Shown here: positions 1 to 61,910 of the stretch, piece after piece
Layout of the letters: the number at the start of each line of letters is the position of its first letter
Position numbering within the stretch: the stretch's first letter is position 1
Assembly: GCA_001314715.1 (NCBI GenBank)
Contig: LJSV01000015.1
Location: 1 to 61,910, forward strand
Direction: 5' to 3'
DNA length: 61,910 nt
DNA from: Rhodobacteraceae bacterium HLUCCA12
GTDB taxonomy: Bacteria; Pseudomonadota; Alphaproteobacteria; Rhodobacterales; Rhodobacteraceae
Notes under the pieces: generated by a model
What the model was told of the DNA's origin: nothing
The model's database searches: none
The model's input: the letters and a program-made list of their open reading frames with translations, nothing else
Position numbers and translations under genes: made by a program

Positions 1-1161
1 GGCCAGCCCCTGGATCGGGGCGCGTGACCGGCGCGCGTTCGAAACCATGGCGACGATCTGGGCCAGCACGGTATCGGCGCCGACCTTGCCCGCTTCGATA
101 ACCAGAGAGCCGTTCTTGTTGATCGTGGCCCCGGTCACCGCATCCCCCGGACCTTTTTCGACAGGCATGGACTCGCCGGTCAGCATGCTTTCGTCCAGCG
201 ACGAGCGGCCCTCCATCACCGTCCCGTCTACCGGGACCGCATCGCCTGGGCGCACCCGCAGCCGGTCGCCCTCCATGATGTTCTCGAGCGGCGCGTCGTA
301 TTCGGTGCCGTCCGGCAGGATGCGTCGAGCGGTCTTGGGCGCGAGATCGAGAAGCGCCCGGATCGCGTCGCCGGTGCGCTCACGCGCCCGCAGTTCCAGA
401 ACCTGGCCGACGAAGACCAGCGCCACGATCACCACCGCCGCCTCGAAATAGGTACCGACGCCGTGGCCCATCCGGTACTGTTCCGGAAACACGCCTGGCA
501 GGAACGTGGCGACCAACGAATAGAGATAGGCCGCTCCAACGCCGAGGCTGATCAGCGTCCACATGTTCGGCGATCGGTTCAAGACCGAGTCCCAGCCGCG
601 TCTGAAGAATGGCAGGGCGGCCCATAGAATGATCGGCGTCGCCAGCACGAACTCGAGATAGCTTGCCGTCTGGTGCCCGATCCAGTCGCGCACCGGCAAG
701 GCGACGAGCTCGCCCATCGTCAGGATGATCAGCGGCACTGCCGCGGCGGCCGAGATCCACATCCGGCGTGTGAAGTCGGTTAGTTCATCGCTGGGCTCAT
801 CCGAGGGCAGCATCGGCTCCAGTGCCATGCCGCAGATCGGGCAGGCTCCCGGTGCGTCGCGAACGATCTCGGGGTGCATCGGGCAGGTGTACTGGACGTT
901 GGCCGGGGCCGCCGTCTTCCGCCCCGCGGCGCGGCCGGAGGCATAGAACCAGGGATCCGCCTGGAACTTTGTCTGGCACTTGCCCGAGCAAAAGTGGAAG
1001 TTCTCGCCACCGTAGCTCTCCGTCCGGGTGTCCGGCTTCAGGCTCACCGTCATGCCACACACCGGGTCGATGGCCGTCGGGCCGGCCGCAGGCACTTCGT
1101 GGACCTTCGGCATTTCGGCGTCTGAGTGGACGTGGCCTGCGTGAGGATTGACGGTGGACAT
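1..1161 (-). CDS. copA: copper-translocating P1B-type ATPase, N-terminal part (runs off the window)
   Basis: Inner-membrane ATP-driven exporter, most likely for Cu(I). The 387 visible residues hold a YHS-type metal site (DPVCGM at about residues 32-37, then an FCSGKC pair), a heavy-metal-binding module (CPMHPE at about 93 and CPICGM at about 107), four membrane segments between about 135 and 260, and the actuator domain with the TGES loop near residue 340. The phosphorylation (DKTGT) and ATP-binding domains lie outside the window. The ATG start follows AAAGGAGAA at good spacing. A MerR-type promoter about 60 bases upstream supports copper induction. The gene is cut only by the window edge. 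The metal specificity is inferred from the N-terminal modules and the promoter. Confidence 0.88.
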
Positions 1162-1219
1162 GGTGTTCTCCTTTCGCGGTCTCAGCCGCGTGAAGGCCGA
1201 TGTTCGGGCCTTCAGGATC

Positions 1220-1250
1220 AATGTGCTCCTTCCTGTCACTGGAAGGTCAA
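1220..1250 (-). promoter_or_regulatory. CueR/MerR-type promoter of the copper ATPase
   Basis: Read on the minus strand, a TTGACC -35 box (1245-1250) is followed after 19 bases by CACATT (1220-1225). The overlong spacer contains a perfect inverted repeat CCTTCC-N7-GGAAGG (1228-1246). A 19-bp spacer with a central dyad of this sequence is the hallmark of MerR-family activators of the CueR group. The regulator gene itself is not in the window. Confidence 0.75.
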
Positions 1251-1613
1251 GGGCTGATTGAACCAACCGCCGTCATAGCACATCGATGCATTGACCTATG
1301 CTTGAGGACGCCCCACCGTCTTAAGGAAATCAATAACTTAAGGTGGAGAAGGTTGGATATCAGGCCCATCCCCTCCGCCACTTATTTCAAGTGCTTAGCT
1401 GATTTGCATCTGCTTCCCGCCTTGGCGCCACCCGCGCGACAGAACCGGCAGATCGGGCGGCGCTTTGCCCGGTGGCAGCGCAGGCCGCCGCGCGCTTGGC
1501 GCGCCGTGGCGCCGGGATTCCCTTGCAAAAACGCCTTCTTGCAGCCGGGCCGCGTACGCGCGCGCCAAATCAAGGCGTTTCGCTGATCGTAGCGTCGACG
1601 CATGATCAGGGTC
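1251..1613. other. intergenic region with no recognisable gene
   Basis: About 360 bases between the copper ATPase promoter and the end of the ParB-like gene. The only structure I see is two CTTAAG palindromes (1320-1325 and 1337-1342) flanked by CCACC (1313-1317) and GGTGG (1342-1346), which could form a hairpin. The open frames here have no familiar motif or convincing ribosome binding site. Confidence 0.5.
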
Positions 1614-2987
1614 TTACGATCCGCCCGACCTTGCGCGCCAGCGCTTCAGATAACCTGACACGGCCTTGACCATGGTTGTCTTGCGCTGCTCGAACCGGTT
1701 GTCGGGATGCTCGCCCAGAAGGTGGTTGGCCTGCGCCTGTATTGCGGCAACTTCGCTGCGCAGGATGTTGCGCTGTTCCGGCGTCAGGCGCTCGGGGCTG
1801 AGGCGGTCCATCTGTTGGCGCGCGCGACGTATGCGTTGCAGCATTACGGCCGGCCTCTCGGCTTCGCGCTGCTCTTCACGCAAGACCCGCATCACCTCGA
1901 TCAGGTCGTGCAAGGCACCGTCGTCGTCGTCGCCGCAACCGTCAAAGAAGCTGCGCAGATCGTCAAGCAGCGCTGGGCCTGTCGCCTGATCATCCTCGGT
2001 CGCGGCATCCTCGACATGCAGCTTGTCCTGCGCGAACCGGCGCAGGGCCAGTGACGGAAGTTGCTTTGGCTGCGGCGCTTCGAAGGGAAAGACCCCGTTC
2101 AGCAGGTTTCCAAGCCGGCTGCGCGCGGCGATCATCGCAAACCCGATGCTTTGCCAGACCGGCCGCAGCCGGGGGGTGATGGCGTCAAGCTGCGTGTTCA
2201 GCGCGACAAAAAACTCCTCGGCATCGGCAATGGCCGCGTAGTGTTCGGGCTGGCCAAGGCGATCGGTCAGGAAGGTTTCGGCCAGTTTCAGTTCGGCCAG
2301 TTCGCGATCAAGCTGTTCTGAATCGGTGATCTGATAGGCGTTCAACACCCAGTCGCGCGGCAGGTGCAAGTCCTCGACCTGGCGGCGCAGCTTGAGGCGG
2401 CGGTTGACCCAGCCATAGCGCAGCTTGGTTTCCGGTGCCATTTGCAGCGCCGCTTCGATGAATTCCATGTCCGCCGGCGTGCAGGAGGCCGGCAGCACCG
2501 CCACCGCAACCTGTTCATAGCAGGCGAAGGCATCCGGATCTTCGGCCAGAAGCTTGCGCATGGCCGCCAACCGCCGGTTGCCATTCAAGACAACGCCATC
2601 GGCGGTGACCAGCAAGGGCTCGGTTTGCTGGCGCAGGCGGCGCAATTCCTGCTCGATAGGGCCGCGGCTGTCAGCGGCGTGGGCAATCAACAATCGATGC
2701 AGCAGCGCCTGGGTCTCGGCAGAGTCAGCAGTCTTGCGCAGGGTGTCCAGCGATCCGCCGGTCTGACGAAGATGCTCATGCAGCTCGGCGATCAGGCGGC
2801 CGTTGTCCAGGCGATAGACCGGCAGATCAGCGGGAACCTGCGCGACCGGCAGCTTTCGTAAGCCCTCGGGCAGAGGGACAAAGAAGTCCGGTGTCACGGA
2901 CTCGACGGCACGGGTCAGACGGTCCTGACGTTCGCGTGGCGTCATGGGTTCGATAATCTGGGTGTTGGTGCTTTGCGGTTTCGCCAA
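1614..2987 (-). CDS. orphan ParB/Srx-domain protein
   Basis: A 457-residue soluble protein. The segment at about residues 125-143, centred on NGNRRLAAMRKL, resembles the conserved box of the ParB/sulfiredoxin fold, which binds CTP in ParB and acts as a nuclease or ATPase in relatives. A partner element may be VYRLDNGRLIAEL near residue 57. The rest is helical and charged, with an acidic run (CGDDDDGA) near residue 350. There is no ParA partner, typical ParB HTH or parS-like array nearby, so plasmid partitioning is unlikely. The start is TTG with GGGGGA a few bases upstream; an ATG 14 codons further in is an alternative. The gene stands alone between copper and heat-shock genes. Its function is unknown; a defence or DNA-processing role is conceivable but unproven. 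Confidence 0.6.
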   Translation of the reverse strand: MAKPQSTNTQIIEPMTPRERQDRLTRAVESVTPDFFVPLPEGLRKLPVAQVPADLPVYRLDNGRLIAELHEHLRQTGGSLDTLRKTADSAETQALLHRLLIAHAADSRGPIEQELRRLRQQTEPLLVTADGVVLNGNRRLAAMRKLLAEDPDAFACYEQVAVAVLPASCTPADMEFIEAALQMAPETKLRYGWVNRRLKLRRQVEDLHLPRDWVLNAYQITDSEQLDRELAELKLAETFLTDRLGQPEHYAAIADAEEFFVALNTQLDAITPRLRPVWQSIGFAMIAARSRLGNLLNGVFPFEAPQPKQLPSLALRRFAQDKLHVEDAATEDDQATGPALLDDLRSFFDGCGDDDDGALHDLIEVMRVLREEQREAERPAVMLQRIRRARQQMDRLSPERLTPEQRNILRSEVAAIQAQANHLLGEHPDNRFEQRKTTMVKAVSGYLKRWRARSGGS

Positions 2988-3366
2988 GGGTCCCCCTTTT
3001 GTGCCGACATTCCCCGGATGGGATGCCTTGCGAGAGCAAAGTCACCTGATCAGGCCCGCGGATCAAGCGTTTTGCGCCCCTCCGGCGACATTGTTGACGC
3101 AAGACCGCCCCACCTGGCACCCCGCATCCCCTGTCAGGACCGCCGCCCGCTTTCGGACCCGCTGCGCGCACTCGCGGGCGAAAAATTCTTCGGGCGGGGT
3201 CTTGAAGTTGCCGATTGGCAACACTTCATCTTTGATGAAACGCCCATTCGGGGTTTCACGGATACGCAACAGGGGTTCGGCTGACAAAGCGGACCGCCGA
3301 TCGTTCGCCGCGATGGGAGCGTTTGCCAAAGCGAACCGGATCGACGCCCGAAGTCGGTGAATTCAG
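2988..3366. other. intergenic region with consecutive inverted repeats
   Basis: No gene is recognised. Three close inverted repeats lie at 3207-3222 (GTTGCC-GATT-GGCAAC, perfect), 3225-3239 (TTCATC-TTT-GATGAA, perfect) and 3236-3258 (TGAAAC/GTTTCA outside CCC/GGG, with one bulged G). The last two overlap, so they would be alternative structures. An 88-codon minus-strand frame (3063-3329) crosses the region but has a TTG start and no family I recognise. Confidence 0.4.
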
Positions 3367-3447
3367 ATGCATATCCGTCCTCCGAGGGCGTTTCGGCAAG
3401 ATGCGGCGCTGTGCCGCACAGGATGCTGAAGATCGGAGGTTTAGCAT
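3367..3447 (+). promoter_or_regulatory. candidate RNA thermometer over the first hsp20 start
   Basis: The Shine-Dalgarno sequence TCGGAGG (3433-3439) is perfectly complementary to CCTCCGA (3379-3385). The bases GCAT around the start codon (3444-3447) can pair with ATGC (3367-3370). Between the arms sits a perfect hairpin TGCGGC-GCTGT-GCCGCA (3402-3418). This gives a stacked structure that would hide the ribosome binding site at low temperature, as in ROSE-type elements ahead of alphaproteobacterial small heat-shock genes. It is inferred from base pairing only. Confidence 0.45.
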
Positions 3448-3874
3448 GCTCTATCCATTCCATACCGGCCGCAGGGATCCCTTCGCCCTGATGCAGTCCT
3501 TGCTGGGCGATCTTAACAGGGCCACCCCGACGCGCACGGCCCAGCCATCGTTTCCCGCCATCAATGTCTGGCAAGGCGACGATGCCGTCGCCATCACGGC
3601 CGAGCTTCCCGGTGTCGATCCGGGCGATATCGACATTTCCGTCAAGGACAACGTGCTGACGCTTTCGGGTGAAAGCAAGGTGCCCGATGTTCCCGAGGGG
3701 TCGCGCTGGCATCGCAACGAGCGCCGCTATGGCAAGTTCACCCGTGCCCTGCATCTGCCGTTCGCCGCCAGCGACGACAAGGTCGAAGCGCGCATGGCCA
3801 ACGGCGTCCTGCGCATCGTGATCGGCCGGCCCGACGAGGACAAGCCGAAGAAGATCGAGATCAAGGCTGCCTGA
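3446..3874 (+). CDS. small heat-shock protein, Hsp20 family (copy 1)
   Basis: A 142-residue ATP-independent holdase that keeps unfolding proteins soluble in the cytoplasm. The alpha-crystallin domain covers about residues 38-138. It shows the ITAELPGV strand, the NVLTLSGE strand and the conserved NGVLRI signature near the C-terminus. The chosen ATG follows CGGAGGT at six bases; an in-frame upstream extension has no such site. It is the first gene of a cluster of three hsp20 genes, cbpA and a cbpM-like gene, and may be controlled by an RNA thermometer over its start. Confidence 0.93.
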   Translation: MLYPFHTGRRDPFALMQSLLGDLNRATPTRTAQPSFPAINVWQGDDAVAITAELPGVDPGDIDISVKDNVLTLSGESKVPDVPEGSRWHRNERRYGKFTRALHLPFAASDDKVEARMANGVLRIVIGRPDEDKPKKIEIKAA

Positions 3875-3890
3875 GAGAAGGATGATCGAC

Positions 3891-4289
3891 ATGACCAATG
3901 ATGTGACCGAAACCGCCGACAAGACCCCGGCGAAAGAACCGGAAACCACCACGGGCACGCGCATCTACCGCCCGCTGACCGATATCGTGGAAACCTCAGA
4001 TGGCGTGACGCTGATGCTGGAAATGCCGGGCGTCGCCGCCGAGGACGTGGACCTGATTCTGGAACAGCGGGTCCTGACGATCCGCGGCAAGGTCCACCCG
4101 ACCCGGCCTGAAAAGCTTCAACCCACCTATGCCGAATATGGCGAGGGCGACTATGAGCGCGCCTTTACATTGTCCGACGACTTCGACCCCGACAAGATCG
4201 ACGCCGCGGTCGCGAATGGTGTGCTGCGTGTGACGCTGCCCCGCGCGGCCGAAGCCAAACCCAGGAAAATCGCGGTCAAGGCGTCGTGA
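3891..4289 (+). CDS. small heat-shock protein, Hsp20 family (copy 2)
   Basis: A divergent Hsp20 of 132 residues. The alpha-crystallin core is seen in LMLEMPGV, VLTIRGK and the ANGVLRVTLP signature. The N-terminus is short, hydrophilic and rich in Thr and Glu, unlike copies 1 and 3. The AGAAGG ribosome binding site touches an upstream ATG at 3882 with no spacing, so the second ATG, nine bases from it, is the better start. It lies 16 bases after copy 1 and is probably co-transcribed. Related Hsp20 copies may form mixed oligomers; that is inference. Confidence 0.9.
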   Translation: MTNDVTETADKTPAKEPETTTGTRIYRPLTDIVETSDGVTLMLEMPGVAAEDVDLILEQRVLTIRGKVHPTRPEKLQPTYAEYGEGDYERAFTLSDDFDPDKIDAAVANGVLRVTLPRAAEAKPRKIAVKAS

Positions 4290-4328
4290 CTGGACGCCTG
4301 GCCTTTGACCGAGAAAGGAGAAAGGACC

Positions 4329-4820
4329 ATGCAGATCAAGGATATGATCCCCTGGGCGCGCAAGGACCCTGCGCCCGATTCAAAAACCGACGACCAGAAC
4401 CCGATCGCAACGCTTCAGCGCGACATGAACCGGGTATTCGACGGTTTCTGGAACCGTTTCGGCGATCTCGACTGGCCCTGGGGCAGCGGCGAGGCCAAGT
4501 CCGACGTGGTCGAGACCGATAACCATGTCGAAATCTCGGTGGAACTGCCCGGCATGGACATGAAGGATATCGACGTGTCGGTAAGCGACGATATGCTGAC
4601 CATCAAGGGCGAGAAAAAGATCGAACGGCAGGAAGAGAAAAAGGGGTATTACCTGTCCGAACGCAGCTATGGTGCGATCTACCGCACGATCCCGCTGCCT
4701 CCGGGCGTGGACGGCGAGAAGGCCGAAGCCAGCTTCAGGAACGGCGTTCTGACGATCAAGCTGCCGCAAACGCCCGAGGCGCAGGCAAAGGTCAAGCGCA
4801 TCGAGGTGAAACCAGCCTGA
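4329..4820 (+). CDS. small heat-shock protein, Hsp20 family (copy 3)
   Basis: A 163-residue Hsp20 of the class common in alphaproteobacterial stress clusters. The N-terminal arm (about residues 1-50) carries FDGFWNRFGDLDWPW, an aromatic-rich substrate-binding type segment. The crystallin domain runs from about 55 to 150 with ISVELPGMD, MLTIKGEKK and RNGVLTIKLP. The start ATG is preceded by AAAGGAGAAAGGACC. Third gene of the heat-shock operon, 39 bases after copy 2. Confidence 0.93.
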   Translation: MQIKDMIPWARKDPAPDSKTDDQNPIATLQRDMNRVFDGFWNRFGDLDWPWGSGEAKSDVVETDNHVEISVELPGMDMKDIDVSVSDDMLTIKGEKKIERQEEKKGYYLSERSYGAIYRTIPLPPGVDGEKAEASFRNGVLTIKLPQTPEAQAKVKRIEVKPA

Positions 4821-4881
4821 TGCCTTGCGCAACGCCGCGGGCCCGCACGCTCGCGGCACGACTGCCGAAGGGAGAACTGCC

Positions 4882-4980
4882 ATGTTGCTGCGCGCGGCGT
4901 TCACTTTCTTGCTGATGCTGGACGTTCCCGCCGGGACGCGGTCGGGCACATCATCCAGCGCGAACGTCGCACAAGGCTGA
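4882..4980 (+). CDS. possible 32-residue hydrophobic small protein
   Basis: A short frame with a good ribosome binding site (GGGAGA six bases before ATG) between hsp20 copy 3 and cbpA. It begins MLLRAAFTFLLML, a short hydrophobic stretch like the start of a signal or anchor, then turns polar and Ser-rich. It could be a stress small membrane protein, a leader peptide or chance. No family is recognised. Confidence 0.3.
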   Translation: MLLRAAFTFLLMLDVPAGTRSGTSSSANVAQG

Positions 4981-5076
4981 TGGTGCCGGGGCCGTGATAC
5001 CGGCGACAAGACAGTCAACCCGGTCGTTGGCCTGACCGCGAGCGCGGCGCGCGTGCAAAGCGAAAGACAGAAGCAG

Positions 5077-6024
5077 ATGAACAACGATCCATACCAGATA
5101 CTCGGCGTTCCCCGGACCGCAACGCAGGATGAGATCAAGAAGGCCTATCGCAAGCTTGTGAAAGACCTGCACCCCGATCTGCACCCGGACGACACCGACA
5201 AGCACGAGCGGTTCAAGGCGGTCTCGGTGGCCTATGGCCTGCTGGGCGATCCCGAAACACGTCGCCGTTTCGACGCGGGCGAGATCGACGCCAGCGGACA
5301 GGAGCGGGCGGAACGCCGGTATTACCACCACTACGCAGGTCACGAGGACGGGCGCCGCTATGATCCCGGTCCGGGTTTCGGGGCCGCGATGGATGACGAC
5401 GATCTGTCCGACATCTTTGCACAGGTCTTCGGCGGCCGCACGCGCGGACCGGGACGGACCGGCTTTCGCCATGAGTTTCACGCCCGCGGCCAGGATCTGC
5501 GCTATCACCTCGACATCGATTTCCTTGACGCGGTCAATGGCGCCCGGAACACTGTCACCATGCCCGATGGGCGCACGCTCGAGATTGCCGTTCCCCCTGC
5601 CCTCAGGGATGGGCAGACGCTGCGGCTGCGCGGCAAGGGCGCACCCGGTATGGGTCAGGGCGCGCCCGGCGATGCCCTTATCACCGTATCGATCAAGCCG
5701 CATCCGGTCTTTACCCGCGAGGGCGACGATATCGCGATGGAGTTGCCGATCACCTTTGACGAGGCCGTTCTGGGCGCAAAGGTCGAGGTGCCGACAGTGT
5801 CGGGCTCGGTCTCGGCCACCATTCCGAAAGGGGCATCCTCGGGCCAGCGGTTGCGGCTGCGCGGCAAGGGCATCCGCCATCCCGACGGCAGGGCGGGCGA
5901 CCAGATCGTGCGGCTGAAAATCGTTTTGCCAAAACGGATCGACGCCGGGATGGAGGATCTGGCGCGGCGCTGGCGGGATACCGCCGGATTTGACCCGCGG
6001 GCAGACCTGTGGAGGATGACATGA
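5077..6024 (+). CDS. cbpA: curved-DNA-binding-protein-type J-domain chaperone
   Basis: A 315-residue DnaK co-chaperone of the CbpA class. The J domain spans about residues 4-70 with the essential HPD at 32-34, followed by a linker rich in Gly, Arg and Asp. Two C-terminal substrate-binding beta domains each carry the repeat RLRGKG (about residues 190 and 275). It lacks the four CXXCXGXG zinc repeats of DnaJ, which identifies the class. The ATG at MNNDPYQILG is chosen because it begins the J domain; an upstream GTG adds eight unlikely residues. It overlaps the next gene by ATGA. Confidence 0.92.
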   Translation: MNNDPYQILGVPRTATQDEIKKAYRKLVKDLHPDLHPDDTDKHERFKAVSVAYGLLGDPETRRRFDAGEIDASGQERAERRYYHHYAGHEDGRRYDPGPGFGAAMDDDDLSDIFAQVFGGRTRGPGRTGFRHEFHARGQDLRYHLDIDFLDAVNGARNTVTMPDGRTLEIAVPPALRDGQTLRLRGKGAPGMGQGAPGDALITVSIKPHPVFTREGDDIAMELPITFDEAVLGAKVEVPTVSGSVSATIPKGASSGQRLRLRGKGIRHPDGRAGDQIVRLKIVLPKRIDAGMEDLARRWRDTAGFDPRADLWRMT

Positions 6025-6362
6025 GCTTGACCGAACAGATGGTTCTCGCGCGCGTCCGGCGGCTGACCCGGCGCGACCTGCGGCACTGGGTCCAGGCGGG
6101 CTGGGTGCGCCCGGCGATGGGCCAGACCGGGCCGGTCTTTGACGAGATCGATGTGGCGCGCCTGCGGCTTCTGTGTGATCTGCGCAAGGATATGGCCCTG
6201 CCGCCGGATGCGCTGCCAGTCGTCCTGACGCTGATCGACCGGTTGCACGAGACCCGGCGCGGGCTGCGCCTGCTTATGGAAGCCCTGGGCGACCAGCCCG
6301 AAGACATCCGCCGCGCGGTCATCGCGCGCATGCAGGCGCGCGGCACCAGTGACCCGCCTTGA
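6021..6362 (+). CDS. cbpM: CbpM-like chaperone modulator (MerR-like fold)
   Basis: A 113-residue protein overlapping the end of cbpA by ATGA, with GGAGG upstream. It contains RRDLRHWVQAGWVRP at about residues 15-30, the MerR-like helix-turn-helix seen in CbpM, and a C-terminal helix-rich part (about 60-113). In Escherichia coli CbpM binds the J domain of CbpA and inhibits it; the same arrangement supports that role here. It could also act as a DNA-binding regulator. The family is clear, the exact activity is inferred. Confidence 0.78.
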   Translation: MSLTEQMVLARVRRLTRRDLRHWVQAGWVRPAMGQTGPVFDEIDVARLRLLCDLRKDMALPPDALPVVLTLIDRLHETRRGLRLLMEALGDQPEDIRRAVIARMQARGTSDPP

Positions 6363-6423
6363 GACGCGAAACCACGCGCCGCATGCGCATCGCAGCGCAT
6401 TCACCCCTGCCAGGGAGGACGAC

Positions 6424-6738
6424 ATGCACCGAGAACTCGCAGCTTACCAACGTCTTCTGATCATCACCTATCGCCGGTATCTGGAGGCCGATCGCGCACT
6501 TGCGTCACGGCTGGACGCGCTGCGCGCCGTTTTCCCGCCCGACCGCAAGCCCCATCGCGGCACGATCGGCGCGCCCGACTCTCCGATACGCCGCCTGTGC
6601 GAAAACCGTGATCGCGCCTTGCTGAGATTGCACGCCGCGCGCGCGGAATTCGAGGCAGCCAGAGCCCGGATTGCGCAAAGACATGCGCGTCCAACGAACG
6701 TATTGTTCCTGCGCGTGCACAGCCCCGTGTCGGAATGA
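6424..6738 (+). CDS. small helical protein of unknown function
   Basis: A 104-residue basic protein with a good ribosome binding site (AGGGAGGACGAC before ATG). Residues 1-40 and 65-95 look like two long amphipathic helices rich in Arg, Ala and Leu, separated by a Pro-rich turn (VFPPDRKPHRG). No signal peptide, cysteine or catalytic motif is visible. It is the last gene of the heat-shock cluster, 61 bases after the cbpM-like gene, so a stress role is possible. Confidence 0.6.
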   Translation: MHRELAAYQRLLIITYRRYLEADRALASRLDALRAVFPPDRKPHRGTIGAPDSPIRRLCENRDRALLRLHAARAEFEAARARIAQRHARPTNVLFLRVHSPVSE

Positions 6739-7095
6739 CGCGACCCGGATGCGGATCGCTGTTCGCGCAACTAGTCGAATCGCGATCCTGTCCCCTGCAC
6801 CACCTGTCCTTGCGCGAGCGTTCGCGCGATCCGTCGAGTGGCGCGGAAGCCCGAAGGGGCGGGCAAGGCGCCAACTCGATCCTGGCGGCCCATCTGATGG
6901 GGGGCATCAACCATGCCCTGCAAAGTGGAACGATCTGATCCGACGGGTCGGCCGGTCGACCCTTGCCACCACGATCGACACGTGGAGATCCGCGGCGCGA
7001 AGCCGCGAAACAGGGTTGCCTTGCGCCATCTTGGTCTTTGCATCGGGACCACGGCGATCCGCGATGACCGTGAACCACGCGTTGCGGGCGACCGC
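6739..7095. other. intergenic region between convergent genes, nothing recognised
   Basis: About 360 bases separate the end of the heat-shock cluster from the end of the minus-strand hydrolase. Open frames exist on both strands, as expected at this G+C content, but none has a good start site or familiar motif. No strong terminator was found. Confidence 0.4.
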
Positions 7096-7983
7096 TTAGG
7101 CGGTGGCGTCGCGGACGAATTCAGCCAGTTGCCGGTTGAATGTGGCGGGATCTTCAAGAAAGGGCGCGTGGCCGATACCCTCCTGCATCGCGATCGTGGC
7201 ATGGGGGACCAGTCGGCGCCCCTCCTCGGCCATGGCGGGGCGGATCACCCTGTCCCGCCTACCATGGATGATCAGCATGGGAACGCGCACGCCCGACCAG
7301 GCGTCCGCGCCGGCGGCCGATCGTGCCAGAAGGGCGCGGCGCACATGCGGCGGTGTCATCATCATGGTCGCGAGCAATTCGCGATCCGCCTCGCCACCCG
7401 GATCGCGTTCGAACTGGGCGGCCACGAAGCGGATGGACGCGCCAATGCTGGTCGCAAGATCGGGCGAGGCCATCGCCGGCAGATCGACCGTGGCGGGCCC
7501 ATAGAGGTCGGGGTCCCGGACGAATATGCCGCCGACGAACACCAGTCCGCCGATCGCCGCATCCCCGTGGCGCGCGACATAATCGCCGGCGACCAACCCG
7601 CCCGCCGACCACGCCACCAGGACGGGCCGTTCCAGCGAAAGCGTGTCGATCACGGTTGCGATGTCGTCTGCCAGGCGCGCACCGTCATAGGCGTCCGACG
7701 CGGCCGGCTTGCCGGACAGCCCGCTGCCTCGGGTGTCGAAGGTGATCAGGCGAAAGGCGCTGGCAAGCTCGGGGTCCTCCACCTGCTTTCGCCAGACCAG
7801 ATGCGCGGCCGAAAAGCCATGGATGAAGACGATGGCCGGCGCGTCGGCCTTGCCCCATTCCTGCACCGCCAGCGTGACGCCGTCCGGTGTCTTGATCGCG
7901 TGATGCGTATAGGCGGGGTCGCCTGCCGGCGTGGCGCCCGCGCCGCTTGCCACAGGTTCGCGGCAGGATGGCTGGACGTTCAT
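7096..7983 (-). CDS. alpha/beta-fold hydrolase
   Basis: A 295-residue cytoplasmic esterase, lactonase or dienelactone-type hydrolase. Oxyanion-hole HGFS lies near residue 75, the nucleophile elbow AWSAGG near 145, the acid in HGRRDRVI near 250 and the catalytic His in GIGHAPFLED near 275. There is no signal peptide. The ATG (MNVQPS) follows AAAGGAGGCAATC, so an upstream in-frame extension is discarded. It is probably the last gene of the minus-strand set that includes an FAD oxidoreductase, cupin, truncated hemoglobin and tautomerase. The substrate is unknown. Confidence 0.82.
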   Translation of the reverse strand: MNVQPSCREPVASGAGATPAGDPAYTHHAIKTPDGVTLAVQEWGKADAPAIVFIHGFSAAHLVWRKQVEDPELASAFRLITFDTRGSGLSGKPAASDAYDGARLADDIATVIDTLSLERPVLVAWSAGGLVAGDYVARHGDAAIGGLVFVGGIFVRDPDLYGPATVDLPAMASPDLATSIGASIRFVAAQFERDPGGEADRELLATMMMTPPHVRRALLARSAAGADAWSGVRVPMLIIHGRRDRVIRPAMAEEGRRLVPHATIAMQEGIGHAPFLEDPATFNRQLAEFVRDATA

Positions 7984-8009
7984 GATTGCCTCCTTTTCTG
8001 GGTGGGCGG

Positions 8010-8726
8010 TCAAGCGCATGGTGCCGACCGAGAGGGTGTATTGCAATGGGCGCGGCCGATCTCTTGCTTGAAGCGTTGCCGGGCAGAAGTCATTTGCGCT
8101 GCCACCGCCTCGGTCGACGGGACAATGCCCGCGGTTCCGTCAAGCCGCGATTCGGTCATCCAGGCCGCCAGGTCGGGGTTCTTCGTCCATCGGCGCTGGT
8201 TTTCCGCATTGATGATCAGCATCCGTGCCCAGTCCCGGTCGACGCTTGGCGGATGGGTCGCGGCCAGTTTGGTGTTGGTATAGGTGCCATCAACCACGGT
8301 CTTGCACGCATCCACCCGAAAAGAGCGCCGCGAAAGGCGAGACGTGACCCTGCCACCCTCGATATGCTCGCACAGCCGCAGATAGGTCACCCGGCCCGAT
8401 GGCAGCAGGCGCTGGGGCATCACCGTGTCGTAATACCCGCAGATTTCCGCAGGTGACGGCAACCGCCCCATTCCGGCATTGAGACTGACCGTGTCGATCT
8501 CACACGCGCCCAGAAACCGCGAACCTACGCCATAGCGAGAGCGTGCACCGTGAAGACGCAAGAACGGATATCCATCGTTCCAATGCCCGCCAGGCTGGGG
8601 CCTTTGATCGACGATGATCATGGTCGCGTCGCTTGCACTCAGTAATTCATCGGCAAAGGCCATACCCATCGCGCCTACACCGACGATGACATAATCCGCT
8701 TCGAGATACTCGGTTCTGGTGGCCAT
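8010..8726 (-). CDS. shortened FAD/NAD(P)-binding oxidoreductase, possibly degenerate
   Basis: A 238-residue protein starting with a Rossmann FAD-binding motif (VIVGVGAMGMAFADELL, with Gly at the usual positions) and a GGHWNDGYPFLRLH segment typical of flavin monooxygenase-like reductases. Full members are usually well over 400 residues, with a second nucleotide-binding domain. Here the chain passes directly from an N-terminal-like part (about residues 1-160) to a C-terminal-like tail containing WTKNPDLAAWM, as if about 200 residues were lost in frame. The start has GGAGGAGCCG before ATG. It may be a pseudogene or a minimal flavoprotein. It lies 26 bases ahead of the hydrolase gene. Confidence 0.6.
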   Translation of the reverse strand: MATRTEYLEADYVIVGVGAMGMAFADELLSASDATMIIVDQRPQPGGHWNDGYPFLRLHGARSRYGVGSRFLGACEIDTVSLNAGMGRLPSPAEICGYYDTVMPQRLLPSGRVTYLRLCEHIEGGRVTSRLSRRSFRVDACKTVVDGTYTNTKLAATHPPSVDRDWARMLIINAENQRRWTKNPDLAAWMTESRLDGTAGIVPSTEAVAAQMTSARQRFKQEIGRAHCNTPSRSAPCA

Positions 8727-8905
8727 CGGCTCCTCCGTCTGGGGCCGGGAATGTCATTTGCGTCCGTGGCGGGGGCCGGGTGTCGGGCGTGTGGCGCAAG
8801 GTAGCAGCCTTGCAAAGGCGGCACCGATCGGGCCAGGTTCGACGCCCGGTGATCGGGACCGCTTGTTCCCTTTTAACACAGACGACATGCCTCTCGAACC
8901 GGGCG

Positions 8906-9286
8906 TCAGGCAGCCGGCCTCCCGTGTGTGTGCGACGGCGGTTCGAAGAGGATCATCTCGACACGTTCGGATCCGTCGACATAGGCGTCATGACCCGGCG
9001 GGATCTCGAAGAAATCGCCGCTGGTAATCGCCGTTTCGACGCCGGTTTCGATCATGCGCACCACAAGCCTGCCCGACAGGCAGTAGCCCACATGCCGCAT
9101 GGGGCATGATTCGGGCGAGCCAAGCAAGGGCTTCTCGTCCGTTTCCCAGGTCCATCCGGGTTCGAAGACGGCGTGCATCCCGGTGGTACCGTCCGGCATC
9201 CGAACGATGTCGATGCCGCCCTTCGCCTTCATGTCCAGCGCCTCGTCGGGGTTGTCGAATCGTCTGATCTCGATTGCCTTTTCCAT
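8906..9286 (-). CDS. cupin-domain protein
   Basis: A 126-residue single-domain cupin. The core lies at about residues 35-110, with HVGYCLSGRLVVRM and GDFFEIPPGHDAYV matching the two cupin boxes. The PPGH box holds one likely metal-ligand His; the first box is poor in histidines, so metal binding is uncertain. AAAGGAGGG touches a first ATG, so the second ATG, seven bases on, is chosen. It lies between the truncated hemoglobin and the FAD gene and is probably co-transcribed with them. Small cupins of this kind often bind or convert small acids; no specific role can be given. Confidence 0.78.
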   Translation of the reverse strand: MEKAIEIRRFDNPDEALDMKAKGGIDIVRMPDGTTGMHAVFEPGWTWETDEKPLLGSPESCPMRHVGYCLSGRLVVRMIETGVETAITSGDFFEIPPGHDAYVDGSERVEMILFEPPSHTHGRPAA

Positions 9287-9315
9287 GTTCATCCCTCCTT
9301 TGGGGGCGTTCTCCT

Positions 9316-9717
9316 TCAAACCCCGATGATATCGTCCTTGAGGGCATACAGCATGGCTGTGACCTCGTCTCGCGTATCGCGGGAATGGCCCAGCCCCTTC
9401 AGGGTGCCAAGGATGTCGTCCATCGCGGCCATGTATTCCGCCTCGGCGATGTTCATCCCGCGATGCGCCTCGACCATGCTGCGCCCGTGATAGGCACCGG
9501 GGCCGTCGGTATGGGCTGCGAAGAAATCGCAGGTGTGTTGCTTGATCTCGGCAACGCGCTCGGGCTGGTCGAGATAGGGCAGAAAACGCATTTTGATGAC
9601 GGGGTTTCGCAGATGCGCATCCACCATCGCGTCGACGATCTTCCTGATCCCGGCCGCGCCACCCAGCCGTTCATAGAGCGTGACTGTACCGAGTTGTTCC
9701 GCCACGGATGTCGTCAT
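9316..9717 (-). CDS. glbN: group I truncated hemoglobin
   Basis: A 133-residue 2-on-2 globin that binds heme and reacts with O2 or NO. It shows the group I signatures LYERLGG at about residues 14-20, FFAAHTDGPGAYHGRSM at about 65-81 and the proximal His in MVEAHRGM (His85). The ATG follows AAAGGAGGCCCGC. It lies between a tautomerase gene and a cupin gene, opposite an HxlR regulator. That context hints at NO or reactive-electrophile detoxification, or at oxygen delivery to an oxidative step, but neither is shown by the sequence. Confidence 0.9.
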   Translation of the reverse strand: MTTSVAEQLGTVTLYERLGGAAGIRKIVDAMVDAHLRNPVIKMRFLPYLDQPERVAEIKQHTCDFFAAHTDGPGAYHGRSMVEAHRGMNIAEAEYMAAMDDILGTLKGLGHSRDTRDEVTAMLYALKDDIIGV

Positions 9718-9800
9718 GCGGGCCTCCTTTGGGAAATTTTGGGTTGTCGGCGGCGGGTGGTCCGGCCGCGCGCCGGCCACGCCGACCGGCCCCGGCACAC

Positions 9801-10022
9801 TCAGGCGTCCTGCGTCGCCAATGCCTTGACATCGGCCGCAGTCATCGGGTTGCCACCGATCGCCCATTCACCGCTGGCGATTTCCTGAATCCGCACCCAG
9901 GTGACGCTGCGCATCGCCTCACCCTCGATGCGGACCATCGTCTCAGTCACGTCCTCGATCATGCGACGTTTCTGGCCGGCGTCGAAGACGCCCTCGATCA
10001 GTTGGATGTCCACAAGTGGCAT
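9801..10022 (-). CDS. 4-oxalocrotonate tautomerase-family protein
   Basis: A 73-residue small tautomerase. After Met removal it starts with the catalytic Pro (MPLVDIQLIEG), the general base of this superfamily, which assembles into hexamers. AAGGAGACCGAC precedes the ATG. It is the promoter-proximal gene of the minus-strand set and faces the HxlR gene across about 180 bases. The substrate is unknown; relatives act on 2-hydroxymuconate, malonate semialdehyde or halogenated acids. Confidence 0.87.
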   Translation of the reverse strand: MPLVDIQLIEGVFDAGQKRRMIEDVTETMVRIEGEAMRSVTWVRIQEIASGEWAIGGNPMTAADVKALATQDA

Positions 10023-10107
10023 GTCGGTCTCCTTGCATCTGTCGGTTGCGTTGTGCGATCGGCGCGATCCGATCCCGAACCAGAGTGCCAGCCACGCCGG
10101 GCCGCCT

Positions 10108-10153
10108 GCCAGTTCACGAAGTGAATCGGCCCCGATACAGAGTCTGAACTGGC
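10108..10153. promoter_or_regulatory. candidate HxlR operator between divergent genes
   Basis: Two dyads overlap between the tautomerase and HxlR genes. One is a perfect TTCAC-GAA-GTGAA (10113-10125). The other has GCCAGTTCA (10108-10116) mirrored by TGAACTGGC (10145-10153). HxlR-type winged-helix dimers bind such repeats, and the site lies where it could control both directions. No footprinting evidence is available. Confidence 0.5.
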
Positions 10154-10205
10154 CGGATACCGGGCCGCGCTGTTAGGATCGGTGCCTCAGACCAGGGAGG
10201 TCACG

Positions 10206-10904
10206 ATGACGAACGCGAGCTACAAGCAGTTCTGCCCCGTCGCGATGGCAGCGGAAATCCTGTGCACCCGCTGGACCGTCGTGCTGCTGCGCGAGCTGGT
10301 CGCGGGGTCGACGCGGTTCAACGAACTGCGTCGGGGCGTGCCGCGGATGTCGCCGGCACTGTTGTCCAAGCGGCTGCGCGAACTGGAGGCGGCCGGCGTG
10401 ATCGAGCGTCAGCGCCTGACCGACGCGCCAGAGATCGAGGCCTATCGCCTGACCGACGCCGGGCGCGACCTGCAACCGGTGATCGAGGCGATCGGCATGT
10501 GGGGCCAGAAATGGGTCGAGACCGAACCCACGCTGGAAAACCTCGATCCCGAGCTTCTGATGTGGGACATGCGCCGGAACCTGAACACCGATCCCTTGCC
10601 CCAGGCAAGGACGGTGATCGAGTTCCTGTATTCCGACCTACCCCCAGCGCAGCGCAAATGGTGGCTGATCGTCGAGAGCGACGGCACCGTGGATCTGTGC
10701 CATATCGATCCCGGCTTCGACGTGGATCTTTACCTCAACACGAACCTGCGCACGATGACCGCGATCTGGATCGGGCTCAGCGATGTCCGCAGCGCGGTGG
10801 CAAACGGCACGCTGCTGATGACCGGGCGCAGGGATGTCGGGAACTCGATGCAGCAATGGCTGGGTCTCAGCCCGTTCGCGGTGCAGGAAAAGCTGGCAAG
10901 CTGA
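10206..10904 (+). CDS. HxlR-family winged-helix regulator with C-terminal extension
   Basis: A 232-residue transcription factor. Residues about 10-105 form the HxlR winged helix, with CPVAMAAEILCTRWTVVLLREL, the recognition region RMSPALLSKRLREL and a wing followed by YRLTDAGRDLQPV. Cys13 lies at the N-terminus, where some HxlR members sense electrophiles or redox state. Residues about 125-225 form an extra domain of the SCP2 sterol-carrier-like type, likely for effector binding. The ATG follows GGGAGGTCACG. It is divergent from the tautomerase/globin/cupin set, its probable target. Confidence 0.85.
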   Translation: MTNASYKQFCPVAMAAEILCTRWTVVLLRELVAGSTRFNELRRGVPRMSPALLSKRLRELEAAGVIERQRLTDAPEIEAYRLTDAGRDLQPVIEAIGMWGQKWVETEPTLENLDPELLMWDMRRNLNTDPLPQARTVIEFLYSDLPPAQRKWWLIVESDGTVDLCHIDPGFDVDLYLNTNLRTMTAIWIGLSDVRSAVANGTLLMTGRRDVGNSMQQWLGLSPFAVQEKLAS

Positions 10905-11015
10905 CCGCAGGCCTGTCCCGATCCATCATCGCCGTTCCCGGCGCCCGGCACGACCGCGGCTGCGGTTGCCCGGCGCCTGCGCGTGGCTGGCATGGCCCGG
11001 CTGTTTGCACCCCGG

Positions 11016-11190
11016 TCACTCCGGCGCGATCGCGTGGTTGTCATGGTACAAGTTGTCGCGATCATACCGGCGCTTGAGCGCGACACTGCGGTCGCGACGG
11101 TCGCCGTCGGGTTGCGAGATCGCCACCGGGTCGGGCGCGACGTTCAGATACGAAGTCTGCGTCGGGAACCGGCTCAGGGATTTCCGGCCA
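11016..11190 (-). pseudogene. relic of the C-terminus of an FAD-linked oxidase (berberine-bridge type)
   Basis: The minus strand encodes SYLNVAPDP and then ALKRRYDRDNLYHDNHAI before a stop. This matches the usual end of berberine-bridge FAD-linked oxidases (ALKRRYDPxNLF.xNxNI). No other part of such a gene, around 450 residues, is present: the upstream frame runs into the ArsR gene in antisense. It is therefore a degraded remnant. The left boundary is approximate. Confidence 0.55.
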
Positions 11191-11262
11191 CGGGTGGATG
11201 ATGACCGGCAAGGCGCGCCCGAGGCCGCCTTACAGGACAATCGCCTGCCAGGACAAGAATCA

Positions 11263-11290
11263 TTTACAAAACCGGATTTATGGTTATATT
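11263..11290 (+). promoter_or_regulatory. promoter of the arsR-type gene, probably leaderless
   Basis: TTTACA (11263-11268) and TATATT (11285-11290) are separated by 16 bases. The end of the -10 box is only six bases from the ATG at 11297, so transcription would start at or next to the start codon. No Shine-Dalgarno sequence is visible, which fits a leaderless message. AACC-N8-GGTT within the spacer could be part of an autoregulatory operator. Confidence 0.5.
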
Positions 11291-11296
11291 GACGGC

Positions 11297-11614
11297 ATGA
11301 GCACCACCAGTCCCAATGCCCGCGCCCTTGCCGCGCTTGGCCATGATGCCCGCCTGTCGATCTTTCGCCTTCTGGTGAAGGCCGGGGACGACGGCTTGCG
11401 GGTCGGCGACATTGGCGAGCATCTGGGCCTCGCGCCCTCGACACTTGCGCACCACCTTTCGACACTCGTCGATGCTGGGCTGGTCTTGCAGGAAAAGCAG
11501 GGCCGCGAGGTGTTCAACCGGGTCGATTATCCGGCGATGCGGCGGGTGATCGGTTTTCTGACCTCGGAATGCTGTTCCGGGGTCACCGTGCGACCTGCGG
11601 AGGATGCAGCATGA
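11297..11614 (+). CDS. arsR: ArsR/SmtB-family repressor with C-terminal Cys pair
   Basis: A 105-residue winged-helix repressor. The HTH lies at about residues 37-62 (IGEHLGLAPSTLAHHLSTL). The classical ELCVCDL metal motif is absent; the only cysteines are the vicinal pair C92-C93 near the C-terminus (SECCSG). ArsR proteins with just such a pair are known to sense methylarsenite and to control arsP. The next gene encodes an ArsP-like permease, which supports that reading. The short start is chosen because it begins at the conserved ALAALGH helix and fits the promoter. Confidence 0.82.
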   Translation: MSTTSPNARALAALGHDARLSIFRLLVKAGDDGLRVGDIGEHLGLAPSTLAHHLSTLVDAGLVLQEKQGREVFNRVDYPAMRRVIGFLTSECCSGVTVRPAEDAA

Positions 11615-11669
11615 TACGAGAGCGCGATTTTTCTTGCCCTGACACACCGACAATTCCGGCGATTTGGTG

Positions 11670-12719
11670 ATGAGCGATGCAACCTTTCCGAGGCCCGGCC
11701 TCCGGCTTGCGCTGCGCCATCTATGGCAAGACCAGCGGGTGTGGCTGGCCTCGGCCGCAATCCTGGGCTTGCTGGCGGTATTCGACCCACCGCAGGCCGC
11801 TGACAGCACGCTGTTTGCCGCCAGCGCGATCCTGAACACCGCGCCCTACCTGATCCTGTCGGTCGCCATTGCCGCTTGGGCGGGTGCGACCGGGGCGGAC
11901 AACATGATCGCAAAGGCGTTTACCGGCGTGCCGATCTTGATGATCGGGCTGGGCGCCCTGGCGGGGGGCCTTTCGCCTTTCTGCTCGTGCGGGGTGATCC
12001 CGCTGATCGCGGCGCTGCTGGCAATGGGCGTGCCGCTGTCGGCGGTGATGGCGTTCTGGCTGGCCTCGCCGATCATGGACCCCTCGATGTTCCTGCTGAC
12101 GGCCGGCGTTCTGGATCTGGAATTCGCGGTGGCCAAGACCGTGGCCGCCATCGGGCTGGGTCTTTTCGGCGGGTTCGTGGTGCATCTTGCGATGCGCGAC
12201 GGCGCCTTTGCCGATCCGCTGCGCGAGGGCATCGGCAACGGCGGTTGCGGCGGGGCGAAGATCCGCGCGCCCAAGCCGGTTGTCTGGCGGTTCTGGACCG
12301 AACCCGAGCGTCGGGCGAAGTTTGGCAAGACGGCGCTTGGCACGACGCTGTTTCTCGCCAAGTGGCTGACGCTGGCCTTTGTCCTTGAAAGCCTGATGCT
12401 GGCATGGATTCCGGCGGAAACGGTGACCGCGGCGCTTGGCGGCGAGGGCCTGCTGCCCATCGTGACCGCGACGCTGGTCGGGGTTCCTGCCTATCTCAAC
12501 GGCTACGCGGCGCTGCCGCTGGTCGGCGGGCTGATCGAGCAGGGCATGGCGCCGGGTGCCGGAATGGCCTTCCTCGTGGCGGGCGGCGTCACCTCGATCC
12601 CGGCGGCGATGGCGGTCTGGGCGCTGGCACGGCCGCCGGTCTTTGCGCTCTATCTCGGGTTGTCGCTGACGGGGGCCTTCCTGTCAGGTCTGGTGTTCCA
12701 GCTCTGGACCATGGCATGA
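11670..12719 (+). CDS. arsP: ArsP/DUF318-type membrane permease
   Basis: A 349-residue inner-membrane protein with about eight to ten hydrophobic segments. It carries the family hallmark SPFCSCGVIPLIAALL at about residue 105 and a second half-repeat around VPAYLNGYAALPL. ArsP exports trivalent organoarsenicals; other members of the family are of unknown substrate. A soluble loop with NGGCGG at about residue 190 may bind metal. The start ATG has only a weak ribosome binding site, and the upstream TTG and GTG in the same frame are possible. It follows the arsR-type gene by 55 bases. Confidence 0.78.
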   Translation: MSDATFPRPGLRLALRHLWQDQRVWLASAAILGLLAVFDPPQAADSTLFAASAILNTAPYLILSVAIAAWAGATGADNMIAKAFTGVPILMIGLGALAGGLSPFCSCGVIPLIAALLAMGVPLSAVMAFWLASPIMDPSMFLLTAGVLDLEFAVAKTVAAIGLGLFGGFVVHLAMRDGAFADPLREGIGNGGCGGAKIRAPKPVVWRFWTEPERRAKFGKTALGTTLFLAKWLTLAFVLESLMLAWIPAETVTAALGGEGLLPIVTATLVGVPAYLNGYAALPLVGGLIEQGMAPGAGMAFLVAGGVTSIPAAMAVWALARPPVFALYLGLSLTGAFLSGLVFQLWTMA

Positions 12720-12768
12720 GTGATGCGGGCGACGGCTGTTCCGTCGCCCGCTTGCCCGAGACACGCGC

Positions 12769-13929
12769 ATGATTCCAAGACTTCCCCCGCAGCGGCGCGG
12801 CGCGATCGTCGCGGCCCTGGGCACATCGCTTACGGTCAGCTGGGCATCGAGCTATTACATTCCCGCAGTTCTGGCGGTGCCCATGGCCGAGGGCATGGGC
12901 CTGTCGTCGGTCTGGGTCTTTGGCGCCTTTTCCATGGCGATGGTGGTGTCTGCGATCGTCGGTCCATGGGCCGGGGCGCGGATCGACGGTTCCGGCGGGC
13001 GCGGTGTGCTGATGCTGTCGAACCTGATCTTCGCCTCGGGGCTGGGCCTGCTTGCCGCCGCTTCGTCGCCGGTCGTGCTGTTTGCCGGTTGGGCGGTGAT
13101 CGGGCTTGGCATGGGGCTTGGGCTTTACGAGGCCGGGTTCGCAACGCTGGCAGGCATCTACGGCAAGGACGCGCGCGGGCCGATCACCGGGATCACGCTG
13201 ATCGCAGGGTTTGCCAGCACGGTCGGCTGGCCGCTGTCGGGGCTGATGCTGGCCACCTGGGGCTGGCGCGAGGCCTGCATCGGCTGGGCGCTGATTCACC
13301 TGTTCATTGCGCTGCCGCTCAATGCCTGTCTGCCCAAAGGGGCCGCGGCCGTGACAAGACCGCCCCCCGCGATCGAGGACGGCCCGCCGCCATCGCGCCG
13401 GGCGCTCTGGCTGCTGGCCTTTGTCTTTGCCGCAACCTGGTTCAACTCGACCGCCATGGCCGCGCATCTGCCGGGACTGCTGCAAGCCGCCGGCGCCAGC
13501 ACAGCCGTCGCCATTGCCGCCGGCGCCCTGATCGGCCCGGCGCAGGTCGCCGCCCGGGTGTTCGAGTTCGGCCTCATGCGCCGCGTCCATCCGCTGGTCT
13601 CGGCGCGGGCGGCCGCTGCGGCGCATCCGGTCGCCGCCGTGGGGCTGGTGGCATTCGGGGGCCCCGCCGCCTATGCGTTTGCCGCGCTTCACGGGGCGGG
13701 CAACGGCATCCTGACCATCGCCAAGGGTACGCTGCCGCTGGCGCTGTTCGGTGCGGCGGGATATGGGCAGCGCGTCGGCTGGCTCAATGCCCCGGCGCGT
13801 ATCTTGCAGGCCGCCGCACCCCTGATCTTTGGCATTGCGCTGACGGCCTGGGGGGTATCGGCGATCTGGCTTACCGCGGGCATCGGCATCGCGTCTCTCA
13901 TGGCGCTTCTCGCACTCAAGCGGACATGA
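12769..13929 (+). CDS. major facilitator superfamily transporter
   Basis: A 386-residue inner-membrane transporter with twelve predicted hydrophobic segments. GPWAGARIDGSGGRGVLM, at about residue 64, matches the MFS loop 2-3 signature. A hydrophilic central loop (AVTRPPPAIEDGPPPSRR) near residue 200 separates the halves. It lies 49 bases after the ArsP-like permease, and the gene order suggests the same regulon. MFS members in ars operons (ArsJ, ArsK) export arsenical compounds, but I cannot assign it to either by eye. Confidence 0.8.
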   Translation: MIPRLPPQRRGAIVAALGTSLTVSWASSYYIPAVLAVPMAEGMGLSSVWVFGAFSMAMVVSAIVGPWAGARIDGSGGRGVLMLSNLIFASGLGLLAAASSPVVLFAGWAVIGLGMGLGLYEAGFATLAGIYGKDARGPITGITLIAGFASTVGWPLSGLMLATWGWREACIGWALIHLFIALPLNACLPKGAAAVTRPPPAIEDGPPPSRRALWLLAFVFAATWFNSTAMAAHLPGLLQAAGASTAVAIAAGALIGPAQVAARVFEFGLMRRVHPLVSARAAAAAHPVAAVGLVAFGGPAAYAFAALHGAGNGILTIAKGTLPLALFGAAGYGQRVGWLNAPARILQAAAPLIFGIALTAWGVSAIWLTAGIGIASLMALLALKRT

Positions 13930-14045
13930 GATCTGGCGCAGGGACAGCGCGACAGGGGGGCGCCGTCAGGTCGCCGAAGACAGGTACAACAAATCGCGCC
14001 GGTGATTGCCGAAAGATGACAAACCACAAAGATTCAACAGGCCTG

Positions 14046-14585
14046 TCAGCAGATGACGCCTGCCGCGCGGCGGCGCGAAAGCTCGCGATACAGGGCCTCG
14101 CGGGTAACCCCCAGTTCTGCGGCCACCGCCTGCCAGCGGCCCTTTTCCGGCAGGGCGTTCCCTTCATCGAGCCATGCGTCGAGACGGTCTGCAACCTTGG
14201 GCAATGAGCGGATCTCGGACCTGAGCCGCGCTGCCTGAACACTGCGCGCCAGCAGGGCCGACCAATGCGCCGCCATTTCGGGGTCGCCGGCAAGCGCAGA
14301 CAGGAAACGCGCTTTCGGCAAGGGGGCAACCGTGCTTTGCTCTGCGGCGACACAATCGCAGTGATACCGTTCCGAATAGGCCGAGGCTTCGGCAATCACC
14401 GCGCCCGGTCCCGTGTTTTGCAAAATCATGCGGGCGCCCTGCGTCGTATACCGCTGAAGATGCACCCGACCCAGACGGACCATGTACATGTCCGCAACCG
14501 GCGCTCCCGACCGGAACAGCGTCTCACCCGAAGCCAGATGGACTTCGCGCGCATCGGAAAAAAGCGTCGAAATCAACACTCGCAT
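14046..14585 (-). CDS. Crp/Fnr-family transcriptional regulator
   Basis: A regulator of about 179 residues. A cyclic-nucleotide-type sensor domain covers about residues 10-110 (ASGETLFRSGAPVADMYMVRLGRV). A C-terminal HTH is at about 145-175 (WQAVAAELGVTREALYRELSRR). It lacks the four-Cys cluster of true FNR; there is a CDC pair in the sensor domain. The start is uncertain: ATGs at 14585, 14597 and 14615 are in frame and none has a good ribosome binding site. It is divergent from a His-rich exported protein and convergent with the MFS gene. The effector is unknown. Confidence 0.82.
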   Translation of the reverse strand: MRVLISTLFSDAREVHLASGETLFRSGAPVADMYMVRLGRVHLQRYTTQGARMILQNTGPGAVIAEASAYSERYHCDCVAAEQSTVAPLPKARFLSALAGDPEMAAHWSALLARSVQAARLRSEIRSLPKVADRLDAWLDEGNALPEKGRWQAVAAELGVTREALYRELSRRRAAGVIC

Positions 14586-14597
14586 GATCGCAATCAT
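14584..14597. promoter_or_regulatory. FNR/CRP-like palindrome
   Basis: ATGAT-CGCA-ATCAT is a perfect dyad that matches the FNR consensus TTGAT-N4-ATCAA at eight of ten positions. It lies about 56 bases ahead of the plus-strand His-rich protein gene and across the possible starts of the Crp/Fnr gene itself. Because it may be partly coding sequence, chance is possible. Confidence 0.35.
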
Positions 14598-14652
14598 ATG
14601 GACGAGCCGGAACATCTGCAAGAAGCCGAAAACCCCTTAAACCGGATGGCAC

Positions 14653-15252
14653 ATGACGCGATTCCTGTTTCTCCTTGCCCTGATTGCTGCGCCCGGCCTC
14701 GCTCAGGCTCAGGACATGAGTGGCGAACACGGATCAGCCCAGCACGAGCAACATAGGCCCGGCATGTCCCACGCGGACCATGCCGGGCATGACGACGCGC
14801 TACCCGACGGTGTCCGGGAGCCCGGGCAGTCAGCCTTCGCTGCGATCCAGGAGATCGTCGCGCAGTTGATGGCGGACCCCGAGACCGATTGGGACCGCGT
14901 CGATATCGAGGCGCTGCGTCAGCACCTGATCGACATGGACAATGTCACGATGCGGGCCAAGATCGCCCCGCACGACATCGAAGGCGGCGCCCGCTTCGCG
15001 GCGACCTCCGACGACCCGGCCGTCACCACCTCGATCCGTGCCATGGTCCTGGCCCATGCCGAAACCATGAATGGCGCAGAGGGTTGGACAATGCACGCCG
15101 AGGAAATCCCGGACGGCGCTGCCCTGACCGTCACCGGCAATGACGCCGTTCGCATCAGGGCCCTTGGGTTTATCGGGGTGATGACCGTCGGAATGCACCA
15201 CCAGGCCCATCACCTTGCGCTGGCAACGGGCGGCAACCCCCACGCACACTGA
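14653..15252 (+). CDS. exported His-rich protein, possible periplasmic metal binder
   Basis: A 199-residue protein with a signal peptide (about residues 1-20, cleavage near AQA/QD). A His/Met-rich segment follows at about 21-50 with six histidines and several methionines (EHGSAQHEQHRPGMSHADHAGHDD). The C-terminus is also His-rich (MTVGMHHQAHHLA and a final HAH). The middle part is not a family I recognise. Such termini commonly bind copper, nickel or zinc. It lies next to a Crp/Fnr regulator and the arsenic-type cassette, so a metal-handling role is plausible but unproven. Confidence 0.7.
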   Translation: MTRFLFLLALIAAPGLAQAQDMSGEHGSAQHEQHRPGMSHADHAGHDDALPDGVREPGQSAFAAIQEIVAQLMADPETDWDRVDIEALRQHLIDMDNVTMRAKIAPHDIEGGARFAATSDDPAVTTSIRAMVLAHAETMNGAEGWTMHAEEIPDGAALTVTGNDAVRIRALGFIGVMTVGMHHQAHHLALATGGNPHAH

Positions 15253-15354
15253 AGCGGTTGGCATCGCCCGCGGTGCGGGCGCGCATCAGCCTGATCTGCC
15301 CGCGCCAGGTCGCGGTGCAGCCGGGCGCCGATTTTTGTTTCAAGCTCAAAAGTA

Positions 15355-15382
15355 TTGCATCTTCCGCCGGCTCTGCTAGCCT
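15355..15382 (+). promoter_or_regulatory. candidate promoter of the first branched-chain-type ABC operon
   Basis: TTGCAT (15355-15360) and TAGCCT (15377-15382) are spaced by 16 bases, about 45 bases before the ATG of the binding-protein gene. Fit to the sigma-70 consensus is moderate. Confidence 0.35.
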
Positions 15383-15426
15383 CATCCCGATTCCCCGCAA
15401 AGACGGGAACTAACAGGGAGAATGAG

Positions 15427-16572
15427 ATGAACGTGAAAGCGACCCTTGCTACGGGGCTGGTCGCCCTGTCGCTCGGTGCCGGTGCGGCACAGGCCGAGTC
15501 CGTGACCATCGGCATGATCACCACGCTTTCGGGCGGTGGCGCCGGGTTGGGCGTGGACGTGCGCGACGGTTTCCTTCTTGCGCTGGAACAGGCCGACAAC
15601 TCCGATATCGAACTCGTCGTCGAGGATGACGCCCAGCGGCCGGAAACGGCGGTCCAGATCGCGGAACGCATGATCCAGTCCGAGCGCGCCGACATCCTGA
15701 CCGGCATCATCTGGTCGAACCTGGCCATGGCGGTCGTGCCGTCGGTCGTGGAACAGGACATTTTCTATATCTCGCCGAATGCCGGCCCGTCGCCGCTGGC
15801 CGGCGCGAACTGCCATGAGAACTATTTCAATGCCGCCTGGCAGAACGACACCCTGCACGAGGCCGCGGGTCAGACCGCGAACGAACTGGGCTATGAAAAC
15901 ACCTTCATCATGGCCCCGAACTACCCGGCCGGCACCGATGCGCTGAACGGGTTTAAACGCTATTACGATGGCGAACTGGCGGGCGAGCTGTTCACACAGG
16001 TCGGCCAGACCGATTATGCCGCCGAGATCGCGCAGATCCGCGATTCCGATGCCGACAGCATCTTCATCTTCCTGCCCGGCGGCATGGGGATTTCCTTCAT
16101 GCGCCAATATGCGCAGTCTGGGCTGGATCTGCCGATCGTCTCGGCCGGGTTCAGCTTTGACCAGGACGTTCTGCCGGCCATGGGATCAACCGCGCTGGGC
16201 GTGATCAACACCGGCCAGTGGTCGCCCGACCTCGATAACGAGGCCAACGAGGCCTTTGTCGAAGCCTTCGAAGAAGAATATGACCGCCTGCCCTCGATCT
16301 ACGCCAGCCAGGGCTACGACACGGCGAACCTGATCCTTTCGGCGCTGGAAACCGCCGATGTCAGCGACAAGGACGCATTCCGCGAGGCGCTGCGCGCGGC
16401 CGATTTCGACTCGGTGCGCGGCTCGTTCGCCTTTGCCGACAACCACCATCCGATCCACCGCATCTATGTGCGCGAGGTGGTCGAGGTCGACGGCACCCTG
16501 ACCAACCGCATCATTGGGACCGCTTTCGAGGACGATTACCGCGACGTCCACGGCGCCAACTGCGATATGTAA
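15427..16572 (+). CDS. ABC transporter substrate-binding protein, branched-chain amino acid type
   Basis: A 381-residue periplasmic binding protein. The signal peptide covers about residues 1-22 (ending GAAQA/ES). The mature chain has the type I fold with TIGMITTLSGGGAGLGVDVRDG at its start and further fold markers SERADILTGI and YDTANLILSAL. The ligand cannot be read from sequence; relatives bind branched amino acids, amides, urea or aromatic acids. GGGAG lies upstream of the ATG. It heads a five-gene operon and is followed by a strong hairpin before the permease genes. Confidence 0.9.
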   Translation: MNVKATLATGLVALSLGAGAAQAESVTIGMITTLSGGGAGLGVDVRDGFLLALEQADNSDIELVVEDDAQRPETAVQIAERMIQSERADILTGIIWSNLAMAVVPSVVEQDIFYISPNAGPSPLAGANCHENYFNAAWQNDTLHEAAGQTANELGYENTFIMAPNYPAGTDALNGFKRYYDGELAGELFTQVGQTDYAAEIAQIRDSDADSIFIFLPGGMGISFMRQYAQSGLDLPIVSAGFSFDQDVLPAMGSTALGVINTGQWSPDLDNEANEAFVEAFEEEYDRLPSIYASQGYDTANLILSALETADVSDKDAFREALRAADFDSVRGSFAFADNHHPIHRIYVREVVEVDGTLTNRIIGTAFEDDYRDVHGANCDM

Positions 16573-16581
16573 CCTGGCCCC

Positions 16582-16609
16582 GGCCGGGGGCGCGACCATG
16601 CCCCCGGCC
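16582..16609 (+). terminator. intercistronic hairpin after binding-protein gene
   Basis: Perfect ten-base stem GGCCGGGGGC / GCCCCCGGCC with an eight-base loop and no T-run. Such hairpins usually protect or partly terminate the upstream message so that the binding protein is made in excess over the membrane parts. Confidence 0.6.
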
Positions 16610-16632
16610 CGCCATGACGGATTGTCCCCACA

Positions 16633-17550
16633 ATGAGCCTAGCGCTGCTTATCGAACAACTCCTGAACGGGGTTCAGTTCGGCCTGATGCTGTTTCTGAT
16701 GTCGGCGGGGCTGACACTGGTTTTCGGTGTGATGGGCCTGATCAACCTGGCGCATGGCTCGCTTTACATGATCGGTGCCTTCTTCTGCGCGGCCGCCGCC
16801 GCTGCCACGGGCAATTTCTGGCTGGGCCTGATGGCCGGCCTGATCGCAGCGGCCGCAGCCGGCGCGCTGATCGAGGTCACGGTGATCCGGCGGCTTTACA
16901 ACCGCGATCACCTGGACCAGGTTCTGGCGACCTTTGCGCTGATCCTGATCCTGTCCGAGGGGGTGCGGATGCTGTTCGGCCCCTTCCCCCTCTATCTCGA
17001 TGCGCCGGCAATCCTGCGCGGGACGGTCGATCTGGGCATCACCCAGTATTCGCTGTATCGGCTGACCCTGATTGTCCTGGGCGTTGCGGTCGCGATCGGG
17101 CTCTGGGCGCTGATCGCCCGCACGCGGCTGGGGATCCAGATCCGCGCGGGCGAGAACGACCGCGAAATGATCGCGGCACTGGGCGTCAATATCCGGGCGC
17201 TCTATACGGTCGTCTTTGCGCTGGGCGCCGCACTCGCCGGGTTGGCGGGGGCGCTGGTGGGCGCGATCCAGTCGGTGCAGGTCGGCATGGGCGAGCCGGT
17301 GTTGATCCTGGCGTTCGTGGTCATCGTGATCGGCGGCATCGGCTCGATCAAGGGGGCGATGGTGGGCGCGCTGCTGGTCGGCGTGATCGACACGATGGGC
17401 CGGTTCCTGCTGCCACGGTTCTTCGCCACCTTCCTGGACCCGAGCCAGGCCATGGGCGTCGGCGCGGCGCTGGCCTCGATGCTGATCTATGTGCTCATGG
17501 CGCTGGTTCTAGTCCTGCGCCCGAAAGGACTGTTCCCCGCCCATGCGTGA
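16633..17550 (+). CDS. ABC transporter permease, LivH type
   Basis: A 305-residue inner-membrane subunit with about eight hydrophobic segments. It has the LivH signature LINLAHGSLYMIGAF near residue 37 and a coupling region with RAGENDREMIAALGVN near residue 172. It pairs with the LivM-type subunit, whose start overlaps its end by eight bases. It belongs to the same operon as the binding protein. Confidence 0.9.
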   Translation: MSLALLIEQLLNGVQFGLMLFLMSAGLTLVFGVMGLINLAHGSLYMIGAFFCAAAAAATGNFWLGLMAGLIAAAAAGALIEVTVIRRLYNRDHLDQVLATFALILILSEGVRMLFGPFPLYLDAPAILRGTVDLGITQYSLYRLTLIVLGVAVAIGLWALIARTRLGIQIRAGENDREMIAALGVNIRALYTVVFALGAALAGLAGALVGAIQSVQVGMGEPVLILAFVVIVIGGIGSIKGAMVGALLVGVIDTMGRFLLPRFFATFLDPSQAMGVGAALASMLIYVLMALVLVLRPKGLFPAHA

Positions 17551-18523
17551 GTTGCGCCGCGAACATATGCTCAATGCCCTTCTGGCGGCCGCGCTTTTCG
17601 CCGTGCCGCTGTGGGCCTATCTGGTGGATGAGCCGTTCCTGATCACCCTGGCGACGCGCGTCGCCATCCTGGCCATGGCCGGGGTCGGCCTGAACCTGGC
17701 CCTGGGACTGGGCGGCATGGTGTCGTTCGGGCATGCGGTCTATTTCGGGCTTGGCGGCTACTGCGCGGGCGTTCTGGCGCATCACGCATTCAATGCGACG
17801 CCGGTTCTGATGGGACTCGATGGCACCAACCAGATGCTGGTGATCTGGCTGGTGGCGATGGCGCTTTCGGGGCTTCTGGCGGCGATGATCGGGGCGCTGA
17901 GCCTGCGCACCTCGGGCATCTTCTTCATCATGATCACGCTGGCCTTTGCGCAGATGTTCTTCTATTTCGCGCTCTCGTGGCCGGCCTACGGCGGCGAGGA
18001 CGGCTTGCCGATCTATGTGCGCAACGTGTTTCCCGGCCTCAACACCATGCGGCCCTGGAACATGTTCGTGATCGCCTTCGTCATGCTGATGCTGGTGCTG
18101 GCGCTGTTCGCGATGATTAGGGCTTCGCGTTTCGGGGCGGCGCTCATGGCGATCCGGCAGAACGCCGATCGCGTGGCCGCGGTGGGCATCTCGCCCTTTG
18201 GGGTCAAGCTTGCGGGCTTTGTCATTTCGGGCATGATCACCGGGCTTGCGGGCGCGATGATGGCCGATCTGACACGCTTCGTCAGCCCGTCGATGATGGC
18301 CTGGCAGATGTCGGGCGAGCTGATCGTGATCATCATCCTGGGCGGGACCGGGCGGCTGTTCGGCCCGGTCGTGGGCGCGGCGATCCTGGTGGGCTTCGAG
18401 GTCATATTCGGCGGGCTGACCGAACACTGGAAATTCTGGCTGGGCCTGGTCCTGCTGTCGGTGGTCCTGTTCGCACGTGGCGGGTTCATCGGACTGCTGG
18501 CGGGAAAGGAGCGTCATGGCTGA
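17543..18523 (+). CDS. ABC transporter permease, LivM type
   Basis: A 326-residue inner-membrane subunit. The signatures are NLALGLGGMVSFGHAVYFGLGGY near residue 52 and a coupling loop around MAIRQNADRVAAVGI near residue 200. About nine to ten hydrophobic segments. It forms the channel together with the LivH-type protein. It overlaps its neighbours on both sides, so translation is probably coupled. Confidence 0.9.
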   Translation: MRELRREHMLNALLAAALFAVPLWAYLVDEPFLITLATRVAILAMAGVGLNLALGLGGMVSFGHAVYFGLGGYCAGVLAHHAFNATPVLMGLDGTNQMLVIWLVAMALSGLLAAMIGALSLRTSGIFFIMITLAFAQMFFYFALSWPAYGGEDGLPIYVRNVFPGLNTMRPWNMFVIAFVMLMLVLALFAMIRASRFGAALMAIRQNADRVAAVGISPFGVKLAGFVISGMITGLAGAMMADLTRFVSPSMMAWQMSGELIVIIILGGTGRLFGPVVGAAILVGFEVIFGGLTEHWKFWLGLVLLSVVLFARGGFIGLLAGKERHG

Positions 18524-19271
18524 CCCGGTTCTGGAACTGTCGCATCTCGACAAGGCCTTTGGCGCGCTCAAGGCCACAGACGATGTGTCGCTGACGCTGA
18601 TGCCCGGCGAAATCCACGCCCTGATCGGGCCGAACGGGGCGGGCAAGACCACGCTGATGGGCCAGATCAGCGGACGCCTGCCCCCTGACAGCGGCACCAT
18701 CCGCTTTCGCGGGCAGGACATCACGCGGCTGAGCGTCGCCCAGCGCGCCCGGATGGGGCTGGGGCGCAGCTTTCAGATTTCGTCGCTGATCCCGGAATAT
18801 TCGGCGCGCCGCAACGTGATGCTGGCCTTGCAGGCCCGTCAGGGCCATGCCTATCGCTTCGTGATGCCGGTGCGCCATGACCGCCGGCTGACCGAACCTG
18901 CCATCGAGATTCTGACGCGGGTGGGGCTGGAAGGGCGCGCCAGCGTTCCCTCGGCCGAGCTTAGCCATGGTGAGCGCCGCCTGCTTGAAATCGCCGTGGC
19001 CCTGGCGCTGCGCCCGGCCTGCTTTCTGCTGGACGAACCGATGGCCGGCATGGGCACCGAAGGGGTGGGCCGGCTGGTCACGTTCCTCAAGGATCTGAAA
19101 CAGGAGGCGCCGATCCTGCTGGTCGAACACGACATGGACGCAGTCTTTCGCCTTGCCGACCGGATCACGGTGCTGGTTTACGGCCGGGTCATCGCCTCCG
19201 GTAATGTCGACGAGGTCCGCAACGACCCCGAGGTGCGGCGCGCCTATCTGGGCGACGAGGTGTCGGCATGA
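18516..19271 (+). CDS. ABC transporter ATP-binding protein, LivG type
   Basis: A 251-residue ATPase. Walker A is GPNGAGKTT near residue 38, the signature is LSHGERRLLEIA near 150 and Walker B is CFLLDEPMAGM near 170, followed by the H-loop VEHDMD. The LSHGE variant is usual in LivG proteins. GGAAAGGAGC precedes the ATG, which lies inside the end of the LivM-type gene. It energises import together with the LivF-type subunit. Confidence 0.91.
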   Translation: MADPVLELSHLDKAFGALKATDDVSLTLMPGEIHALIGPNGAGKTTLMGQISGRLPPDSGTIRFRGQDITRLSVAQRARMGLGRSFQISSLIPEYSARRNVMLALQARQGHAYRFVMPVRHDRRLTEPAIEILTRVGLEGRASVPSAELSHGERRLLEIAVALALRPACFLLDEPMAGMGTEGVGRLVTFLKDLKQEAPILLVEHDMDAVFRLADRITVLVYGRVIASGNVDEVRNDPEVRRAYLGDEVSA

Positions 19272-19960
19272 CCACCGCACTTGCCCGTCTCGAAGGACTC
19301 GAAGTCTTCTATGGCGCCAGCCAGGCATTGTTCGGTGTGGATCTGGAGATCGGTCCGGGTCAGGCCGTGGCGCTTTTGGGGCGCAACGGCATGGGCAAGA
19401 CCACGACCATCCGCACGCTGTGCCGGATGCAACCGCTTTATCGTGGCAAGGTCTGGTTCGACGGACGCGACATCACCGCCCTGCCCTCGTTCCGGGCGGC
19501 GCGGCTGGGCATCGGCCTGGTGCCCGAGGGGCGGCGCTGCTTTGCATCCCTGACCGTGACCGAGAACCTGATCGCCGCCGCGCGCCCCGGCCCCTGGACG
19601 CTGGCGCGGGTGCAGGATTTCTTTCCGCGCCTGGCCGAGCGGGCCGACCAGACCGCCGCCACCCTGTCGGGCGGCGAGCAACAGATGCTAGCGATCGGGC
19701 GCGCGCTGATGACCAACCCGCGCCTGCTTGTCCTGGATGAGGCGACCGAGGGGCTGGCCCCGGTCATCCGCCGCGAAATCTGGACGGCGATCGGCGAACT
19801 CAAGCGCGCGGGCCTGTCGCTGCTGGTGGTTGACAAGACCCTGTCCGAACTGCTGCCGCTGGCCGATTCCTGCGTGATCCTTGAGCGCGGGCAATCGGTC
19901 TGGCACGGCACGCCGACCGACCTGAGCCCCGAGGTCGAGCAACGCTATCTTGGATTGTAA
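19268..19960 (+). CDS. ABC transporter ATP-binding protein, LivF type
   Basis: A 230-residue ATPase. Walker A is GRNGMGKTT near residue 39, the signature LSGGEQQMLAIGRAL near 135 and Walker B LLVLDEATEGL near 160. The usual His of the H-loop is replaced: the sequence reads LLVVDKTLSEL where VEQN or VEHD is normal. This is common in some LivF groups but may affect ATP turnover. It overlaps the LivG-type gene by ATGA and ends the operon at a terminator. Confidence 0.91.
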   Translation: MTTALARLEGLEVFYGASQALFGVDLEIGPGQAVALLGRNGMGKTTTIRTLCRMQPLYRGKVWFDGRDITALPSFRAARLGIGLVPEGRRCFASLTVTENLIAAARPGPWTLARVQDFFPRLAERADQTAATLSGGEQQMLAIGRALMTNPRLLVLDEATEGLAPVIRREIWTAIGELKRAGLSLLVVDKTLSELLPLADSCVILERGQSVWHGTPTDLSPEVEQRYLGL

Positions 19961-19982
19961 GGGGGGGCAGAACGCCCCCCTT
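19959..19982. terminator. bidirectional terminator between livF-type gene and gcvP
   Basis: Stem AAGGGGGG / CCCCCCTT with a short loop, between the convergent livF-type and gcvP genes. The A and T ends make it usable from both sides. Confidence 0.65.
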
Positions 19983-19990
19983 GCCAAACC

Positions 19991-22861
19991 CTATTCTGCC
20001 GCGTCGGCGTAATCGGCCAGGGGCGGACAGGTGCAGATCAGGTTGCGGTCGCCATGGACGTTGTCGACCCGCCCGACCGGCGGCCAGTATTTGTCGACGC
20101 GAAAGCTTCCGGGCGGGAAACACCCCTGCTCGCGGCCATAGGGCCGGTCCCAGTCGGCCACCAGATCCTCGACCGTGTGCGGCGCATGGCGCAGCGGGCT
20201 TTGCGCGACGTCGATGTCGCCCCGCTCGATCTGGCGGATTTCGTCGCGGATCGCCTTCAGCGCGGTGACAAAGCGGTCGATCTCGGCCTTGGTCTCGCTT
20301 TCGGTGGGCTCGACCATCAAGGTTCCCGCGACCGGCCATGACATCGTGGGCGCGTGGAAGCCGTTGTCGATCAGCCTTTTCGCTATGTCTTCAACGGTTA
20401 CGCCATGTTCGGCAAAGGGCCGGGTATCGAGGATGCACTCATGCGCGACACGACCCCGGTTGCCCATGAACAGAACCGCATACTCGCCCCGCAGGCGGGC
20501 GGCGATGTAATTGGCGTTCAGGATGGCCACGCGGGTCGCCTGGGTCAGGCCCTCGCCCCCCATCATCAGGCAATAGGCCCATGAAATCAGCAGGATCGAG
20601 GCCGATCCATAGGGCGCGGCGCTGACGGGCCCGGCGCCGCCCTCGATCTGCGGCCCCTCCCCGGTGGCCGCGCCGGATTCGGGGTGGCCCGGCAGAAACG
20701 GCGCCAGATGCGCCTTGACGCCGATCGGCCCCATGCCCGGCCCGCCGCCACCGTGCGGAATGGCAAAGGTCTTGTGCAGGTTCAGGTGGCTGACATCGCC
20801 GCCGATCTCGCCCGGCTTCACCAGCCCGACCATGGCATTCAGGTTGGCCCCGTCGATATAGACCTGGCCGCCGTGTTCATGCGTGATCGCGCAGACCTCG
20901 CGCACCGTGTCCTCGAACACGCCATGGGTCGAGGGATAGGTGATCATGCAGGCCGCCAACCTGTCACCCGCCTCGGCGGCCTTGTCGCGGAAATCGTCAA
21001 GGTCGATATCGCCGTTGGGGGCCGATTTCACCACCACGACCTTCATCCCGGCCATCTGTGCCGAGGCCGGGTTCGTGCCATGCGCCGACATCGGGATCAG
21101 GCAGATGTCGCGCGCGCCCTCATTGCGCGAGCGATGCCAGGCCTGGATCGTCAGAAGCCCCGCATATTCGCCCTGCGCGCCCGAATTGGGCTGCATCGAC
21201 ATCGCGTCATAGCCCGTGATCTCGCACAGGCGCGCCGACAGGTCGGCGATCACCTCGGCATAGCCCTGGGCCTGATCCGGCGGGCAAAAGGGATGAAGGC
21301 TGGCGAATTCGGGCCAGGTGATCGGCATCATCTCGGCCGCGGCGTTCAGCTTCATCGTGCACGATCCCAGCGGGATCATCGCCCGGTCCAGTGCCAGATC
21401 GCGATCCGAAAGCCGACGCATGTAGCGCATCATCTCGCTTTCGGCACGGTTCATGTGAAAGATCGGATGGGTCAGGTAGTCGGATTGCCGGATCAGCCCC
21501 TCGGGGATACCCAGTTGGGCCCGATGCGGCGGCACCCCGTCGATGCCGAATGCCTTGAGCACCCGCACCAGCACCGCCTCGTCCGTGGTTTCGTCCAGTG
21601 CGATGCCGACATGGGTGGTGCCGATCTTGCGCAGGTTCAGCCCTTCCTGCCGGGCCGCAGCCAGGATGCCGGCCTGCCCGACCCCGACTTCGACGCGCAG
21701 CGTGTCAAAGAATGCATCGGTCTCAACCCGCGCCCCGGCCGCGCGCAGCGCGCGTGCCAGCCGCTCGGTCAGGAAATGAATGCGCTCGGCAATCGCGCGC
21801 AGCCCCTGCGGCCCGTGAAACACGGCATACATCGACGCCATGACCGCCAGCAACGCCTGCGCGGTACACACGTTCGACGTGGCCTTTTCACGGCGGATAT
21901 GCTGTTCGCGGGTCTGCAAGGCCAGCCGATAGGCGGGATTGCCGCGCGCGTCGATCGACACGCCGACGATACGCCCCGGCATCGACCGCTTGTGCGTATC
22001 GCGACACGCCATGAAGGCCGCATGCGGCCCGCCATAGCCCATCGGCACGCCAAAGCGCTGCGCCGATCCCACCGCGATATCTGCCCCCATCGCTCCCGGC
22101 TCGCGGATCATGGTCAGCGCCAGAAGGTCGGTTGCCATGACCGCGACCGCCTTGGCGTCATGCAGCGCCGCGATCAGGTCGCTGAAATCGCGCAGATCGC
22201 CAAAGGTGCCCGGATACTGGAAGATCGCGCCGAAGACGACCGACGGTTCCACCACATCGGGCGCGCCCACGATCACCTCGATCCCCAGGGGGGCTGCGCG
22301 GGTTTTCATCACCTCGATGGTCTGCGGATGGCAATTGGCGTCGATGAAGAACCCGCGCGCCTTGGATTTCGCCACGCGCTGGGCCATGACCATCGCCTCG
22401 GCGCAGGCCGTCGCCTCATCCAGCAGCGAGGCATTGGCCACCGGCAACCCGGTCAGGTCGGCAACCATGGTCTGGAAGTTCAGAAGCGCCTCAAGCCGTC
22501 CCTGCGCGATCTCGGGCTGATACGGGGTATAGGCGGTATACCACGCCGGATTTTCCAGAATGTTGCGCTGGATCGCGGGCGGGGTGATGGTGCCGTAATA
22601 CCCCTGCCCGATCAGCGAGGTCATCACCGTGTTCTTCGCCCCGACCTCGCGCATGCGCTTTAACAGGCCACCCTCGGACAGCGGCGCCCAATCCAGCGGT
22701 TTCGCCTGCCGGATCGCGGGCGGTATGGTCTCGTCGATCAGCGCGTCCAGGCTTGGCGCCCCGATCGCGGCCAGCATCTCGGCCATTTCCGCCGGCGAGG
22801 GGCCGATATGTCGGCGATTCGCGAAATCATAAGGATCATAGGTCGAGGGCGTATAGGGCAT
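19991..22861 (-). CDS. gcvP: glycine dehydrogenase (decarboxylating), P protein
   Basis: A 956-residue PLP enzyme that decarboxylates glycine and passes the aminomethyl group to lipoyl-GcvH in the glycine cleavage system. The full-length single-chain form is present: an N-terminal half (about 1-450, with RRHIGPS near residue 17) and a C-terminal half holding the PLP lysine in [19 protein letters not shown]. The C-terminus is [10 protein letters not shown]. It is the third gene of gcvT-gcvH-gcvP, 44 bases after gcvH, and is probably regulated by the glycine riboswitch ahead of gcvT. Confidence 0.97.
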
Positions 22862-22905
22862 GACGGGCTCCGCAAGGGATGAGGCCGGGCCATTCTTGGC
22901 CGAAA

Positions 22906-23265
22906 TCAGGCGATGAAATCCTTGTATTCGTCCTCGGACATGAAGTCGTCCAGCACGCTCAGGTCATCGACCTTCAGCTTGAAGAACCAGGCATCGCCCA
23001 GCGGGTCTTCGTTGATCAGGCCGGGGTTGTCGACCAGGGCATCGTTCACGGCGACGATCTCGCCCTCGATCGGGGCCAGGATGTCGGATGCCGCCTTGAC
23101 CGATTCAATCACGCAGACCTCGTCGCCCTTGGCGACCTGCGTTTCGATCTCGGGCAATTCGACGAACACGACATCGCCTAGTTGTTCGGCGGCATGTTCG
23201 GTAATGCCGACGACGACCAGATCGCCGTCGATGCGCAGCCATTCATGCTCTTCTGTGAACTTCAT
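22906..23265 (-). CDS. gcvH: glycine cleavage system H protein
   Basis: A 119-residue lipoyl carrier that shuttles the aminomethyl group between GcvP, GcvT and lipoamide dehydrogenase. The lipoylated lysine is Lys57 in [10 protein letters not shown]. The start [10 protein letters not shown] is the usual N-terminus of the family. The gene lies nine bases after gcvT in the same operon. Length is normal. Confidence 0.97.
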
Positions 23266-23274
23266 TGCGGAACC

Positions 23275-24381
23275 TCATTTGTGGTAGGTGGCAGGTCTAA
23301 ACGGAAGCGGCACAACCTGCACCGGCAGGCGCTTGCCGCGCAAGGCGCCCCAGACGCGGGTTCCGGGCGCAGTCAGGTCGGTCGGCAGATACCCCATCGC
23401 GACGGGCGCGCCCACCGACGGGCCGAACGCGCCCGAGGTCACGGCGCCCACGGGCGTCGCGTCGTCCTCGGCGGCAAAGAGCGCCACGCCCTCGCGCATG
23501 GGCGCGCGGCCTTCGGGGCGCAGGCCGACGCGGCGACGCGACGGCCCGTTCGCCAATTCGTCCAGGATACGGTCATCGCCCGGAAACCCGCCCGCGCGCG
23601 CGCCGCCGCGGCGCCGGATCTTCTGGATCGCCCAGGCAAGGCCGGCCTCGACCGGCGAGGTCTCGGTGTCGATGTCGTGGCCATAAAGGCACAAACCGGC
23701 CTCCAGCCGCAGGCTGTCGCGCGCGCCCAGCCCGATCGGCGCGACCTCGTCCATGTCCAGCAGCGCGCGCGCGAAATCCTCGGCGCGGTGTTCGGGCAGG
23801 GAAATCTCGAAACCGTCCTCCCCGGTATAGCCCGAGCGCGAGACCCACAGATCCACATCCTCCCATGCCCAGGTCGCGACATCCATGAACCGCATCCCGC
23901 CGACGTCCGGAACCAGCCGGCCCAAAACCTCGGCGGCGGCCGGCCCCTGCAAGGCCAGAAGCGCGCGGTCGGTCACGGCTTCGACCCCGGCGACATGGGC
24001 CTCCAGATGCGCAAGGTCTGCAGCCTTGCAAGCGGCATTGACCACCAGGAACAGGTGATCGCCCCGGTTGGCGATCATCAGATCGTCAAGGATGCCGCCG
24101 GTGTCATTGGTGAAGAACCCGTATCGCTGGCGTCCTTCGCCCAGCCCCAGCACATCGACCGGCACCAGTGCCTCCAGCGCCTCGGCGGCGCTGCGCGCGC
24201 CGAGGATGATCTGGCCCATATGGCTGACGTCAAAAAGCCCCGCCTGCGCGCGCGTGTGAAGATGCTCGCCCAAGACCCCCATCGGATATTGCACCGGCAT
24301 TTCGTAGCCGGCGAAGGGCACCATTTTCGCCCCCAGCGACTCATGCAGGGCGTAAAGGCAGGTCCGCTTCAGGTCGGTCAT
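23275..24381 (-). CDS. gcvT: glycine cleavage system T protein (aminomethyltransferase)
   Basis: A 368-residue tetrahydrofolate-dependent enzyme that releases ammonia from aminomethyl-lipoyl-GcvH and makes 5,10-methylene-THF. Family markers are PFAGYEMPVQYPMG near residue 20, FDVSHMGQI near 47, and GYTGEDGFEI near 175, which lies in the folate-binding region. The ATG follows AGGAGGA; the long in-frame extension upstream is the riboswitch leader and is not protein. First gene of gcvTHP, expected to be induced by glycine. Confidence 0.96.
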   Translation of the reverse strand: MTDLKRTCLYALHESLGAKMVPFAGYEMPVQYPMGVLGEHLHTRAQAGLFDVSHMGQIILGARSAAEALEALVPVDVLGLGEGRQRYGFFTNDTGGILDDLMIANRGDHLFLVVNAACKAADLAHLEAHVAGVEAVTDRALLALQGPAAAEVLGRLVPDVGGMRFMDVATWAWEDVDLWVSRSGYTGEDGFEISLPEHRAEDFARALLDMDEVAPIGLGARDSLRLEAGLCLYGHDIDTETSPVEAGLAWAIQKIRRRGGARAGGFPGDDRILDELANGPSRRRVGLRPEGRAPMREGVALFAAEDDATPVGAVTSGAFGPSVGAPVAMGYLPTDLTAPGTRVWGALRGKRLPVQVVPLPFRPATYHK

Positions 24382-24469
24382 GCTGCCCGTCCTCCTGATC
24401 TGGCCGGAAATGCCCGGCACCGGTTTCGGGCGCGCGCCGCGCCCCCTCCTGGTGCCCCCTCTGTCCCTA

Positions 24470-24655
24470 CCCGGCTGGCCTGTCGGCGTTCGGGCGCCTG
24501 AGATCGTTATCCCTTCGGCGGGCGCGGATGCGCCACTCTCCAGAGCTTTCTTGCCGGAAACGGTCCCTTGCGCCTGAGAGTTTACCGGGGCGGTTGCTCC
24601 TTCGGCACCGGCGCGGCCCAGCGGACCCGCCGGATTCTCCCGTATCCGACCCTTT
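24470..24655 (-). promoter_or_regulatory. tandem glycine riboswitch ahead of gcvT
   Basis: Two glycine aptamers in series on the minus strand. Aptamer 1 (about 24558-24650) has GGGAGAATCC, then GCCGAAGGAGCAACC and CTCTCAGGCGCAAGGGACCG. Aptamer 2 (about 24478-24546) has CTGGAGAGTGG, then GCCGAAGGGATAACG and ATCTCAGGCGCCCG. These are the conserved cores of the gcvT RNA element. It ends about 90 bases before the gcvT start codon and normally turns expression on when glycine is abundant. Confidence 0.92.
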
Positions 24656-24763
24656 TCGAATATCAGCCGGGCGGGCGCCAAGGCAAGCCCCCGCGTGCAC
24701 CCTTGCATGGCGGCGACACATTCGGCAGAGAATGCGACACCACACGGCAATACAGGCGCGGAA

Positions 24764-25330
24764 ATGAGCGATCCCTGTTTCTTTGGCTACGGCAGTCTGG
24801 TCAATCGCGCCACCCATGTCTATGGCACGGCCCGGCGCGCGCGCCTGCGCGGCTGGCGCCGGGCGTGGCGCTATACCGGGTTTCGCACCGGGCCGTTCCT
24901 GACCGCCGTGCCGTGCCCTGAGTCGGAAATCGACGGGCTGGTAGCGCTGGTTCCGGGCGCAGACTGGCGGGCCCTCGACGAGCGCGAGATGGGCTATGAC
25001 AGGCTGCCGCTGGGGCCGGAACTGACGGTCGAGGGGCTTGCCGGCGCCGCCACCCAGATTTATGCCGTGCCCGCCGACGCTGCGGTGGACCCGCCGAAAA
25101 AGCCGCCGATCCTGCTGTCCTATGTGGATGTGGTCATCCAGGGCTATCTGCGCGAATTCGGGCCTGAAGGTGCCGCGCGTTTCTTTGCCACGACCGACAA
25201 CTGGTCCGCCCCGGTGCTGGATGATCGGGCAAAGCCCTGCTATCCGCGCCACCAGATCCTGGACGATGACGAACGCGCGCTGGTTGACGCGCATCTGGCG
25301 CGACTTGGTGTCCGCATCGTGACAGACTAG
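24764..25330 (+). CDS. gamma-glutamylcyclotransferase-fold protein
   Basis: A 188-residue cytoplasmic protein of the GGCT/ChaC-like fold. It has the substrate-loop signature FFGYGSLVN at about residues 5-13 and a likely catalytic Glu in LDEREMGYDRL near residue 75. Relatives release 5-oxoproline from gamma-glutamyl compounds or glutathione. The ATG (MSDPC) is selected because it precedes the conserved FGYGS strand closely. It is divergent from gcvT and convergent with degP. The substrate is unknown. Confidence 0.78.
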   Translation: MSDPCFFGYGSLVNRATHVYGTARRARLRGWRRAWRYTGFRTGPFLTAVPCPESEIDGLVALVPGADWRALDEREMGYDRLPLGPELTVEGLAGAATQIYAVPADAAVDPPKKPPILLSYVDVVIQGYLREFGPEGAARFFATTDNWSAPVLDDRAKPCYPRHQILDDDERALVDAHLARLGVRIVTD

Positions 25331-25390
25331 GCGCGCAAGGCACCCCATCGGGGCCGAACGGGTCAGGAAATCCACAGTTCCAAAACGAAA

Positions 25391-25414
25391 CGGGCGGCCC
25401 GCCAGGACCGCCCG
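25391..25414 (-). terminator. rho-independent terminator of the DegP-type gene
   Basis: On the minus strand, CGGGCGG and CCGCCCG form a seven-base stem around a ten-base loop, followed by TTTCGTTTTGG. It lies just after the DegP stop codon. Confidence 0.6.
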
Positions 25415-25437
25415 CAAGACGCACAGTCGGTGCGCGC

Positions 25438-26940
25438 CTATTCTTCGTCGTTCTCTTCCAGCGACAGCGCCACGAAACGCGGATCATCGCCGCGGCGCAC
25501 CATCAGCAGGACGGTGCGACGCCCGGCATCACGCGCCGCTTCGACGCGGTCGCGGAACTCGTCGAGCGTGGCAACCGGGGTCTGCCCGGCTTCGGTGATC
25601 ACGTCACCCGCGCGCATGCCCTTCTCATCGGCATCCGATCCGGGTTCGATCGCGCGGACCACCAGCCCGTTCGTGCCCGGCGGAAGCGCCATTTCCTCGC
25701 GCATCACGTCGGTCAGCTCCGCCAGTTCCATGCCCAGCACGTCCTCGGGTTGCGCAGGGGTTTCGGGCTCGCCATTGTCGGCGCTTTCCGTGGCCTCCTC
25801 GCGCAGGCCCAGGGTCACGCTGACCGTCTCGCGGTCGCCATCGCGAAAGACGACAACATCGACATCGCGGCCCACACCGGCATCGGCGACGCGCCGCACC
25901 AGATCGCGGGTATCGCTGACCTCGCCGCCGTCAAAGCGCAGGATCACGTCGCCCGACAGGACGCCCCCCTCGCGCGCGGGTCCGTCCATCACCTCGGTGA
26001 CCAGTGCGCCGCGGGCGTCCTCAAGGCCCAGGGCATCGGCGACATCGGCGGTGACATCCTGGATGCGCACGCCGAGCCAGCCACGACGGGTGGTGCCGTA
26101 TTCCTGCAACTGGCCGATCACCTGCTCGGCAACGGTCGCGGACATCGCGAAACCGATCCCGATCGAGCCGCCGGTGGGCGACAGGATCGCGGTGTTCACC
26201 CCGATCACGTCGCCATCCATGTTGAACAGCGGCCCGCCCGAATTGCCGCGGTTGATCGCCGCATCGGTCTGGATGTAGTCATCGTAATTGCCCTGCAACG
26301 CGCGCCCGCGCGCCGACACGATCCCGGCGCTGACCGAAAAGCCCTGACCCAGCGGGTTGCCCACGGCAATGACCCAGTCGCCCACGCGCATGGCTTCGCT
26401 GTCGCCAAATTCGACAAAGGGCAACCCCTCGTCATGCTCGACCTTCAGCAGCGCCAGGTCGGTGGCCGGGTCGGTGCCCACGATCTCGGCTGACAGCGTG
26501 AGGCCCGAGAAGAACTCGACATCGATCTCGTCGGCGCCTTCGATCACGTGATTGTTGGTCACGATATAGCCGTCTTCCGAGATCACGAAACCCGAGCCAA
26601 GCGACTGGCTCTGGCGGGGGCGTGGCTGCATCTGGCCATCGCGGTCGAAGAACTCGTTGAAGAAATCCTGAAACGGGCTGCCATCGGGCAGTCGCGGCAT
26701 TTCCCGTTCCATTTCGGCCGATACGGTGGTGGATGTGGTGATATTGACCACCGCCGGGCTGACTTCCTCGGCCAGATCGGCAAAGCTGCCGGGGCGATCC
26801 TGGGCATTGACCGGCCATGCGGTCGCGGCGGCCAGAAGCGCCAGCAACGCCAGCAGCGCGGCCCAGACCTGCGCCTGCGCGGCCATCGGCCGCGGCGCGA
26901 TCACCGCAGCGCGGGAGACGCGATTCGTTTCAAGCTGCAT
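25438..26940 (-). CDS. degP: DegP/HtrA-type periplasmic serine endoprotease
   Basis: A 500-residue envelope protease and chaperone. A signal or anchor segment covers about residues 25-46 (ending VNAQ). The trypsin-like domain has the triad His131 (TNNHV), Asp161 (TDLALL) and Ser234 (GNSGGPLF). Two PDZ domains follow at about 270-360 and 400-490, separated by an acidic linker (EEATESADNGEPETPAQPED). The ATG follows AGGAGGAAAAGATTG; a longer in-frame extension is rejected. It is flanked by a LysR gene and is probably monocistronic with its own promoter. Confidence 0.93.
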   Translation of the reverse strand: MQLETNRVSRAAVIAPRPMAAQAQVWAALLALLALLAAATAWPVNAQDRPGSFADLAEEVSPAVVNITTSTTVSAEMEREMPRLPDGSPFQDFFNEFFDRDGQMQPRPRQSQSLGSGFVISEDGYIVTNNHVIEGADEIDVEFFSGLTLSAEIVGTDPATDLALLKVEHDEGLPFVEFGDSEAMRVGDWVIAVGNPLGQGFSVSAGIVSARGRALQGNYDDYIQTDAAINRGNSGGPLFNMDGDVIGVNTAILSPTGGSIGIGFAMSATVAEQVIGQLQEYGTTRRGWLGVRIQDVTADVADALGLEDARGALVTEVMDGPAREGGVLSGDVILRFDGGEVSDTRDLVRRVADAGVGRDVDVVVFRDGDRETVSVTLGLREEATESADNGEPETPAQPEDVLGMELAELTDVMREEMALPPGTNGLVVRAIEPGSDADEKGMRAGDVITEAGQTPVATLDEFRDRVEAARDAGRRTVLLMVRRGDDPRFVALSLEENDEE

Positions 26941-26997
26941 CAATCTTTTCCTCCTGTCGTCTGCCAGGGGCATGCCGCCCTTGGCGCGGATAGGGTG

Positions 26998-27025
26998 AAG
27001 ATAAGTAGAATTGCACCAACTGCAA
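26998..27025 (-). promoter_or_regulatory. candidate promoter of the DegP-type gene
   Basis: On the minus strand TTGCAG (27020-27025) and TATCTT (26998-27003) are 16 bases apart, about 57 bases ahead of the start codon. It is a fair sigma-70 match in an otherwise GC-rich region. Confidence 0.35.
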
Positions 27026-27113
27026 ACAGCGATGTCGTCTTTCAAGCGAAGGTGAAGTTCCCCCAATCCCGCGCGATCCCCCTTGTCCGCCAACGCCGCA
27101 CCCCGCGCGCGGG

Positions 27114-28079
27114 TCAGCGATAGTCGCGCTCGTCCATCGGGGTCTGGTCGATACTCTGGCGCATCAGGGTCAGCATGCCCTCTTCGGCGCGGTTGAAATG
27201 CGCGCGCGGGTTCCACACCAGGTAGATGTCGATGGCCGGCGGGTCATCATAGGGCGGCAGGCGCCACAACAGGTCATTGCGCTCATCCGTGCGTGCGATG
27301 TGCAAGGGCAGACTGCCGATGCCCAGCCCACAGACGATCATGCGCCGCACCTCTTCAAGATTGCTGGAGGTTGCCACCCGGCGCCCGTCAATCTGCGCCG
27401 AGGCGCGCATCATCGCCACCGGGCGCAGCGCATCGGTCAACCGGTCGGTCTGGAACGAGACGAAGGTTTCGCCGCGCAGATCCGACATTTCCAATCCGGT
27501 CTTTCCGAAAAGCCGATGGCGCGGGCCGCAATAGAGGCCGAAATACTCGCGGAACAGGCGCGCATATTCCAGTTGCGGCAGCATCTGGTGCACCAGGCAC
27601 AGGCCGAAGCTGGCGCGCTTTTGCATCACCGCGGTGGCGACATTCAGACTGGTTGCCACGTCGATGGTGAAGGTCGCGCGCGGGTGATCCTGATGGAACT
27701 GCGACAGCACCGAATCGAAATGCGGCGACACGACATGGCTTGCCACGGCGATATTGACATGGCCGACCACCTCTTCGCCCTTGCGCCTGAGCAGGACCGG
27801 CAGGCGGGAAACGGTGCCAAAGATCTCGACCGCCTCTTCGTGCAGCAACTCGCCCTCGGGCGTGACCTCGAACCGGCCGGGCTTGCGCACGATCAGCTTG
27901 CGTCCCAATCGCTCCTCAAGGCGGCGCAGCGCGTTCGATACGGTCGGCTGCTTCAGATTCAGACGCTCTGCGGCGGCGGTGATGCCGCGTTCCTCGACGA
28001 TGACCAGAAAGGTCCGCAGCAGGTTCCAGTCCAGGTCGAACGGCAGCCGCGCGGTGCGGTCGGGGCGCGGATCGGTCAT
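27114..28079 (-). CDS. LysR-family transcriptional regulator
   Basis: A 321-residue regulator. The N-terminal winged HTH covers about residues 15-75 (LLRTFLVIVEERGITAAAERLNLKQPTVSNALRRLE) and the effector-binding domain about 95-310. The start ATG lies 32 bases beyond a TATAAT box. It is transcribed divergently from the amino acid transporter/BKACE operon across about 100 AT-rich bases, the classical arrangement for a LysR activator of its neighbour. The co-inducer is probably the operon's substrate or an intermediate. Confidence 0.9.
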   Translation of the reverse strand: MTDPRPDRTARLPFDLDWNLLRTFLVIVEERGITAAAERLNLKQPTVSNALRRLEERLGRKLIVRKPGRFEVTPEGELLHEEAVEIFGTVSRLPVLLRRKGEEVVGHVNIAVASHVVSPHFDSVLSQFHQDHPRATFTIDVATSLNVATAVMQKRASFGLCLVHQMLPQLEYARLFREYFGLYCGPRHRLFGKTGLEMSDLRGETFVSFQTDRLTDALRPVAMMRASAQIDGRRVATSSNLEEVRRMIVCGLGIGSLPLHIARTDERNDLLWRLPPYDDPPAIDIYLVWNPRAHFNRAEEGMLTLMRQSIDQTPMDERDYR

Positions 28080-28099
28080 TCTTCAAACCTATTTTCATT

Positions 28100-28123
28100 A
28101 TTTTGATTATATATTTGCAGAAT
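28100..28123. promoter_or_regulatory. candidate LysR box between divergent genes
   Basis: ATTTTG-N12-CAGAAT is a near-perfect dyad (one mismatch) in the AT-rich gap between the LysR gene and the ABC operon. A TATAAT for the LysR gene lies inside it on the minus strand (28106-28111), which would allow autoregulation. Confidence 0.4.
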
Positions 28124-28185
28124 GCCCGGCTTCTTGCAATCCTCCGCCGCACCCATCCAACAGGCTTGAATCAGAGGAACAAGAC

Positions 28186-28977
28186 ATGCTGAAATCCCTT
28201 CTTGGCGCATCGGCCGTTCTGGCCTTCGGCCTTTTCGCCGTCGCCGCCCCCAACCCCGCTGCCGCCGACGATCTGGACGATGTGCGCGAACGCGGCGTCC
28301 TGCGCGTCGCGCTGAGCGGCGTTTACCCGCCGTTCTCGATGACCAACGACCAGAACGAGGTGGTCGGCTTTGACGTGGACATCGCCAAGGAAATCGCCAG
28401 CCGTATCGGCGTCGAAGCCGAGATCATCACCACCGCATGGGACGGGATCATCGCCGGCCTGGTGACCGGGCGCTATGATACCATCATCGCCTCGATGTCG
28501 ATCACCCCCGAGCGCGAGGAAGTCGTCGATTTCGTCGGCCCCTACTACAGCGCCGGGCGCACCGTCTTTGTCGCCGAGGACTCCGAGTTCGAGTCGATCG
28601 ACGATCTGAACGGCCAGACCATCGGCGTCACGCTGGGTGAAACCCACGAGGAATGGGCCCGCAGCCAGACCGACCGCGACTGGACCCTGCGCACCTATCG
28701 CGGGCTGAACGAACTGGTCCTGGAAACCCGCAACGGCCGCATCGACGCCTTTGTCGCCGACAGCGTCGCCGGTGCGCTGGCTGCCCGCGAAAGCGACACC
28801 GATCTGCGCGCGATCGAACTGCCGGGCGAAGACGGCGCCTCGGTCGATGTCGGCATCGCCATCCGCAAGGAAAACCCCGAACTGGCCGACGCCATGCAGA
28901 CCGCGCTGGACGAGATGATGGAAGACGGCACCTACATGGACATCGCCAACGAATGGATCGGTTCGGACATTCGCTGA
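28186..28977 (+). CDS. ABC transporter substrate-binding protein, polar amino acid type
   Basis: A 263-residue periplasmic protein of the SBP_bac_3 family. The signal peptide covers about residues 1-26 (ending PAAA/DD). The mature start has LRVALSGVYPPFSM and GFDVDIAKEIASRIGVEAEI, typical for amino acid, opine or polyamine-like ligands. AGAGGAAC precedes the ATG. It heads an eight-gene operon and is followed by a strong hairpin. The ligand presumably feeds the downstream catabolic enzymes. Confidence 0.92.
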   Translation: MLKSLLGASAVLAFGLFAVAAPNPAAADDLDDVRERGVLRVALSGVYPPFSMTNDQNEVVGFDVDIAKEIASRIGVEAEIITTAWDGIIAGLVTGRYDTIIASMSITPEREEVVDFVGPYYSAGRTVFVAEDSEFESIDDLNGQTIGVTLGETHEEWARSQTDRDWTLRTYRGLNELVLETRNGRIDAFVADSVAGALAARESDTDLRAIELPGEDGASVDVGIAIRKENPELADAMQTALDEMMEDGTYMDIANEWIGSDIR

Positions 28978-28986
28978 CGCACGATC

Positions 28987-29015
28987 GCCGCCCTGCCCCG
29001 CGCGCGCAGGGCGGC
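28987..29015 (+). terminator. intercistronic hairpin after binding-protein gene
   Basis: Perfect ten-base stem GCCGCCCTGC / GCAGGGCGGC with a nine-base loop and no T-run, just after the binding-protein stop codon. It probably gives differential expression within the operon. Confidence 0.6.
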
Positions 29016-29038
29016 GCCATAACGACAAGAGGACAGGC

Positions 29039-29830
29039 ATGACACCCTATTACGGCAAGCTGACATGGGAAGAGGTGCGCGACGCCGACAAGGACCGCGT
29101 GGTCATCCTGTCGGTTTCGGCCACCGAGGATCACGGGCCGCACATGGCGCTGGACACCGACACGCTTCTGGGCACCTCGATCGCCGATGGCGTGGCAACG
29201 GCGGCCCCGGACGAAGTGTTCATCATGCCGCCCATCCCCTATGGCTTCAACGAGCACCACAAGGACTTTCCGGGCGTGATCTGGATCGGTCCGGAAACCC
29301 TGATCGCCTTCATCACCGATGTGACCCGTTCGCTTGCGCATCACGGGTTTCGGCGCATCCTGCTGCTGAACAGCCACGGCTCGAACCATTCGGTGCTGGA
29401 TCTGGCCGCCCGCAAGACCGTGATCGAGAATGAGGTGATCTGCGTCTCGGCGTCCTACTGGAACCTGATGTCGGATCGCATCAACGCCATGCGCACCTCG
29501 GAAACCGGCGGTATCGCCCATGCCTGCGAGTTCGAGGCGGCGATGTACATGCATCTGGACCCCGATCACATCTATCCCGAACGTGCCGCCAAGCAGGTGG
29601 TGCACGACCCCGGCAGCCGGTATTTCAACCTCGACCTGGCCTCGGGCGGGGCGCGGGCCATGCTGATGCGCTGGTGGTCGGAACATTCGCCGGACGGCAC
29701 GATGGGCGACCCCACGGTGGCCACTGCCGAGAACGGCAAGCGTTTCTTCGATGCCGCGGTCGAGGAGGTTCTGGGCCTGGTGCGCGAAATGCGTGCCCTG
29801 CCCATCCTGCCGCGCAAGGATCACCACTGA
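29039..29830 (+). CDS. creatininase-family amidohydrolase
   Basis: A 263-residue metal-dependent hydrolase of the creatininase fold. Likely metal ligands are Glu30 and His32 (SATEDHGPH), Asp41, the NSHGSNH box (His113) and the HACEFEA box at about 161-167. These correspond to the E/H/D/H/E set of creatininase. The family opens cyclic amides or hydrolyses formamides. The position between the binding-protein and permease genes suggests it acts on the imported substrate or an early intermediate. It is unusual to find it inside the transporter block. Confidence 0.85.
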   Translation: MTPYYGKLTWEEVRDADKDRVVILSVSATEDHGPHMALDTDTLLGTSIADGVATAAPDEVFIMPPIPYGFNEHHKDFPGVIWIGPETLIAFITDVTRSLAHHGFRRILLLNSHGSNHSVLDLAARKTVIENEVICVSASYWNLMSDRINAMRTSETGGIAHACEFEAAMYMHLDPDHIYPERAAKQVVHDPGSRYFNLDLASGGARAMLMRWWSEHSPDGTMGDPTVATAENGKRFFDAAVEEVLGLVREMRALPILPRKDHH

Positions 29831-29846
29831 CAGGGGGACGGGCACG

Positions 29847-30497
29847 ATGGATTTCGACCTCATGCAGCGGGTCTGGTGGTTTTTTGCCGAGGCCTCGGTC
29901 GCCACGATCTACATCTCGGCCCTGGCCATCGTGCTGGGCCTGTGCCTGGGGTTCACCGCCGCGCTGGCCTCGTTGTCGCGGCTTGCGGTGGTGCGCTGGC
30001 CGGCGCGGGCCTATGTCTCGGTCTTTCGCGGGACGCCGGCCCTGATCCAGTTGTTCCTGCTGTTTTTCGGCGGGTTGCAACTGGGTCTCGAACTGACGCC
30101 GATTCAGGCCGGGATCATCGCGCTGGGTATCAATATCGGCGCCTACATGACCGAATCCATCCGCGGCGCCATCGTCGCGGTCGAACGCGGGCAAATGGAA
30201 GCCGGGCGCTGCCTGGGGCTGAGCCACGCCCAGACCATGCGCCGGATCATCCTGCCGCAGGCCGCGCGGCTGATGGTCCGGCCCCTGGGCGTGAACTCGG
30301 TCGCGCTGATCAAGGGATCGGCGATCGTATCCACCATCTCGGTCACCGAACTGACCTATACGGCGCATCGCTTCATCTCGTCGACCTACAAGCCGTTCGA
30401 AATGTTCATCCTGGCGGCCATCTTCTATCTGGTCATCATCACCCTGTTCATGCGCCTGATCGGCTGGATCGACGCGCGCGTGGCGCTGGAGGACTGA
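29847..30497 (+). CDS. ABC transporter permease, amino acid type (first)
   Basis: A 216-residue inner-membrane permease of the HisM/GlnP family, with about five hydrophobic segments. The coupling (EAA) loop reads MEAGRCLGLSHAQTMRRIILPQAAR near residue 125, and the FRGTPALIQLFL segment near 55 is typical. The start ATG is chosen at MDFDLMQ. It forms a heterodimeric channel with the next permease. Confidence 0.92.
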   Translation: MDFDLMQRVWWFFAEASVATIYISALAIVLGLCLGFTAALASLSRLAVVRWPARAYVSVFRGTPALIQLFLLFFGGLQLGLELTPIQAGIIALGINIGAYMTESIRGAIVAVERGQMEAGRCLGLSHAQTMRRIILPQAARLMVRPLGVNSVALIKGSAIVSTISVTELTYTAHRFISSTYKPFEMFILAAIFYLVIITLFMRLIGWIDARVALED

Positions 30498-30501
30498 GCC
30501 G

Positions 30502-31158
30502 ATGAACCTGGATTTCTCAGTCGTCCCGCGCATGACCGATCTCTTGCTCTGGGGTGTGGCCTGGACCATCGTCCTGTCGGTCCTTTCCATGGTTCTCAGC
30601 CTGATCCTGGGCGCGGTTTTCGCGGTGGTGCGGGTCTCGTCGATCCGGCTGTTGCGCTGGCCGGTGCAGGGCCTGAGCTGGGTGTTCATGGGCACGCCGC
30701 TGCTGCTGCAACTTTACGTCGTCTATTTCGGTCTGGCCGAACTGGGCTTGAACCTCAACGCCTTCAGCGCGGGGGTCATCGCGCTGAGCCTGCATTTCGC
30801 GGTCTACAACGCCGATATCATCCGCGCCGGCATCCAGGCGATCGACAGCGGCCAGTATCAGGCCGCGCGCAGCCTTGGCGTCAGCCATGTTCAGGCGATG
30901 CGCAAGGTCGTGGTGCCGCAGGCGATGGCCAATGTCGCACCGGCACTGGGCAACATGATGATCGCCCTTCTGAAGGAAAGCGCGCTGGTCTCGGCCATCG
31001 GCGTGATGGAGCTGACCCTGTCGGCGCAACGCGCGATCAGCCAGACCTTCCGTCCGTTCGAGTTCTATCTGGCCGCAGCCGCGCTTTACTACCTTCTCAA
31101 TCTCGTGCTGCAACAGGCCCTGCGCCTGATCGAACGCCGCACCACCCTGACCCGATAG
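30502..31158 (+). CDS. ABC transporter permease, amino acid type (second)
   Basis: A 218-residue partner of the preceding permease. The EAA loop reads YQAARSLGVSHVQAMRKVVVPQAM near residue 120, and FMGTPLLLQLYVVYFGL near 55 is the conserved N-terminal region. It begins four bases after the first permease, with probable coupling. About five membrane segments are visible. Confidence 0.92.
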   Translation: MNLDFSVVPRMTDLLLWGVAWTIVLSVLSMVLSLILGAVFAVVRVSSIRLLRWPVQGLSWVFMGTPLLLQLYVVYFGLAELGLNLNAFSAGVIALSLHFAVYNADIIRAGIQAIDSGQYQAARSLGVSHVQAMRKVVVPQAMANVAPALGNMMIALLKESALVSAIGVMELTLSAQRAISQTFRPFEFYLAAAALYYLLNLVLQQALRLIERRTTLTR

Positions 31159-31165
31159 GTGGCCC

Positions 31166-31930
31166 ATGAGCGATCCCCGACGCGAACCGCTGGTTCGCAT
31201 CCGCAACCTGAAAAAGAACTTCGGCACGCTCGAAGTTCTCAAGGGCATCGACATGGATGTCCACGAGGGTCAGATCATGGCTCTGATCGGACCGTCGGGT
31301 TCGGGCAAATCGACGCTTTTGCGCACGATCAACCAGCTTGAAGAGGTCACATCAGGCGAGATTTGGTTCGATGGCACGCTGGTCAACGCCCCGCTGTCGC
31401 ATCGCGCCCGCGAAAAGCACCTGAACGCGCTGCGCCGAAACATCGGCATGGTATTTCAGCACTTCAACCTGTTCCCGCATATGACGGCGCTGGAAAACGT
31501 GACCATGGCGCCGGTTCTTCTGGGTCTGCAAACCAAGGACGAGGCCCGCGAAAAGGCGCTGCGTCTGCTGGACAAGGTCGGGCTGGGCGACCGGGCGAAC
31601 TACTACCCCGCGCGACTGTCGGGCGGGCAGAAGCAGCGCGTGGCAATCGCTCGCGCACTGGCGATGGAGCCCAAGATGATGCTGTTCGACGAGGTGACAT
31701 CGGCCCTCGACCCCGAACTGGTGGGCGAGGTGAACCGCACCATGAAACAGCTGGCGCAAGAGAACATGACCATGCTCATCGTCACGCATGAGCTGAAGTT
31801 CGCAGCCGATACCGCCAGCCATGTCGTGTTCATGGCAGATGGCCTGATCGTCGAGGAGGGGCCGCCGCAACAGGTTCTGCGCGACCCGGTTCAGGCCCGC
31901 ACCCGCGCCTTCTTGCAGCAAGACGATTGA
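31166..31930 (+). CDS. ABC transporter ATP-binding protein, amino acid type
   Basis: A 254-residue ATPase of the GlnQ/HisP type. Walker A is GPSGSGKSTLLR near residue 42, the Q-loop VFQHFNLFPHMT near 95, the signature LSGGQKQRVAIARAL near 150 and Walker B MMLFDEVTSALDPE near 172, followed by the H-loop THEL. It completes the importer and is followed 27 bases later by the aminotransferase gene. Confidence 0.94.
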   Translation: MSDPRREPLVRIRNLKKNFGTLEVLKGIDMDVHEGQIMALIGPSGSGKSTLLRTINQLEEVTSGEIWFDGTLVNAPLSHRAREKHLNALRRNIGMVFQHFNLFPHMTALENVTMAPVLLGLQTKDEAREKALRLLDKVGLGDRANYYPARLSGGQKQRVAIARALAMEPKMMLFDEVTSALDPELVGEVNRTMKQLAQENMTMLIVTHELKFAADTASHVVFMADGLIVEEGPPQQVLRDPVQARTRAFLQQDD

Positions 31931-31957
31931 TCCCTCTTACCGACAGGTTTCGTTCCC

Positions 31958-33313
31958 ATGACCGCCCATTCGGAAAGCCACCTTTTCTATCTGTCCTCGG
32001 CCCGACGGCCGCACCTGGCCGAGGCGCGCGGCGTCTATATGTGGGATGTGGACGGCAAGCGGTATCTTGACGGCTCATCCGGCGCGATGGTGTCCAACAT
32101 CGGTCATTCGCATCCCCATGTGCAGGACGCCCTGCGCCGTCAGATCGACAAGTATACCTTTGGCTACCGGCTGCATTTCCAGACCGAAGCATCCGAGGCG
32201 CTGGCCGCGAAAACCGCCGCGCTGGCGCCGGAGGGGATGGAAAAGGTGTTCTTCGTCTCGGGCGGGTCCGAGGCGGTCGAAAGCGCGATCAAGCTGGCGC
32301 GGCAATGGGCCGTCGTCACCGGACAGGAGAGCCGGTGGAAGATCATCTCGCGCTATCCGTCCTATCACGGCTGTACGCTGGGCGCGCTGGCGTTGACCGG
32401 CTATGACCCGCTGGCTGGCCCCTTTGCGCCGATGATGCAGGCCATGCCCAAGGTGCCCGCGCCCACGGCCTATCTGGACGGGCTCGACCCCGCCGATCCC
32501 GCCACGGGCGCGCATTACGCCGCCATGCTTGAGGCGCAGATCCTGGCCGAGGGGCCGGACTCGGTGCTGGCCTTCATCGTCGAACCCATCGGCGGCGCGG
32601 CCACCGGCGCGCTTGTGCCGCCTGCGGGCTACATGCAGGCGGTGCGCGACATCTGCACCCGCCACGGTGTCCTGCTGATCCATGACGAGGTCATGTGCGG
32701 TGGCGGGCGCACCGGGCGCTTTTTCGGCGCCGAACACTGGGGCATTGCGCCAGATATCCTGGCCTTGTCCAAGGGCTTTGGCGCAGGCTATGCACCGCTG
32801 GGCGCGATGGTGGCGCATGATCGCATCGTCGGCCCGGTGCAGGCGGCGGGCGGATTCGTGCACGGCTTTACATCGGCGGGCAACCCGCTGGCCTGCGCCG
32901 CCGGTCTGGCGGTGCTGGAGGTGATCGAGTCCGAGGGCCTTGTGGCGCAGGCCGCGAAAACCGGCGCGGCCCTGAAACAGGGATTGCAGGGCTTGATGCA
33001 ACGCTTCGACTTCATCGGCGACGTGCGCGGCGAAGGGTTGCTGCTGGCGTTCGAACTGGTGGCCGACCGCACCAGCATGGAGCCCCTGCCACCCTCGCTG
33101 AACGCCTATCTGGAACTGGTCGAGCTGGCCTATGCGGAGGGGCTGATCATCTATTCGCGCCGCACCCGTGGCGGGCGCCGGGGCGATCACTTCCTGGTAT
33201 GCCCGCCGATGATTTCCAACGAGGGGCATGTCGGCGAGATCATTGAAAAGCTCGCCACCGCGCTGGAACGATTTGCCCCGCGCGTGCGCGATGCCATCGC
33301 CAACGCCGCCTGA
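31958..33313 (+). CDS. class III (omega/beta-amino) aminotransferase
   Basis: A 451-residue PLP-dependent transaminase. The PLP lysine is Lys272 in ALSKGFGAGY. The phosphate site SGGSEAVESAIKLAR lies near residue 101 and HDEVMCGGGRTG, with Asp243 contacting the pyridine nitrogen, near 242. The family acts on omega-amino acids, diamines or beta-amino acids. It sits directly ahead of a beta-keto acid cleavage enzyme, so it may convert a beta-amino acid into the beta-keto acid that enzyme uses. That link is inference. Confidence 0.92.
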   Translation: MTAHSESHLFYLSSARRPHLAEARGVYMWDVDGKRYLDGSSGAMVSNIGHSHPHVQDALRRQIDKYTFGYRLHFQTEASEALAAKTAALAPEGMEKVFFVSGGSEAVESAIKLARQWAVVTGQESRWKIISRYPSYHGCTLGALALTGYDPLAGPFAPMMQAMPKVPAPTAYLDGLDPADPATGAHYAAMLEAQILAEGPDSVLAFIVEPIGGAATGALVPPAGYMQAVRDICTRHGVLLIHDEVMCGGGRTGRFFGAEHWGIAPDILALSKGFGAGYAPLGAMVAHDRIVGPVQAAGGFVHGFTSAGNPLACAAGLAVLEVIESEGLVAQAAKTGAALKQGLQGLMQRFDFIGDVRGEGLLLAFELVADRTSMEPLPPSLNAYLELVELAYAEGLIIYSRRTRGGRRGDHFLVCPPMISNEGHVGEIIEKLATALERFAPRVRDAIANAA

Positions 33314-33337
33314 GCGGCGCGGGCCGAAAGGAACATC

Positions 33338-34264
33338 ATGTCCAAAGTCATTATTTCCTGCGCCATCACCGGCTCGATTCACACGCCGTCGATGTCACCC
33401 TACCTGCCCGTCACCGGCGAAGAAATCGCGGCCCATGCGATCGGCGCGGCCCGGGCGGGGGCGGCGATCCTGCATCTGCACGCGCGCGACCCCGCCGATG
33501 GCCGCCCGTCGGCCGATCCCGCGCATTTCATGGGCTTTCTGCCCGCGATCAAGGCCGGCTGCGATGCGGTGGTCAACCTGTCCACCGGTGGCAGCGCGGT
33601 GATGAGCCTTGACGAACGGCTGGCCGGCCCCCTGGCCGCCGAGCCCGAGATGGCCTCGCTCAACATGGGAACGATGAATTTCGCGCTCTATCCGATGCTG
33701 GGCAAGCCGCGCAGCTGGAAACATGACTGGGAAGAGCCGTTCCTGCGCAATTCCGACGATCTGGTGTTTCGCAACACCCCGCGCGACATCGAGGGCATCC
33801 TGCGCCGGATGGGCGCGGAACGCGGTGCGCGGTTCGAGTTCGAATGCTATGACCTCAGCCATCTGCACATGCTGGCTCATTTTCGTGATCGTGGCCTGGT
33901 CAAGGCGCCGATCTTCATCCAGTTCGTGATGGGGGTTCTGGGCGGCGTCGCGGCCGAGCCCGAACATCTGGCGCATATGAAGGCGACCGCAGATCGGCTG
34001 TTCGGCACCGATTACCAGTTCTCGGTTCTGGCCGCCGGCCGCATGCAGATGCCGATGGCGGCGATTTCGGCGGGCATGGGCGGGCATGTCCGCGTCGGGC
34101 TTGAGGACAACCTGTTCCTGTCGCGCGGGGTGCTGGCCAAGTCCAACGCCGAACAGGTCGATAAGGTCCGCGGCATTGTCGAGGCTCTGGGCCGCACCGT
34201 CGCCACGCCGGACGAGGCGCGCACCATGCTGGGGTTGAAAGGTGCGGATGCGGTGGCATTCTGA
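33338..34264 (+). CDS. beta-keto acid cleavage enzyme (BKACE, DUF849)
   Basis: A 308-residue zinc enzyme of the BKACE family, which condenses a beta-keto acid with acetyl-CoA to give acetoacetate and the shortened acyl-CoA. Metal ligands His46 and His48 are seen in HLHARDP. Other family markers are NLSTGG near residue 80 and GHVRVGLEDNLFL near 248. The founding member, Kce, cleaves 3-keto-5-aminohexanoate in lysine fermentation; most other BKACE substrates are unassigned. The gene follows the aminotransferase by 24 bases. Confidence 0.92.
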   Translation: MSKVIISCAITGSIHTPSMSPYLPVTGEEIAAHAIGAARAGAAILHLHARDPADGRPSADPAHFMGFLPAIKAGCDAVVNLSTGGSAVMSLDERLAGPLAAEPEMASLNMGTMNFALYPMLGKPRSWKHDWEEPFLRNSDDLVFRNTPRDIEGILRRMGAERGARFEFECYDLSHLHMLAHFRDRGLVKAPIFIQFVMGVLGGVAAEPEHLAHMKATADRLFGTDYQFSVLAAGRMQMPMAAISAGMGGHVRVGLEDNLFLSRGVLAKSNAEQVDKVRGIVEALGRTVATPDEARTMLGLKGADAVAF

Positions 34265-34280
34265 ACCCGAGGTCTAAGCC

Positions 34281-34760
34281 ATGAGCACGATCACCTTGCG
34301 CCTTGCCGGCCCTGACGACGCCGTCGCCCTGAACACGGCGCTGCGCGCGCTGTCTCGGGATCTGGGCGATCCGCATCGGGCCACCGACACCCGGATGGCC
34401 GCCGCGCTGGCCCCCGGCGGCCCGTGCCGCGCCATTCTGGCGCAGCAGGGTGACCGGCTGATCGGGGCCGCGCTGTTCTCGCCGCTCTTTTCGACCGCGC
34501 GGGGCAGCGCCGGCGCGTATGTGTCCGATCTTTGGATCGATGCGGAGTTGCGCGGCGGGGGGCTGGGTCAGACCCTGCTGGCGGCGGTGCGCGATGTGGC
34601 GGCGCGCGACTGGCGGGCAGATTTCCTGCGGCTGTCGGTCTATGCCTCGAACCCGCGCGCCCGCGCCTTTTATGACCGGCTGGGCTTTGCCCCGGCCACG
34701 GATGAACATACCCTGACCTTGGACGGCGCGGCGCTGGCCGCGCTGAAAGGAGAGCCATGA
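34281..34760 (+). CDS. GNAT-family N-acetyltransferase
   Basis: A 159-residue acetyl-CoA-dependent acetyltransferase. The acetyl-CoA loop is in GGGLGQTLLAAV near residue 93 and the C-terminal strand-helix SVYASNPRARAFYDRLGF near 120. The gene overlaps the deacetylase-like gene by ATGA. In this operon it may acetylate an amino group of the substrate or of an intermediate, for example a terminal amine, to prevent cyclisation. The acceptor cannot be read from sequence. Confidence 0.85.
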   Translation: MSTITLRLAGPDDAVALNTALRALSRDLGDPHRATDTRMAAALAPGGPCRAILAQQGDRLIGAALFSPLFSTARGSAGAYVSDLWIDAELRGGGLGQTLLAAVRDVAARDWRADFLRLSVYASNPRARAFYDRLGFAPATDEHTLTLDGAALAALKGEP

Positions 34761-35776
34761 AAGCCTTTCTCGACGAGCGCCAGCAGCGGCACGACCCCAA
34801 GCACTTCTTGGCCAACGGCCAGCGCCTGCAAAACCCCGAACAGCCCCAGCGCATCGCGGTCCTGAAAGCCGGGGCCGAGGCCGCGGGCTGCACCTTTGCC
34901 GCCCCAACGGATCATGGCGCGGGGCCGATCGCCGCGCTGCACAGCCCCGAATACCTGACCTTTCTGCGCACGATCCACACCCGATGGTCGCGCATCCCCG
35001 ACGCCGCCGACGAGGTGATCCCCAATATCCACCCCGACCGGCGCACGGCCTCGTATCCGCGCTCGGCCGTCGGACAGGCCGGTTTCCACCAGGCCGATAC
35101 CGCCTGCCCGATCTCGGACGGCACGTGGGAGGCCGCCTATTGGTCGGCCCAAAGCGCGCTTAGCGCCAGCGATGCGGTGCTGGGCGGCACGCGCGCGGCC
35201 TATGCCCTGTCGCGCCCGCCCGGACATCATGCCTTTGGCGATCTGGCAGGGGGCTTTTGCTTTTTGAACAACTCCGGCATCGCCGCCGAATGGCTGCTGC
35301 GCCACGGCAAGCGCCCGGCGATCCTGGATGTGGATGTCCATCACGGCAACGGCACCCAGGGCATCTTTTATTCCCGCGCCGATGTGCTGACGGTCTCGCT
35401 GCATGCCGACCCGATCCGGTTCTACCCCTTCTTCTGGGGTCATGCGCATGAACGCGGCGACGGCGCCGGGCTGGGTTACAACCTGAACCTGCCCATGGCG
35501 CGCGGCACGGGCGATGACGACTATCTGCGCGCGCTGGAGGCCGGGCTGGACCGGATCGCGGATTTCGGCGCCGACCTGATCGTTGTCGCGCTGGGGCTGG
35601 ACGCGCATGAAAACGACCCGCTCAGGGGTCTTGCCGTGACGACACCGGGTTTCGGCCGAATCGGCGCGGCGATCGCGGCCACGGGCCTGCCGCTGGTCCT
35701 GGTGCAGGAGGGGGGGTATCTGTCTGACGATCTGGGTGCAAACCTCACATCGTTCCTGGGCGGCGTTCAGGGCTGA
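34757..35776 (+). CDS. acetylpolyamine amidohydrolase / HDAC-family deacetylase
   Basis: A 339-residue zinc deacetylase of the arginase/HDAC fold. The active-site pair His157-His158 lies in RPPGHHAFG. The zinc ligands are Asp193 and His195 (DVDVHHGNGT) and Asp282 (LGLDAHENDP), almost the spacing of the acetylpolyamine amidohydrolase of Mycoplana ramosa. It overlaps the GNAT gene, making an acetylation/deacetylation pair. It is likely to remove acetyl groups from acetylated amines. Last gene of the operon. Confidence 0.9.
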   Translation: MKAFLDERQQRHDPKHFLANGQRLQNPEQPQRIAVLKAGAEAAGCTFAAPTDHGAGPIAALHSPEYLTFLRTIHTRWSRIPDAADEVIPNIHPDRRTASYPRSAVGQAGFHQADTACPISDGTWEAAYWSAQSALSASDAVLGGTRAAYALSRPPGHHAFGDLAGGFCFLNNSGIAAEWLLRHGKRPAILDVDVHHGNGTQGIFYSRADVLTVSLHADPIRFYPFFWGHAHERGDGAGLGYNLNLPMARGTGDDDYLRALEAGLDRIADFGADLIVVALGLDAHENDPLRGLAVTTPGFGRIGAAIAATGLPLVLVQEGGYLSDDLGANLTSFLGGVQG

Positions 35777-35796
35777 TCGCCGGTCGATCAGCCCTG
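35768..35796. terminator. shared hairpin over the two convergent stop codons
   Basis: A perfect eleven-base stem CAGGGCTGATC / GATCAGCCCTG with a seven-base loop. It contains the stop codon of the deacetylase gene (35774-35776) and that of the RND permease on the other strand (35788-35790). It has no T-run, so its strength as a terminator is uncertain. Confidence 0.5.
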
Positions 35797-38700
35797 CGCC
35801 GGTGCCGTCGCCTCGTCGAGTTCCCGTGACAGGCGCGCGGTCTCGGCCGCCTTCGGGGTCGTGAACCGCGCCAGCAGCAGATAGGCCACGGGCGTCAGGA
35901 ACAGGGTCGAGATCGCGGCCGGCCCCAGCCCGCCCACGATGATCCAGCCCAATGCCTCGCGCGCCTCGGCCCCGGCGCCGAAGGCAAAGATCAGTGGCAC
36001 GCCGCCCAGCACCGTCGAGGCCATGGTCATCATCACCGGACGCAGGCGGATCGTCGAGGCCTCGAAGATCGCCTCGGCCACGCTGGCGCCACGATCACGC
36101 AACTGGTTGGCGAACTCCACGATCAGGATGCCGTTCTTGGCCATGATGCCCACCAGCATCACCAGCCCGATCTGCGAATAGACGTTCAAACTGCCCCCGG
36201 TCAGCAACAGCGCAAAGATCGCGCAGGCCAGACCCAGCGGCACCGTGGCCATGACGACCACCGCCGAGACAAAGCTTTCGAACTGCGCCGCCAGCACCAG
36301 AAACACCACGGCGATCGCGAAACCGAAGGTCAGAAGCAGGCCCGATGATGTCTCTTCCAGGGTCGCGGCTTCGGCCATGGGCACGATCCGCATGTCCTCG
36401 GCCAGAAGCTCGTTGCCGATCTCCTGCACCTGCGCATAGGCATCGCCCAGCGCCAGATCGGGTGTCAGCCCGGCCGTGACCTCGACCGCGCGCATCTGCG
36501 TCTCGCGGGTCAGCTCGGGCGCGACGGCGCGTTCCTCCAGCGTGACGAAACTGGACAGCGGCAGGATCTGCCCGCTGTCGGACTGGATGAAGACCCGCTC
36601 AAGATCGCCCGGATCGCGCACCGGGGTTGAGGTGGACAGCATCGTGATGTCGAAGCTTCGATCCTCGATGAACACCGTCCCGATGGACCGCCCGTCCAGC
36701 ACCGCCTGCAAGGCCTCGCCCAGCCCGTCGATATTGACGCCAAGGTCCGAAGCCCGGCGCCTGTCGACCTCGATGAACAGTTGTGGCTGGTTTGTTTCAT
36801 AGCTCAGGCGCACCTGACCGAAGGCCGGGTCTTCCTGAAGCCGTGCCACCATCGCCTCGGCGCGCTCGGACAACTCGTCATAGCTGTTGCCGACGATCGC
36901 GAAGCGCAGGCCCTGCCCGGCCCCGCGGATGCCCAGCGAATTGGGCTGGATCGCAAAGGCCCGCACGCCAAGAACCGGGCGGATCGCGCTGTTGATGTCG
37001 GCCACGATCTCTTGCTGCGAGCGTTCGCGCTCGTCCCAGGACGCGAGGGTCAGGACCATGAAGCCCCGGTTCTCGCGCCCCCACATCCCCGCCAGCGAGA
37101 AGATGTTGCGCACCTCGCCGGTTTCGCGAAAGGGTGCGACCAGGGCTTCAAGCTCCAGCATCTTGCCGTTGGTATAATCCAGCGACACGCCCTGCGGCGC
37201 CGACACGCTGAGAAGGGCGATCGCGCGATCCTCGGATGGCACCAGTTCCTGCCGGATCTGGCCGGATACCAGGATCGCCGTGACGCCAAAGACGACCGCG
37301 GCGGCGACCACGGCCATCGGCGCGGCCAGCGCCCCCTTCAGCAGCACCGCATAAAGACCGGCAAGCCTGGCACCCAGCCAGGCGACCGGCCCGCGCCGTC
37401 CTGCGGTTTCGGCGCGCAACAGGCGGCTGGCCAGCACCGGGCACAGGCTCAGCGCCACGATCGAGGACAGCAGCACCGCCATCGCCAGCGTAAAGCCGAA
37501 TTCGCGGAACAACCCGCCGGTCTGCCCCGGCAGGAACGACAGCGGCACGAACACCGCCGCCAGCGTGGCGGTCGTGGTGACGACGGCAAAGAACACCTCT
37601 TGCGTGCCCAGAACGGCGGCCGCGCGCGGCCCCATCCCCTGCGCGCGCCGGCGCACGATGTTTTCCAGCACCACGATCGCGTCGTCGACCACCATGCCGG
37701 TGGCCAGAACCAGCGCCAGAAGCGTCAGGATGTTGACCGAGAAACCGACGATATAGATTGCCGCGATGGTGCCGATCAGTGCCACCGGCAAGGTCAGCGC
37801 CGGGATCAGCGTGGCCCGGGCGTCGCGCAGGAACAGGTAGATGATGCCGACGACGATCAGGATCGCAAGGATCAGTGTCATTACCACTTCCGAGATCGCA
37901 CCGCGCACGAATGTGGCCTCGTCCGAGGTGATGAAGATGCTGACATCGTCCGGCAGGATCTGCTGCAACTCCTCGACCACCTCGGTCACGGTGTCGGAAA
38001 TCTCCAGCGTGTTCGACGTCGCCTGGCGGATGATGCCGATACCGATGCCGTTCTGCCGGTTGGCGCGCAGCACGCTTTCGCCCGGGGCCGGCCCCAGCGT
38101 GACCTGCGCGACATCGCCCAGCGCCGTGTCGTCGCGCACCACAAGCGCCTCGAACGCCTCGGGCGTGGTGACCGAGGCCGTGGTGCGCACCAGAATGCTC
38201 TGGCTGTCGCTGGAGAGCGCGCCGGCCGGCACGTCGAAGGACACATTGCGCAGGGTCGTGCGCACATCGGCCAGCGACAGGCCGCGACTGGCAAGCTGCA
38301 TCATGTCCACATCGACGCGGAAAACCTGCTCGCGATTGCCGTAGACTTGTAGATCAGCCACGCCGGGGGCCGAGATCAGCCGGTCCTCGACCTGTTCTTC
38401 GACAAGGCGCGTCAACTCCTGGACCGAGCGGGTTGACGAGGTGACGCTGATGCGCATGACCGCGTCGGCATTGGCGTCGGCCTTGACGATGCGCGGCTCG
38501 TCGACATCGTCGGGCAGGGTGCTGCGGATGCGCCCGATGGCATCGCGGATGTCGGTGGCGGCGGTGTCCAGATCGACGTTGTCGTCGAACTCGATCACGA
38601 TCCGGCTGCGGCCGAAGCGCGACGAGGACGAGATCGCCTTGACCCCGCTTACGCGCCCCACCGCCCCCTCGACGGCGGCGGTGATCTCGCGGTCGATGGT

Positions 38701-38985
38701 CTCGGGTCCGGCACCGCTGAACCCGGTGGTGACCGTGACCACGGGGCGATCGACATCAGGCAATTCGCGGACCTCGACACCCCAAAGCCCGGCCAGACCG
38801 GCGATCACGATCAACGCACTCAGCACGAATGCCAGGATCGGCCGGCGCACGAACAGCGCCGTGCCCGAGCGCTGCGCCTCGATCGCGGCGGGGTTCACCT
38901 GCGGCGCCGGGTCGTGCCCGCCGGCATCGTCCTGCGATGGTTCTCGCGGCGAACCGGCGTCGTGCGGGCTCTTGTTCCTAATCAT
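35788..38985 (-). CDS. RND-family efflux permease
   Basis: A 1065-residue inner-membrane proton-driven exporter of the HAE1/AcrB type. TM1 is at about residues 50-70 (FVRRPILAFVLSALIVIAGL). The proton-relay aspartates are in TM4 (TGMVVDDAIVVLENIVRRR), and the second-half repeat (LVGIMAKNGILIVEFANQ) is near residue 970. The N-terminal 40 residues are polar and disordered. The ATG (MIRNKS) is chosen over an upstream in-frame codon that overlaps the adaptor gene. No outer-membrane factor gene lies nearby. The MarR gene upstream is the probable regulator. Confidence 0.93.
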   Translation of the reverse strand: MIRNKSPHDAGSPREPSQDDAGGHDPAPQVNPAAIEAQRSGTALFVRRPILAFVLSALIVIAGLAGLWGVEVRELPDVDRPVVTVTTGFSGAGPETIDREITAAVEGAVGRVSGVKAISSSSRFGRSRIVIEFDDNVDLDTAATDIRDAIGRIRSTLPDDVDEPRIVKADANADAVMRISVTSSTRSVQELTRLVEEQVEDRLISAPGVADLQVYGNREQVFRVDVDMMQLASRGLSLADVRTTLRNVSFDVPAGALSSDSQSILVRTTASVTTPEAFEALVVRDDTALGDVAQVTLGPAPGESVLRANRQNGIGIGIIRQATSNTLEISDTVTEVVEELQQILPDDVSIFITSDEATFVRGAISEVVMTLILAILIVVGIIYLFLRDARATLIPALTLPVALIGTIAAIYIVGFSVNILTLLALVLATGMVVDDAIVVLENIVRRRAQGMGPRAAAVLGTQEVFFAVVTTTATLAAVFVPLSFLPGQTGGLFREFGFTLAMAVLLSSIVALSLCPVLASRLLRAETAGRRGPVAWLGARLAGLYAVLLKGALAAPMAVVAAAVVFGVTAILVSGQIRQELVPSEDRAIALLSVSAPQGVSLDYTNGKMLELEALVAPFRETGEVRNIFSLAGMWGRENRGFMVLTLASWDERERSQQEIVADINSAIRPVLGVRAFAIQPNSLGIRGAGQGLRFAIVGNSYDELSERAEAMVARLQEDPAFGQVRLSYETNQPQLFIEVDRRRASDLGVNIDGLGEALQAVLDGRSIGTVFIEDRSFDITMLSTSTPVRDPGDLERVFIQSDSGQILPLSSFVTLEERAVAPELTRETQMRAVEVTAGLTPDLALGDAYAQVQEIGNELLAEDMRIVPMAEAATLEETSSGLLLTFGFAIAVVFLVLAAQFESFVSAVVVMATVPLGLACAIFALLLTGGSLNVYSQIGLVMLVGIMAKNGILIVEFANQLRDRGASVAEAIFEASTIRLRPVMMTMASTVLGGVPLIFAFGAGAEAREALGWIIVGGLGPAAISTLFLTPVAYLLLARFTTPKAAETARLSRELDEATAPAQG

Positions 38986-38998
38986 GCGGCGCGGCCTT

Positions 38999-40198
38999 TC
39001 AGGTTTCCGAGGCGTCGCGCTCGGCATTGGCGCTTTCGGCGCCGTCGCCGGTCGGCGTGCGCGCGCGGTCCTCGACCTCGGTGCCTTCGCGCAGCGATTG
39101 CACCCCCTCGCGCACCACCCGCTCGTCCGGCTCCAGGTCGCCGCGCACCAGCACCAGACCGCCGCTGCGTTGCACCACGCGCACCGGAACCCGGTGCGCG
39201 GTATCGTCGCGGATCACCCAGACAAAGGCGCCGTCGTTGCCCCACTGGATCGCCAGCGGATCGACGGCGGGATAATGCTCGCCCGGAAGGTCAAGAGAGA
39301 TGCTGAAGGCCATGCCCGCGCGCAGGCGGTCATCATCATTGGCCACCTGGGCGAGAACACGCAACGTGCGGCTGGCCTCGTCGACGCGCGTGTCCACGGC
39401 GCGGACCTGACCGTCAAGATCGACATCGGGCCGGGACAGCAACGTCACGCTCAGTGCGTCACCGGCGGCGATACGCCCGACCAGTCGTTCAGGCACACGA
39501 AAATCGACAAGGATCATCGAACGATCGTCAACCCGCGCAATGGTCGTGTCCGGCCCGACCTGGGTGCCGACCTCGGTCTCGATCAGGCCCAGCCAACCCG
39601 TGATCGGTGCCACGATCTCGCGCCGGGACAGGTCGAACTCGGCCTGTCGCACGGCCAGTTCCGCCGTGCGCACCCCCAGCGCGGCCTCGCGGATCTGGAC
39701 ATCCGTGGCGGTGCCCGACTCGCGAAGACGCTCCAGCCGGTCCTGCGTTGCCAGTGCCTCGTCCAGCATCAGTTCGGCCCGGTCGCGCGCGATCTGTTCG
39801 GCGGCGGCATCAAGCCGGGCGACGACCGTGCCGCGCTCGACCACCTCGCCCGCCGATACACGGACCTCGGCCAGCCGGCCCGAGACCTCGGGGCGCAATT
39901 CGACCGAGCTCAGCGCCTCGCCGGTGCCGATCGCGGCGATCCGGTCGCGCATCTCGGCCTCTTCGATGACCGCGGTCATCACCTGCACCGCCCCGCTGCC
40001 AAAGCCGCCGCCACCCTGCCGGGCGCCGCTGTCGTCCTCGGCCAGCGGGACACCCAGTTCCTGCAACGGCTGCAACAGCCCCAGCCGGTCAAGAACCGGA
40101 TGCGACGACGGCAGAAAGACGGCCCAGCCAATGAGAGCCATCACGACAATGGCGACGACCACCAGCCCCTGCCCGATCAGTCGAACAATCATGCGCAT
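38999..40198 (-). CDS. RND efflux periplasmic adaptor (membrane fusion protein)
   Basis: A 399-residue HlyD-type adaptor. An N-terminal membrane anchor covers about residues 8-30. The lipoyl-like half-motif SVELRPEVSGRLAEVRVSAGEVVERG is near residue 95, a short coiled-coil hairpin near 130-185, then the second lipoyl half (REIVAPITGWLG) and beta-barrel domains. A Gly-rich linker (QGGGGFGSG) follows the anchor. The C-terminal 30 residues are acidic and disordered. It lies 13 bases ahead of the permease gene and is presumably co-transcribed. Confidence 0.91.
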   Translation of the reverse strand: MRMIVRLIGQGLVVVAIVVMALIGWAVFLPSSHPVLDRLGLLQPLQELGVPLAEDDSGARQGGGGFGSGAVQVMTAVIEEAEMRDRIAAIGTGEALSSVELRPEVSGRLAEVRVSAGEVVERGTVVARLDAAAEQIARDRAELMLDEALATQDRLERLRESGTATDVQIREAALGVRTAELAVRQAEFDLSRREIVAPITGWLGLIETEVGTQVGPDTTIARVDDRSMILVDFRVPERLVGRIAAGDALSVTLLSRPDVDLDGQVRAVDTRVDEASRTLRVLAQVANDDDRLRAGMAFSISLDLPGEHYPAVDPLAIQWGNDGAFVWVIRDDTAHRVPVRVVQRSGGLVLVRGDLEPDERVVREGVQSLREGTEVEDRARTPTGDGAESANAERDASET

Positions 40199-40395
40199 TC
40201 CCGCGAACCCTCAATACCCGCGCCGGCCAAAGGCCCGAACCTGCGTTAACATATCGCCCTTCGGGGCAAAGGCCACCATTCAACGCCCCAAATTTACGAA
40301 AAGCCCTGCAAGCCGGCCTGAATTCGGCCGCCTTTCGCGGAATTCCGTCTGCCTTTTACGCAACCCGCGCCGCTTTCCGTCGCCATGGCGCCAGA

Positions 40396-40845
40396 TTAGA
40401 TGGCACTGCCCTCGTCGGGCCCGACCATGGCACCAAGGCGGTTGAGGCTGTCCAGGATGGCGCGCCGTTCCTCGGGGGGGAGCGCCTTGAACCCGCCGCC
40501 GATCTGCGCGCCCAGCGGATCCGGCGCGGCGTCCAGCGTCGCGCGGCCTTGCGCGGTCAGGCGCGCGTGCACGATCCGGCGATCCTTGTCCGACCGGTAT
40601 CGCTGTATGAGGCCCTTGGCTTCCAGCTTGTCCAGTATGCCGACCACCGTCGGCGGGCTGCTCCCGGCGCGCGCCGACAGCGCGCGGCTTGTGACCTCGC
40701 CCATCTCGCCCAGCGCGCTGAGGACGACGTATTGCGGCAAGGTCAGGCCGATATCGCGGTCGATCTGCCGCGACTGCACGTCCAGGGCCCGTGCCAACCG
40801 CCGTATCTGCCTGAGAAGGATCAGATATTCCTCGGCTTCCTGCAT
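40396..40845 (-). CDS. MarR-family transcriptional regulator
   Basis: A 149-residue winged-helix regulator. The recognition helix lies at about residues 56-75 (TSRALSARAGSSPPTVVGILDKLEAKGLI) and the wing has RSDKDRRIVHARLT, the MarR DxRxx signature. It is about 200 bases upstream of the RND adaptor in the same direction, and opposite the NAGGN genes. Control of the efflux pump is the simplest reading; control of the osmoprotectant genes is also possible. GAGG lies six bases before the chosen ATG. Confidence 0.9.
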   Translation of the reverse strand: MQEAEEYLILLRQIRRLARALDVQSRQIDRDIGLTLPQYVVLSALGEMGEVTSRALSARAGSSPPTVVGILDKLEAKGLIQRYRSDKDRRIVHARLTAQGRATLDAAPDPLGAQIGGGFKALPPEERRAILDSLNRLGAMVGPDEGSAI

Positions 40846-40868
40846 TCGCAGCCTCAAATGGTTGAAGT

Positions 40869-40892
40869 CTAATCATTATGACACTAATTATT
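40869..40892. promoter_or_regulatory. repeated AATNATT motif in the MarR/asnO gap
   Basis: CTAATCATT (40869-40877) and CTAATTATT (40884-40892) are direct repeats 15 bases apart, each containing the palindrome AATNATT. They lie in a short AT-rich patch between the MarR gene and the asnO-type gene and could be a MarR operator. Confidence 0.35.
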
Positions 40893-40941
40893 GCCGGTCA
40901 AACAAATTCATGCGACGTTCGACAGGGAGGCTCAAACCCCG

Positions 40942-42720
40942 ATGTGCGGTATCTGCGGCGAGATCCGGTTCAAGAACGGGGCCATGGCCTCGGGTGCAAC
41001 GCTGGAACGCATGGTCGATGCGATGGCCCCGCGCGGGCCAGACGGGGCCGGAATCTTTCTGCGTGGCCGCGTGGGCTTCGGCCATCGTCGGCTCAAGATT
41101 ATCGACCTGTCCGAAGCCTCGGCGCAGCCCTTTATCGATACGTTTCTGGGGATGACGATCGCCTTCAACGGGTGCATCTACAACTATCCCGAACTCCGCG
41201 CCGAGCTTGAGGGCAAGGGGCATCGTTTTGCCTCAAGTGGCGACACCGAGATCATTCTCAAGGCCTGGGCGGAATGGGGCACCGAGGCGCCGAAACGGTT
41301 TCACGGCATGTTCGCCTTTGTCCTGCATGAGCGTGACAGCGGCCGGGTCGTCATGGTCCGCGACCGTTTCGGCATCAAGCCGCTCTATTACAGCGAAAGC
41401 GGCGACCGGCTGCGCTTTGCCTCGACCCTGCCCGCGCTGCTGGCGGCAGGCGGGGTCGATACCACCATCGACCGGATCGCCCTGCATCACTACATGACCT
41501 GGCACGCGGTCGTCCCGGCACCGCGCACGATCTTGTCGGGCGTGCGCAAGCTACCGGCGGCGACCATCCGCGTGATCGAGGTCGACGGTCGCACCAGCGA
41601 CACCCGGTTCTGGGAGCCTGATTTCACCCGCTCGACCGCAGATGCCCAGCGATCGGCCGAGGAATGGCAGGATCTGGTGCTGGACAGCCTGCGCAGGGCG
41701 GTACGGCGGCGCATGGTGGCGGATGTGCCGGTGGGCGTGTTGCTGTCGGGCGGCGTGGACAGTTCGCTGATCGTCGGGCTTCTGGCCGAACAGGGGCAGG
41801 CCGGGCTGGCCACCTATTCCATCGGCTTCGAAGAGGCGAAGGGCGAAAAAGGCGACGAATTCGACTACTCCGACCTGATCGCGCGGCAATATGGCACCGA
41901 TCACCACAAGATCTTCATTCCGTCCGAGGAGATGCGCGCGCACCTGCCCGATGCGATCGCCGCCATGTCCGAACCGATGGTCAGCTACGACAACATCGGC
42001 TTTTACCTGCTGTCGCGCGAAGTGTCGAAAACCATCAAGGTGGTGCAGTCCGGACAGGGCGCCGACGAAGTCTTTGGCGGCTATCACTGGTATCCGCCGA
42101 TGCAGGATGCCAACGATCCGGTGGCCACCTATTCCGAGGCGTTCTTTGATCGCAGCCATGCACGTCTGGCGGGTCATCTGTCGCCCGAATGGCTGGCCGA
42201 ACGCGATGAATCCCGCGCCTTTGTCGAGGCGCATTTCGCACGCCCCGGCGCCGACGATCCGGTGGACAAGGCCTTGCGGCTGGATACCAACGTCATGCTG
42301 GTGGACGACCCGGTCAAGCGGGTGGACAACCAGACCATGGCCTGGGGGCTTGAGGCGCGCGTGCCGTTCCTTGACCATGAACTGGTGGAACTGGCCGGGC
42401 GCATCCCGGCCCGCCACAAGCTTGCGCATGGCGGCAAGGGCGTGCTGAAAGAGGCCGCGCGCCAGATCCTTCCGGCCGAGGTGATCGACCGAAAGAAAGG
42501 CTATTTCCCGGTTCCGGCGCTGAAATATGTCGATGGCCCGTATCTTGACATGTGTCGCGACGCGCTGACCGCGCCGGCCGCGCGCGGCCGGGGCCTGTTC
42601 CGGCAGGACTATCTGGATGACCTGTTCGATGCCCCTGCCGACCATGTTACCCGCCTGCGCGGATCCGAACTCTGGCAGGTGGCGTTGCTGGAGATGTGGT
42701 TGCAGGCGCACGGCATCTGA
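40942..42720 (+). CDS. asnO: N-acetylglutaminylglutamine amidotransferase (asparagine synthetase-like)
   Basis: A 592-residue glutamine-dependent amidotransferase. After Met removal the N-terminal nucleophile Cys begins the Ntn domain (MCGICGE), so this ATG is the right start despite an in-frame upstream extension. The synthetase domain has the PP-loop LSGGVDSSLIVGLL near residue 268. Combined with the next two genes it matches the NAGGN trio, in which this enzyme amidates N-acetylglutaminylglutamine to the dipeptide osmoprotectant. It is cytoplasmic and probably induced by osmotic stress. Confidence 0.9.
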   Translation: MCGICGEIRFKNGAMASGATLERMVDAMAPRGPDGAGIFLRGRVGFGHRRLKIIDLSEASAQPFIDTFLGMTIAFNGCIYNYPELRAELEGKGHRFASSGDTEIILKAWAEWGTEAPKRFHGMFAFVLHERDSGRVVMVRDRFGIKPLYYSESGDRLRFASTLPALLAAGGVDTTIDRIALHHYMTWHAVVPAPRTILSGVRKLPAATIRVIEVDGRTSDTRFWEPDFTRSTADAQRSAEEWQDLVLDSLRRAVRRRMVADVPVGVLLSGGVDSSLIVGLLAEQGQAGLATYSIGFEEAKGEKGDEFDYSDLIARQYGTDHHKIFIPSEEMRAHLPDAIAAMSEPMVSYDNIGFYLLSREVSKTIKVVQSGQGADEVFGGYHWYPPMQDANDPVATYSEAFFDRSHARLAGHLSPEWLAERDESRAFVEAHFARPGADDPVDKALRLDTNVMLVDDPVKRVDNQTMAWGLEARVPFLDHELVELAGRIPARHKLAHGGKGVLKEAARQILPAEVIDRKKGYFPVPALKYVDGPYLDMCRDALTAPAARGRGLFRQDYLDDLFDAPADHVTRLRGSELWQVALLEMWLQAHGI

Positions 42721-42746
42721 AACGACAGGCAAGGGAGGCGAGTCTC

Positions 42747-44510
42747 ATGTCCGAGTCCGACCAGCCCAAGCGGCGCGGCGCCCAGGCCTACCGGCTCAAG
42801 CGGTTTCGCAGCGAAACGGTTCACCCAGCCCAGGGTGCGCGCGCCAACGCGATGGTGGATTGCGGCTGGGGCCGGTTGATCTTTGGCCACACGTTCGACA
42901 GCGCCGAGGCCCTGGCCGAAGCCCTGCGCGCCGAGGGCCCGGACCGGCGCGACATCGCGCTGTACGTGCGCGATCCCCACGTCCTGCTGGCCCTGGCGCC
43001 GCAAGAGCTGTTTCTGGACCCGTCGCATACCTTTCGGCTGGATCTGGCGACCTATCGGGGGGCGCGACGGCCGCGCAAGGGCTTCGACATCCGGCGCCTG
43101 AATACGCGCCGGGATGCCGAGGCGGTGAATGCCATCTATGCCGAACGCAAGATGGTCCCGATCCCGCCGGACTTCTTTTGGAACCTGCATGACAGCCGCA
43201 CGCTGACGGTGCTGGTGGCCGAGGACAGCGAGACCGGCGCGGTGCTTGGGTCGGTCATGGGGGTCGATCACGCGCGCGCCTTCGACGACCCCGAACACGG
43301 CGCGTCGCTGTGGTGCCTTGCGGTATCACCGCAGGCGCCGCATGCCGGGCTGGGCGAGTCGCTGGTCCGGCGCCTGGCAGAACATTTCAAGGCGCGCGGT
43401 GCGGCCTTCATGGATCTGTCGGTGATGCATGACAACCACCAGGCCATCGCGCTTTATGAAAAACTGGGCTTTCGCCGCGTACCGGTCTTTGCCGTCAAGC
43501 GCCGCAACGTGATCAACGAGCCGCTCTATTCCGGGCCCGATCCGGCCGAGGGGCTGAACCCCTATGCCCGCATCATCGTCGACGAGGCGCGCCGCCGCGG
43601 CATCCATGTCGAGGTCACCGACGCCGAAGGCGGCTTCTTCCGCTTGACACACGGCGGGCGCAGCCTGCGCTGCCGCGAGGCGCTGAGCGATCTGACATCG
43701 GCGGTGTCGCTGTCGATTTGCGACGACAAGCGGGCCACCCGCCGCGTGGTCGAACGCGCCGGGGTCCGCGTGCCCGCGCAACTGACCGACGACACACCCG
43801 AGGCGCGCGCCGCCTTTCTGGAACGGTACGGAACGGTCGTGGTGAAGCCCGCGCGCGGCGAACAGGGGCGCGGCGTGGCAGTCGGCCTGACCCGCCCCGA
43901 CGAGGTCGAGGACGCGATCGAGGACGCGCGAACCCTGTGCCCCGATGTGGTCGTCGAGGAATGCTTTGCCGGGCAGGATCTTCGTCTTCTGGTGATCGAC
44001 TACGCGCTTGTGGCGGCCGCGATCCGGCGCCCGGCGCGGGTGGTCGGCGATGGTCGCGCCACGGTGCGCGATCTGATCGAAACGCAAAGCCGGCGCCGCG
44101 CGGCCGCCACCGACGGCGAAAGCCGGATTCCGCTGGATCAGGAAACCGAACGCTGCGTGGCCGATGCCGGGTTCGGGCTTGACGACGTGCCGCCGCAGGG
44201 TGCCGAGATTCCGGTGCGCAAGGCGGCGAACCTGCATACCGGCGGCACCATTCACGATGTTACCGACACGGTCCACCCGGTTCTGGCGCGCGCCGCCATC
44301 GACGCTGCCCGCGCCATCGAGATCCCGGTGACCGGGATCGACCTGATGGTCAAGGCCCCCGACCAGCCCGACTATGTGTTCATCGAGGCCAACGAGCGCC
44401 CCGGACTGGCCAACCACGAACCCCAACCCACGGCCGAGCGATTCATCGACCTGCTGTTTCCGCTGACCGTCGCACCGGCTGCAGGCGAAAAGGAGCCCGG
44501 ACAGCCATGA
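42747..44510 (+). CDS. ngg: N-acetylglutaminylglutamine synthetase (GNAT + ATP-grasp fusion)
   Basis: A 587-residue bifunctional enzyme. The GNAT domain at about residues 110-270 (LWCLAVSPQAPHAGLGESLVRRL) would acetylate glutamine. The ATP-grasp domain at about 290-575 (VVVKPARGEQGRGVAVGL; final metal site VFIEANERPGL) would join the second glutamine. This fusion is diagnostic of the NAGGN system. The start at MSESDQP follows GGGAGGCGAGTCTC. It overlaps the M42 peptidase gene by ATGA. Confidence 0.92.
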   Translation: MSESDQPKRRGAQAYRLKRFRSETVHPAQGARANAMVDCGWGRLIFGHTFDSAEALAEALRAEGPDRRDIALYVRDPHVLLALAPQELFLDPSHTFRLDLATYRGARRPRKGFDIRRLNTRRDAEAVNAIYAERKMVPIPPDFFWNLHDSRTLTVLVAEDSETGAVLGSVMGVDHARAFDDPEHGASLWCLAVSPQAPHAGLGESLVRRLAEHFKARGAAFMDLSVMHDNHQAIALYEKLGFRRVPVFAVKRRNVINEPLYSGPDPAEGLNPYARIIVDEARRRGIHVEVTDAEGGFFRLTHGGRSLRCREALSDLTSAVSLSICDDKRATRRVVERAGVRVPAQLTDDTPEARAAFLERYGTVVVKPARGEQGRGVAVGLTRPDEVEDAIEDARTLCPDVVVEECFAGQDLRLLVIDYALVAAAIRRPARVVGDGRATVRDLIETQSRRRAAATDGESRIPLDQETERCVADAGFGLDDVPPQGAEIPVRKAANLHTGGTIHDVTDTVHPVLARAAIDAARAIEIPVTGIDLMVKAPDQPDYVFIEANERPGLANHEPQPTAERFIDLLFPLTVAPAAGEKEPGQP

Positions 44511-45685
44511 GTGACACCCCCCTGCCCGCGCGGCCCGCGATCGACGCGGCCGATCTCATGGATCAGCTGGCCGCGCTGCTGGCGATCGCCAGCCCGACCG
44601 GATACACCGATACCGTGGTCCGCCATATGTGCCGGGTACTCGACGGCTGGGGCGTGGAGTATGACCTGACGCGGCGCGGTGCGATCCGGGCGCGGGTGCC
44701 GGGCCGGGACGCAGCCGGCGCCCGCGCCATCGTCTCGCATCTGGACACGCTGGGCGCACAGGTGCGCGCGCTCAAACCCAACGGCCGGGTATCGCTGGCC
44801 CCGATCGGCACCTGGTCGGCCCGGTTCGCGGAAGGGGCGCGGGTGACGCTGTTCACCGATCACGGCAGCTATCGCGGCACGATCCTTCCGCTCAAGGCCT
44901 CGGGGCATACCTATAACGACGAGATCGATACCCAGCCCGTGGGCTGGGATCATGTCGAGCTGCGCATTGACGCGCAGGCCTTTTCGCTGCCCGACCTGCA
45001 CGAGCTGGGCATCGAGCCGGGCGACATGGTCGCCATCGACCCGCATCCCGAATTTCTGGAGTCGGGGTTCATCGTCTCGCGGCATCTGGACAACAAGGCC
45101 GGCGTGGCGGTGATGCTGGCGGCGTTGAAAGCGTTGATAAACGCCCCCGAGCGCCCCCCGGTCGATACCTTCTGGCTGTTCACCATCGCCGAGGAGGTCG
45201 GCCATGGCGCCGCCTCGATCCTGTTGCCGGATATCGCCTCGATGGTGGCCGTGGACAACGGCACCACCGCGCCCGAGCAGAATTCGCGCGAGTTCGGTGT
45301 CACCGTCGCCATGGCCGATCAGACCGGCCCGTTCGATTATCACCTGACGCGCAAGCTGGCATCGCTGTGCCGCGATTACGCCATCCCCATGCAAAAGGAT
45401 CTCTTTCGCCATTACCGTTCTGACAGCGCCTCGGCCATCGAGGCGGGGGCCGATGTGCGCACTGCGCTGGTGACATTCGGCGTCGATGCCTCGCACGGGT
45501 ATGAGCGCATCCATATCCACGCGCTGGTGTCGCTGGCCGAGTTGCTGGCGATCTATGCGCTGAGCCCGGTTGAAATTCCGCGCGACCGTCAGACCGTGGC
45601 CGGGCTGTCGGGCTTCACCCGCCAGCCGGTCGAGCCGGTCGAGGTCGAACCCGTCACGCCGCCGCCCGACGACGACGGCGCCTGA
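44507..45685 (+). CDS. NAGGN-associated M42-family metallopeptidase
   Basis: A 392-residue di-zinc aminopeptidase-fold protein. Metal and catalytic elements are SHLDTLGAQ near residue 78, HLDNKAGVAV near 192, AEEVGHGA near 226, and a late His in DASHGYERIHIHAL near 330. M42-type proteins are a regular third member of NAGGN operons. Their role is not settled; turnover of the dipeptide is the usual suggestion. Translation is coupled to ngg. Confidence 0.9.
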   Translation: MSDTPLPARPAIDAADLMDQLAALLAIASPTGYTDTVVRHMCRVLDGWGVEYDLTRRGAIRARVPGRDAAGARAIVSHLDTLGAQVRALKPNGRVSLAPIGTWSARFAEGARVTLFTDHGSYRGTILPLKASGHTYNDEIDTQPVGWDHVELRIDAQAFSLPDLHELGIEPGDMVAIDPHPEFLESGFIVSRHLDNKAGVAVMLAALKALINAPERPPVDTFWLFTIAEEVGHGAASILLPDIASMVAVDNGTTAPEQNSREFGVTVAMADQTGPFDYHLTRKLASLCRDYAIPMQKDLFRHYRSDSASAIEAGADVRTALVTFGVDASHGYERIHIHALVSLAELLAIYALSPVEIPRDRQTVAGLSGFTRQPVEPVEVEPVTPPPDDDGA

Positions 45686-45791
45686 CGCATCCGTTTCCTC
45701 TCTGGAATGCGCCGGCGAACCGGGGCATTGTGCACGTGCGGCGTGCCGTGCGACGCGCACCGCCGACGTATGACCCAGCAGGAGGACCGCG

Positions 45792-46946
45792 ATGAGCATT
45801 CAGGACCGTATCGACGCCTTTGCCCAGGATCTGACCGCGATCCGGCGCGACATCCACGCCCATCCGGAACTGGGCTTCGAAGAGGTCCGCACGGCCGGGA
45901 TCGTTGCCGACAGATTGCGCGAATGGGGCATCGACGTGACGACGGGCATTGGCAAGACGGGGGTGGTCGGCGTTCTCAAGGGAAATCGGCCAGGCCGCGC
46001 CATCGGCCTGCGCGCCGATATGGACGCCCTGCCCATCGACGAGCAGACGAACCTGCCCTATGCCTCGAAAACGCCGGGGGTGATGCATGCCTGCGGCCAT
46101 GACGCGCACACCACGATGATTCTGGGTGCCGCGCGCTATCTGTCCGAGAACCGCGATTTCGCCGGCACCGCGGTGTTCATCTTTCAACCGGCCGAAGAAG
46201 GCCTGGGCGGGGCCCGCGCCATGCTGGCCGACGGGCTGTTCGACCGCTTTCCCTGTGACGAGGTCTACGGCATCCACAATTCCCCCTATCACGAGCCCGG
46301 CGTGATCGGCGTCAAGCCCGGCGCGGCGATGGCGGGTGCCAATTTCTTTGACATCCGCATCACCGGGCGTGGTTGCCATGCCGCCATGCCCGAATCCGGT
46401 ATCGACACGATCGTGATCGCAACGTCTCTGGTGCAGCAATTGCAAAGCATTGTCGCCAGAAACGTGCCGCCGTCTCGGCAACTCGTGCTTTCGGTAACGC
46501 AAATCCATGCCGGCGCGGCCTATAACGTCATCCCCGAAAGCGCGCATCTGGCGGGCACCGTGCGCTATTTCGACCGCGCCACCGCCGACATGGTCACGCA
46601 ACGGATGCAAGCCCTGTGCGACGGGGTCGCGGCAGGCTATGGCGTCGAGGTCACGATGGACATGCGCAACGTTTTTGACGTGCTGGAAAACGACCCCGCA
46701 CTATCACAGGCGATGGTCGAGGCGGCGCGTGATCTGGTCGGCGACAAGGCGGTCGTCAAGGCCGAACAGGTCATGGGATCCGAGGATTTTGCCGACATGC
46801 TGCAAGCCGTGCCCGGCGCCTATTGCACCATCGGGCACGCGGGGTCCGTGCCGCTGCACAACCCCGGTTTCATCTTTGATGACGCGGCCTTGCCGGTCGG
46901 GGTTGCGTTGATGGCACGCATGGTCGAAACCCGCGGCGGTGCCTGA
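45792..46946 (+). CDS. M20-family amidohydrolase (N-acyl amino acid/hippurate hydrolase type)
   Basis: A 384-residue metal-dependent amidase. The markers are RADMDALPI near residue 75, MHACGHDAHTTM (Cys and His ligands) near 98, PAEEGLGGARAML near 133 and a late His in GHAG. Family members remove acyl groups from N-acyl amino acids. CAGGAGGACC precedes the ATG. It lies 106 bases after the M42 gene on the same strand and could deacetylate NAGGN or its breakdown product N-acetylglutamine. That is inferred from position only. Confidence 0.9.
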   Translation: MSIQDRIDAFAQDLTAIRRDIHAHPELGFEEVRTAGIVADRLREWGIDVTTGIGKTGVVGVLKGNRPGRAIGLRADMDALPIDEQTNLPYASKTPGVMHACGHDAHTTMILGAARYLSENRDFAGTAVFIFQPAEEGLGGARAMLADGLFDRFPCDEVYGIHNSPYHEPGVIGVKPGAAMAGANFFDIRITGRGCHAAMPESGIDTIVIATSLVQQLQSIVARNVPPSRQLVLSVTQIHAGAAYNVIPESAHLAGTVRYFDRATADMVTQRMQALCDGVAAGYGVEVTMDMRNVFDVLENDPALSQAMVEAARDLVGDKAVVKAEQVMGSEDFADMLQAVPGAYCTIGHAGSVPLHNPGFIFDDAALPVGVALMARMVETRGGA

Positions 46947-47073
46947 CGCGGCTGGCCGACTTTCGAAATTCGCGAAATTTCTCGGTTTTCTTCGTCGAAT
47001 ATGACGACGCCGTTCAGTCATTGTTTAACCCCCTGCCCCCACACTGCCGCCAAAGCAGCACTGGGGGACGACC

Positions 47074-49308
47074 ATGTTACGCAATATTCGCATCGCCACA
47101 CGGATCTCGGGGGGGTTCCTCGTGATCTTGGGGCTTCTGACGGCGCTGGCCATCTTTGCCTATGTCTCGACCGACCGGCTGGGCGGGTATCTGGACCGCT
47201 TCAACAACAGCTCGGACGTCGCCTTCACGGCAGCGGATGCCCGGTATTCCACGATCCGCGCGCGCTTGGCCGCCAATGCCTATCTCGCCACCCCGTCCGA
47301 GGACTCGCGCCAGGAATACGGTGAATGGATCGAACGCGCCAAGGCCAAGGCGGCGGAATTCGAAAATTCGGGTTTCGACTCTGCGCGTCGGTTTGCCGAG
47401 TTTCTGGACGACTACAGCGCCCGAACCACGGCCGCCATCGCAGCCAGTGACGCGCGTACGTCCGCCGCGCACCGCATACAGGAACTGGGGCTCGAACACC
47501 GTTGCGACATCGGCGAACTGGCGCGCATTCTCGAATCGCGCGCCGCGACCGAGCTGGCCTTTTCCGCGCTCCATGCCTCCGAATCCTTCCTGGTCATGCA
47601 GGTTCGGCTGGATCGCTTTCTTGCGGGCGGGGACGCCTCGGAACTCGAACGCGCGCAAGACCAGCTTCACAATGCGCAAACCCTTCTGCAATCGATCCCG
47701 CCCGCCTCGCTGAGGGGCGATGAGCGCGGTTTGCTGGCATCATCGCGCGACGGGGTCGCTGCCTTCGTTGATGAGATGGCGGTGGTCGAACAGGCCGAGC
47801 TGGACTATCGCCAGCGCGCCGCCGACCGCCAGAGCGTGGTCGAACCGCTGATGGCGGCGCTCGACGGCATGCTGCACGACTCCGACGCCTATATCAGCGA
47901 TCTTGCACAAAGCAGCGGTGAAACCGTCCGATCGACCATTACCAGCTTGCTTGTCGGTGCCGTCGCGATCTTTGCCCTTGGCGCCGCGATCGCCGTGCTC
48001 CTGTCGGTCGATATCAGCCGTGCCCTGCGCCGGACGGTCGATCAGACCCGTCGTCTTGCCGAGGGCGATCTGGGTGTTGCCGTCACCGGGGCGGAAAACC
48101 GCAGCGAACTGGGCGATCTGTCGCGCGCACTCGAAGTCTTCAAGCAGAACGCCGAGGAAACGCGCCGCCTGACGGCCGAATCCGACGCCCGCCGCGCCGA
48201 GGATGACGCCCGACAAGAACGCGAGATGGCCAGGCAGCAGCGCGTGGTCAATGACATCGGCGCGGGGTTGAACCGGCTGGCGGCGGGCGATCTGACACGC
48301 CATATCGACAGCCCGGCCAACGACCCCTTCCCGACCGAATACGACGGCTTGCGCAAGTCCTACAACGATGTCGTCGATCAGCTTTCGGGGATCGTCGCGC
48401 GGATCGGAGCGGTGGCGGATTCGGTGCGTGCGGGCTCGGGCGAGATCAATGCCGCGTCGCAGGATCTGTCGGCGCGCGCCGAAACCCAGGCCGCGACACT
48501 GGAGGAATCGGCCGCTGCCCTGAACCAGCTAACCGAAAGCGTCCGTTCCACCGCGCAGCGGGCGTCAGCGGCGGAACAGTCCAGCCAGGACAACCGCGCC
48601 CATGCCGAATCCGGTGCGCAGATCGTGGGCGAGGCCATGAACGCGATGAAGGGGATCGAGCGCAGTTCCGAACAGATCACCCGCATCATTGGCGTGATCG
48701 ACGACATCGCCTTTCAGACCAATCTTCTGGCACTGAATGCAGGGGTCGAAGCCGCGCGCGCCGGTGATGCCGGGCGCGGCTTCGCGGTGGTCGCCTCGGA
48801 GGTGCGGGGACTGGCGCAACGCGCATCGGAATCGGCGCGCGAGATCAAGACCCTGATCCGCGAAAGCGCCACCCAGGTGGAAGCGGGTTCCGAACTGGTC
48901 AATCGCACCGGCGAAAGCCTGGAAGAGATCTTGCGACGCGCGGCAGACGTCTCCGGGCTGGTGGCCGAAATCGCCGTCGCCGCGTCCGAACAGGCCGCGG
49001 GTCTGGATGAGATCAACACCGGCGTCAACCAACTTGACCAGGTGACCCAGCAAAACGCCGCCGTCGCCGAAGAAACGACCGCCGCCGCCACGTCGCTGCT
49101 GCAAAAGGCCGAGGAACTGACGCATGAGCTTGCGGGCTTTCAGACCGCCGGCGGCGCGAACGCGCTTCTGACGCTGCCGGGATCGGCGGCCCTGACGCCG
49201 ACCAAGGCCCAGTCGGCGCGCGCCACACCAACGCCAACGGCAAACTGGGCCGCGGCGCAACCTGCCAAGGCCGTGGGATCGGGGTCCAACCCCTGGCGCG
49301 ATTTCTGA
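47074..49308 (+). CDS. methyl-accepting chemotaxis protein
   Basis: A 744-residue membrane chemoreceptor. TM1 is at about residues 11-32. A helical periplasmic sensor of about 250 residues follows, then TM2 at about 288-312, HAMP segments near 313-365 and 385-440, and the signalling domain with the hairpin tip [26 protein letters not shown] near 550. The last residues, NPWRDF, follow a flexible Ala/Pro/Thr linker and resemble the W-x-x-F docking tail for CheR and CheB. It has a separate start 127 bases after the M20 gene. The ligand is unknown. Confidence 0.94.
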
Positions 49309-49336
49309 TCGGGTGCAGACTCGGGTTCTTGTGATC

Positions 49337-49364
49337 GGCAGGGCGCACGCAGCGGCGCCCTGCC
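49337..49364 (+). terminator. hairpin after the chemoreceptor gene
   Basis: Perfect ten-base stem GGCAGGGCGC / GCGCCCTGCC with an eight-base loop, 28 bases after the stop codon. There is no T-run, so termination may depend on Rho or the hairpin may protect the message end. Confidence 0.5.
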
Positions 49365-49499
49365 CGCCAAACCGGGCGCGCGCAGCCGGGAACGATCATC
49401 GCCCTGGCTTTGCGGCGCAGCCCCCTGGCCCCGCCGCCCAACCAAAGAACGCCTGTCCAGGGACGGCGACCGGCCATCAAAGCGCCGCCAACTGCGCCC

Positions 49500-49558
49500 T
49501 TGACACGAATCACCCTGGCGCCTAGCCATAAGTGAAACATGAACCATATGTCATGTTT
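49500..49558 (+). promoter_or_regulatory. strong promoter with palindromic operator at the transcription start
   Basis: A consensus -35 box TTGACA (49500-49505) is followed after 17 bases by TAGCCA (49523-49528). Immediately downstream lies the perfect palindrome AAACATGA-N8-TCATGTTT (49535-49558), which covers the predicted +1 position and ends 16 bases before the start codon. This is a classical repressor layout. The operon's own TetR protein is the natural candidate. Confidence 0.65.
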
Positions 49559-49574
49559 TGTCAGGGAGGTTTAC

Positions 49575-50756
49575 ATGAAACTGAAATCCGCCGTCCTTGC
49601 GACGGCCCTTGTCGGCTTGGCCGCACCGGCACTTGCCGAGATCCGTATCGCCCATGTCTATGACCGTACCGGCGCGCTGGAAGCCTATGCCGCGCAAAGC
49701 CATGTCGGCCTGATGATGGGGCTGGAGTACGCCACCGACGGCACGATGGAGGTCAATGGCGAGCCGCTGGTCGTCATCGAAAAGGACAGCCAGCTGCGCC
49801 CGGACCTGGGCCGCGCCCTGCTGGCCGAGGCCTTTGGCGACGATGGCGCCGATATCGCCGTCGGCCCGACCAGTTCGGGCGTGGCGCTGGCGATGCTGCC
49901 GGTCGCCGAGGAATACGAGCGCATCCTGATCGTCGAACCCGCCGTGGCCGATTCCATCACCGGCTCGGACTGGAACCGCTACATCTTCCGGACCGGGCGC
50001 AACTCCAGCCAGGACGCGATCTCGAACGCGGTCGCATTGGGCCGCGAGGATGTGCATATCGCCACGCTGGCGCAGGATTATGCCTTTGGCCGCGACGGTG
50101 TCGCCGCCTTTAGCGAAGCCCTTGATGGCACCGGGGCGACGCTGGTGCACGAGGAATACGTGCCCACCGACACCACCGATTTCACCGCCGCGGCAGAGCG
50201 CATCTTCAATGCCATGGACGATGTCGAGGGCGAAAAGCGGCTCTTCGTGATCTGGGCGGGCGGCAACAACCCGATGAACCGCATCCAGGCGATGGACCCG
50301 TCGCGCCACGGGATCGAGCTGGCCTCGGGCGGCAACATCCTGGCCGCGATGGGGGCGTATCGCGACATGCCCGGCATGGAAGGCGCGACCTATTACTATT
50401 ATGAAATCCCGGAGAATCCGGTCAACGACTGGCTGGTCGAACAGCATTTCGAGCGCTATGACAGCCCGCCCGACTTCTTCACCGCAGGCGGGATGGCCGC
50501 GGGAATGGCCGTGGTCGAGGCGCTGCGCCGCTCGGAAGGATCGACCGATGCCGAGGATCTGATCTCGGTCATGGAAGGCATGGAATGGGACACGCCCAAG
50601 GGCACCATGCGGTTCCGCGCCGAGGATCACCAGGCATTGCAGGAAATGTATCACTTCCGTATCCGCGTCGAGGATGACGTCGACTGGGGCATCCCGGAAC
50701 TGGTCCGGGTGCTTGGCATCGACGACATGGACATTCCGATCCGCAACGACCGCTGA
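49575..50756 (+). CDS. ABC transporter substrate-binding protein, branched-chain type (second system)
   Basis: A 393-residue periplasmic binding protein with a signal peptide of about 20 residues (ending APALA/EI). The type I fold is indicated by RIAHVYDRTGALEAYAAQSHVG at its start, VGPTSSGVALAMLPVAEEY near residue 95 and LAQDYAFGRDG near 162. Given the CoA ligase and hydratases downstream, the ligand is more likely an organic acid than an amino acid. AGGGAGG lies seven bases before the ATG; an upstream in-frame ATG falls in the operator. Confidence 0.9.
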   Translation: MKLKSAVLATALVGLAAPALAEIRIAHVYDRTGALEAYAAQSHVGLMMGLEYATDGTMEVNGEPLVVIEKDSQLRPDLGRALLAEAFGDDGADIAVGPTSSGVALAMLPVAEEYERILIVEPAVADSITGSDWNRYIFRTGRNSSQDAISNAVALGREDVHIATLAQDYAFGRDGVAAFSEALDGTGATLVHEEYVPTDTTDFTAAAERIFNAMDDVEGEKRLFVIWAGGNNPMNRIQAMDPSRHGIELASGGNILAAMGAYRDMPGMEGATYYYYEIPENPVNDWLVEQHFERYDSPPDFFTAGGMAAGMAVVEALRRSEGSTDAEDLISVMEGMEWDTPKGTMRFRAEDHQALQEMYHFRIRVEDDVDWGIPELVRVLGIDDMDIPIRNDR

Positions 50757-50766
50757 CGAACCTGCC

Positions 50767-50793
50767 GGGGCGCCGCCGAACACGGCGCGCCCC
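50767..50793 (+). terminator. intercistronic hairpin after binding-protein gene
   Basis: GGGGCGC and GCCG on the left pair with CGGC and GCGCCCC on the right around a short AACA loop (one bulge). It lies 11 bases after the binding-protein stop codon and has no T-run. It is the third such case in the window. Confidence 0.5.
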
Positions 50794-50902
50794 GCGCCCC
50801 ATCTGCCCCTTCCCGCATCGCCATCTTGTTCCGGCCATGCCGCGCAGACGCGCGGGCTGGCCCGGGATGTGCCCTGTTCGCTTCAACACACGGTCCGCCC
50901 CA

Positions 50903-51667
50903 ATGATCCAACCCTCGCTTGAAACCCGCGATCTGACGGTGCGCTTTGGCGGCCATGTCGCGGTCGATCACGTGACCTGTGCCTTTCGCCCCGGCGAACT
51001 GACCGCCATTGTCGGGCCGAACGGTGCGGGCAAGACCACCTATTTCAATCTCATCTCGGGTCAGATTCCTGCCAGCGCGGGCACGGTCACCCTTGGCGGC
51101 GAAAACATCACGCGCCTGTCGGTCCCGGCCCGGACCGAACGCGGCCTGGGCCGCGCCTTTCAGCTGACGAACCTGTTTCCGAAACTGACGGTGCTGGAGA
51201 ATGTTCGACTGGTGGTCCAGGCCCGGATGCGGCGCGGCTTCAACATCTGGACCATGGCGCTGAGCCATCGCGACCTGATCGAGGCTGCCGAAACCGTGCT
51301 GGAACGCGTGCGCCTGTCGCATCTGGCGCAACAGACCGTTGCGGCCCTGTCGCATGGCGATCAACGCAAGCTCGAGGTGGCGACGCTGATCGCGATGGAA
51401 CCGCGGGTCTTCATGTTCGATGAACCGACCGCCGGCATGTCGGTGGACGAGGCCCCGGTCATCCTGGACCTGATCGCCGAGATCAAGCGCGATTCGGGCG
51501 CCACGGTCTTGCTGGTCGAACACAAGATGGACGTGATCCGCACCCTGGCCGACCGGATCGTGGTGCTGCACAACGGCGCACTGGTGGCCGATGGCCCCCC
51601 GACCGAGGTCATGGCATCGGACGTGGTGCAGGAGGCCTACATGGGCAAGGAGTTGAGCGATGTCTGA
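50903..51667 (+). CDS. ABC transporter ATP-binding protein, LivG type (second system)
   Basis: A 254-residue ATPase. Walker A is GPNGAGKTTYFNL near residue 38, the signature LSHGDQRKLEVATLI near 150 and Walker B VFMFDEPTAGMS near 170, with the H-loop VEHKMD. LSHGD replaces the usual LSGGQ, as in other LivG proteins. The chosen ATG (MIQPSLE) begins just before the first beta strand; an upstream in-frame extension is unlikely. It overlaps the LivF-type gene by eight bases. Confidence 0.9.
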   Translation: MIQPSLETRDLTVRFGGHVAVDHVTCAFRPGELTAIVGPNGAGKTTYFNLISGQIPASAGTVTLGGENITRLSVPARTERGLGRAFQLTNLFPKLTVLENVRLVVQARMRRGFNIWTMALSHRDLIEAAETVLERVRLSHLAQQTVAALSHGDQRKLEVATLIAMEPRVFMFDEPTAGMSVDEAPVILDLIAEIKRDSGATVLLVEHKMDVIRTLADRIVVLHNGALVADGPPTEVMASDVVQEAYMGKELSDV

Positions 51668-52382
51668 TCCGATCCTCAGCCTGTCGGGCGTCAAGACCGA
51701 CATCGGCCAGTATCACATCCTGCATGGGGTCGATCTGGAGGTGCCGCGCGGCCAGGTGACCATGCTTCTGGGCCGAAACGGCGCCGGCAAGACCACCACC
51801 TTGCGCTCGATCATGGGCCTCTGGCGGCCGCGCACGGGTTCGATCCGGTTCGACGGGGCCGAGATCGCGGGCCTGGCACCGCCGCAGATCGCCCGGCGCG
51901 GCCTGGGCTTCGTGCCCGAGGACATGGGCATCTTTGCCGACCTGACGGTCGAGGAGAACCTGATCCTCGCTGCGATTTCCGGACCGATCCGGCGCGACCG
52001 GCTGGACTGGGTGTTCAGCGCCTTTCCGGCCCTGTCCACGTTCTGGAAGATGCCGGCGGGAAACCTGTCGGGCGGCCAGAAACAGATGCTGGCGATCGCG
52101 CGGGCGATGATCGAAAAGCGCGGCCTCTACCTGATCGACGAGCCGTCAAAGGGTCTTGCGCCGGCGATCATCGCCACCATGGCGCGCGCACTCAGGGATC
52201 TGAAGGCCGACGGCGCCAGCATTCTCATGGTCGAACAGAATTTTTCGCTGGCGCGCGCCCTGGGCGACCGCGCCGCGGTGATGGATGACGGCCGCATCGT
52301 CTGGACCGGGGGCATGGCCGAACTGGCCGCCGACCCGGCCCTGCAGGAACGGCTTATGGGCCTGAAGATGGAGGTCGCATGA
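51660..52382 (+). CDS. ABC transporter ATP-binding protein, LivF type (second system)
   Basis: A 240-residue ATPase. Walker A is GRNGAGKTTTLRS near residue 38, the signature LSGGQKQMLAIARAM near 138 and Walker B LYLIDEPSKGLAP near 160, followed by the VEQN H-loop variant usual in LivF. It overlaps both neighbours, so translation of the transport genes is probably coupled. Confidence 0.91.
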   Translation: MSDPILSLSGVKTDIGQYHILHGVDLEVPRGQVTMLLGRNGAGKTTTLRSIMGLWRPRTGSIRFDGAEIAGLAPPQIARRGLGFVPEDMGIFADLTVEENLILAAISGPIRRDRLDWVFSAFPALSTFWKMPAGNLSGGQKQMLAIARAMIEKRGLYLIDEPSKGLAPAIIATMARALRDLKADGASILMVEQNFSLARALGDRAAVMDDGRIVWTGGMAELAADPALQERLMGLKMEVA

Positions 52383-53410
52383 CACACGCGCCCGAACATG
52401 CGCCGAAGATGGCGCGCCTTTCGCTGTCGGACCGGCTGGAACCCTGGCTGCCGATACTGCTGGTGCCCGCGATTGTCGTGTTCGGCTTCGTCCTGATCGA
52501 CTCGCCCGGCTCATGGTTGACACTGACGGTGTCGGGGCTGGCGATGGGCATGATGATCTTTGTCATCGCCAGCGGCATGACCCTAGTTTTCGGCCTGATG
52601 GACGTGATCAATTTCGGTCATGGCGCATTCGTGTCGTTCGGGGCCTTTGTCGGGGTCAGCGTGCTGGTCGTGCTTGGGGGCATGACCGGGGCATCGTCGC
52701 TGGCGCTCAACCTGCTGGCCCTGGGGATGGCGATGCTGGCGGCGATGGCCGTGACCGGCGCCATGGGGTTTGCCTTTGAACGGGTGATCGTGCGCCCGGT
52801 CTATGGCAGCCACCTGAAACAGATCCTTGTCACCATGGGTGGGCTGATCGTCGCCGAACAGCTGATCCACGTGATCTGGGGCGGCGAGGAGATCTTCATC
52901 GGCCGGCCCGAGATGCTGAAGGGCTCGATCACGCTTTTCGGCGCGACGCTTGAGAAATATCGTTTGATCGCGGTGGGGCTGGGGCTGATCCTGTTCCTGG
53001 CCATGCGGGCGGTATTGCGCGGCACCAAGCTGGGCCTGATCGTGCGCGCCGGCGTCGAGAACCCCGAGATGGTGATGGCCATGGGATACCAGATCCGGCG
53101 CGTCTTTGTCATGGTGTTCGTGGCAGGGTCGGCGCTGGCCGGGCTGGGCGGGGTCATGTGGGGCCTCTATCAGGAGGTGATCACCGCCCAGATGGGCATG
53201 GAGATCATGATCCTGGTGTTCATCGTGGTGATCATCGGTGGGCTGGGCTCGGTCGAGGGGTGCTTCATCGGTGCGCTCATGGTCGGGCTGCTGCAAAACT
53301 ACACCGCCTTTCTGGAACCCAAGCTGGCGCTGATTTCCAATATCGCGCTGATGGTGGCGATCCTGATGTGGCGCCCGCAGGGCATGATACCCGTGATCAA
53401 GGCCAAGTGA
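52379..53410 (+). CDS. ABC transporter permease, LivH type (second system)
   Basis: A 343-residue inner-membrane protein. A polar N-terminal tail of about 20 residues precedes about eight hydrophobic segments. The signature is FGLMDVINFGHGAFVSFGAF near residue 70 and the coupling loop RAGVENPEMVMAMGYQIRR is near 225. The gene begins with an ATGA overlap with the LivF-type gene. It is longer than the first-system counterpart (305 residues), mainly at the N-terminus. Confidence 0.9.
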   Translation: MTHAPEHAPKMARLSLSDRLEPWLPILLVPAIVVFGFVLIDSPGSWLTLTVSGLAMGMMIFVIASGMTLVFGLMDVINFGHGAFVSFGAFVGVSVLVVLGGMTGASSLALNLLALGMAMLAAMAVTGAMGFAFERVIVRPVYGSHLKQILVTMGGLIVAEQLIHVIWGGEEIFIGRPEMLKGSITLFGATLEKYRLIAVGLGLILFLAMRAVLRGTKLGLIVRAGVENPEMVMAMGYQIRRVFVMVFVAGSALAGLGGVMWGLYQEVITAQMGMEIMILVFIVVIIGGLGSVEGCFIGALMVGLLQNYTAFLEPKLALISNIALMVAILMWRPQGMIPVIKAK

Positions 53411-53420
53411 GGGCAGGCAG

Positions 53421-54479
53421 ATGGTACGACTTTTCCTTTCGGGCGATGATCCGCAAAGCCGCATCCTGGCCGCGATCCTGCTGATCATCCTGTTCGCGCT
53501 GGCGTTTGCGCCGTTCCTGTTTCCCGGCACCCGCAGCCTTGAGACCGCGGCGCGCATCTGCATCTTCATCGTGGTGGTGGCCAGCTACGACCTGCTGCTG
53601 GGATATGCCGGCATCGTCAGCTTTGCGCATACGATGTTCTTTGGCATGGGGGCTTACGGCGTCGCGCTGGCCACGCGCCAGATGGGCACCGGGTATGACG
53701 CGCTTATTCTGGGCACGCTGGCCGGCACCGTGGTCTCGGCGGTCTTTGCGCTGGTGATCGCGCTTTTCTCGCTCAGGGTTCGGGCGATCTTCTTTGCCAT
53801 GATCACGCTTGCGATCGCCTCGGCCGTGGCGGTTCTGGTCAGCCAGCTGTCGGCCATTACTGGCGGCGAAGACGGAATGAACATCCGCATCCCGCGCGAG
53901 CTTGGCCCGGCCTTTCGCCCCTTCGACGAGCCGGTTCTGGGCATCAACCTGTCGGGCCGGCACGTGAACTACTACCTCGTGTTCTTTTCTTGCCTGATCA
54001 TGTTTCTGCTGATGCTGCGGGTCGTGAATTCGCCCTTCGGGCGGGTTCTGCAAGCCATCCGCGAAAACGCCTTTCGCGCCGAGGCGATCGGCTATCGGGT
54101 GGTCTATTACCGGGCCATGGCGACGATGCTGTCGGCGGCGATGGCGGCGCTGGCCGGGGCGGTCTTTGCGATCTGGTTGCGCTATGTCGGCCCGACGACA
54201 ACGCTGGGTGTCGAGATCATGCTCGACATCCTGTTGATCGTCGTGATCGGCGGCATGGGCACGATGTATGGCGCGGTGGTGGGAACGGCGGTGTTCATTC
54301 TGGCGCAGAACTACCTCAAGGACTGGATGGGTGGCGCATCCGATGCCACCGCGTTCCTGCCGCTGGTGCCCGATCTCTTGGACCCGGACCGCTGGCTGAT
54401 GTGGCTGGGGATCCTGTTCATCCTGTCGGTCTATTTCTTTCCCAGCGGAATCGTCGGACGGCTGCGGGGCAAGACCTGA
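53421..54479 (+). CDS. ABC transporter permease, LivM type (second system)
   Basis: A 352-residue inner-membrane protein with about nine hydrophobic segments. The signature DLLLGYAGIVSFAHTMFFGMGAYG lies near residue 57 and the coupling loop QAIRENAFRAEAIGYR near 212. Residues around ITGGEDGMNIRIPRE form the periplasmic loop. It is followed after two bases by the hydrolase gene, so it belongs to the larger catabolic operon. Confidence 0.9.
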   Translation: MVRLFLSGDDPQSRILAAILLIILFALAFAPFLFPGTRSLETAARICIFIVVVASYDLLLGYAGIVSFAHTMFFGMGAYGVALATRQMGTGYDALILGTLAGTVVSAVFALVIALFSLRVRAIFFAMITLAIASAVAVLVSQLSAITGGEDGMNIRIPRELGPAFRPFDEPVLGINLSGRHVNYYLVFFSCLIMFLLMLRVVNSPFGRVLQAIRENAFRAEAIGYRVVYYRAMATMLSAAMAALAGAVFAIWLRYVGPTTTLGVEIMLDILLIVVIGGMGTMYGAVVGTAVFILAQNYLKDWMGGASDATAFLPLVPDLLDPDRWLMWLGILFILSVYFFPSGIVGRLRGKT

Positions 54480-54481
54480 TC

Positions 54482-55282
54482 GTGTCCGGACAGATCCATA
54501 TACACCGACAGGGCGCGGGACCGGCATTGGTGTTCTTGCACGGCTGGACGATGACCGGCGACATCTTTGCCGATGCCTTCGACCGCCTGTCCGACCGCTT
54601 TACCTGCCTGGCGCCGGATCTGCCGGGTCACGGTCGCAGCGCGGGATTCGCCCCCTCGATTGGCGGTGCGGCGGCGATGCTGGATGATCTGCTTTGCGGT
54701 CATGATCTTGAAGAGGTCACCCTTGTCGGCTGGTCGCTGGGGGCACTGATCGGCTGGGAATACATAAGCTGCTATGGCACTGCGCGGCTTCGCGCGATGA
54801 TCAGCATCGACATGAGCCCGCGGCCCCTGAACGGTCCCGGCTGGACCCTGGGTCTGAGCGGCCAGACCGAGGAACAGGCGCGCGCCAAATCGCAAAGGTT
54901 CCGCGCCGACTGGCCGGGTTCGGCGCGCGCAATCGCCCGCACCATGTTCGCGGGCCCCGAGGGGGCGCCGGGCCTGTCGGTCGCGCAGGCCGAGGCGCGC
55001 ATCCTGTCACAACCCGCTCCGGTCATGGCCGATATGTGGGATTCGCTGGTGGCCAGCGATCACCGCGCCACGATCGGCACCCTCGCGGTGCCGCTGCTGG
55101 CGATCCACGGCGCGCAAAGCCGGGTCTACCCGCCGCCCGTGGCCGACTGGCTGGCGCGAACCGCGCCACGGGGGGCAGCGCTGATCTTGCCGAATGCCGG
55201 TCACGCGCCGATCCTGGAACAGCCACGCGATTGCTGCCAGGCCATCGCCGGTTTCGCCACCGAACCCTGGACCACACCCTGA
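54482..55282 (+). CDS. alpha/beta-fold hydrolase (second)
   Basis: A 266-residue hydrolase. Oxyanion HGWTMTG is near residue 20, the nucleophile elbow GWSLGALIGWE near 85, the acid region IHGAQSRVYPP near 215 and the catalytic His in NAGHAPILEQP near 240. The start is GTG, two bases after the permease stop codon. It may hydrolyse an ester, lactone or thioester in the pathway encoded here. The substrate is unknown. Confidence 0.85.
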   Translation: MSGQIHIHRQGAGPALVFLHGWTMTGDIFADAFDRLSDRFTCLAPDLPGHGRSAGFAPSIGGAAAMLDDLLCGHDLEEVTLVGWSLGALIGWEYISCYGTARLRAMISIDMSPRPLNGPGWTLGLSGQTEEQARAKSQRFRADWPGSARAIARTMFAGPEGAPGLSVAQAEARILSQPAPVMADMWDSLVASDHRATIGTLAVPLLAIHGAQSRVYPPPVADWLARTAPRGAALILPNAGHAPILEQPRDCCQAIAGFATEPWTTP

Positions 55283-55872
55283 TGGAAAAGACCGCCACCC
55301 GCAAACCGCGCACCCGCCGCGGCCGCGAAACCCGCGCCGCGATCCTGCGCGCGGCCGAGGCCGTGATCGGCGCGCAGGGCTATGCGGCCGCGTCGATCAG
55401 TGACATCACCCGCGCCGCCGGCATTGCCCAGGGCACCTTCTACATCTATTTCGATGGCAAGGAGGACGTGTTTCGCGAACTGGTGATCGAAATGGGCCGA
55501 CTGACGCGAAAGACCCTGTCCGACGCCGTCGCGGGCGCCCCCGACCGCCTGACCGCCGAGCGTCTGGGCCTGCGCGCCTTTCTTGAGATCGCCGCCACCC
55601 GCCCCACGCTTTACAACATCGTCGAAGAGGCGCGGTTCGTCGATCCTGACAGCTACAACGCCTATTTCACGTCATTCGCGCGCGGCTATGCCCGCAACCT
55701 TGCCGCCGCCGCCCGCGAGGGCGAAATCCGCCCCGGCAACGCCGAGATCCGCGCCTGGGCGCTGATGGGCATGGCGGTCACGCTGGGCGAGCGTTTCGGG
55801 ATGACCGGCGCCGACACCGATGCGGTCGTGGATGAGGTGTTCGACATGCTGGAACGGGGCCTGAAGCCATGA
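55282..55872 (+). CDS. TetR-family transcriptional repressor
   Basis: A 196-residue regulator. The N-terminal HTH covers about residues 16-62 (RAAILRAAEAVIGAQGYAAASISDITRAAGIAQGTFYIYF) and the ligand-binding domain the remainder. The first residues are strongly basic (TRKPRTRRGRETR). It overlaps the hydrolase stop and the crotonase start. The perfect palindrome at the operon's transcription start is its likely site. CoA thioesters are common ligands of TetR proteins in such operons. Confidence 0.9.
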   Translation: MEKTATRKPRTRRGRETRAAILRAAEAVIGAQGYAAASISDITRAAGIAQGTFYIYFDGKEDVFRELVIEMGRLTRKTLSDAVAGAPDRLTAERLGLRAFLEIAATRPTLYNIVEEARFVDPDSYNAYFTSFARGYARNLAAAAREGEIRPGNAEIRAWALMGMAVTLGERFGMTGADTDAVVDEVFDMLERGLKP

Positions 55873-56624
55873 GCGCGGTCACGCTGCATGAAACCGGCGG
55901 CGTTGCCTGGCTGACGCTGAACCGGCCCGATCGCTGCAATGCCCTTGACGATGCATTGCTGAGCGATCTGGTCGCCGCGCTGGACCGGCTGGATGCCCCG
56001 CACGCGCTGGTCTTGCGCGCGGCCGGGCGGCACTTTTCGACCGGCGGCGATGTCGCGCGGTTCGCGAAGGCGGTGGCATCCGGGCAGGGCGCCGCCTATG
56101 CGCAAACGGTGGTCGGCACACTCAACCGGGCAATCGAGCGGTTGGCGGCGTTGCCCTGCCCGGTCATCGCGCAGGTCCAGGGCGCCCTGACCGGCGGGGC
56201 GCTGGGGCTTGTGCTGGCCGCCGATCTGGTCGTCATGGACCCGCGCGCCTTTGTCCAGCCGTTCTATACGGTGGTGGGCTTTGCCCCCGATGGCGGCTGG
56301 ACCGCGATGTTGCCGGACCGGATCGGCGCACACCGGGCGCGGGCGATTCAACTTCTGAACCAGCGCATTCCGGCCGATCAGGCGCAGGCGCTTGGCCTGG
56401 CGCAGGCGGTGTCCGACGACCCCGCCGCCGTTACGGACGAATGGCTGGCGGTGCTTGGCGGCCATGTGCCCGGCGCATTGGCGCTGACCCGGCGCCTGAC
56501 GACCGATCTGCCCGCGCTGAAAGCCGGGCTTGAGGCCGAGCGCGCGGCCTTCGTGGACCGGATCGAAACCGACGAGGTGCGCGACGGCATGGCGCGCTTT
56601 CTCGCCTCGCTGAAAGGAGGCTGA
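55869..56624 (+). CDS. crotonase-fold protein (enoyl-CoA hydratase/isomerase family)
   Basis: A 251-residue acyl-CoA-binding enzyme. The oxyanion-hole strands HFSTGGDVARF (near residue 57) and GALTGGALGLVLAADLVV (near 110) are present. By eye, the two catalytic glutamates of true hydratases are missing: the usual QPE reads QPF, and the second position is Ala in the RARAIQLL helix. It may therefore be an isomerase, a hydrolase or another crotonase activity. It overlaps the TetR gene by ATGA. Confidence 0.88.
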   Translation: MSAVTLHETGGVAWLTLNRPDRCNALDDALLSDLVAALDRLDAPHALVLRAAGRHFSTGGDVARFAKAVASGQGAAYAQTVVGTLNRAIERLAALPCPVIAQVQGALTGGALGLVLAADLVVMDPRAFVQPFYTVVGFAPDGGWTAMLPDRIGAHRARAIQLLNQRIPADQAQALGLAQAVSDDPAAVTDEWLAVLGGHVPGALALTRRLTTDLPALKAGLEAERAAFVDRIETDEVRDGMARFLASLKGG

Positions 56625-56625
56625 C

Positions 56626-58101
56626 ATGGGCCTTGCCCCGGATATGGCCGCCCGCCGCGCCGAGCTTTCGCCCGACGCCCCGGCCTTTACCGACCATACC
56701 ACTGACAGGGTTTGGACCTTTGCCGAGATCGACGCCGAGGCCGGTGCACTGGCCGGGGGAATGCTGGCGCTGGGCCTGGAACCCGGCGCGCGGGTGGCGA
56801 TCCTGTGCCTGAACCGGGCCGAATTCTTCATTGCGCTGTTCGCCTGCCTGAAATCCGGCCTGATCCTGTGCCCGCTCAACTGGCGCCAGCCCGAGGCCGA
56901 GTTGCGCCCGGTGATGGACAGTGTCGATTGCAGCGCGATGATCCACGATGACGCGCACGCGGATCTGGCGCAGGCGCTGGCCGGCGCGCGGCCCTGCATT
57001 GCCTTCGCCCCCGAGGGCGGCTTTTCGCTGCGCGGCCCGGCACCCGCGCCACGCACGATCGACGAAGACGCGCCATGGTATCTTCTGTTCACGTCGGGCA
57101 CGACGGGCCTGCCCAAGGCCGTGATCCAGACGCCGCGCATGGCGCTGGGAAATGCCACCAACATAGCCCAGCATCTGGGCCTGAGCGCGGATGACCATTC
57201 GGTGTGCTTTCTGCCGCTCTTTCATACGGCGGGTATCAATCTTTATACATTGCCGATGTATTTTTGGGGCGCGCACAGCCATATCCTGTCAAAATTTCAA
57301 CCTGACGACCTGTTCGCCCTGATCGCCGAGGGAAAGATCACGCAATTCTTCGGCGTTCCCGCGATCTATCAGGCGTTCCAGCTTCATCCGGGGATCGACC
57401 GGGTCGATCTGGCGCGCCTGCGCGGTTATGCCTGCGGCGGTGCGGCCCTGCCGGTCGACCTGATCCGGTTTTTCGCCGCGCGCGGGGCCCTGATCTGCAA
57501 CGGCTATGGCATGACCGAAACCGGACCGACCGGCTTTCTGATCGATCCCGGCGCCGCGATCGAAAAGATCGGCTCGATCGGCAAGCCACAGATGATGACG
57601 CAGGCGCGGCTGGCGGGCGTGCCCGATGGCCAGGCCGGCGAGGGCGAGCTGGAAATGCGTGGCGCCACGGTCACGCCGGGCTATTTCGGCAATCCGCAAG
57701 CCACATCCGACAGCTTTACCGCCGATGGCTGGCTGAAATCGGGCGACGTGGCGCGCCGCGATGCGGACGGGTATTATACCATCGTCGATCGCATCAAGGA
57801 CATGTATATTTCCGGCGGCGAGAACGTGTATCCCGCCGAGGTGGAGCGCGTCCTGATCACCCATCCGGCGATCCTTGAAGCCGCGGTGATCGGCGTGCCC
57901 GACGACAAATGGGGCGAGGTGGGCGCGGCCTTCGTCATTGCGCGCCCCGGCCAGACGCCCGATCTGGACGCCCTGCCGGGCTGGTGCCGGGAACGCCTTG
58001 CGGGTTACAAGGTGCCCCGCGCGTTCCACCTGGTGGACGATTTCCCGCGCACCGCCGCCGGCAAGGTGCGCAAACCCCTGCTGCGAGGCATGCTGCCATG
58101 A
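56626..58101 (+). CDS. AMP-forming acyl-CoA synthetase
   Basis: A 491-residue adenylate-forming enzyme that activates a carboxylic acid to its CoA thioester. The P-loop LLFTSGTTGLPKAVIQT is near residue 150, the A5 motif NGYGMTETGPTG near 295, the A7 aspartate in GWLKSGDVARRDADGYY near 370 and the catalytic lysine in TAAGKVRKPLL near the end. The acid is unknown. It lies two bases after the crotonase gene. Confidence 0.92.
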   Translation: MGLAPDMAARRAELSPDAPAFTDHTTDRVWTFAEIDAEAGALAGGMLALGLEPGARVAILCLNRAEFFIALFACLKSGLILCPLNWRQPEAELRPVMDSVDCSAMIHDDAHADLAQALAGARPCIAFAPEGGFSLRGPAPAPRTIDEDAPWYLLFTSGTTGLPKAVIQTPRMALGNATNIAQHLGLSADDHSVCFLPLFHTAGINLYTLPMYFWGAHSHILSKFQPDDLFALIAEGKITQFFGVPAIYQAFQLHPGIDRVDLARLRGYACGGAALPVDLIRFFAARGALICNGYGMTETGPTGFLIDPGAAIEKIGSIGKPQMMTQARLAGVPDGQAGEGELEMRGATVTPGYFGNPQATSDSFTADGWLKSGDVARRDADGYYTIVDRIKDMYISGGENVYPAEVERVLITHPAILEAAVIGVPDDKWGEVGAAFVIARPGQTPDLDALPGWCRERLAGYKVPRAFHLVDDFPRTAAGKVRKPLLRGMLP

Positions 58102-58454
58102 ACACGCTGATCCGCGAGGAATGGGTGCCCACCCAGGACGAATTCGACGCCTTTGCCCGCGTATCGGGCGACGATAACCCCATCCATGTCGATCCCGGCT
58201 TTTCATCGCGAACCCGGTTCGGGCGCACGGTCAGCCACGGTATGCTGATCTATTCCAAGCTCTGGGCGCTGGTGAACCGCGCGCGACCCGGCCGCCGGCA
58301 CCGGTTTCAATCGCTGATGTTTCCCAACCCGACCTATGCGGGCGAGCCGGTGGTTCTGGAAATCAAGGAAACGCCCGACGGGCATCTGGCCGTTCTGGCC
58401 ACGCGCAAGGCCGATGCCATGATCGTGCTTCAGGGACAGGCGGAGACAGAATGA
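58098..58454 (+). CDS. MaoC-like (R)-enoyl-CoA hydratase, catalytic hot-dog subunit
   Basis: A 118-residue hot-dog protein with a complete hydratase-2 motif VSGDDNPIHVD (Asp25 and His30 as the catalytic pair). It overlaps the CoA ligase gene and the next hot-dog gene by ATGA. It is about the size of single-domain MaoC hydratases and may pair with its neighbour. Confidence 0.87.
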   Translation: MNTLIREEWVPTQDEFDAFARVSGDDNPIHVDPGFSSRTRFGRTVSHGMLIYSKLWALVNRARPGRRHRFQSLMFPNPTYAGEPVVLEIKETPDGHLAVLATRKADAMIVLQGQAETE

Positions 58455-58813
58455 TGCAGATCGGGGATCACGCGGAAACCACGCGCAGTTTCAACCAGGC
58501 CGATCTCGATGCCTTCGCGGCGCTGGCCGGCAGCAGGATCGGCGCAGACACCGTGCCAGAGCCGTTGATCGGGGCGATGTTTTCCTATCTGCTGGGGGTC
58601 GAGCTGCCGGGTTTCGGCACCAACTACCTCAAGCAGGACATGCGTTTTCTGGCTCCGGCCCCGCTGGACACCGCCTTGACGGCACGGGTGGAAATCACCC
58701 GACTGCGGCCGGAAAAGCACCTGGCCGACCTGGCGACGACCTGCCGCAGCGCGGATGGCACGCTGATCTGTGAAGGCCGGGCGCTGGTTTTGATCCAGGA
58801 TGTCGAGACCTGA
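58451..58813 (+). CDS. MaoC-like hot-dog protein lacking the catalytic motif
   Basis: A 120-residue hot-dog protein of the same family. The place of the D-x-N-P-x-H motif reads AGSRIGADTVPEPLIG, so the catalytic Asp and His are gone. Other positions of the fold (MFSYLLGVELPGFGTNYLKQDMRFLAPAPLD) are kept. A catalytic and a non-catalytic hot-dog subunit encoded side by side are known from heteromeric hydratases such as ChsH1-ChsH2. Two adjacent ATGs (58451, 58454) could be the start. Last gene of the operon. Confidence 0.82.
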   Translation: MMQIGDHAETTRSFNQADLDAFAALAGSRIGADTVPEPLIGAMFSYLLGVELPGFGTNYLKQDMRFLAPAPLDTALTARVEITRLRPEKHLADLATTCRSADGTLICEGRALVLIQDVET

Positions 58814-58849
58814 AAAAACGCCCCGGCCACCCGCAAGGGCAGCCGGGGC
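58813..58849 (-). terminator. rho-independent terminator of the rhlE-type gene
   Basis: On the minus strand, GCCCCGG and CCGGGGC form a stem over a 16-base loop that can pair further, followed by G and six T residues. It lies between the convergent hot-dog and helicase genes and works in the helicase direction. Confidence 0.7.
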
Positions 58850-58875
58850 AAAGATGTGCCGCAGCGCGGCCCCGG

Positions 58876-60234
58876 TCAGGCCGCTTGATGCGCCTTGCGG
58901 CCGCCGCGCGCTCCGCGATGCCGGGGTTTGCCGCCTGACGGCGCACCATAGGCCGGGTGCTGGCGCGGTTTCTCGCCGCTCTTGGCGCCCGCGGCCTTGC
59001 CGCCCGAATTGCCCTTGGCCGAACGGCCCTGGCCCTGGCCTTGCCCGCCACGGCCGCGCCCGTTGGCCTTGCGCGCCTCGCTGCGGGCGGCATCGGCCAC
59101 GGCCTCGGGCCAGGGCGTGCCGCCTTCGACGGTGATCGCAACCCGCGTCAGCTTTTCGATCGCGCGCAGATCGGCCATTTCCGCCGGCGCACAGAAAGCC
59201 ATCGCCCGGCCATCGCGGCCCGCACGGGCCGTGCGGCCGATACGGTGGATGTAGTTTTCCGGCACGTTCGGCAGATCATAGTTATAGACGTGACGCACCA
59301 GCGGAATGTCGATGCCGCGCGCGGCGACATCCGTGGCCACCAGCACCTTCAACTCGCCCGCCCGGAACGCCGCAAGCGTGCGCTCGCGCTGGCCCTGGCT
59401 CTTGTTGCCGTGGATCGAGCCGGCGGCGAAACCCCAACTGACCAAGAGCTTCATCAGCTTTTCCGCGCCATGCTTGGTGCGCGCGAAGACCAGCGCCAGT
59501 TCGTCGCGGTGCTGGTCCAGGTAGTGTTCCAGCAGCTTGGCCTTGTCGTTCTGGGCCACGAAATGGACCGCCTGGTCGATCTTGTCGGCGGCCTTGCCCG
59601 GTGGCGAGACCTGCACCCGAACCGGCCGGGTCAGGTAGGTTTCGGCGATCTCGGACATGTCCTTGGGCATGGTCGCCGAGAACAGCAGCGTCTGGCGTTC
59701 CTGCGGCAGGTGGCGCGCGATCTGGCGCAGGGCATGGATGAAGCCCATGTCCAGCATCTGGTCGGCCTCGTCCAGGATCAGCACCTGGACCTCTTGCAAG
59801 GTCAGCGCGCGCCGATCGAGAAGGTCGATCAGCCGGCCCGGCGTCGCCACCAGCACATCGGTCCCGCGGCCCAGCTTGTCGGCCTGGCGATTGAGCGAGG
59901 CGCCGCCGACCACGGTCACCACCTTGAGCGGGCCGCCATGGGCCAGGGCGGCGAGGGTTTCTGAGATCTGGTTTACCAACTCGCGCGTTGGCGCCAGGAT
60001 CAGCGAGCGCACGGTTTTCGGCGCCGGCCGCCCCTGCCCCGACAGGCGCTGCAACAATGGCAGGCCAAAGGCCAGTGTCTTGCCGGTCCCGGTCTGGGCC
60101 AGACCCATCAGGTCGCGCCCTTCCAGCACCGATGGTATGGCGCGCGCCTGAATCGGGGTCGGGCTGGAAATGCCCATACGTTCGACGGCGGCCAGAAGAC
60201 CCGGGTTCAACCCGAGCATGGAAAATTCGGTCAT
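58876..60234 (-). CDS. rhlE: DEAD-box RNA helicase, RhlE type
   Basis: A 452-residue ATP-dependent RNA helicase. Motifs are in order: Q motif TPIQARAIP near residue 26, Walker A AQTGTGKT near 46, PTRELV near 97, DEAD near 155, SAT near 187, and HRIGRTARAGRDG near 330. A C-terminal tail (about 385-452) rich in Gly, Lys, Arg and Gln binds RNA non-specifically in this class. It is divergent from a cold-shock protein gene, which suggests a role in RNA unwinding at low temperature. Confidence 0.93.
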   Translation of the reverse strand: MTEFSMLGLNPGLLAAVERMGISSPTPIQARAIPSVLEGRDLMGLAQTGTGKTLAFGLPLLQRLSGQGRPAPKTVRSLILAPTRELVNQISETLAALAHGGPLKVVTVVGGASLNRQADKLGRGTDVLVATPGRLIDLLDRRALTLQEVQVLILDEADQMLDMGFIHALRQIARHLPQERQTLLFSATMPKDMSEIAETYLTRPVRVQVSPPGKAADKIDQAVHFVAQNDKAKLLEHYLDQHRDELALVFARTKHGAEKLMKLLVSWGFAAGSIHGNKSQGQRERTLAAFRAGELKVLVATDVAARGIDIPLVRHVYNYDLPNVPENYIHRIGRTARAGRDGRAMAFCAPAEMADLRAIEKLTRVAITVEGGTPWPEAVADAARSEARKANGRGRGGQGQGQGRSAKGNSGGKAAGAKSGEKPRQHPAYGAPSGGKPRHRGARGGRKAHQAA

Positions 60235-60665
60235 TCAGTCTTGTCCTTGGTGGCACGGCAAGGCCGTGCTTGTCTTGACGGGCCCACTGGCCCCCGCCCA
60301 CCTGCGGCGGGCGTTGCGGTTTCGGGCGTGCGGACCTTGCCGCACGAGCCCCCACGCGTGATCCTGGGAACGGTCTCGGGCCTGTGGCCCCGCATCGCCC
60401 CGATACCGGCCCGAGGGCCGCAAGCTGCTCACGCGGCAGCGGGCAATGACTGACTGCCAGATGGGCAACCGCGCCGCCAAAGTCAAGCGAAACCCGCAAC
60501 CTCGCGCAGCGAATGCTTGATTTACGCCGAAAACATGGCACACTTTCGGCGTGACAACAGACTTTCCCGCGACCGCCTATCTCAGGCAGCCCGCACGACC
60601 GAAAGACCTGGCTGCACGGCCCGTGGGCAATCTCGCCCCGGGAAAACTGAGAAGGGGGAACGGAT
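60235..60665. other. long divergent leader region between rhlE and the cold-shock gene
   Basis: About 430 bases with no gene. A perfect nine-base inverted repeat ACGCCGAAA (60524-60532) / TTTCGGCGT (60544-60552) with an 11-base loop lies about 115 bases before the cold-shock start codon. It could be an operator or part of a structured leader. Long 5' leaders are usual for csp genes, where they control translation in the cold. Confidence 0.45.
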
Positions 60666-60872
60666 ATGCCCACCGGTACCGTCAAGTGGTTCAACGCGAC
60701 CAAGGGTTATGGATTCATCGCGCCCGATGATGGCGGCAAGGACGTTTTCGTCCATATCTCGGCGGTGGAACGCGCCGGTTTGACCGGGTTGGCCGACAAC
60801 CAGAAGATCAGCTTCGAAATGCAGGCCGGGCGCGACGGGCGCTCGTCGGCCGGCGATCTGAAACTGCTCTGA
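60666..60872 (+). CDS. cspA: cold-shock protein, CspA family
   Basis: A 68-residue OB-fold RNA chaperone. It starts MPTGTVKWFNATKGYGFI, contains RNP1 (KGYGFI) and RNP2 (VFVHIS), and is of usual length. GAAGGGGGAAC lies before the ATG. It melts RNA structure in the cytoplasm, in keeping with the divergent rhlE-type helicase gene. Confidence 0.95.
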   Translation: MPTGTVKWFNATKGYGFIAPDDGGKDVFVHISAVERAGLTGLADNQKISFEMQAGRDGRSSAGDLKLL

Positions 60873-60901
60873 TCGGAACGGGACCGCGGCCCGGCCCGAT
60901 C
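60871..60901 (+). terminator. candidate terminator of the cold-shock gene
   Basis: GATCGG (60871-60876) and CCGATC (60896-60901) form the outer stem, with an inner GGG/CCC. It includes the stop codon and lacks a T-run, so confidence is low. Confidence 0.35.
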
Positions 60902-60945
60902 GCGAACGGGCCCAGGCAGCGGGTGACGCACCAGGCGCCGGCCCC

Positions 60946-61302
60946 TCAGTCGGCGCCCAGGGCCCTGCGCACATCCGGCCCCCAGCCAAGATAGAGCACA
61001 CCGCCCGCCTGGATCAGTGGCCGCTTCAACAGCGCCGGATGGGCGGCCAGCAAGTCGCGGGGCGGTTTCTGACGCTCGCTTTCCGACAGGCCGCGCCAGG
61101 TCGTCGAGGCCCGGTTGACCAGGCGTTCGCCGAACTGGTCCAGAAATGCCGCGATCTCGGCATGGGTCAGCGGATCGGCGCGAATGTCCCGAAACCGGGC
61201 CGAGGGCAGGGCCTTGCGCGCCTTGCGGCAGGTGTCGCATGTGGTCAGGCCATGAATGAGAATGTCCAAATACCGCCCCCCGAATGGTGTCGATCGAAAC
61301 AT
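60946..61302 (-). CDS. ArsC/Spx-family protein
   Basis: A thioredoxin-fold protein of about 118 residues. The N-terminal strand ILIHGLTTCDTCRKARKAL carries a CXXC pair, as in Spx and YffB-like proteins. A C-terminal region with LLKRPLIQAGGVLYLGW matches the ArsC fold (the conserved RPL). The ATG gives an 11-residue tail before the first strand; a TTG at 61269 would give a more typical N-terminus (107 residues). True arsenate reduction is uncertain, and no arsenic genes lie nearby. Confidence 0.82.
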   Translation of the reverse strand: MFRSTPFGGRYLDILIHGLTTCDTCRKARKALPSARFRDIRADPLTHAEIAAFLDQFGERLVNRASTTWRGLSESERQKPPRDLLAAHPALLKRPLIQAGGVLYLGWGPDVRRALGAD

Positions 61303-61400
61303 GCTTTCCCGATGCAATAGCCTGCCCGCGACAGGCATTCAACCGGGCCGCCCGGCCGGTTGCGCGACAAGGCGTGCGCATCGTCACAATGGGCCGGGGG

Positions 61401-61856
61401 TCACAGCGGGCCGGGGCGCCGCTCTTCGCTGAGCAGGACATTGGCATCGACCTGGCCGACGCCGGGCAGGGTCATGATGCGGCGGCGCAGAACCCGTTCG
61501 AAATCGGACAGATCGCGCGCGACGACGCGCAGGCGATAGTCGTAGAGACCCAGAACATGCTGAACCGTCTGAACCTCGGGGATGGCGGCAACCGCGCGCT
61601 CGAAATCCTCGAGGCTGACGCGGCCCTTGGTCGCCAGCGTGACGCCCAGAAACACCGTCACCCCAAACCCCAGCGCCGCCTGATCGAGCACCAGCCGCTG
61701 CCCGGCGATCACCCCGGCCTCGTGCAGACGCCGGATGCGGCGCCAGGTCGCGGACTGGCTGAGCCCCAGCGCCCGTCCCAGCGCGCCGGCCCCCTGCCGC
61801 GCATCCTGCCCCAGTGCGCGCAGGATGGCGCGGTCGGTGTCGTCAAGATCGATCAT
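61401..61856 (-). CDS. Lrp/AsnC-family transcriptional regulator
   Basis: A 151-residue regulator. The HTH is at about residues 3-55 (LDDTDRAILRALGQDARQGAGALGRALGLSQSATWRRIRRL). The RAM effector domain covers about 65-145, with VQTVQHVLGLYDYRLRVVARD. A GTG three codons upstream is an alternative start. It is the last complete gene in the window. The target is unknown; Lrp-type proteins usually control neighbouring amino acid genes, which lie outside the window here. Confidence 0.9.
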   Translation of the reverse strand: MIDLDDTDRAILRALGQDARQGAGALGRALGLSQSATWRRIRRLHEAGVIAGQRLVLDQAALGFGVTVFLGVTLATKGRVSLEDFERAVAAIPEVQTVQHVLGLYDYRLRVVARDLSDFERVLRRRIMTLPGVGQVDANVLLSEERRPGPL

Positions 61857-61910
61857 GCCGGGCACCCGGAAACAGGGGGCGGCGGCGCCGGGGGCATCGA
61901 GCCCCCGGCG

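Follow-up and report, generated by a model that had tools for sequence, protein, structure and literature searches.

A recurrent aminotransferase, BKACE and deacetylase operon of Rhodobacteraceae bacterium HLUCCA12 as a candidate gene set for β-lysine breakdown

Gene content of the operon

The window, that is the whole stretch of 61,910 nucleotides that was analysed (contig LJSV01000015.1), carries an operon of nine plus-strand genes at positions 28186–35776, from which a gene for a LysR-family regulator diverges (27114–28079, minus strand; PF03466/PF00126). Genes were called from open reading frames in combination with profile family matches (Pfam, NCBIfam). An earlier note on this DNA had described a LysR gene facing eight same-strand genes; the divergent arrangement stands, whereas the count has to be raised to nine. 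The divergent intergenic region of 106 bp (28080–28185, delimited by the gene coordinates) presumably contains promoter and operator. No sigma-70-like site was detected in this region, the chance expectation being 1.2 sites for the 9 kb scanned. Of 80 related loci, 66 likewise contain a LysR cluster.

The operon starts with a front-end cassette comprising an amino-acid-type periplasmic binding protein (28186–28977, plus strand as all following genes; SBP_bac_3, PF00497) and a creatininase-family hydrolase (29039–29830; PF02633, 226.7 bits), followed by two amino-acid-type ABC permeases (29847–30497 and 30502–31158; both PF00528) and an ABC ATPase, also of the amino-acid type (31166–31930; PF00005). 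For the binding protein and the first permease, the start is a chosen ATG. Downstream lie the core genes encoding a class III aminotransferase (31958–33313; Aminotran_3, PF00202), a β-keto acid cleavage enzyme (BKACE; 33338–34264; PF05853, NF053538), an optional GNAT acetyltransferase (34281–34760; PF00583) and an HDAC-fold deacetylase of the acetylpolyamine amidohydrolase type (34757–35776; Hist_deacetyl, PF00850). Successive genes are separated by 61, 16, 4, 7, 27, 24 and 16 bp and the last pair overlaps by 4 bp. Thus, the short gaps and overlaps reported earlier were recovered, and every gene family named at that time is present with an intact frame, as judged from open reading frames and profile matches.

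The binding protein scores under the cut-off of each NCBIfam model that it matches, and a pocket argument drawn from the lysine/arginine/ornithine-binding protein was dropped, as the Ser found there also occurs in the amino-acid-binding protein 6svf. The creatininase-family protein reaches the superfamily PF02633 and stays under the cut-offs of the MftE, creatininase and IolN models (creatininase proper, TIGR04448: 100.1 bits vs a cut-off of 235).

Conservation of the core and exchange of modules

The core, i.e. class III aminotransferase, BKACE, usually GNAT, and HDAC-fold deacetylase, recurs in Alphaproteobacteria and some other Pseudomonadota. Altogether 119 loci were tabulated, 10 of which have no passing aminotransferase, leaving 109 loci with a full-length aminotransferase for counting. 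The identity thresholds of this table were fixed after the layouts had been seen and are valid for the chosen query proteins only, so that a divergent GNAT or thioesterase would escape them. Aminotransferases at 43–45% (L107, L168–L171) were excluded from the 119 loci; no partner genes were detected there, apart from one weak 28% BKACE match in L170. As 80 loci (L007–L086) were selected via the deacetylase, its presence is given by construction in these cases. A fair sample is provided by 21 loci that were selected by the aminotransferase alone, the window excluded. A carbon-cleaving module and an N-deacylase were each present at a distance of up to 8.5 kb in 19 of these 21 loci, and one of the two loci lacking a deacylase ends at a contig edge. 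Hence, the gene association is not due to chance.

BKACE is encoded in 94 of the 109 loci, while a CoA-transferase plus a thiolase take its place in seven, as annotated on two plasmids and as also found in L134, L139, L150, L163 and L167. In turn, an ArgE/DapE deacylase replaces the HDAC-fold enzyme in 7 of the 109 loci, and all four pairings of the two cleavage modules with the two deacylase types are seen. CoA-transferase/thiolase would be chemically equivalent to BKACE only if the aminotransferase product is a β-keto acid. The unrelated substitutes imply that the aminotransferase makes such an acid and that N-deacylation is part of the pathway. Two proposals of the earlier note are supported, namely transamination to a β-keto acid that is cleaved to an acyl-CoA, and an amine that is acetylated and later deacetylated. 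HDAC-fold and ArgE-type enzymes occur together in four loci, and therefore both may not serve the same step. No cleavage module was counted in eight of the 109 loci, including L103, where an annotated BKACE, a thioesterase and an M20 enzyme lie nearby under the identity threshold; in six loci, aminotransferase and HDAC-fold enzyme occur without a cleavage module detected nearby. GNAT went undetected at many of the 109 loci and underwent at least 18 gains or losses on the aminotransferase tree, by the detection used. A link of its absence to importer type (Fisher p 0.01) was discarded, being unsupported by tree-independent pairs.

The front end differs among loci. Among 89 rows with a typed importer, 68 have the polyamine type, as compared to 6 polyamine, 7 amino-acid and 8 without any found in the fairer 21-locus sample. 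A creatininase, DMFA2-like or M20 amidohydrolase accompanies 16 of 21 amino-acid-importer rows vs 1 of 68 polyamine-importer rows, and an FAD oxidase 46 of 68 polyamine-importer rows vs none of 21 amino-acid-importer rows (window included in both comparisons); this association is statistically unsettled, because only five pairs are independent on the tree. FAD oxidase and RidA genes lie beside many polyamine-importer versions and have no role in the scheme proposed below. The nearest relatives of the window operon have a polyamine-type importer and no creatininase. Importer and creatininase thus form an exchangeable entry cassette outside the pathway proper, and not parts of it as had been envisaged. 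The conservation check called for by the earlier note gave a split answer: the core is conserved together, whereas the full set is rare, as a creatininase is present in only 6 of the 109 loci. Taken together, the operon is a real, widespread and modular catabolic system.

Active-site residues and a tentative β-lysine route

The window BKACE exceeds the cut-offs of PF05853 (361.5 vs 24.8 bits) and of the 3,5-dioxohexanoate cleavage enzyme model NF053538 (495.4 vs 430 bits). H46, H48 and E230 of KCE correspond to its H46, H48 and E256, which are kept in all 94 operonic BKACEs. The position of KCE E14, which is reported to bind the 5-amino group of the substrate (PMC10470551), is occupied by I14 in the window and by Ile (77) or Val (17) among the 94. 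A neutral residue at position 14 is shared by all six BKACEs of the genome; it therefore excludes KCE-like recognition, yet is not specific. BKACE15, to which the window enzyme is 58% identical, has neutral confirmed substrates and accepts several C5–C6 keto acids (PMC11961710).

In the deacetylase, alignment revealed intact RPPGHH, DVHHGN and EGGY motifs; together with the profile match they place the protein among the HDAC-fold zinc amidohydrolases. A single-sequence structure prediction had a mean pLDDT of 37 and was left out of the argument. R221, found in 92 of 98 operonic deacetylases where the M. ramosa enzyme carries Glu, is the remaining candidate for a carboxylate-binding residue; R290, near the gate, was rejected for this role, as it is not conserved. 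The position of M. ramosa E17 is Phe in 96 of the 98, and E106 and E117 align with V105 and A116 of the window enzyme, neither position being acidic in any of the 98. Both positions are also non-acidic in two of four reference deacetylases, 3men and 9gkz, the latter probably being the Pseudomonas polyamine deacetylase with His106. Published work assigns polyamine nitrogen binding to E106 and E117 (PMC11532494, PMC5454378), links RPPGHH and EGGY to deacetylation as opposed to the release of longer acyl chains and describes one Pseudomonas polyamine deacetylase as active with His106 (PMC11532494). Absence of the acidic residues may speak against a polyamine substrate, but is only suggestive, because two of the four references lack both residues and one of them is probably the enzyme reported active with His106.

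Our preferred reading, with a probability of roughly 45%, is that the operon imports and degrades a β-amino acid with a second, terminal amine, most likely β-lysine or its N6-acetyl form. We infer this substrate as well as all reactions and their order. The importer and creatininase cassette would probably serve hydrolysis of an amide-linked precursor. GNAT, as the proposed amine-masking enzyme, would acetylate the terminal amine, unless the compound is imported already acetylated, and acetylation would stop ring closure of the later keto acid. The aminotransferase, a proposed N6-acetyl-β-lysine transaminase, would then convert the β-amine to a ketone, yielding 3-oxo-6-acetamidohexanoate, from which BKACE and acetyl-CoA could generate acetoacetate and 4-acetamidobutyryl-CoA. 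Subsequently, the HDAC-fold protein as the putative unmasking enzyme would deacetylate this product and a thioesterase would release CoA, and the resulting 4-aminobutyrate could be consumed by the usual GABA enzymes, namely the transaminase and succinic semialdehyde dehydrogenase. Both enzymes are encoded elsewhere in the genome (551.7 bits, cut-off 506.65, and 702.8 bits, cut-off 646.35, respectively), while profile searches detected no GABA-pathway gene in the operon, whose own aminotransferase scores 230.5 bits against the GABA transaminase model (cut-off 506.65). Thioesterase genes lie near BKACE in seven loci, by two query proteins, and none lies within the window operon. With E values of up to 0.001 allowed, the NCBIfam matches of GNAT include no β-lysine acetyltransferase (AblB-type) model; since AblB serves biosynthesis, a catabolic acetyltransferase need not match it. 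Lysine 2,3-aminomutase was detected neither in the genome nor at the operon in 26 relatives, 12 of which have it above cut-off elsewhere in their genomes. A β-lysine-type compound would therefore have to be imported, linkage to an aminomutase being expected only if β-lysine is made intracellularly. The "β-lysine-like compound" of the earlier note fits better than any other that we could name.

Alternatively, the same core chemistry could act on a different diamino β-acid, of another chain length or derived from β-arginine or a lactam and released from an amide by creatininase, dimethylformamidase-like or M20 enzymes depending on the host. This idea, possible though doubtful, draws on the different front-end genes of amino-acid- and polyamine-importer versions and on the range of C5–C6 keto acids taken by BKACE15. 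However, the front-end association suffers from its few independent pairs, and we know of no common natural compound besides β-lysine with such a pattern. Deacetylation could also come first, so that an imported N-acetyl-β-amino acid, for instance N6-acetyl-β-lysine, has its amine unmasked before transamination and cleavage, with GNAT as a side enzyme. Frequent absence of GNAT would suit this order, as would the known role of N6-acetyl-β-lysine as an osmolyte in methanogens and certain bacteria (PMC1224877, PMC4685198). It nevertheless appears unlikely, as BKACE lacks the amine-binding Glu14 of KCE and adjacent GNAT and deacetylase would run a futile cycle. Moreover, a 6-amino-3-keto acid with a free amine is expected to cyclise.

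Acetylpolyamine catabolism, in which the HDAC-fold enzyme frees polyamines and the aminotransferase acts on the released diamine, is quite improbable, even though the closest solved relatives of the deacetylase are named acetylpolyamine amidohydrolases, polyamine importers prevail among the typed rows (less so in the fairer sample) and half of the references likewise lack both acidic residues. The polyamine-binding glutamates are missing from all 98 operonic enzymes, which is not decisive, and polyamines provide no β-keto acid, leaving BKACE or CoA-transferase/thiolase idle; the polyamine derivative considered earlier is disfavoured for these reasons. Finally, the NF053538 label would make BKACE a phloroglucinol-type 3,5-dioxohexanoate cleavage enzyme. 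Gene context disfavours this assignment to the point that we rate it highly improbable: profile searches of operon and regulator, ten proteins in total, detected neither a phloroglucinol reductase nor a cyclase family; aminotransferase, acetyltransferase and deacetylase would be out of place in such a route; and BKACE15 is likewise close to the window enzyme.

Returning to β-lysine, a slightly less probable, wider claim is that β-lysine and the osmolyte N6-acetyl-β-lysine would here receive their first set of genes for aerobic degradation, in which a single aminotransferase is combined with exchangeable modules for import, entry (a hydrolase or an oxidase), carbon cleavage and deacylation. If true, genes would be assigned to enzymes so far known to us only as activities, a widespread marine and rhizobial operon would be explained and consumers of β-amino-acid osmolytes would be identified. 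The names that these genes now bear (3-keto-5-aminohexanoate cleavage protein, 3,5-dioxohexanoate enzyme, histone deacetylase, creatininase) would then prove misleading. The natural swap of BKACE and CoA-transferase plus thiolase is a clear case of unrelated enzymes interchanged inside one pathway, and it offers a direct test of the aminotransferase product.

Comparison with known systems

BKACE15 of Paracoccus denitrificans, despite its 58% identity to the window enzyme, is placed in a suggested context of aromatic degradation (PMC11961710). KCE of anaerobic lysine fermentation has the BKACE fold, zinc ligands and reaction type in common with the window enzyme, but the operon lacks aminomutase, dehydrogenase and ammonia lyase, Glu14 is replaced, and the amine, which is free in fermentation, would be masked here. 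Similarly, the acetylpolyamine amidohydrolase of M. ramosa shares the HDAC fold and catalytic motifs, whereas Glu17 is replaced in nearly all, and Glu106 and Glu117 in all, of the 98 operonic deacetylases. Ectoine catabolism, with its hydrolase, N-acetyl-diaminobutyrate deacetylase and class III aminotransferase, follows a similar logic, but is not known to include a BKACE; the M20 enzyme of one locus (L094) resembles DoeB2 only remotely (154.8 bits vs a cut-off of 550).

The closest parallel is the aerobic L-β-lysine pathway of a Pseudomonas, which Barker reportedly described biochemically decades ago (EC 2.6.1.65, EC 3.5.1.51) and which, to our knowledge, is known as enzymes without genes. 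Titles and beginnings of abstracts, among the matches listed and with few subscription papers, yielded no operon description or gene assignment for it. This pathway proceeds via acetylation, transamination, cleavage to 4-acetamidobutyryl-CoA and deacetylation to 4-aminobutyrate, so that the earlier remark on knowing no described pathway of this composition does not hold for the four reactions. It differs from the present case in its organism and in that the window substrate is a proposed one; its cleavage step may use acetyl-CoA, as BKACE does. Each of the four steps has a gene of a fitting family in the window operon, with the GABA steps encoded elsewhere in the same genome.

Gene content of the operon and conservation of its core

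ORF calling and family matches revealed a LysR gene (27114-28079, minus strand) facing nine same-strand genes, which encode in this order a binding protein, a creatininase-family hydrolase, two permeases, an ATPase, a class III aminotransferase, a beta-keto acid cleavage enzyme (BKACE), a GNAT protein and an HDAC-fold deacetylase. The families named in the earlier note are thus all present, but its count of eight genes fell one short. The operon ends at 35776, and a convergent ORF follows 11 bp beyond. As read from translations, two ORFs converge with the operon at 35788-40198 (minus strand), a large one of 1079 aa that resembles an efflux pump and one that is adaptor-like. The BKACE gene (33338-34264) is one of six in the 3.7-Mb host genome, with 61% identity to its closest paralogue.

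In a deacetylase-based genome scan, from which the best 80 loci of the matches listed were kept, 68 of the 80 carried both a full-length aminotransferase and a BKACE in the vicinity of the deacetylase. To avoid selecting loci on the deacetylase, the aminotransferase was used as a second query, yielding 22 matches in 398 Pseudomonadota genomes at E up to 1e-130, including the window's own. At the 21 other loci, the cleavage module was a BKACE in 16 cases and CoA-transferase A/B plus thiolase in three, and the deacylase was of the HDAC fold in 16 and ArgE/DapE alone in three. GNAT was detected at 13 of them; the importer was of amino-acid type at seven, of polyamine type at six and not found at eight. 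A further search with it covered 369 genomes from the class to which G174, a genome with a distant match, belongs and returned 10 matches at E up to 1e-105, one being G174, already among the 21. Five further aminotransferases of 50-70% identity came with a cleavage module (5/5) and mostly a deacylase (4/5), whereas near four of 43-45% identity, one on a contig of only 6 kb, no partner gene was found except for one weak BKACE match. The orthologue group therefore seems to end near 47-49% identity. Some loci perhaps represent the same species sampled twice, e.g. L039 and L132, which are nearly identical on the aminotransferase tree.

Exchange of modules around the aminotransferase

Altogether 119 loci were examined, and module counts refer to the 109 with a full-length aminotransferase. 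By the thresholds used, 94 have a BKACE, seven have CoA-transferase plus thiolase and eight have neither, although L103, counted among the eight, has an annotated BKACE nearby. L056, L062, L071, L097, L147 and L149 keep the aminotransferase and the HDAC-fold enzyme with no cleavage module found nearby; another BKACE of the genome may serve these loci. In Rhodobacteraceae bacterium M382 and Alisedimentitalea, plasmid-borne versions combine this aminotransferase and an importer of the same type with a downstream set of CoA-transferase A and B, an ArgE/DapE deacylase, thiolase, an amidohydrolase and an alanine racemase. L134 and L163 retain the creatininase alongside the CoA-transferase/thiolase and ArgE set, the thiolase of L163 lying on the opposite strand. 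Creatininase occurs in 6/109 loci, always with an amino-acid importer.

BKACE converts a beta-keto acid and acetyl-CoA to acetoacetate and a shorter acyl-CoA, and the pair of CoA-transferase and thiolase arrives at that acyl-CoA through activation and thiolysis. Of the present evidence, what speaks most strongly for a beta-keto acid as the aminotransferase product is that two unrelated cleavage solutions follow one and the same aminotransferase. Using two query proteins, thioesterase genes were found near BKACE in seven loci and near CoA-transferase in 0/7; one matches Pfam 4HBT_2, and some are named thioesterase in sequence records. In these small numbers, the distribution would fit a CoA-transferase able to recover CoA from the product it forms.

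For 116 aminotransferases, a fast maximum-likelihood tree, whose long branches, including L150 and L167, were flagged as unsure by the program, requires at least four changes of cleavage module, seven of importer type, six of deacylase, 18 of GNAT and four of creatininase. ArgE is present in 6/7 CoA-transferase rows as compared to 5/95 BKACE rows (window included), an apparent correlation for which the tree offers just three well-supported independent pairs. All four pairings of cleavage and deacylase type were found, BKACE plus ArgE lacking the HDAC-fold enzyme only in L138, and CoA-transferase/thiolase plus the HDAC-fold enzyme only in L150. The window aminotransferase clusters with L017, L024 and L047 (SH-aLRT 96). 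Since the importer is of polyamine type in L017 and L024 and also in L018, the row that comes next (L047 is cut off in that part), an importer exchange would most simply have occurred in the window's lineage.

Of 68 polyamine-importer rows, 46 carry an FAD oxidase; among the 64 that extend far enough downstream, RidA is present in 36. Among the best 80 deacetylase-picked loci listed, a DAO-family FAD oxidoreductase (42/80) and a RidA-type protein (33/80) follow the deacetylase in polyamine-importer versions, e.g. L008:11020-12507. In rhizobial loci (L098:6311-7948, L099, L105, L141-L149), a dimethylformamidase beta-like protein (PF20254) precedes the aminotransferase and may occupy the place of the creatininase elsewhere; plausibly, both are amide hydrolases freeing the amino acid from a precursor. 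An M20-type amidohydrolase and an alanine-racemase-like gene are added to the operon in L094:11364-13650, L095:13183-15458, L106, L075 and L009. L101 (NZ_CP084754.1), from a record named Roseateles and flagged UNVERIFIED_ORG, closely resembles Shinella in both aminotransferase and operon; the label of the organism, or else a transfer, is in doubt.

Candidate substrate-contacting residues of BKACE and deacetylase

Operonic BKACEs invariantly possess H46, H48, E143, R226, E230 and D231 in the numbering of KCE, the family member of anaerobic lysine fermentation; some of these residues bind zinc. Glu14 of KCE is described as contacting the substrate's 5-amino group (PMC10470551). Ile14 takes this position in the window BKACE, and Ile or Val is found there in all 94 BKACEs of the operon, from 93 loci and the window itself. 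However, Glu14 is also missing from the other five BKACEs of the host genome, and the change is therefore not operon-specific. BKACE15 of P. denitrificans, 58% identical to the window BKACE, reportedly acts on neutral C5-C6 keto acids (PMC11961710). The NCBIfam NF053538 cut-off includes the operon BKACE as a 3,5-dioxohexanoate enzyme, a label that gene context contradicts.

In the M. ramosa acetylpolyamine amidohydrolase, Glu106 and Glu117 are reported to bind polyamine nitrogens (PMC11532494, PMC5454378). Their counterparts in the window deacetylase are V105 and A116, and an acidic residue occurs at either position in 0/98 operonic deacetylases (97 loci plus the window); the Glu17 position is Phe in 96/98, and Arg stands at 221 in 92/98. 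These residues do no more than lean away from a polycation substrate: both positions are acidic in two of the four reference chains (M. ramosa, 6phr) and neither is acidic in the other two, 9gkz with His and Gly and 3men with Leu and Ser, and a Pseudomonas enzyme with His106, taken to be 9gkz, is described as deacetylating polyamines (PMC11532494). The RPPGHH and EGGY motifs, both present in the operon deacetylase, have been tied to an activity that takes off acetyl groups and not longer ones (PMC11532494).

A candidate route and its likeness to beta-lysine degradation

We infer a beta-lysine-like substrate, whose terminal amine would be acetylated and whose beta-amine would then be transaminated. 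Cleavage would yield acetoacetate and 4-acetamidobutyryl-CoA, from which acetyl and CoA would be taken off, with completion via GABA. GABA transaminase and succinic semialdehyde dehydrogenase are encoded in the host genome, both above model cut-offs. The lysine 2,3-aminomutase model had no match in this genome; it exceeded the cut-off in 12/26 relatives, yet at the operon in 0/26, and the substrate would thus be imported. N6-acetyl-beta-lysine is described as a known osmolyte (PMC1224877, PMC4685198). As such, it would provide an ecological source of substrate.

L-beta-lysine was reportedly shown by Barker and colleagues to be degraded by these steps in a Pseudomonas, which is said to employ a transaminase specific for N6-acetyl-beta-lysine (EC 2.6.1.65) and a deacetylase-thioesterase that acts on 4-acetamidobutyryl-CoA (EC 3.5.1.51). 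We found no gene assignment for the route's intermediates or EC numbers in the open literature searched, where neither the gene set nor its modular build seems to have been described. An acetyl-protected route is thus not new as chemistry: acetylation, transamination, cleavage and deacylation, as proposed for the operon, are the reported steps of the Pseudomonas route.
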